A stretch of DNA of 22,737 nucleotides from IMG/VR virus record IMGVR_UViG_3300027659_000223, positions 1-22,737 of that record; one strand, 5' to 3'. Source of the stretch: a virus. The translations under genes and the position numbers were made by a program. Position 1 is the stretch's first letter. Each line of letters opens with the position of its first letter. This document shows, one piece after another, positions 1-22,737 of the stretch. The notes beneath the pieces were generated by a model. It was not told the origin of the DNA. It saw only the letters and a program-made list of their open reading frames with translations, and did no database searches.

Positions 1-664
1 CATTGCCTGTTTCATAAAATGTAGTTCCTTCTGCAGCAGTGGGTGGTCTAACTAAACCTATTGATACTGCTTGATCGCCTCTAAATCTAACCCATCTAGA
101 ATCAGAACCTGCTTCTCTCGCAATAGAAGAATCTGCAGTTAAACCGCCACCATTGCCTATTGGATAATTTGAATAAGTCCAAATGTCGCCATTGTAAAAT
201 ACTATTCTTCCTTGTGAGTTTCCTATTGTAGGTAATGATGCTACTACAGGAACACCATTTACAGTAACAGACACGTTACTTGCACCAGTATTTACTACAA
301 TATTTGCTGCAGATACTCCGCCAGTAAAACTAGTTAGTTGAGCTAGAACATAATCCTGCGTTGATACTTCTTTTCCAAACCATTGTATCGATCCTGTTTC
401 GCTTAGTATAAGAGAATCTTGATTGTTTAGTGAAAATCCAATTTTACCCGAACCATACCGATACATACCGGTATCTTTATCATTTGCCCAGGAATACCCA
501 GGATTTAATTTTGTATCGTCGCCGGGTGCAATATATTGTCCGTTGGTATATACGGAATTAAAGTTATCATTTATTTTACTAAATGCTTCTCGTAATATAT
601 CACCATCCCCGCTATTAGCAGCAGTTCCAATATTTACGTTCGATAGATTTTTAGATGTTGGCAT
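1..664 (-). CDS. Tail-fibre-like virion protein, N-terminal part (cut by window edge)
   Basis: An open reading frame starts at ATG 664 and runs without a stop for 221 codons to the left edge, so the C-terminus is missing. The N-terminus contains GDILREAFSKINDNFNSVY (about residues 20-38), a motif I know from tail-fibre or fibre-like structural proteins of marine T4-like phages. It is followed by a GYSWANDKDTGMYRYGSG segment, the DTGMYR motif common in phage fibre shafts, and then by Gly/Val/Thr-rich beta-prone sequence. It is the last gene of the leftward structural operon, 4 bp downstream of the coiled-coil gene, which fits a host-facing appendage. There is no clear Shine-Dalgarno sequence, so it may be translated by coupling. 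The family assignment rests on motif recall only, and receptor specificity cannot be read because the tip is outside the window. Confidence 0.7.
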   Translation of the reverse strand, partial: MPTSKNLSNVNIGTAANSGDGDILREAFSKINDNFNSVYTNGQYIAPGDDTKLNPGYSWANDKDTGMYRYGSGKIGFSLNNQDSLILSETGSIQWFGKEVSTQDYVLAQLTSFTGGVSAANIVVNTGASNVSVTVNGVPVVASLPTIGNSQGRIVFYNGDIWTYSNYPIGNGGGLTADSSIAREAGSDSRWVRFRGDQAVSIGLVRPPTAAEGTTFYETGN

Positions 665-668
665 TTTC

Positions 669-875
669 TTAACTTATTTTAAGATGAGTTTTAATATTTT
701 CTAGTTCGGTTCTCAACATATTTATTTCCTCTTGCATTGAAGCAATTTGTTTGATTTGCTTTTTCTTTTGTTTATATTCTCGCAAAACGTTCAAATCAGT
801 ATTTAGTATTGCCGAAGATATAGGATCCTTCACGAATCCGGGTTCATTTTCTATTGGAATATATCCGGGATTCAT
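669..875 (-). CDS. Small coiled-coil protein of the T4-like structural operon
   Basis: This 68-residue protein overlaps the stop of the upstream gene by one base (TAATG), typical of translational coupling. The first half (about residues 12-33) reads GFVKDPISSAILNTDLNVLR, resembling a small conserved protein found in the structural region of marine T4-like phages (a 'V-x-DP...A-I-L-N-TD' pattern). The second half (residues 33-66) is Lys/Gln/Glu-rich with hydrophobic residues at heptad spacing (IKQIASMQEEINMLRTELENI), so a coiled coil is very likely. It has no signal peptide or catalytic motif. Position suggests a virion component or an assembly factor for the neighbouring fibre-like protein. 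The exact role is unknown to me. Confidence 0.72.
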   Translation of the reverse strand: MNPGYIPIENEPGFVKDPISSAILNTDLNVLREYKQKKKQIKQIASMQEEINMLRTELENIKTHLKIS

Positions 876-2584
876 TATATTAATGAAATTGCAGATAGTG
901 AATTTAATTTAGCTTGATACACAGGATTGTTAGAATAGAATACAACCTTTATTTGGTACACACCAAATTCTTCATATTTTGCTACAATACTTCCGGTAGT
1001 TACAGTGTAACCTAAATCTGGTTCCATTATTCTATAAGTTTCTGTACTAAATATTTCTTCAGTTCCCGAAAATGTTTTTACGTCTGGAGAAACTAATGGC
1101 ATTTTAATCCAATATTTATCATAGATACCATTAGCTACTGAGCCGTCTGTTCTTGCAACTACTCGACAAAATACTTCTACGTCTGTTCCAATCTGGCGAC
1201 TTATATCTATTTTAACTTCTAACCCGGTCGAATCAAACCCTTCTGCTAAAGATACAGGTTTGCTAATATATCTAGCAGCAGCCATGCCTCCTGTTGGTTT
1301 TAATTCGCTTGCAGAAACTTCTTCACTATACTCTTCAATAAAAGTTTTGAATACTTGCGCATGTAATAATTGCTTATCCAACATAGGAGATATATCTTTA
1401 GATTTTGATGTAATTTCAATTTGTAAAGTTACATCGCCATCTTTAGTAATTTCTTGACGCCCAGTTAAATCTGCATTAACCCCCGGTTGTATTTCTTGAT
1501 ATTCCGAAGCTTCTCTAGACCCAGCAGTAGTTGTTTTTATTCTATATTTAACTGATGCAGTATCTGCAAATTCCACTGCCGTAGATAATAATCTAAGTCT
1601 GTTATATTCTATCGCTGTATCTTTTACTGATACTGCTTTTGCTTCAATTACAACCGTTCCTGTTTCAAAAACTGCTTTTCTAAGAATAAAAGTTAAATCT
1701 TCATTATCTGTTCCTACCCAAGCACCAGTATTTTGAGCTTTAAATACCCTACCGGCAAAAGGAGTTTTTACTGTTTTTCCGTTTCCATTCGTTGCACTTA
1801 ATAAACTATATCTTGCAGATTTAGTCATTACACAAAATGCCCATTCTGCTGGTCTTAAATAAATTGGATGCTGAAATGTAAAATTTGTAGCGGGAGCTTT
1901 GCCGGAAACTGTATCATATGTACCTATATCTGCAGATTCCAATATAGCAAAACTTCCTGATATTACTTCAGTTGTTGAAGGAGTACCATTTATAACTTGT
2001 CTCAATTCAACTGCCAAAGGATAAACCGGATCTTTTTCATAAACAAAAAGAGTAACCCCGGTACAATAAATACCTAACGGATATTTTACTGCATCTACAA
2101 AAAATGTTTGAGCCAAAGGATCTAATCTTAATTGTGTAGTATTTACTTCTAAGGTATTACCTAGAGGACTTGTTTTTATTTTTTCAGTTGATCTTAAAGC
2201 TACTGTTCCTGCAATTTCAGTATTTACAATGTTCAATCCGTGATTATAAAACGTTGCTTCAGATATATATTTAGAGTTTTCAACTCCTGTCGCACTATCT
2301 GAAAAAGTTAATAAAATTTCACCAACTAAGAATTTATATATTCCATCTGTACTAGGAATATATAACCATCCTAATGCATTTCCTAATTGATTCGTTACAA
2401 TCGGATCTCCTACATTTGCACCAACAATTGCTGGGGCACAGAATGGAGTAATATCTACTCCATTACAATAGATATAAATCCTTGTATTTGGTGGCATCTG
2501 ATTGACGCCAAATCGCATCATCTCAGTACCAGCATACAATGAATCTAGTTTAGTTTTTTCTGCAGCTGTTGCATTGGTTGCCAT
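875..2584 (-). CDS. DPLAQTF-type virion/baseplate structural protein
   Basis: A 569-residue structural protein. The N-terminal part has PPNTRIYIYCNGVDITPF (residues 31-48) and residues 155-164 are DPLAQTFFVD, followed by a G-V-T-L-F-V-Y-E-KD-P-V...LRQ segment. This set marks a large-virion-protein family of cyanophages and related T4-like phages. In phages I recall, this block can sit at the C-terminal end of a giant structural protein; here it is a separate gene starting 3 bp after the giant DUF4815-type gene stops. Residues 165-569 are beta-rich with no recognisable enzyme motif. It presumably acts in the outer baseplate or fibre attachment region. It is probably translated by coupling, since only a weak GGAA lies upstream. 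The family call is confident; the role within the virion is inferred from position. Confidence 0.8.
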   Translation of the reverse strand: MATNATAAEKTKLDSLYAGTEMMRFGVNQMPPNTRIYIYCNGVDITPFCAPAIVGANVGDPIVTNQLGNALGWLYIPSTDGIYKFLVGEILLTFSDSATGVENSKYISEATFYNHGLNIVNTEIAGTVALRSTEKIKTSPLGNTLEVNTTQLRLDPLAQTFFVDAVKYPLGIYCTGVTLFVYEKDPVYPLAVELRQVINGTPSTTEVISGSFAILESADIGTYDTVSGKAPATNFTFQHPIYLRPAEWAFCVMTKSARYSLLSATNGNGKTVKTPFAGRVFKAQNTGAWVGTDNEDLTFILRKAVFETGTVVIEAKAVSVKDTAIEYNRLRLLSTAVEFADTASVKYRIKTTTAGSREASEYQEIQPGVNADLTGRQEITKDGDVTLQIEITSKSKDISPMLDKQLLHAQVFKTFIEEYSEEVSASELKPTGGMAAARYISKPVSLAEGFDSTGLEVKIDISRQIGTDVEVFCRVVARTDGSVANGIYDKYWIKMPLVSPDVKTFSGTEEIFSTETYRIMEPDLGYTVTTGSIVAKYEEFGVYQIKVVFYSNNPVYQAKLNSLSAISLI

Positions 2585-2587
2585 TTG

Positions 2588-5500
2588 TTAAATTCCTAGT
2601 AATGAATAATTAATCATTTTATATCCGTTGCTATGTACAGTAACAGCTGCAGGATATACCTTTTCAACTTCGTGTGCCATTAGACCGTGGAATATTCCAT
2701 GTCCTGCATACGGTAAATCTTTAAATTCTTTTTTATATTCAAATCTGTATAAGTTAATGCCTGTTTTTAATTTGCGCACAAACACAATATTTTCTTTTGT
2801 TCTAATATCTGAGAATATTTTCTTAAGTGCGTTTCCTACACTTTTAGTTACATTTTTAACTACATTAACAGCAGCTTTAGCAACATCTTTAATTACTTTA
2901 GTTACACCTGGGGCAATAGCATCAACTACGTAGTATATCGCAATTGCTGCGGCCACGTATGGTATTGAAGCTGCCAAGGTAGTGACAGAACTCGCACCTA
3001 TCCATCCTGCTACAGCATTTGCTCCAGCTACAATTAATCCTCCAGTTGCGCTTATTACGTATCCTACCCCAGCAGCAATATAACTACCGGCGGCAACAAG
3101 TCCTGCCCACACTGTAGATGCTGCTGCGGCAACAGACGCTATAATGGATCCAGTTGTAGATAATCCAACAAATGCAGCTGTTGCTGCAAAATAATTATAT
3201 ATTGCTAATCCCGCAACTGCTAATCCCGCAGCTATAAGACCGAATTGCCATAAGTTTAAAGAATAACTATTTCTTTTACTAATGGTTGCGTGTCCTCTCC
3301 GGTCATCAATACCGCCAGGATTTGGATTTATAGATCCATTTGCTTCAGTTTGACTTATGAATACTTCTTCAGTATATTTTGCTGTTATTAAATCTGAATA
3401 AAAGCTATAATTGGACGCAGAGGTTAGTGTCAATTCTATTTGTCGTGCTTCAAATAAAGCATAACATTGACCTTCAGATGTAGAAATTGCAATATTATAA
3501 TTAGGATTTTCTAAATCTGCTTTACTAAAATCTGAAAAATTTTCTACAAGTATTCCAGATTTTAATAATGTATCACCATTGTCATTAACAATTTGTGATT
3601 TGAGATTTGCAATTTCTATTGATTGAATTCTAATTGCTTTATCCAATGCAATTGTCGTTTTTTCAAGACGACCAATATCCTGCATTGTAAATCGTTTATT
3701 ATCTTCAGGAATAATAACGACTTCAAATGCAGATGTAGCATAAGGAGGAACTGTTAAAGTTGCAATTGCTAATCTAGATTTATCATCAACTTCTATTTTT
3801 GAATCTGGATTGTTTGCTTCTACACCGCTGTCTATATACAATCTATTGTAAGGAGAATCAAAATTTACTGCATCTTTTGATATAAACAATCTATCAATTC
3901 TACCCAAGTAATAAGTAACATCTGCTTCTGTGTTTATATATGATGTTGGAAATATAGCAGTATCAAAATTTAAATAGTTACTTCCATTAATTCGTTTAGG
4001 TCTAAAATCTAAACAATCTCGTAAATTATATTCTCTAGAATCTACAACAGATTTATACGTTGGAATTTTAGCATAGTAACTTTCTGGATATGAATCTACA
4101 GTACAAGGACCATCTCCACTATGAGTAAAATAATCATATACAACCAAAACATTTCCAGGAATTCTAGCAGTTGCTCCTATATACTTAATATACGCATGAT
4201 CATACCAACCATCTTTTTGTCCTTCATTCAGAATAAAGCTACTATTGATTGTGGAATTTACCATTGACCAAGCATTAGAATTTACTACAGTAACATTTGA
4301 TGATGGAATTATTGCAGAATATAAACCGCCATTCTTTACCACTATGTTATTATAGGTGTAAGATGCATTTGCTTGCCATTGCCCGAAAAATGTGCTAGCA
4401 TTTGCTAATTTGTATACACCATACATAGTAGCCACGTCTGATATTTTCAAACTATAATCAATTTCCGGTGTAACTACATTTATAAATTGTGATGCATCTG
4501 TTACAAGAGTTTTTGTTCTAGGGGTTAGATTATCAGCTTGAATTAAAAATTCTATATCTGCCAATCCCGAAAATGATGCATCTCCTATATTGATAGTTGC
4601 AATAGTAGAATCTGCAGAAATTGTAACTGTTCCTTGTTCAAAATTAAATATTCCATAGTTAACTGCAGCAGTTGCTCCAGATTTTACAGATATAATAAAA
4701 TTTGTTCTTGCGGTACTAGAAACAACTGTTCCATCTCCTAACGCAAACGATTCTGGATATGATAGAGTTTTAGTATAAATTCCTGAAGTAAATATGGCAT
4801 TTCTAATAACTCTAGAATATGTTGTTTGAATATTCTTTAAAGTTTTTAAATATTCCTTTTTTCCTACTGGGAAAATTACTGTATCTGAAGGGCGTGTATC
4901 TATAACAACTAAGTTATTTCTAGAATCTACACCTTGTGCTGAGATATTTGCATAAAAGAATGGAGAAGCATATGTTGCTGCGGTATAATGAGATGTGTCA
5001 CTATTACTTACACCCACAATACTTTTAACTTGATTTACATTTAATAATCCATCTGAAAATGGACTTCCGTTAATAACTTGATAAAAAGATTTAGTGCTGG
5101 AAATCATTCTAGCATAATCGGATGTTGCGCTATTACTCAACAGACTTTCTGCAAATTTCTTTTTGGTTTTTGCAATGTCTCTTCCGTCATTTATTGTCCA
5201 TTGGTTATACCAGTATGCAACTTCATCTACTCCTGGTTCTCTATATAGAGCAAAACAAGGCGTGCTGCTAACTCCATAATTGCCTAAAAGTGTATTTGCA
5301 GTAGGAGATGAATAAAATACAGTTGCAATATATTGTCCATCTGCAACAGATATTTTATACTTTGTACTCCAATCTGCCCAAGTTGCAGGAGCTTCTTTAA
5401 CCAATGCAAAATTATGAAAAAATAACTTAACTTGTGTAACTGCATTTCCTAAAGAACTATCATATTCTATATTTTTAAATACCAATGTCCCAACTTTTGT

Positions 5501-6964
5501 ATTTGCAGCATTTGCGGCAGTTGGATTTGCTACATTGTGCATTTCTAAATATATTTCACCTTGGGTCAACGTGTCAGATTTCGGTATAATCATACTACCG
5601 CCCTGTGTATTGACATCCGTTATTCTAAGATAGTTACCCTGAGTTGTAGTAATGTTATACCCGGTTTTTGTATCTGTAGTAATAGGTTTTGGAATTTTAA
5701 TTTCGGTGATAGAAGTCGTTATAATTTGCTTACCACCTACGTAGGCTTTACCGCCTGATACATTAAATACAAGATTTGGATCTTCATCATATGTAGTAAT
5801 AGGAGTAATCAAAAAATCTTTAACTACGTAGTTTCCAGATTCGTCATACGTTCTTTGTTCCAGTTCTTTTCGAATTTCTGTTGCACTGTCAATTTCTGTA
5901 ACATATTCAATTTGACCTTTTCTAAAGGTTAATAATGGAATAATATTTTCTGTAGTGTCCGCTTTACTATCAGCAGTTAAATCAAATGTTGCCAAAGACA
6001 GGTCAATTTTTAATCTATCAGCACCTGGAGCAAAATAGTTAGAACTTCCTATTGCTGGATCTAACAGAGATGCATCATCTGCACTAGTTACAATTTGTTC
6101 TGTTACATATAATCCAATTGCCTTTGATGGGCTATTTGTATTTTTATCTGGTACTATTTTTTGTAAATTTGATCTTACTAAATATCCGTTTTTATAAAAA
6201 TATGCAACATCCTGTGTAAGAATAATTGTGGGGCAAGTACATTGTTTAACGTATTGTATATTTTCATTACCTATAGATATTCCTGGTGCAACATCAACTT
6301 CAATTTCAATAGGGCTTACTATAGTTGTTACATATACTTCTTTTGTTAATGCAGGATGCACTAAACGATCACCAACTTCAATTAATGTAGTTGCGCTTGT
6401 CAATATTATAGTTTTAGAAAAATTACTTGTTGTTGAATTGGAATTTTTCGTTACATTTAAATCAACGACCGCATTAAGGGTCGTTCCAATATTATTTAAA
6501 GCATCTGATAAAGTATCATGAAAATAAAGAATATCTTTTTCTGGAAAAAATCCATTGTTTGATTCGTTAAATCTTTTTAAACTTATAACAATAGATGGTA
6601 GATCCCCTATACTAGGATCGTTCTTTTCAAAAACAAATTCCACCAACCCCACAACATCTGTATTTTTACTGGTAACATATTTGTCTTTAAACAAAGTAAT
6701 ATCTATAGTAGCGTTTGTACTATCTTTATTTAATATTCTCACTGTGCGTGCGTCAAGATTTACACTTGGTTTTGCGCCTGTTACTTTTTGTCCATCGGTA
6801 TATAGATAATCACCAATTCTTTTAATTTGATTTTGAAAAATTGTTTGCGTTTGATTCAATTCTCTGGACTGAATTGCTACTCCAGGTTTAAACAAAACCT
6901 TATGAAAGTTTTTGTCTTCTGTATAATCATCAAAATATGGTGATACGCTTGTGTCGATTGCCAT
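2588..6964 (-). CDS. Giant DUF4815-type baseplate/tail protein with C-terminal S74 chaperone
   Basis: A 1458-residue protein whose N-terminus (FDDYTEDKNFHKVLFKPG, then AIQSRELNQ at about residues 31-39) is the hallmark of DUF4815-type structural proteins in T4-like marine phages. Residues 40 to about 1230 are mainly beta-prone. Residues about 1240-1345 form a long Ala/Gly-rich hydrophobic stretch, followed by a Lys-rich amphipathic segment (about 1350-1384). The last 74 residues match the peptidase S74 intramolecular chaperone: SDIRTKENI with the Ser1385/Lys1390 dyad spacing, then YRFEY, GLMAHEVEKVYP and NYSLLGI. In known S74 proteins this domain drives trimer folding and cuts itself off before the Ser. 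It lies just after gp8, where T4 has gp9/gp10. A good Shine-Dalgarno (AAGGA) sits 6 nt upstream of the start. The protein is likely a trimeric baseplate or fibre component. Confidence 0.86.
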   Translation of the reverse strand: MAIDTSVSPYFDDYTEDKNFHKVLFKPGVAIQSRELNQTQTIFQNQIKRIGDYLYTDGQKVTGAKPSVNLDARTVRILNKDSTNATIDITLFKDKYVTSKNTDVVGLVEFVFEKNDPSIGDLPSIVISLKRFNESNNGFFPEKDILYFHDTLSDALNNIGTTLNAVVDLNVTKNSNSTTSNFSKTIILTSATTLIEVGDRLVHPALTKEVYVTTIVSPIEIEVDVAPGISIGNENIQYVKQCTCPTIILTQDVAYFYKNGYLVRSNLQKIVPDKNTNSPSKAIGLYVTEQIVTSADDASLLDPAIGSSNYFAPGADRLKIDLSLATFDLTADSKADTTENIIPLLTFRKGQIEYVTEIDSATEIRKELEQRTYDESGNYVVKDFLITPITTYDEDPNLVFNVSGGKAYVGGKQIITTSITEIKIPKPITTDTKTGYNITTTQGNYLRITDVNTQGGSMIIPKSDTLTQGEIYLEMHNVANPTAANAANTKVGTLVFKNIEYDSSLGNAVTQVKLFFHNFALVKEAPATWADWSTKYKISVADGQYIATVFYSSPTANTLLGNYGVSSTPCFALYREPGVDEVAYWYNQWTINDGRDIAKTKKKFAESLLSNSATSDYARMISSTKSFYQVINGSPFSDGLLNVNQVKSIVGVSNSDTSHYTAATYASPFFYANISAQGVDSRNNLVVIDTRPSDTVIFPVGKKEYLKTLKNIQTTYSRVIRNAIFTSGIYTKTLSYPESFALGDGTVVSSTARTNFIISVKSGATAAVNYGIFNFEQGTVTISADSTIATINIGDASFSGLADIEFLIQADNLTPRTKTLVTDASQFINVVTPEIDYSLKISDVATMYGVYKLANASTFFGQWQANASYTYNNIVVKNGGLYSAIIPSSNVTVVNSNAWSMVNSTINSSFILNEGQKDGWYDHAYIKYIGATARIPGNVLVVYDYFTHSGDGPCTVDSYPESYYAKIPTYKSVVDSREYNLRDCLDFRPKRINGSNYLNFDTAIFPTSYINTEADVTYYLGRIDRLFISKDAVNFDSPYNRLYIDSGVEANNPDSKIEVDDKSRLAIATLTVPPYATSAFEVVIIPEDNKRFTMQDIGRLEKTTIALDKAIRIQSIEIANLKSQIVNDNGDTLLKSGILVENFSDFSKADLENPNYNIAISTSEGQCYALFEARQIELTLTSASNYSFYSDLITAKYTEEVFISQTEANGSINPNPGGIDDRRGHATISKRNSYSLNLWQFGLIAAGLAVAGLAIYNYFAATAAFVGLSTTGSIIASVAAAASTVWAGLVAAGSYIAAGVGYVISATGGLIVAGANAVAGWIGASSVTTLAASIPYVAAAIAIYYVVDAIAPGVTKVIKDVAKAAVNVVKNVTKSVGNALKKIFSDIRTKENIVFVRKLKTGINLYRFEYKKEFKDLPYAGHGIFHGLMAHEVEKVYPAAVTVHSNGYKMINYSLLGI

Positions 6965-6970
6965 TCTTTT

Positions 6971-6975
6971 TCCTT
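6971..6975 (-). promoter_or_regulatory. Ribosome binding site of the giant DUF4815-type gene
   Basis: On the minus strand AAGGA lies 6 nt before ATG 6964 and overlaps the gp8 stop codon. Most other genes in this operon lack a clear Shine-Dalgarno and rely on overlap, so this gene probably receives independent, stronger initiation. Confidence 0.7.
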
Positions 6976-8272
6976 AAAATTCTATTACAAGGTGTAAATT
7001 ATCTGTTTGATTTGTTGATCTAATGACAGGGGTTCTGTGTTCAATATAATATAAATCACCTTTATTTGGCATAACTTCGGGTTCTAATGATGAAACAACT
7101 TTTGCAGTTGCCCCAGAAGTCTTGCCTATAATATATTCTTCAGTGTCAAAATTAATATAGTTGCTAGTTAGGTCAAACGATCTAACAAATTTAATATATC
7201 CGTTGCCTGCAGTAATATTAGCAGTGACAACATATGCGTTTGCAAAACTTGTGCGACCTTCAATAAATTCATTTTGTGCAAACGTCCCATTTACTGTTTG
7301 TAAATTTATTCCAGATAGTGAGCTTAATGTAGCAGCGTTTGCAATATTATTATATGCATCTATTGGATTTTTTATTATTCCTATTTTTCTATATGAAAAA
7401 TTGCCAGGAAAATCGCCGAAGCCTTCGTTGTAATCCGTTTTAGAATTAAACATTAAACTATGCGATCCTAATTCAGATACAGGATCATATCCATGCCCAT
7501 TGATAGGACTTACTATAATTTGAATATTTGCATATTTTCCTGAACCAGTACTATCATTGATAACGCCGGTAACATGTCTATAGTTTGTTCCAATATTTGT
7601 ATAGTTGAAATCATAAATAACCCCTAAATCCAATTTTGGAGTTATCTCTGCATCTTGACCATCTCCGTTTATAATTACGCTTGAGAGTGTAGAATATCCT
7701 ATACCGCCGTTTAAAATTTTAATTTGTTCAATTGAACCTTTATTTGAATTTGCTGCAACATCTTCATCTGTTAAAACGGGCATCCAATTATTTGTTAAAA
7801 ATTTTAATTTGTTACCGATTGAAATATTGTATAGATATTTCCATCTGTACTTATCTGCTAATGTAATAATATTAAAATTTCTACCAGTAGGTTCAATCGT
7901 AGAAGACCTACCATTGTTATTACTTATACATTTATATACGTTTAATTCACTGTTTAGTACATAAAACGGTTTTTCAAATAACATATCATCTAAATTTGTA
8001 TATTCATCGTATATTGTATCAGCAACCCAATTTATTCTTTTAACAACGTGTATTACATTTTCGGGCAATATTCTTTTCAAACTAACCATTTCATCCCACA
8101 TTTCTGTGACATTGTCTTGATTATCTTTTGGTACAGGTATGTTAGAATCATCTTTCCAATTATTAGGTTTACCAAAAAACATATACAAAGAATTTCCGCT
8201 AGATAGCGTAATACTATCTAAGAAGTTTTTAGAATTGTTTATCTTTAATTGATTTGTTATTATATTGGACAT
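6974..8272 (-). CDS. 8: Baseplate wedge protein gp8
   Basis: This is a homologue of T4 gp8, a dimeric component of the baseplate wedge that contacts gp7 and gp10. The N-terminus (LYMFFGKPNNW, residues 29-39), EMWDEMVSLKRILP (57-70) with a following RINW, the KYRWKYLYNI segment (141-150), IIKNPIDAY (299-307) and the C-terminus YYIEHRTPVIR...NQTDNLHLVIEF (408-432) line up with matching blocks of T4 gp8 as I recall them. It is 432 residues, about 100 longer than T4 gp8 (334). The extra length lies around residues 180-280 and 310-400, and the second stretch holds two copies of an 'F..(N/E)E.I.G.TS.A.A.V' module (about 331-350 and 375-393). It sits in wedge-gene order, 8 bp after the Ig-like gene. 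Confidence 0.9.
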   Translation of the reverse strand: MSNIITNQLKINNSKNFLDSITLSSGNSLYMFFGKPNNWKDDSNIPVPKDNQDNVTEMWDEMVSLKRILPENVIHVVKRINWVADTIYDEYTNLDDMLFEKPFYVLNSELNVYKCISNNNGRSSTIEPTGRNFNIITLADKYRWKYLYNISIGNKLKFLTNNWMPVLTDEDVAANSNKGSIEQIKILNGGIGYSTLSSVIINGDGQDAEITPKLDLGVIYDFNYTNIGTNYRHVTGVINDSTGSGKYANIQIIVSPINGHGYDPVSELGSHSLMFNSKTDYNEGFGDFPGNFSYRKIGIIKNPIDAYNNIANAATLSSLSGINLQTVNGTFAQNEFIEGRTSFANAYVVTANITAGNGYIKFVRSFDLTSNYINFDTEEYIIGKTSGATAKVVSSLEPEVMPNKGDLYYIEHRTPVIRSTNQTDNLHLVIEF

Positions 8273-8280
8273 CTATTTAT

Positions 8281-9798
8281 TTATTGCGGATTGGTTTCTA
8301 AAAATACAATATCTGCAGTTAAATTTGCAGAACTTGTATTTAACGATGCTTTTATACTATCTATAGTAATTGGTGAATATGTAGAAATTTCAGAATCTTC
8401 TGTAGCTTTTACTTGAGCATAATTCATTTTATCGGGACTTGTCTCATTATTTATTTCACTAAAAATAACGAATCCTGCAGGATGTAATATATTTTTTACA
8501 GATAACATCCAATCTTCAATTGATTTTGATGATCGAACCACGTAAGAAAATGGTTGATAATATACTGCAGCATCGTCACCTGAAAAGGGTGTTTTCCCCT
8601 GTATAACCATTGTGTCTGATACTTGTCCTTGGGTATCTTCCCAATCACCGGCTCTATAAGTAGTTCCCCCTACAATAGCTGACAAGTTTGCTGTTTCTAA
8701 AAATGTCACTGTTGCATTTCCAGAAAAAGTAGAAAAACTTCTTAGATACGTATTACCTGAATCTAGTATTTCTACAATTCCGGATCCAGAGGTTAAATTT
8801 GCACTATCATATACGCTTAGATAAAAATACTCAGATGGTTCAAAAACATAATCATCATAGGTAACAAAAGTAATTGAAGTTGTATTTGTTACAGCATTTG
8901 CAGCAGGCGCAGTTACTGGAGGAAAACTACCTGTTAAGGATGTTAGTCCAACAAAATCATTTGCAGTTAAATCTGATGCAGGAAATAATTCATTAGGAAC
9001 ATCCCAGCTTGTCCAAGGAGTTATTCTATAATATAAGTTTGTTCCTGCATTTATATTTGTTGTAGAAACAGTAAAAGTTACATTGTCTCCTTCTATAACT
9101 TTTTGCTTGTTGGCAGTAACTAATAAATTTTTAGATGCAGTAGATGTTGCGTCTAATACTGTGGTTGTTCCGCTTAATTGTAGAGAGTAAGCACCGGTAG
9201 GATATATTAACATCACTATGTTTTCGATACCTTCAAGTATGTCATCTACTATAAGCGATAGTTTAATATTTGCTGTGGTGTCATATGTACTGTTTGCTGC
9301 AAATATTAAATTCCCCGATGTAGGAACATTAAACACATCTGCATTTTGAATTCCAGATAATACGTAGGGAACTACTGTACCTACAGGAACATTTACTGCG
9401 GAAACATTAAATGTTACAGTTTCTCCCTCATTTATAGTTTGTCTATCTGGTTTAATATAAAATTCAGCAACGTTTGCAGTAATGGTTTGTGATGTATCTG
9501 ATATTGTAAATCCTACGCTTTCTGTTCTTCCAGAACCAGTTAACCGTAGAATAAAGCTTTCCGTTCCTTCAGTGTTTAAGTCGTTTGCAATATTTAAAGT
9601 TACTTTACTTTTATCATTTTGTATTAAAAAATTTCCAGACAAACTAGAAATTCCTATAAAATCTAAAACACTAACATTTGCTCCAGATATATTAAATGGA
9701 ACTAACGTGCCATTAGGAAGACCTGTTCCATTTAAAGAAATTACAAGAGCTTCACCTTCGGATGCTGTAGTTCTGCTATAAGATAGTGTATATGCCAT
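8281..9798 (-). CDS. Calx-beta/Ig-like repeat protein with wedge-type C-terminal module
   Basis: A 505-residue protein. Three Calx-beta/Ig-like units are visible: residues about 5-103 (SEGEALVISL...GTLVPFNISG...EGTESFILRL...TISD), about 114-216 (NEGETVTFNV...GTVVPYVLSG...EGIENIVMLI) and about 227-347 (IEGDNVTFTV...GTNLYYRIT...EPSEYFYLSV...EILD). Residues about 380-448 are a different module: YRAGDWEDTQGQVS, then YYQPFSYVVRS and KNILHPAGFVIFSEI. I recognise this as the C-terminal end of the gp7-position wedge proteins of marine T4-like phages. The start codon follows the stop of the upstream gene directly (TAAATG). Calx-beta and Ig-like domains on phage virions are usually surface-exposed and may bind host or particle carbohydrate. 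The ligand is unknown, and whether the protein sits in the wedge is inferred from the C-terminal module and gene order. Confidence 0.78.
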   Translation of the reverse strand: MAYTLSYSRTTASEGEALVISLNGTGLPNGTLVPFNISGANVSVLDFIGISSLSGNFLIQNDKSKVTLNIANDLNTEGTESFILRLTGSGRTESVGFTISDTSQTITANVAEFYIKPDRQTINEGETVTFNVSAVNVPVGTVVPYVLSGIQNADVFNVPTSGNLIFAANSTYDTTANIKLSLIVDDILEGIENIVMLIYPTGAYSLQLSGTTTVLDATSTASKNLLVTANKQKVIEGDNVTFTVSTTNINAGTNLYYRITPWTSWDVPNELFPASDLTANDFVGLTSLTGSFPPVTAPAANAVTNTTSITFVTYDDYVFEPSEYFYLSVYDSANLTSGSGIVEILDSGNTYLRSFSTFSGNATVTFLETANLSAIVGGTTYRAGDWEDTQGQVSDTMVIQGKTPFSGDDAAVYYQPFSYVVRSSKSIEDWMLSVKNILHPAGFVIFSEINNETSPDKMNYAQVKATEDSEISTYSPITIDSIKASLNTSSANLTADIVFLETNPQ

Positions 9799-11178
9799 TT
9801 AAAATCCTGGGTATTTAAATCGTATTGATCTGATATCTGGAACAGTTACAACTTTTACTTTGTGTGATGTATTATCAACTGGGCTTAAAATGTTGCCAGT
9901 ATATCTAATATTTAAAAGTGTACCTTTTTTAATAGTATGTTCTATTGGAAAAGTAATTGTAACTATTCCATTTTTTATAGTATAACCACCTTTAAGGCTT
10001 TCAGTTGGCGCACCGGGCACGATAACAATATTACTACTATAATTAATACCTGCATTTTTAACTTCGACGCTAACTATAGACCCTACTCTGGTTACACTTG
10101 ATACCTCGGCTTTAGCAAACTTTCCATTGCCGTCTGTGTCAATAATATATTGTATTGGATGATTAACTTTATATCCTAATTTACCATCTACCACAGTTAT
10201 TTTAGAAATTACAGAATATAATGTTGCAGATAATTGTGTTGTATCTATTGTGGTTCCTAATAATACAGATTTAGTTGCAGTAATAGTTTCTCCACCAATA
10301 AAAAAACCTTTGGTTTTCTTATTATCTAAAATTAATTCGTATACATCATTTCCATTTAAATCTATTTGTTGTACATTTGTTACAACCGCAGTTGATTTAG
10401 ATGTGGTTCCTAATATCTCAGTATCTTTAAATTGAAAAAGAGTTTCGTTAGAATCCATTTGTTTAACACGCAGGGTAGTATATTCTCCCCATTTGCCTGA
10501 AGATGGTCTAAAAACTATATCATATGGATAAAAGAAATCAATAGTCTCTTTATATAAAATATTAAATAAAATTCTATAGGCTTCTTCGGTTCCTTTTCTG
10601 CTATAAATTTCTCTTATCTTTTTTGCTAAAAATTTATTATCTGATAATGAAGATGCGGATATATCATATGCATAATTATTTAAAAATTTACTAATCATAT
10701 CTTCAGATGTGGTATCTATATCTGCATACTTAGTAATATCTTGCAATAATTCTTGTGCCTGATTATTTTGTTCTAAAAATTCATAATACGCTTTTATAAA
10801 TGTAACAAACATTCCATAATCTGTTTGTATAAACTCTGGCAATTGATTTTCAATTAATACAGATAATCTATTTTGTATTCTTGAAAAAGGATTTTCTGCG
10901 CCAGCGCCAGTATGCAGTGTATAAATTAATGGATCTTTTATAGCACCATACACACCATACGTATCTGCAGTATAAAATTCACCTTCAATATCATAAAATG
11001 TAATTGTTATGTATATACCTTTTCCGCCACGATCAATGTCTTCTTGTATTGCTTCTGTTCTAGTTAAAAATAACGGATAGAACCAACCAGTCAAATCTCC
11101 ATTTGTTTGGTTAGATTTTGAGGTGCCAAATAGTTTTAATGGCCCAGAATCGGTTGATTCAAAAACGTTATCTATCAT
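9799..11178 (-). CDS. Baseplate wedge protein at the gp7 position (N-terminal module)
   Basis: A 459-residue protein encoded between gp6 and the Ig-like protein/gp8, the place of T4 gene 7. Residues 31-79 (GWFYPLFLTRTEAIQEDI...GEFYTADTYG) are a domain I recall from structural proteins of marine T4-like phages. Residues 111-150 (NQLPEFIQTDYGMFVTFIKA, then YYEFLEQ) start a helical wedge domain. It continues with D-ID-TT-EDMISKFL (153-166), KKIREIYSRKGTEEAYRILF (186-205) and FFYPYDIVFRPSSGKW (215-230). The rest is beta-rich with an 'F.DTEILG.TS.STAVV' module like the one in gp8. T4 gp7 is 1032 residues; this is less than half, and the usual C-terminal YYQ.FSYV/HPAG module lies in the next gene. 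The start is 2 bp after the gp6 stop. Naming it gp7 rests on synteny and motif recall, so no symbol is given. Confidence 0.75.
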   Translation of the reverse strand: MIDNVFESTDSGPLKLFGTSKSNQTNGDLTGWFYPLFLTRTEAIQEDIDRGGKGIYITITFYDIEGEFYTADTYGVYGAIKDPLIYTLHTGAGAENPFSRIQNRLSVLIENQLPEFIQTDYGMFVTFIKAYYEFLEQNNQAQELLQDITKYADIDTTSEDMISKFLNNYAYDISASSLSDNKFLAKKIREIYSRKGTEEAYRILFNILYKETIDFFYPYDIVFRPSSGKWGEYTTLRVKQMDSNETLFQFKDTEILGTTSKSTAVVTNVQQIDLNGNDVYELILDNKKTKGFFIGGETITATKSVLLGTTIDTTQLSATLYSVISKITVVDGKLGYKVNHPIQYIIDTDGNGKFAKAEVSSVTRVGSIVSVEVKNAGINYSSNIVIVPGAPTESLKGGYTIKNGIVTITFPIEHTIKKGTLLNIRYTGNILSPVDNTSHKVKVVTVPDIRSIRFKYPGF

Positions 11179-11180
11179 TT

Positions 11181-13025
11181 TTATTCTGCAATCATAGTTG
11201 TAGTTAAACCACTTGATCTTTTAGTTGCTGTGTCTGCTTTTCCGTCATCTAACACAAGTATTATATCTTTCGTTGTTTTAATGTCCAGTCCTGCGATACT
11301 CGAATATATTCTAATATCGTTTGCATTTTCAATATATCCTGTTATATTTAAACTTGCAAAAGATATCTGTCCCGTAATATAATCTACACTTCCTATATCA
11401 GAAACCAATGTTGTGCCTGTGAGAAAATCTATTAAATTTATTGTACCTGTTGTCTCTGCAGTTAATACATCTTTTAGGTATGTTGTATATAACACATTGT
11501 TTACAATATAATAAAATGCAGAGGATTCTATAGTACCGGGTACTAATTGATTTGCAAATTTTATAACAGTGTCACCGGTATAACCGTTTGACGCACCTAT
11601 AATTGGAATTATTCTTTTGTTTACTTTTATAGAAGTGGTATTGCCTATTACCGATCCGTCTACTGCATCAATAATTTTAGATAATTTAGAAAAAACAAAA
11701 GTCTTATTAAATTTTTGTAATTCTTGTGTGAAATATCTTTCTATTGCGTCGCGAACAAATATTTCTATTTGAGGTATAGTAAATCTAGAGTTTTTAGTTT
11801 GTGCTTTAACAGATGTATCAATATTAATATAAAGATAATTAGGATCAACAAACTCCGGAATAATAGATATTACTTTTTTATTTGCTAAAATATTTTCTTT
11901 AATATTTGTTTTGACTGCTTCACTAATTGTATATCCATCGTACGGTTTTAGTGATATAATAACTTTTCCATATTTAGGAGGATCATTGTCTTCTCCTCCC
12001 CAAACTGCTATAGAATCGACTAAAGGATAATTCGCTTCAATTATTGCTTTATAGTCATCTGCAGTAACTGCTCTATTATATGATGATAAAAATCTAGGAG
12101 CCTTAAATTTTATTTCATCTAATGTATCTGCAACATCGCCTCCTGTAGAATTTTGTGTTGCTATTATACTAGTGTCTACTGTAACACCTCCAATTTGAAT
12201 TCCTAGTGAGAACGCCTGCACTATATTTCCAGAAACATTACTATCTATTCCTGAACTAATTAAATATTCAACTTTAACTATATTGCCTGGTTCTAATTTT
12301 TTACCAAGTACATTATCACCAAAAAATATTTCATAAAATCCTGAGGGATTTTCTTCTAAGAAATATACTTTAGACGTTGGCAATGTTACCGCTAAATTTT
12401 CCGCTAATGTATAACTTTCTATTGTCAGATCTGTATATGATTTTTGAACAGTAACTCGTAAAGTACTAGTATCTACATTCTCATTAGGTATCGTATATTT
12501 TTCAGACGGACCAGATAAATCCACTCTATACGAATAAACTAATGGTTGTCCTTCTACAATTTCCAAATTATCGAATAAATAAATTCCGTCTTGCGGATAA
12601 ATTGTTACTGCATCTAAATTTACAAACGTATATTCTTTGCCGCTAATATTTGTCACAAAGGGAGAATATTTTGGCAAAGTTAATGATGTGGGTAAATCAA
12701 TAGGATCCGTTACTGTAAAAGATACCTTTGCTCTAGAACTTCTATACGACAATGGAGTATACCCTAAATGTTTTGCGATTGATACTGCAGATTGCCGTTT
12801 TACTGCAGAATCCATAAACATTTCATTTGCAACCATATTTGCTAAGTATGCATTATAATGTGTATTGTATGCTAGTATGTCTAATAAAATATTAAGACTA
12901 GACGCTTCAAAATCATAATCTTTAAAAATAAGATTATTATCTTTGTCTCTATAGTTTGTTAAAAATTGTTTTAGATTTGTCTTAATTGGATCAAAATCTA
13001 ATTCTGCTAATCTGTAATTTGCCAT
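11181..13025 (-). CDS. 6: Baseplate wedge protein gp6
   Basis: A 614-residue homologue of T4 gp6 (660 residues), the wedge subunit whose dimers form the ring that ties the six wedges together around the hub. Diagnostic features are the N-terminal 'LAELDFDPIKTNLKQFL' block, the FKDYDFEASSLNILLDILAY helix and the NTHYNAYLANMVANEMFMDSA segment (about residues 55-75), followed by KRQSAVSIAKHLGYTP. Further on, RAVTADDYKAIIEANYP and a VWGGEDNDPPKYGKV segment match the gpJ-like (gp6/P2 gpJ) baseplate fold shared across contractile systems. The start overlaps the gp25 stop by one base (TAATG), and gp25-gp6 adjacency is conserved in many myophages. Assignment is firm. Confidence 0.93.
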   Translation of the reverse strand: MANYRLAELDFDPIKTNLKQFLTNYRDKDNNLIFKDYDFEASSLNILLDILAYNTHYNAYLANMVANEMFMDSAVKRQSAVSIAKHLGYTPLSYRSSRAKVSFTVTDPIDLPTSLTLPKYSPFVTNISGKEYTFVNLDAVTIYPQDGIYLFDNLEIVEGQPLVYSYRVDLSGPSEKYTIPNENVDTSTLRVTVQKSYTDLTIESYTLAENLAVTLPTSKVYFLEENPSGFYEIFFGDNVLGKKLEPGNIVKVEYLISSGIDSNVSGNIVQAFSLGIQIGGVTVDTSIIATQNSTGGDVADTLDEIKFKAPRFLSSYNRAVTADDYKAIIEANYPLVDSIAVWGGEDNDPPKYGKVIISLKPYDGYTISEAVKTNIKENILANKKVISIIPEFVDPNYLYINIDTSVKAQTKNSRFTIPQIEIFVRDAIERYFTQELQKFNKTFVFSKLSKIIDAVDGSVIGNTTSIKVNKRIIPIIGASNGYTGDTVIKFANQLVPGTIESSAFYYIVNNVLYTTYLKDVLTAETTGTINLIDFLTGTTLVSDIGSVDYITGQISFASLNITGYIENANDIRIYSSIAGLDIKTTKDIILVLDDGKADTATKRSSGLTTTMIAE

Positions 13026-13423
13026 TATCTTACTCTACTTATAGATGTTGTTATTGTTATTGGGGTATTTCCATTCTTTAAAGTAAATATAACGTTAATT
13101 AGTAAATCGTTTTTATCTTCATATTCATCAACACTTACTTTTAGTAATCTTGCCCGCGTTTCAAATTTTTCTATAGATTCAGCAATTGTTCTTTCAAGTG
13201 CAATTTTTACCGCAGCTGAAAAATTTTCAAACATTAAAGACCGTATTTGAGTTCCTATTTCAGGATGAAACGGTCTTTCAAAATTGTTTGTTCTTAATAG
13301 ATGTCGTATTGATGTTTTAACCGCATCTTCATCTGTCTTTAGATAAAGATCTTTAGTAAACGGATTAACCTTAAAAGAAAGGTCCAAGTCTACGTATTGT
13401 CTAGTTGTTGTTTCTGTTGCCAT
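13025..13423 (-). CDS. 25: Baseplate wedge protein gp25 (GPW/gp25 family)
   Basis: A 132-residue protein matching T4 gp25 (132 residues), the sheath-initiator component of the baseplate that is homologous to TssE of type VI secretion. Visible family marks are the N-terminal VDLDLSFKVNP block, EDAVKTSIRHLLRTN (residues 32-46), the core ERPFHPEIGTQIRSLMFE loop (49-66, equivalent to the conserved EPR-type loop) and a C-terminal beta strand (LLINVIFTLKNG). In contractile machines this protein connects the inner baseplate ring to the first sheath ring. It lies directly upstream of gp6 with a TAATG overlap. No clear Shine-Dalgarno is seen near the ATG. Confidence 0.95.
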   Translation of the reverse strand: MATETTTRQYVDLDLSFKVNPFTKDLYLKTDEDAVKTSIRHLLRTNNFERPFHPEIGTQIRSLMFENFSAAVKIALERTIAESIEKFETRARLLKVSVDEYEDKNDLLINVIFTLKNGNTPITITTSISRVR

Positions 13424-13441
13424 ATTTGTTATTTATTAACC

Positions 13442-14176
13442 TTATGCTAAAGCTAAAAAAACACCTGCGCCGCCGCCTGCAGTTTTATCATTCCAAAATG
13501 TAGCAACGGGTAGTTCAGATTTAACTACCTGCCCATTAATTTGAATAAAAGATACATGTATCCATTTCTTAACAAATGGAATCTTCGTTTGGGGGTCAAC
13601 TGCTTCTCTATATTCCAATAGTAATTGTTTATGTGGTATATTTTTTTTAATCCATGTAGCAATTTCTACATATTTTTCCCCGCTATCACCAGGAAACCCC
13701 ATATCTACTGCTGCCCCTAATCCATGGTCGGTATATTCAGATTCTTTGCCAATTTCTCCAGTTATTCTAAAACAGCTGGTAACTACCATCTTTGGATATT
13801 TTTTCTTAATAGGATCAATACAATTTAATGTTAAATTTCTTATATTTTGGACTATTTGTTGTACTGTTAAACCTCGTTGTGCTTTTAATGTCGATTTAAC
13901 TAAATCTTTTAATACATATTTTCCGTTTTCTGTAAGTTTAAAAGTCAACGGAAAATCTACTGCGCTTGCAATTTCGTTATCTATTTCTGGAGCAAGATAT
14001 GTTTGTCCATCTTCTATGCTCCATGTCTGAATTTCTTTATCACGATAATCTCGTTTAGCTCTAGCTTTAACAAGCTTCCCTGCTTTTTCTTTATCATCAA
14101 GAATTGTAGCAGGAACGCCAGTATATGCTTTTTGTGTATTATCGGTGAAATCTATAACAACAACTTTATTTACCAT
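13442..14176 (-). CDS. Virion-module M15-type peptidoglycan peptidase
   Basis: A 244-residue protein with an M15 (D-Ala-D-Ala carboxypeptidase/endolysin-type) zinc-peptidase domain from about residue 100 to 212. The sequence shows TSCFR (133-137) and then SEYTDHGLGAAVDMGF, giving H151 and D158 in the H-x6-D pattern. LLLEYR follows with E188 as likely catalytic acid, and then KKWIHVSF with H207 as third ligand. All expected metal ligands are present, so it looks active. Residues 1-95 form an unrecognised N-terminal domain and the C-terminus is a short Gly/Ala-rich tail (TAGGGAGVFLALA). It is encoded between gp5 and gp25, so it is probably carried in the virion to cut cell-wall peptides during tail penetration rather than serving as a lysis enzyme. 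The nearby gp5 glycosidase-like domain appears dead, which supports that role. Virion location is inferred. Confidence 0.85.
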   Translation of the reverse strand: MVNKVVVIDFTDNTQKAYTGVPATILDDKEKAGKLVKARAKRDYRDKEIQTWSIEDGQTYLAPEIDNEIASAVDFPLTFKLTENGKYVLKDLVKSTLKAQRGLTVQQIVQNIRNLTLNCIDPIKKKYPKMVVTSCFRITGEIGKESEYTDHGLGAAVDMGFPGDSGEKYVEIATWIKKNIPHKQLLLEYREAVDPQTKIPFVKKWIHVSFIQINGQVVKSELPVATFWNDKTAGGGAGVFLALA

Positions 14177-14182
14177 ATTATG

Positions 14183-16780
14183 TTACCATTTAGATGAGGG
14201 TAAAATATTCTTTACCGCTGCAATTGCTTTGTTTATAATTTTAGCTCCTGCATCTACAGTATCAGTTGTAAATGCTGAGATTGTTGTGCCTGCTGCTTTT
14301 GCCGCTCCTGTCAAATCTGTTGTTGCTTTAGTATCCGCCACTGTTGGTGCAGGTGTTGGATTTTTTAATCCCGCGGCATTTAACGCTGCTTCAGTTTTTG
14401 GTCCTATTACGCCGTCCGCCGTTAATCCTTTTGATTCTTGGAATGCTCGAATTTCTGCATCCGTCGTAGGATACTTTGTTATATTTTTTACCTTGGTTGT
14501 TACATTTGGATTGGTTGTTGTTGTAGAAGTTACTGTAGTATTTGCAACTGCATCCTTAACAACTTTTTTCACTATAACAATTTCATCTTCAATTATTGTT
14601 GTTATGGTTGTCGTTGTAGTAATTGGAGGTGTTGGGTTAACAACGACAACTTCTTTTGTAGGATAAACAACTACAACTTTTTCTGTTGGTAAAACAACAG
14701 TTTCTTCTGTAGTATTAGTTATTGCTGGCGGAGTTATAACTTCAGTAACTACACCTTCTTTAATAGTTGTAGATATTATTGTTTCTTTTCTTTCTGTTGG
14801 TATCTCTACAGGAACAACATCATTATTCATTTGTCCACTTTCTTCTAAGGTTTTAATATGTGCGGGAGCATCGGGCTCTCCACCATCAAACGCAAAAAAG
14901 GATTCTGGAACAACATCTCTAATTAATACTGGTATTGGTGTAGCGTCAATAGTTTTTGCCTCAGGTAGAGGAAGCGCTCCAAATGCAATCCCCTTTATAG
15001 CATTAGCTCCCATTTTTGTTTTTATTATAGCCGCGTCCATTAATAAAGATTGTCCACCTTTAATACTAAAAGTACTTGCTGTCCCAGATTCCATTGAAAA
15101 ATCTTGTCCTGCTTTTTGCGATATAGATCCACCTTTTGCATACAAGTTAATATTTTTACCTTGCAAGTTTAATGAGCCTTCTGTAATTAAATTTAAGCTT
15201 TCTGTACTAGATACATTAATATTTTTTCCAGTAATAGTTGTAGTACCTGCAGTTTCTATTGAAGTATCTTTGTGACTTGTTACAGCTAAACTACCTTCTA
15301 CTACTATGTGGGCGCTATTTTTAACCAGCATACTCATCTTGCCTTCAACGGTTAAACAATGAGATCCTCTAACATATGTAAAATTATTGCGATCAATTAT
15401 TTCGTAATTATCACCTATAACTTTTCTAACCATAGACCCGTTAACATCTATTTCAATATAAGCACCGGACTTATGAAATACATGAATTCTTTCTGCTCCG
15501 GGAGTACTATCCAATTCAATCACATGCCCCGCTTCTGTCTCAGTAACTTGGTTATATGGATAACCCGCGCCATAATTTGGGCGAGGTTCGTCCCAAGTTT
15601 GTGTGGTATTTGGTAATGGTATACTTGTTACTCTTTTATTGCTTTTTACTTTAAACGTATTATGTGTTTCATCCCCCAATGCCAATTTATTGACATCCGG
15701 TAATCCCAGATATTCGTATTTAGGATATTCTTTATTTGGATCGGAAAATCCCCTGCGTTTTAATAATTCTTTATTATTTACTATACCTTGATTATTTGCA
15801 TTTACATCTGCTAAGTATGTTAATGCAGTTTCTATATCATTATTGAAATCATCTGAAGAACCTCCCAATGCAGAATTGACAGAAACAAAATAATCTTTTA
15901 CTAAAACTCCACTTTCAAGTTTTTTGTTTAATTTATCCGAATTATTAACACCTATGACTAATGAGGTTCCTAATAAAGCGCCTATAATTTTTGGATCATC
16001 TTGTTGTGTAATTTTACCCGATAACAATAACGACTTATAATTAGATTCGCTTGCAGATAGCATGGAGTTATATTGAGCAGATTCCGATTTTAAAAACTCA
16101 GCTTTAGAACTAATTCCATCTTTGCCTGTCCAATTTGAATTAGTATCTGTCCATGCAGTAAGAGCAAAATCATTATTCGGTCGTTTCACATAACCCAAGG
16201 AAACTAATGTTTGTACGCTTAGTTGGTATTTGCCTAATCTACCATCCATACTTTCTTTAGTCATATCATCGCCGGATGCTTTACTTCCTATGGTTGCAAA
16301 AATAGTTTTTAAATCATCTGCGGTTAATGGATAGAGGTCATCTTCTCTATTAACGTTTCCTATAGTAGTAATAGGTTTATTATTTTGGTCTACAACAGGG
16401 CTACCATCTCCACTTCGAACAATATTTTTTTCAGCTTTGTTTGCTTCCTGTTTTTGTTTTTTTATTCCCTCAGGTTGTTTCTCTGGCTTACCTGCGATTG
16501 TTCCTATAATTAGTGGCCTTTGAGCTTCTTCTCCATCCAAAAACCAACCAACTACCCAACTGCCATTGACAATCCCCACAGGCGTATGCCCAAGACCAGA
16601 TGTGGCAGCAGATGTTATAGGCTGAAGAGGTATAGCCCAAGGTAAATCTCTAGTTGGCAATAGTGTTACATCGTCAGTATGAAACCCAAATATTCTTACC
16701 CTGCAGCGGCCTAATTGTTCGGGATCGTTTCTATCTTCAACAACCCCAGTCCACCATACAAATTTATTCCCATATATCAT
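14183..16780 (-). CDS. 5: Baseplate hub/needle protein gp5-like with PG-binding tail
   Basis: An 865-residue homologue of T4 gp5, the trimeric spike at the hub. Residues about 8-97 are the OB-fold (WWTGVVEDRNDPEQLGRCRVRI...HTPVGIVNGSWVVGWFLDG). Residues about 150-300 resemble a lytic transglycosylase/lysozyme: S169-G170, G180, GKYQ (183-186) and NWTGKDGISSKAEFL keep the family spacing, but the catalytic Glu position is Ala168. Residues about 395-580 include a TPGAERIHVFHKSG strand region and short repeats (VEG, ITGKN, LQGKN) like the T4 gp5 needle beta-helix. Residues 655-770 are a Thr/Val/Pro-rich linker. Residues about 768-804 are a PG_binding_1 domain (IRAFQESKGLTADGVIGPKT). An Ala-rich tail ends the protein. 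The start overlaps the gp27-like stop by 4 bp (ATGA). T4 gp5 is 575 residues, so this form is much longer. No PAAR tip gene is seen here. Confidence 0.9.
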   Translation of the reverse strand: MIYGNKFVWWTGVVEDRNDPEQLGRCRVRIFGFHTDDVTLLPTRDLPWAIPLQPITSAATSGLGHTPVGIVNGSWVVGWFLDGEEAQRPLIIGTIAGKPEKQPEGIKKQKQEANKAEKNIVRSGDGSPVVDQNNKPITTIGNVNREDDLYPLTADDLKTIFATIGSKASGDDMTKESMDGRLGKYQLSVQTLVSLGYVKRPNNDFALTAWTDTNSNWTGKDGISSKAEFLKSESAQYNSMLSASESNYKSLLLSGKITQQDDPKIIGALLGTSLVIGVNNSDKLNKKLESGVLVKDYFVSVNSALGGSSDDFNNDIETALTYLADVNANNQGIVNNKELLKRRGFSDPNKEYPKYEYLGLPDVNKLALGDETHNTFKVKSNKRVTSIPLPNTTQTWDEPRPNYGAGYPYNQVTETEAGHVIELDSTPGAERIHVFHKSGAYIEIDVNGSMVRKVIGDNYEIIDRNNFTYVRGSHCLTVEGKMSMLVKNSAHIVVEGSLAVTSHKDTSIETAGTTTITGKNINVSSTESLNLITEGSLNLQGKNINLYAKGGSISQKAGQDFSMESGTASTFSIKGGQSLLMDAAIIKTKMGANAIKGIAFGALPLPEAKTIDATPIPVLIRDVVPESFFAFDGGEPDAPAHIKTLEESGQMNNDVVPVEIPTERKETIISTTIKEGVVTEVITPPAITNTTEETVVLPTEKVVVVYPTKEVVVVNPTPPITTTTTITTIIEDEIVIVKKVVKDAVANTTVTSTTTTNPNVTTKVKNITKYPTTDAEIRAFQESKGLTADGVIGPKTEAALNAAGLKNPTPAPTVADTKATTDLTGAAKAAGTTISAFTTDTVDAGAKIINKAIAAVKNILPSSKW

Positions 16781-18135
16781 TTTAATGCCTTATAATATTC
16801 TGCTTTAGGAAAAGAATCTTTAACTACGTTCATAGTTATATAATGTGTTTTTGGATTTATCTTATGTGACAAATTTGTTATCATATAATACCCGGTATAT
16901 AATTTATCGTGTATATCAGCTGCCTTATCATGCGAAGACAATGCTCCAGGTGTACCTTTTGGAAATACTATTTTTATAATGTTTCCTGCTTCTAAATCTG
17001 TTCTACCCGGAACAACAAGTTGCATTTTAAAATTATTAAGTTCTAACATATTGGATCTTCGATTGCCGTGCATATATTTAGATATTTCATCAAAGTTTGT
17101 ATTTGTGTTATTGTGTAATTTTGGCACACTATAATTAATTTCTATATATCCTGCAGGATTTCTTACTGTAGATAAATCAAATAAAGGTACGGTTTCATTA
17201 TCATTTAAATGAGAATACCCAGTAAATTTATTACCATGATCATATACAACATTTTTAAATGTTTTATTGTAAAGATTAATATCAATTAATGTACTAGAAA
17301 GATATCCTGTTCTCGTATTGTCCAATTGATCTAAAGTTTTCTCAACACTTAAAGATTTTATAGAATACATGGCTTTAAATTTTTCATCTGGACCTAGAGT
17401 ATTAATATAAGATTGTGAATAAAAATATGTTCCATTTAAAAGTCTTTTTGCATTACTAAAAAGTTTGTCAGTACTACTAAAATAAAATCCTTTAGTTGTT
17501 TCCCAAAATAAGTAATTTGCCGCTTTGTCTTTTGCCGGTAAAGATTTACTAGCAATCCAATTAATACATTGTATAGGAGACCAGCCTGGACTAACAAACT
17601 TAATTATATTATCTGGAGATTCTAAAAATGTTAAGGGAGTTTTGTCTATATCTGCAGAATTTCCTGAAAGTTTTGAAAGAGGCAAATTTCTAACGGCTTG
17701 TAAATAATTTAAAAATATATTACTTATTATTTGTTGCGGAGTTCCGTCAAACGCCATGAACAATGGGTTTAGTGTATCATTAAATGCTTCTGTTGAAACA
17801 ATATTTAATTCATATATAATTGTGCTACCATCTTTTGCATATGCTTTATTCGCAATAGAATAAACTTTGAAGGTTTTAAATATTCGTTTTCCATCATCCA
17901 AAGACGGCGTTACCAAATTTATGAAAATAAATTCTTCACCTATTAACGGAAAAAGAGATAATAAATTTGTATTATCCGCAAGTGTTAATGTTCCAGATAC
18001 AACAGGATTAAAAATGCTTTCATATAAATTCAGTTCGACTAAAAAATTCGTTATATCTAATTTTTTGTTGGCAGAAAATAATATTAATTCTGTTATATCT
18101 ACCAGACCCGGGGCCTGTAAAAGTTGTTCAGCCAT
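16777..18135 (-). CDS. 27: Baseplate hub protein, gp27-like
   Basis: A 452-residue protein in the position of the hub protein that carries the gp5 spike. The N-terminal section (VDITELILFSANKKLDITNF, then LVELNLYESIFNPVVSGTLT, about residues 32-51) and the F.TFKVYSIA...TIIYELNIVSTEAF segment match the hub families of T4-like phages (gp27; analogous to P2 gpD and VgrG N-terminal domains). The LVVPGRTDLEAGNIIKIVFP segment near residues 375-395 is a typical tube-like domain closure, followed by HDKLYTGYYMITNLSHKINP. T4 gp27 is 391 residues, so this is slightly longer. It overlaps gp53 by one base at its start and gp5 by four bases at its end, consistent with stoichiometric translation of hub proteins. 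Identity as gp27 comes from fold-type motifs and adjacency to gp5. Confidence 0.85.
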   Translation of the reverse strand: MAEQLLQAPGLVDITELILFSANKKLDITNFLVELNLYESIFNPVVSGTLTLADNTNLLSLFPLIGEEFIFINLVTPSLDDGKRIFKTFKVYSIANKAYAKDGSTIIYELNIVSTEAFNDTLNPLFMAFDGTPQQIISNIFLNYLQAVRNLPLSKLSGNSADIDKTPLTFLESPDNIIKFVSPGWSPIQCINWIASKSLPAKDKAANYLFWETTKGFYFSSTDKLFSNAKRLLNGTYFYSQSYINTLGPDEKFKAMYSIKSLSVEKTLDQLDNTRTGYLSSTLIDINLYNKTFKNVVYDHGNKFTGYSHLNDNETVPLFDLSTVRNPAGYIEINYSVPKLHNNTNTNFDEISKYMHGNRRSNMLELNNFKMQLVVPGRTDLEAGNIIKIVFPKGTPGALSSHDKAADIHDKLYTGYYMITNLSHKINPKTHYITMNVVKDSFPKAEYYKALK

Positions 18136-18743
18136 TATTTGTTAATTGTTTTAATATAGTTGGATACTACGTCTTGCACTATATTTGGTTTTAATACTCG
18201 GATTCTTCTATTGGATTCATTCTTGGCTTGTTCTATTTCATAATTGCTTTGAAAATCTGTTCCAATGTCTGATTCTTTATACGAAATAGGAACATTAATT
18301 TGTTCGGTCTCTGGCAAATCTATAAGTATTCTTTTTGGTTTTTTGTGCGTCGAATCTTCTGCTAAAAGAAAAAAGGTTTCAACTTGATAATTTTGTGCGT
18401 TGACTGCTCGATTGACTGTAAACACATCTTTTTCTGTTCCATATTTACTAACAACAAATTTATATAAATCGTTGTCTGATAAAGGCCATTCAAATCTAGG
18501 ATCTTGTATATTGTTTGTCAGTAACACTAACCAATGCAAATCCTGAGTACTGTAATACCTATAAGATAATTCTTCAGGCGTTTCTCCATCCAATACATCA
18601 TACAATTCAAAATATGAGTTATTGTCTAAAAATTCTTTAGATAAAATAGCTCTTCTAAAAATATCAGCGACAACTTGTTCGGTATCTCCATCATCTAAGG
18701 TATATGATATTAAAGGAAAAGATTCAAAAAGATTAGTACTCAT
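18135..18743 (-). CDS. 53: Baseplate wedge protein gp53
   Basis: A 202-residue homologue of T4 gp53 (196 residues), the last wedge subunit added; it lets wedges join around the hub. The N-terminus (LFESFPLISYTLDDGD) and the FRRAILSKEF block match the family. Residues 44-90 carry a LysM-like fold signature (YFELYDVLDGETPEELSYRY, then HWLVLLTNNIQDPRFEWPLS). The Lys/Arg-rich C-terminus ends with IRVLKPNIVQDVVSNY. The start overlaps the gp48-like stop region by 11 bp and the stop overlaps the gp27-like start by one base. T4 also has 53 next to 5. Confident. Confidence 0.92.
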   Translation of the reverse strand: MSTNLFESFPLISYTLDDGDTEQVVADIFRRAILSKEFLDNNSYFELYDVLDGETPEELSYRYYSTQDLHWLVLLTNNIQDPRFEWPLSDNDLYKFVVSKYGTEKDVFTVNRAVNAQNYQVETFFLLAEDSTHKKPKRILIDLPETEQINVPISYKESDIGTDFQSNYEIEQAKNESNRRIRVLKPNIVQDVVSNYIKTINK

Positions 18744-19893
18744 TTTGTGTTATTCCTTCAGACGTCATTTGTTCTAATTCTTGGAATGTCAGAGACATAT
18801 TAATTTCTACAGGAGAACCGTCTTCGAATGTTACGAACTGTTCGCCGCCATATTCTACTGACATATTTGTTAGTGCACATCTAGCAAATCTATGGATATG
18901 TGGATTTATTTTATCTTTATAAAAATACTCTATATCAAATTCAGATGGGTATATGTAAAACATTTTATTATCCGTCAATTCTGGATGCATATGTTGCTTG
19001 AATGTTCTAATTATATTTTCTACTTTTTCGGTTTCAGATTTGTCTTTAGGGAAAAATTTATAAGAGAATTGAAACGTTCTATAGTCTACAGATTCAAATA
19101 AAACTTCTCTAAATGGATTTACTTTTTGTCGTGTACTCAGTTCTAGTACATCACTTATTACACCTCCACCGGCTTTTAAAGATGGTACTTTTGCTAATTG
19201 TGTTAGCAAGGCGGCCCCAATTTCCGGGCCAGCATTAGAAATCGTTTCCTTAAGACTTCCACTTGCACTTCCTTGAACCAGAAGACCGGTCAAAAGACCC
19301 ATATCTTTATTTGCATAATTTGTGCCGTATTTAACTGCCGGTCTTTCTGATACATACAACGTAATAACTTCTTTGAGTCTTGAAGTTTTTCCAGATGCAA
19401 ATGCAGGTTGTTTATCTAGAAATTCTAAGGCCTCGTCTACTGCTTCTTTAGCTATTATTCCTCCAACTACGCCAATTCCTCCGGCTTTTAAAAGATCCCC
19501 TACCGTAGAAGTTTTTCCTAACATGGATTTAGTTAGCGCGCCGATGGTTAACACTCCTACTAGAAACCCCGCATTCTCTTTAATATTAGTGCGAGCAAAT
19601 TCTACTGCTGTTTGCGAAAAATTTGATCGTCTAATGGCATCTAATCTAGTTTGTTCTTGATTACTTACAGTATAATCTTTTTCTTTAGCAACTTTTCCTT
19701 TTGTACTTTTGTCCCGAACATTGATATAAAATGCAACATAATGTTGCATATCTGGCTTTTGTCTTAGGCCTATTGGAAACTCTAAAGTTCCAATTTGATA
19801 TTCACCTGTTTTGTGTTGATTTGCATAAACACCTTCTCCCGCATTTTGGCGCCTTGCATCTACAGCATCTTTTGGGTTGTTTACGTTGGACAT
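18733..19893 (-). CDS. 48: Baseplate tail-tube cap protein, gp48-like
   Basis: A 386-residue protein and the first gene of the leftward operon. Residues 31-47 (EYQIGTLEFPIGLRQKP) with HYVAFYINVRDKS (51-63) form an N-terminal tube-type strand region. Residues 109-158 are a Gly-rich hydrophobic insert. Residues 258-300 (NPFREVLFESVDYRTFQFSY, then FFPKDKSETEKVENIIRTFK) and about 343-373 (NMSVEYGG...VEINMSLTFQELE) are the closing tube-fold strands. This architecture is what marine T4-like phages annotate as gp48, which in T4 (364 residues) sits with gp54 on top of the hub and templates tube polymerisation. The start ATG lies about 26 nt downstream of the predicted minus-strand late start site. 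The gp48 versus gp54 choice rests on recalled motifs and length. Confidence 0.82.
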   Translation of the reverse strand: MSNVNNPKDAVDARRQNAGEGVYANQHKTGEYQIGTLEFPIGLRQKPDMQHYVAFYINVRDKSTKGKVAKEKDYTVSNQEQTRLDAIRRSNFSQTAVEFARTNIKENAGFLVGVLTIGALTKSMLGKTSTVGDLLKAGGIGVVGGIIAKEAVDEALEFLDKQPAFASGKTSRLKEVITLYVSERPAVKYGTNYANKDMGLLTGLLVQGSASGSLKETISNAGPEIGAALLTQLAKVPSLKAGGGVISDVLELSTRQKVNPFREVLFESVDYRTFQFSYKFFPKDKSETEKVENIIRTFKQHMHPELTDNKMFYIYPSEFDIEYFYKDKINPHIHRFARCALTNMSVEYGGEQFVTFEDGSPVEINMSLTFQELEQMTSEGITQNEY

Positions 19894-19901
19894 ATTTTCT
19901 A

Positions 19902-19909
19902 TATAAATA
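19902..19909 (+). promoter_or_regulatory. T4-type late promoter driving the gp4 operon
   Basis: An exact TATAAATA, the T4 late-promoter box read by the gp55 sigma-like factor with the gp33/gp45 co-activators. With the T4 geometry (box at about -13 to -6) transcription would start near 19915, giving a leader of about 21 nt before gp4 at 19936. By eye I found exact copies of this octamer only at this spacer (one per strand). The start site is predicted, not measured. Confidence 0.75.
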
Positions 19910-19924
19910 TTGTTGGATCATAAT

Positions 19925-19932
19925 TATTTATA
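19925..19932 (-). promoter_or_regulatory. T4-type late promoter driving the leftward baseplate operon
   Basis: TATAAATA on the minus strand (TATTTATA on the plus strand). T4 geometry predicts a start near 19919 and a leader of about 26 nt before the gp48-like ATG at 19893. It would serve a 19-kb leftward operon with no other exact late box seen inside it. Confidence 0.75.
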
Positions 19933-19935
19933 TAG

Positions 19936-20394
19936 ATGTTATACACCAAAACATACAAAGGAAAATTTAGGGCCAAGAATCCTGGGAAATATCGAGGCGA
20001 TATTAACAATATTGTCTATAGGTCCTTGTGGGAATTGCGATTTATGAAGTGGTGCGATCTGAATGATTCAGTACAGGAGTGGGGGTCTGAGACTGTAATT
20101 GTTCCTTATATATCCCCAGTTGATAGAAAAATACATAGGTATTTTGTGGACTTTTATATCAAAGTTAAAGCCAAAACTGGGATTGCTCAAAAGTATTTAA
20201 TAGAGATAAAACCCGAAAGATTTACAAAACCGCCAATAATACCTCAGAAAAAAACCAAAAAGTTTATAGATGAAGTATTTCAGTATGGAGTAAATGAAGC
20301 AAAATGGAAAGCGGCTTTTGAATTCTGTCAGGACAGAAATATGAAGTTTATGGTCTTAACCGAAAAAGATTTAGGAATTATAAATGGCAAATAA
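19936..20394 (+). CDS. 4: Head completion protein gp4 (TnsA-like nuclease fold)
   Basis: A 152-residue homologue of T4 gp4 (150 residues), needed to finish DNA-filled heads before tails join. The sequence shows YKGKFRAKNPGKYRGDINNI, then VYRSLWELRFMKWCD (residues 27-41), WGSETVIVPYISPVD, HRYFVDFYIK (67-76) and LIEIKPE (88-94). E33, D72 and the E90-x-K92 pair give a PD-(D/E)xK/TnsA-type nuclease arrangement, which appears complete. It is the first gene of the rightward operon and overlaps the next by 11 bp. No good Shine-Dalgarno precedes the ATG; the leader is AT-rich. In T4, gene 4 also lies beside gene 53 and near gene 5. Confidence 0.92.
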   Translation: MLYTKTYKGKFRAKNPGKYRGDINNIVYRSLWELRFMKWCDLNDSVQEWGSETVIVPYISPVDRKIHRYFVDFYIKVKAKTGIAQKYLIEIKPERFTKPPIIPQKKTKKFIDEVFQYGVNEAKWKAAFEFCQDRNMKFMVLTEKDLGIINGK

Positions 20395-20959
20395 TATATT
20401 TCAGCAAGTTAATATGAATGCTGGGGATGTTAGAAAATCCTATAACTGGTATCGAGAACAAGTAACTAGTTTAGGCAAAAATATGTCTGGCACTCAATTA
20501 CTTAGAAATGAAAAATTAACATCAAGAATAAGCCCCGGTGAGATGTATCTTTTTATGTACGATCCAAAATATAAACTTGAATTACCATATTATGATACTG
20601 TTCCCTTGGTGCTACCGTTTAAAATAGTTAAGGACGGTTTCTTAGGAATAAATTTACATTACTTACCATATCTAGCTAGATATAAATTATTGGGCGAATT
20701 GAGTAAGTTGACATTGGATAAAACAATAAACGAAGATACAAGAATACAAATTTCTTGGCAAATACTAAATAGCTCGTCGAAATATTTAGCTGCAACTGCA
20801 TGCGTGAAACACTATTTAAATGATCACTTAAGATCCAGATTTTTAAAAATAAATTATACAGATTGGGTTACTGCATCTATGTTACCTGTTGAGAGTTTTA
20901 GAAAAGTGAAAAAAGAAAAAGTCTGGCAAGACGTTAAACAAAAAAATAGGTATTATTAA
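20384..20959 (+). CDS. Conserved T4-like protein of unknown role (LPYYD/LHYLP motifs)
   Basis: A 191-residue protein with two striking blocks: GEMYLFMYDPKYKLELPYYD (residues 52-71) and VLPFKIVKDGFLGINLHYLP (76-95), then LARYKLL. I recognise these from proteins next to head/tail completion genes in T4-like marine phages, but I cannot give a proven function. The C-terminus is basic (FRKVKKEKVWQDVKQKNRYY). The gene overlaps gp4 by 11 bp and the next gene by one base (TAATG), so all three are likely made together. In T4 the neighbour of gene 4 on one side is gene 2 (DNA end protector), so a gp2-like role is possible by synteny, but I do not see enough to claim it. There are no membrane segments or enzyme motifs. 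Confidence 0.72.
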   Translation: MANNIFQQVNMNAGDVRKSYNWYREQVTSLGKNMSGTQLLRNEKLTSRISPGEMYLFMYDPKYKLELPYYDTVPLVLPFKIVKDGFLGINLHYLPYLARYKLLGELSKLTLDKTINEDTRIQISWQILNSSSKYLAATACVKHYLNDHLRSRFLKINYTDWVTASMLPVESFRKVKKEKVWQDVKQKNRYY

Positions 20960-21651
20960 TGGCTAAAGCACATTTTTCCCCTGAAAATTTTATTAACACT
21001 GTTAATAAGGCTGGTCTAGCAAAACCAAATAGATTTGAGGTCTATATATATTTTCCAGGAAGTCTTTCAGCTCAACTTGAACTTCAAGTTCAACAAAATG
21101 CTCTTAGTTTATTTTGCGACAGTGCAAGTTTTCCTAGTCAAAATATAGGAGTTAAGCAACAGAGAATTTATGGTCCAAACTATCAAAGACCAGTTAGCAT
21201 AGATTATGGTGGAGAAGGAATACCTATGACATTTTTAGTCGATGCCAATATGCGTATTAAATCTATATTTGATATTTGGGTTAGTAAGATTATAGATCCA
21301 AATCAATATTTTGTATACGAGCCCGCATCATATGTATCTCAAATAAAAATAAATCAATTAGATGAAGAAGATAATATTGTATATTCTGCAATTTTAGAAG
21401 ACGCCTTTCCTAGAAGCGTGGGTATGCTAGAGTTAAGCAACTCTACTCAAAATCAAGTACATAAACTCAACGTAACTTTTGCCTATAGACGTTGGGCGCC
21501 AGTTCATAGTATATCAAATTCTGTAAAGTATCCGGGTGTAGATACTACATCTACACAGGGAGATAAAATACAGTCATCGTTTATGGGCGGTAGACCGGGG
21601 TATGATGAAGCTGGTAATTTAATTACTACAGGTAGAAACACTAACAGATAA
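20959..21651 (+). CDS. 54: Tail-tube-fold protein, gp54-like tube initiator
   Basis: A 230-residue protein with the tail-tube fold pattern: KPNRFEVYIYFPG (residues 22-34), FCDSASFPSQNIGVK (about 52-66), RIYGPNYQRPVSIDYGGEG (68-86), FDIWVSKIIDPNQY (108-121), ILEDAFPRSVGMLEL (about 144-158) and HKLNVTFAYRRW (167-178). T4 gp19 (tube) and gp54 (tube initiator) share this fold. The FAYRRW end and the D-Y-GGEG block match proteins annotated as gp54 in marine T4-like phages. It is longer than gp19 (163) and shorter than T4 gp54 (320). The last 45 residues are Gly/Ser/Thr-rich and probably flexible. A paralogous tube protein cannot be fully excluded, but its place next to gp4 and gp26 favours baseplate initiator over major tube. 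Confidence 0.72.
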   Translation: MAKAHFSPENFINTVNKAGLAKPNRFEVYIYFPGSLSAQLELQVQQNALSLFCDSASFPSQNIGVKQQRIYGPNYQRPVSIDYGGEGIPMTFLVDANMRIKSIFDIWVSKIIDPNQYFVYEPASYVSQIKINQLDEEDNIVYSAILEDAFPRSVGMLELSNSTQNQVHKLNVTFAYRRWAPVHSISNSVKYPGVDTTSTQGDKIQSSFMGGRPGYDEAGNLITTGRNTNR

Positions 21652-21656
21652 CAAAT

Positions 21657-21661
21657 AAGGA
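21657..21661 (+). promoter_or_regulatory. Ribosome binding site of gp26
   Basis: AAGGA lies 6 nt before ATG 21668 in a 16-nt spacer. It is the clearest Shine-Dalgarno in the rightward operon and suggests that gp26 is made at a higher level than its coupled neighbours, in keeping with a chaperone-like role. Confidence 0.72.
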
Positions 21662-21667
21662 AATAAT

Positions 21668-22360
21668 ATGGCTTTACCTAAATTAGAAACACCAATCTAT
21701 GAATTGAAATTACCGTCAACCGGAGACAAAATAAAATTTAGACCGTTCTTAGTCAAAGAATATAAAATATTACTAACATCACTAGAATCAGATAGTGAGG
21801 AAATTACAAGGATTGTAACTGAGCTAGTAGATGTTTGTACATTCAATAAATTAGATATGAACATGCTTGCAAATTTTGATATAGAATATATCTTTTTAAA
21901 TATGCGAGCAAAGTCTATAAGTGAGATTACGCATTTAACATTAAAATGCGAAAATTGCGATAATAAAATTCCATTTGATCTAGATTTAACGAATGCAAAA
22001 ATAGAAAAAAACGACAACCATACATCAAAGATACAATTAACAGATGATATTATTTTAGAAATGCGATATCCAAAATTTAATGAAATGATAGATATCTATG
22101 AAAATTTTAAATCTGATAGGGTTATTTTATTATTAAGCTCTTGTATAAAATCTGTTTATACAAAAGACAAAGTATATGAAGAATATACAAGCGACGAACT
22201 ATTAGAATTTGTAAATTCATTTTCTAAATTGCAGTTTGATATGTTGGAAAATTTCTTTTTAACTATGCCAAAATTAGTACACCGTGTAGAACAGGATTGT
22301 AACGTTTGCGGAACTAAAAATAATTTAAAACTAGAAGGTTTAGAAAATTTTTTCGTCTGA
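21668..22360 (+). CDS. 26: Baseplate hub assembly protein gp26-like (T4_baseplate family)
   Basis: A 230-residue protein of the T4 gp26 family (T4 gp26 is 208 residues). The N-terminus (LPKLETPIYELKLPSTGDKI, then KFRPFLVKEYKILL, residues 23-36) is typical. Two CxxC pairs, C94/C97 (KCENC) and C211/C214 (CNVCG), can form one zinc site that pins the C-terminal part to the middle domain. The intervening part is helical and acidic. In T4, gp26 takes part in hub assembly. Here the last codons (GAA AAT TTT TTC GTC TGA) contain two overlapping slippery heptamers, so part of the product is probably extended by a -1 frameshift. Short gp26 plus long fusion would parallel the G/GT tail-assembly chaperones of lambda-type phages. 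Confidence 0.86.
   Translation: MALPKLETPIYELKLPSTGDKIKFRPFLVKEYKILLTSLESDSEEITRIVTELVDVCTFNKLDMNMLANFDIEYIFLNMRAKSISEITHLTLKCENCDNKIPFDLDLTNAKIEKNDNHTSKIQLTDDIILEMRYPKFNEMIDIYENFKSDRVILLLSSCIKSVYTKDKVYEEYTSDELLEFVNSFSKLQFDMLENFFLTMPKLVHRVEQDCNVCGTKNNLKLEGLENFFV
22345..22354 (+). promoter_or_regulatory. Candidate -1 frameshift slippery site
   Basis: Two heptamers of the X-XXY-YYZ form are in register with the gp26 frame: A-AAT-TTT at 22345-22351 and T-TTT-TTC at 22348-22354. Both allow tRNA re-pairing in the -1 frame just before the gp26 stop at 22358. The -1 frame is open from 22324 to the stop at 22546. Confidence 0.75.
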
Positions 22361-22548
22361 CCCTTTCCCATGAGGGGTTATATAGTTACTTTAAATTAAA
22401 TTTTAAATTGATGCACAATCATAAGTATTCATTGACGGAAATAGAAAATATGATACCATGGGAAAGAGATACGTATGTTGCTATGCTTATATCAGATATA
22501 AATGATGATAATGATAAAAGAAAACAAAAAAATCTAAGGAATAGTTAA
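22345..22548 (+). CDS. gp26 -1 frameshift extension (gp51/GT-like second half)
   Basis: This -1-frame reading segment ends at TAA 22546-22548. After slippage at gp26 codons 227-229 it adds 64 residues, starting RLTLSHEGLYSYFKLNFKLM and containing HKYSLTEIENMIPWERDTYV, then AMLISDIND and a Lys/Asn tail. The fusion would be about 293 residues. The 'F.LM..HKYSL.EIENM.PWER..Y' pattern resembles small proteins encoded right after gp26 in other T4-like phages, and it begins upstream of the only in-frame ATG (22411). That ATG has no Shine-Dalgarno and would give just 45 residues. Both facts favour frameshift expression over an independent gene. Alternatively it is a separate 45-residue protein. The stop overlaps the next start (TAATG). 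Confidence 0.7.
   Translation, partial: KFFRLTLSHEGLYSYFKLNFKLMHNHKYSLTEIENMIPWERDTYVAMLISDINDDNDKRKQKNLRNS
22361..22376 (+). other. Possible stem-loop downstream of the slippery site
   Basis: CCCT at 22361-22364 can pair with AGGG at 22373-22376 around an 8-nt loop; an alternative pairs CCC 22367-22369 with GGG 22374-22376. The spacing of 6 nt from the slippery site fits a frameshift stimulator, and these are the only GC-rich runs nearby. The stem is short (4-5 bp), so its effect is uncertain. Confidence 0.35.
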
Positions 22549-22737
22549 TGTTACCTATCAACACTCAAGCGTCATCAACCGAAGATAGACATATTATTGC
22601 TGCCTCTCTAAAGAGACAAGAAGAAGAAGCTTACAAACAAACAAAAATTTTAGAAAAATTAGCAGACGAATTTGGTAAACAGAGACGAGCTAGTGTTAAA
22701 CAAAATACTAATAAACAAGCAGAAACTTCTACAAAGG
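22548..22737 (+). CDS. N-terminal part of a charged coiled-coil protein (cut by window edge)
   Basis: ATG 22548 overlaps the previous stop (TAATG), and the frame stays open for 63 codons to the edge. The visible protein starts MLPINTQASSTEDRHI and becomes Lys/Glu/Gln-rich (AASLKRQEEEAYKQTKILEK, then LADEFGKQRRAS), which should form an alpha-helical coiled coil. Its place directly after a gp26/chaperone pair is where a tail tape-measure (gp29-like) or another hub protein would be expected, and a long coiled-coil protein fits. Too little is visible to name it. Confidence 0.65.
   Translation, partial: MLPINTQASSTEDRHIIAASLKRQEEEAYKQTKILEKLADEFGKQRRASVKQNTNKQAETSTK

Follow-up and report, generated by a model that had tools for sequence, protein, structure and literature searches.

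Short and long tail assembly chaperones from a single gp26 gene, very probably by programmed −1 frameshifting, in an uncultured marine T4-like phage

In lambda, two proteins, the short gpG and gpGT, a product of −1 frameshifting, act as chaperones of the tape measure protein and bring in tail tube subunits (PMC5009743), and a 2016 recoding review describes this G-T frameshifting as conserved in long-tailed phages except T4 (PMC5009743). The lambda G/GT chaperones are absent from virions (PMC5009743), and so is T4 gp51 (PMC3004832), which a 2010 review places together with gp26 among the hub assembly chaperones, as a protein that is required, absent from the final particle and of unknown function (PMC3004832). 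The tail assembly chaperone (TAC) genes of T4-like phages were identified by Vladimirov, Gautam and Davidson in 2022 (Virology 566:9-15, PMID 34826709) and, as far as that work is relayed by papers that cite it, some T4-like phages carry separate short and long TAC genes (PMC10885494, citing Vladimirov et al. 2022) and TAC-N genes of T4-like phages are known to contain poly-T slippery sites (PMC12846349, citing Vladimirov et al. 2022). The TAC locus of Vandenendeviridae and Andersonviridae (GTTTTT motif, PMC12846349), in which a poly-T slip occurs close to where TAC-N ends and the −1 frame continues open in the direction of the tape measure gene, can be likened by its logic to the locus described here, although the families and the motif context are different.

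The stretch of DNA analysed, hereafter the window, comprises 22,737 nt of the IMG/VR virus record IMGVR_UViG_3300027659_000223 and represents an unannotated, uncultured marine member of the gene family that, in the relayed part of the 2022 work, yields a short form (TAC-N) and a C-terminally extended long form (TAC-NC). On the evidence of its sequence, the locus is the tail assembly chaperone (TAC-N/TAC-NC) gene of T4-like phages and a functional analogue of lambda G/GT, and it is very probable that a programmed −1 frameshift makes both chaperones from the one gp26 gene. The finding is correct but, going by what the citing papers relay, already known in kind for T4-like phages. The new details may lie in the upstream stimulator, the clade-specific hairpins and the heptamer-less version of the Ackermannviridae type; the analysis of the Shine-Dalgarno (SD)-like element and the hairpins may go further than the 2022 paper, which may itself hold some stimulator observations.

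Slip site and overlapping frame

The gp26 gene, predicted to encode the short chaperone TAC-N (230 aa), occupies positions 21668..22360 on the plus strand and matches PF12322 (T4_baseplate, E=7.6e-57) and PHROG 150 (phrog_150, E=3.4e-61). Its 3′ end reads GAA AAT TTT TTC GTC TGA, in which A-AAT-TTT (22345-22351) and T-TTT-TTC (22348-22354, the candidate site of −1 frameshifting on the plus strand) are both in the X-XXY-YYZ phase, and the 0-frame stop TGA that ends the short form lies one codon past the latter, at 22358..22360 on the same strand. In the −1 frame, no stop codon interrupts the sequence from ahead of the slip point, across the 0-frame stop, to TAA at 22546-22548. The 64 residues encoded in it after the Phe-Phe pair (RLTLSHEGLYSYFKLNFKLMHNHKYSLTEIENMIPWERDTYVAMLISDINDDNDKRKQKNLRNS, in brief RLTLSHEG...PWERD...LRNS) form, with the stop codon, a TAC-C (gp51-like) extension at 22354..22548 (plus strand), which matches phrog_634 over frame residues 3-65 (E=2.9e-25) and would constitute the C-terminal part of a 293-aa long form, TAC-NC. 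The coordinates, frames and residue count of the original prediction (gp26 at 21668-22360, 64 further residues, a −1 frame open across the gp26 stop) agree with the window sequence. Taken alone, this layout is modest evidence and not decisive, because the window's genes contain 82 in-phase X-XXY-YYZ heptamers in 7089 codons, six of them TTTTTTN; it is conservation that decides.

The relatives compared were IMG/VR contigs and named T4-like phages (Pelagibacter phage HTVC008M, Methylophilales phage Melnitz, Pseudomonas phage pf16, Stenotrophomonas phage Mendera, a Nitratidesulfovibrio phage, Vibrio phage V09, Aeromonas phages 65 and G2, Pseudoalteromonas phage XG4, Xanthomonas phage X1 and cyanophages S-SRM01 and S-SSM7). 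Dereplication relied on shared 4-mers, so that the independence of the resulting 94 loci is approximate. All 94 non-redundant relatives carry TTTTTTN in slippery phase just before the gp26 stop (TTTTTTC in 82, TTTTTTT in 8, TTTTTTA in 4), so that the junction alignment proposed with the original prediction yielded no relative in this set without the heptamer. The distance to the stop is one codon in 84/94, and the identity of the stop is free to vary (TAG 45, TAA 41, TGA 8). Other Phe-Phe pairs of the same genes, which serve as an internal control, show a T6 context in only 3/89 cases, TTCTTT being the commonest form, and the same slip-site layout is present in S-CAM1, Sinorhizobium phage phiM12 and Aeromonas phage Ahp1. 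The prediction had counted two overlapping slippery heptamers, and both are indeed in phase in the window, but AAATTTT is not conserved across relatives and was rejected as a second slip site: the codon preceding the T run varies freely (AGT, GAT, TCT, AAT and others) except for its final T, which is fixed. Therefore AAATTTT is incidental and T-TTT-TTC is the slip site.

Homopolymers are error-prone, and the truly fused T4 gp51 could likewise suggest that the window holds a single-frame gene whose frame break is a sequencing error or marks a decayed fusion; nevertheless, the same T6N break recurs in 94 non-redundant loci, many data sets and finished isolate genomes, which refutes this reading and leaves it virtually no probability. 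Polymerase slippage is also possible at homopolymer runs, and mRNAs with a base inserted or deleted within the T6 run could, in principle, yield the fusion at the level of transcription instead of ribosome slippage. However, in most relatives (82/94) the run consists of exactly six Ts before a C, which is short for RNA polymerase slippage, and the strict codon phase, the adjacent stop and the selected SD-like element 9 nt upstream fit a ribosomal mechanism, so that transcriptional slippage is very improbable.

In addition to the heptamer, the −1 frame itself is conserved. The extension can be aligned from the first codon after the Phe-Phe pair, with the motifs NF, HHKYSL and MxPWER, and pairwise Nei-Gojobori dN/dS in the window's clade is 0.24 over the 17 codons that follow the slip and 0.18 over the rest of the extension, against 0.17 for gp26; purifying selection acts on the −1 frame extension. 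A tblastn search of phage genomes with the 64-residue extension matched 480 records, and in all the matches listed the alignment begins at its first or second residue, ahead of the only ATG in the window. That similarity begins before this ATG (about 22411), and that the ATG is without a Shine-Dalgarno sequence, had been part of the original prediction, and both statements are borne out; the stretch from the slip site to the ATG is under constraint, with dN/dS of about 0.24.

These data bear directly on the annotation that prevails in most database records, which treat the downstream ORF as a gene of its own, encoding a 'baseplate hub assembly catalyst'. According to this reading, gp51 would be a small gene translated from its own ATG (about 22411 in the window) through reinitiation or through coupling to the translation of gp26, and in Mendera, V09 and D507 an ATG does lie a few codons past the stop or overlaps it (TGATG/TAATG). 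However, the first −1 frame ATG falls at thirteen different positions among the relatives and is absent in 2/94, an SD-like sequence accompanies it in 2/94, conservation starts before any ATG, the invariant T6 heptamer is left unexplained and T4 gp51 is a fused protein; independent initiation is therefore improbable, if somewhat less so than transcriptional slippage. By contrast, the predicted programmed −1 frameshift giving a gp26-gp51 fusion is strongly supported by the heptamer in 94/94 relatives, dN/dS of 0.18-0.24 in the −1 frame and the lack of a conserved start.

Relation to T4 gp26 and gp51

T4 uses two separate genes, on opposite strands and without a frameshift, whereas the window's family uses one gene and a frameshift, and the profile matches indicate how both arrangements correspond. 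The PF12322 domain is present in both T4 proteins. The phrog_150 match of T4 gp26 (208 aa) ends at position 235 of 282, whereas T4 gp51 (249 aa) matches phrog_150 from 13 to 280, end to end, and additionally the gp51 profile phrog_634; therefore, T4 gp26 and gp51 are paralogues that correspond to a short and a long form, gp51 being a short form that carries at its C terminus the same extension as the window encodes in its −1 frame. The fused product of the window matches phrog_150 over its residues 1-278 (profile 5-280) and phrog_634 over 188-290 (profile 17-117), and is thus co-linear with T4 gp51 on phrog_150, with its extension homologous to gp51 by the phrog_634 match given above. In this light, T4 gp26 and gp51, described as hub assembly chaperones, make sense as short and long tail assembly chaperones, and there are two routes to the same protein pair, through one gene and a frameshift or through two genes. 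The 2022 study reportedly found frameshifting conserved in several T4-like groups, and separate genes in T4's group. The original prediction that the gp26 family of T4-like phages uses a frameshift is supported in the 94 relatives; T4 has separate genes instead, and relatives of the Ackermannviridae type keep the extension but lack the heptamer.

An NCBIfam search gave zero matches, and a sequence search of solved structures gave no meaningful match for gp26. An AlphaFold (AF2) model of gp26 (pLDDT 87) had the HK97 tail assembly chaperone 2ob9 among its top PDB hits, with an E-value of 0.26 and a probability of 0.33, which are below significance and lend the chaperone assignment weak structural support.

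Hundreds of T4-like marine phage genomes, where 'gp51' is either overlooked or given an arbitrary start as a small gene of its own, can be reannotated accordingly. None of the phage records examined carries a joined CDS annotation. Public phage records (e.g., L100, L101 and L115) give gp51 an arbitrary internal start or leave it unannotated.

Candidate stimulators and a possible mechanism

SD-like elements located upstream of the slip site stimulate bacterial −1 frameshifting, as relayed in PMC10885494, citing Larsen et al. 1994. In the window, GAAGG at 22334..22338 (plus strand), 9 nt upstream of the heptamer, is a weak form of such an element and a putative stimulator. A purine-rich SD-like motif ends 8-9 nt upstream of the heptamer in 88/94 relatives, and 34 of them have GGAGGG at this place. 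The element overlaps codons for a conserved Leu-Glu-Gly, and codon choice was therefore examined to tell an RNA signal from constraint on the protein. At these three codons, synonymous codons ending in G are in excess: 38/79 at Leu, 59/93 at Glu and 28/91 at Gly, against 20.7, 26.3 and 5.9 expected, respectively, with none of 20,000 simulations reaching the observed counts. Among the 13 codons examined, the excess was absent at every other one. Since it is confined to the three codons that form GGAGGG, selection acts on the RNA sequence, and the SD-like element would then probably stimulate frameshifting.

Synonymous divergence is also low just past the slip site: in the window's clade, dS over the first 17 codons (22354-22404 in the window) is 0.62, about half the 1.19-1.23 found elsewhere, hinting at a possible nucleotide-level signal there too.

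Downstream of the heptamer, the picture varies among clades. The CCCT/AGGG stem proposed 6 nt downstream is predicted in the window, where CCCT begins 6 nt after the heptamer, as part of a hairpin TGACCCTTT-CCCAT-GAGGGGTTA at 22358..22380 (plus strand) that starts 3 nt past the heptamer (RNAfold −9.7 kcal/mol, z=−1.1), but it is common to close relatives only and could be a clade-specific stimulator. The 50 nt that follow the heptamer fold more stably on average than controls, with a mean z of −1.16 versus −0.45, −0.16 and 0.04, and about ten cyanophages have a downstream stem of 10-11 bp. A clade of 26 other relatives shares a short hairpin with compensatory changes, whose covariation score was reached by 0/500 shuffles, a control in which relatedness remains. 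A family-wide downstream structure was considered and rejected, RNAalifold giving no consensus for the window's clade or for the SMAHE/SIARE cyanophage set. Certain clades do have genuine downstream hairpins, but these are not universal.

According to the mechanism that these features suggest, most ribosomes would stop at TGA (22358-22360) and release the 230-residue TAC-N, while a minority, delayed by the SD-like element, which lies about 9 nt upstream, and possibly by the downstream hairpin too, would slip back by one base, with both tRNA-Phe re-pairing on T-TTT-TTC (22348-22354), and read 64 further codons to give the 293-residue TAC-NC (gp26-gp51). Lambda G/GT, named in the original prediction, is the right analogy for this arrangement of a short form and a C-terminally extended long form; the likeness to the gpG/gpGT pair is one of function, the window's heptamer being T6N with an upstream SD-like element. 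By this analogy, the common domain would coat the tape measure protein, the C-terminal extension would recruit tail tube subunits and both chaperones would leave before tail completion. Slippage, its efficiency and the chaperone role are inferred.

Junctions without the heptamer and genome context

Not every member of the wider family has the T6 heptamer. In the Ackermannviridae phages Vi01, CBA120 and Menlow, which lack it, the −1 extension (LLSYFVMCDELK..SMPWHLD) is kept without a T6 heptamer or a preceding start codon, and the junction reads ATT TTC ATT TAA TTTTTGAAATTG, with DNA nearly identical across genera. This points to an unusual mode of initiation or to a non-canonical shift, and the latter might perhaps consist of P-site slippage on TTC within ATT TTC ATT TAA. 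In Vibrio phages D507 and K413, gp26 ends in CTT TTC AAG TAATGG, which has no heptamer and a −1 frame ATG that overlaps the stop, and there the same extension may be made by stop-start coupling. It may be, and we put it forward tentatively, that two points have so far gone unreported: that an internal GGAGGG 9 nt upstream of T6, kept by synonymous codon choice, drives the shift sites of T4-like TAC genes, with hairpins that vary among clades, and that the Ackermannviridae-type extension without T6 or start codon implies a non-canonical shift.

The extension is followed directly by a gene whose ATG overlaps its stop (TAATG) at 22548 and which is cut by the window end (22548..22737, plus strand). 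It is presumed to be the tape-measure gene because of where the corresponding ORF lies in relatives and how long it is, with 526-606 aa in the close relatives L006 and L014 and 656 aa in Vibrio phage V09. A PHROGs profile search for the tape-measure identity of this ORF gave no match, and in HTVC008M a 'putative tail tape measure' is annotated two genes on. Elsewhere in the window, several ORFs between 875 and 19893 match only profiles of unknown function or virion structure; the block to which they belong lies on the minus strand, opposite to the gp26 block, and comprises baseplate wedge and tail genes (PHROGs 438, 219, 232, 230 and others).
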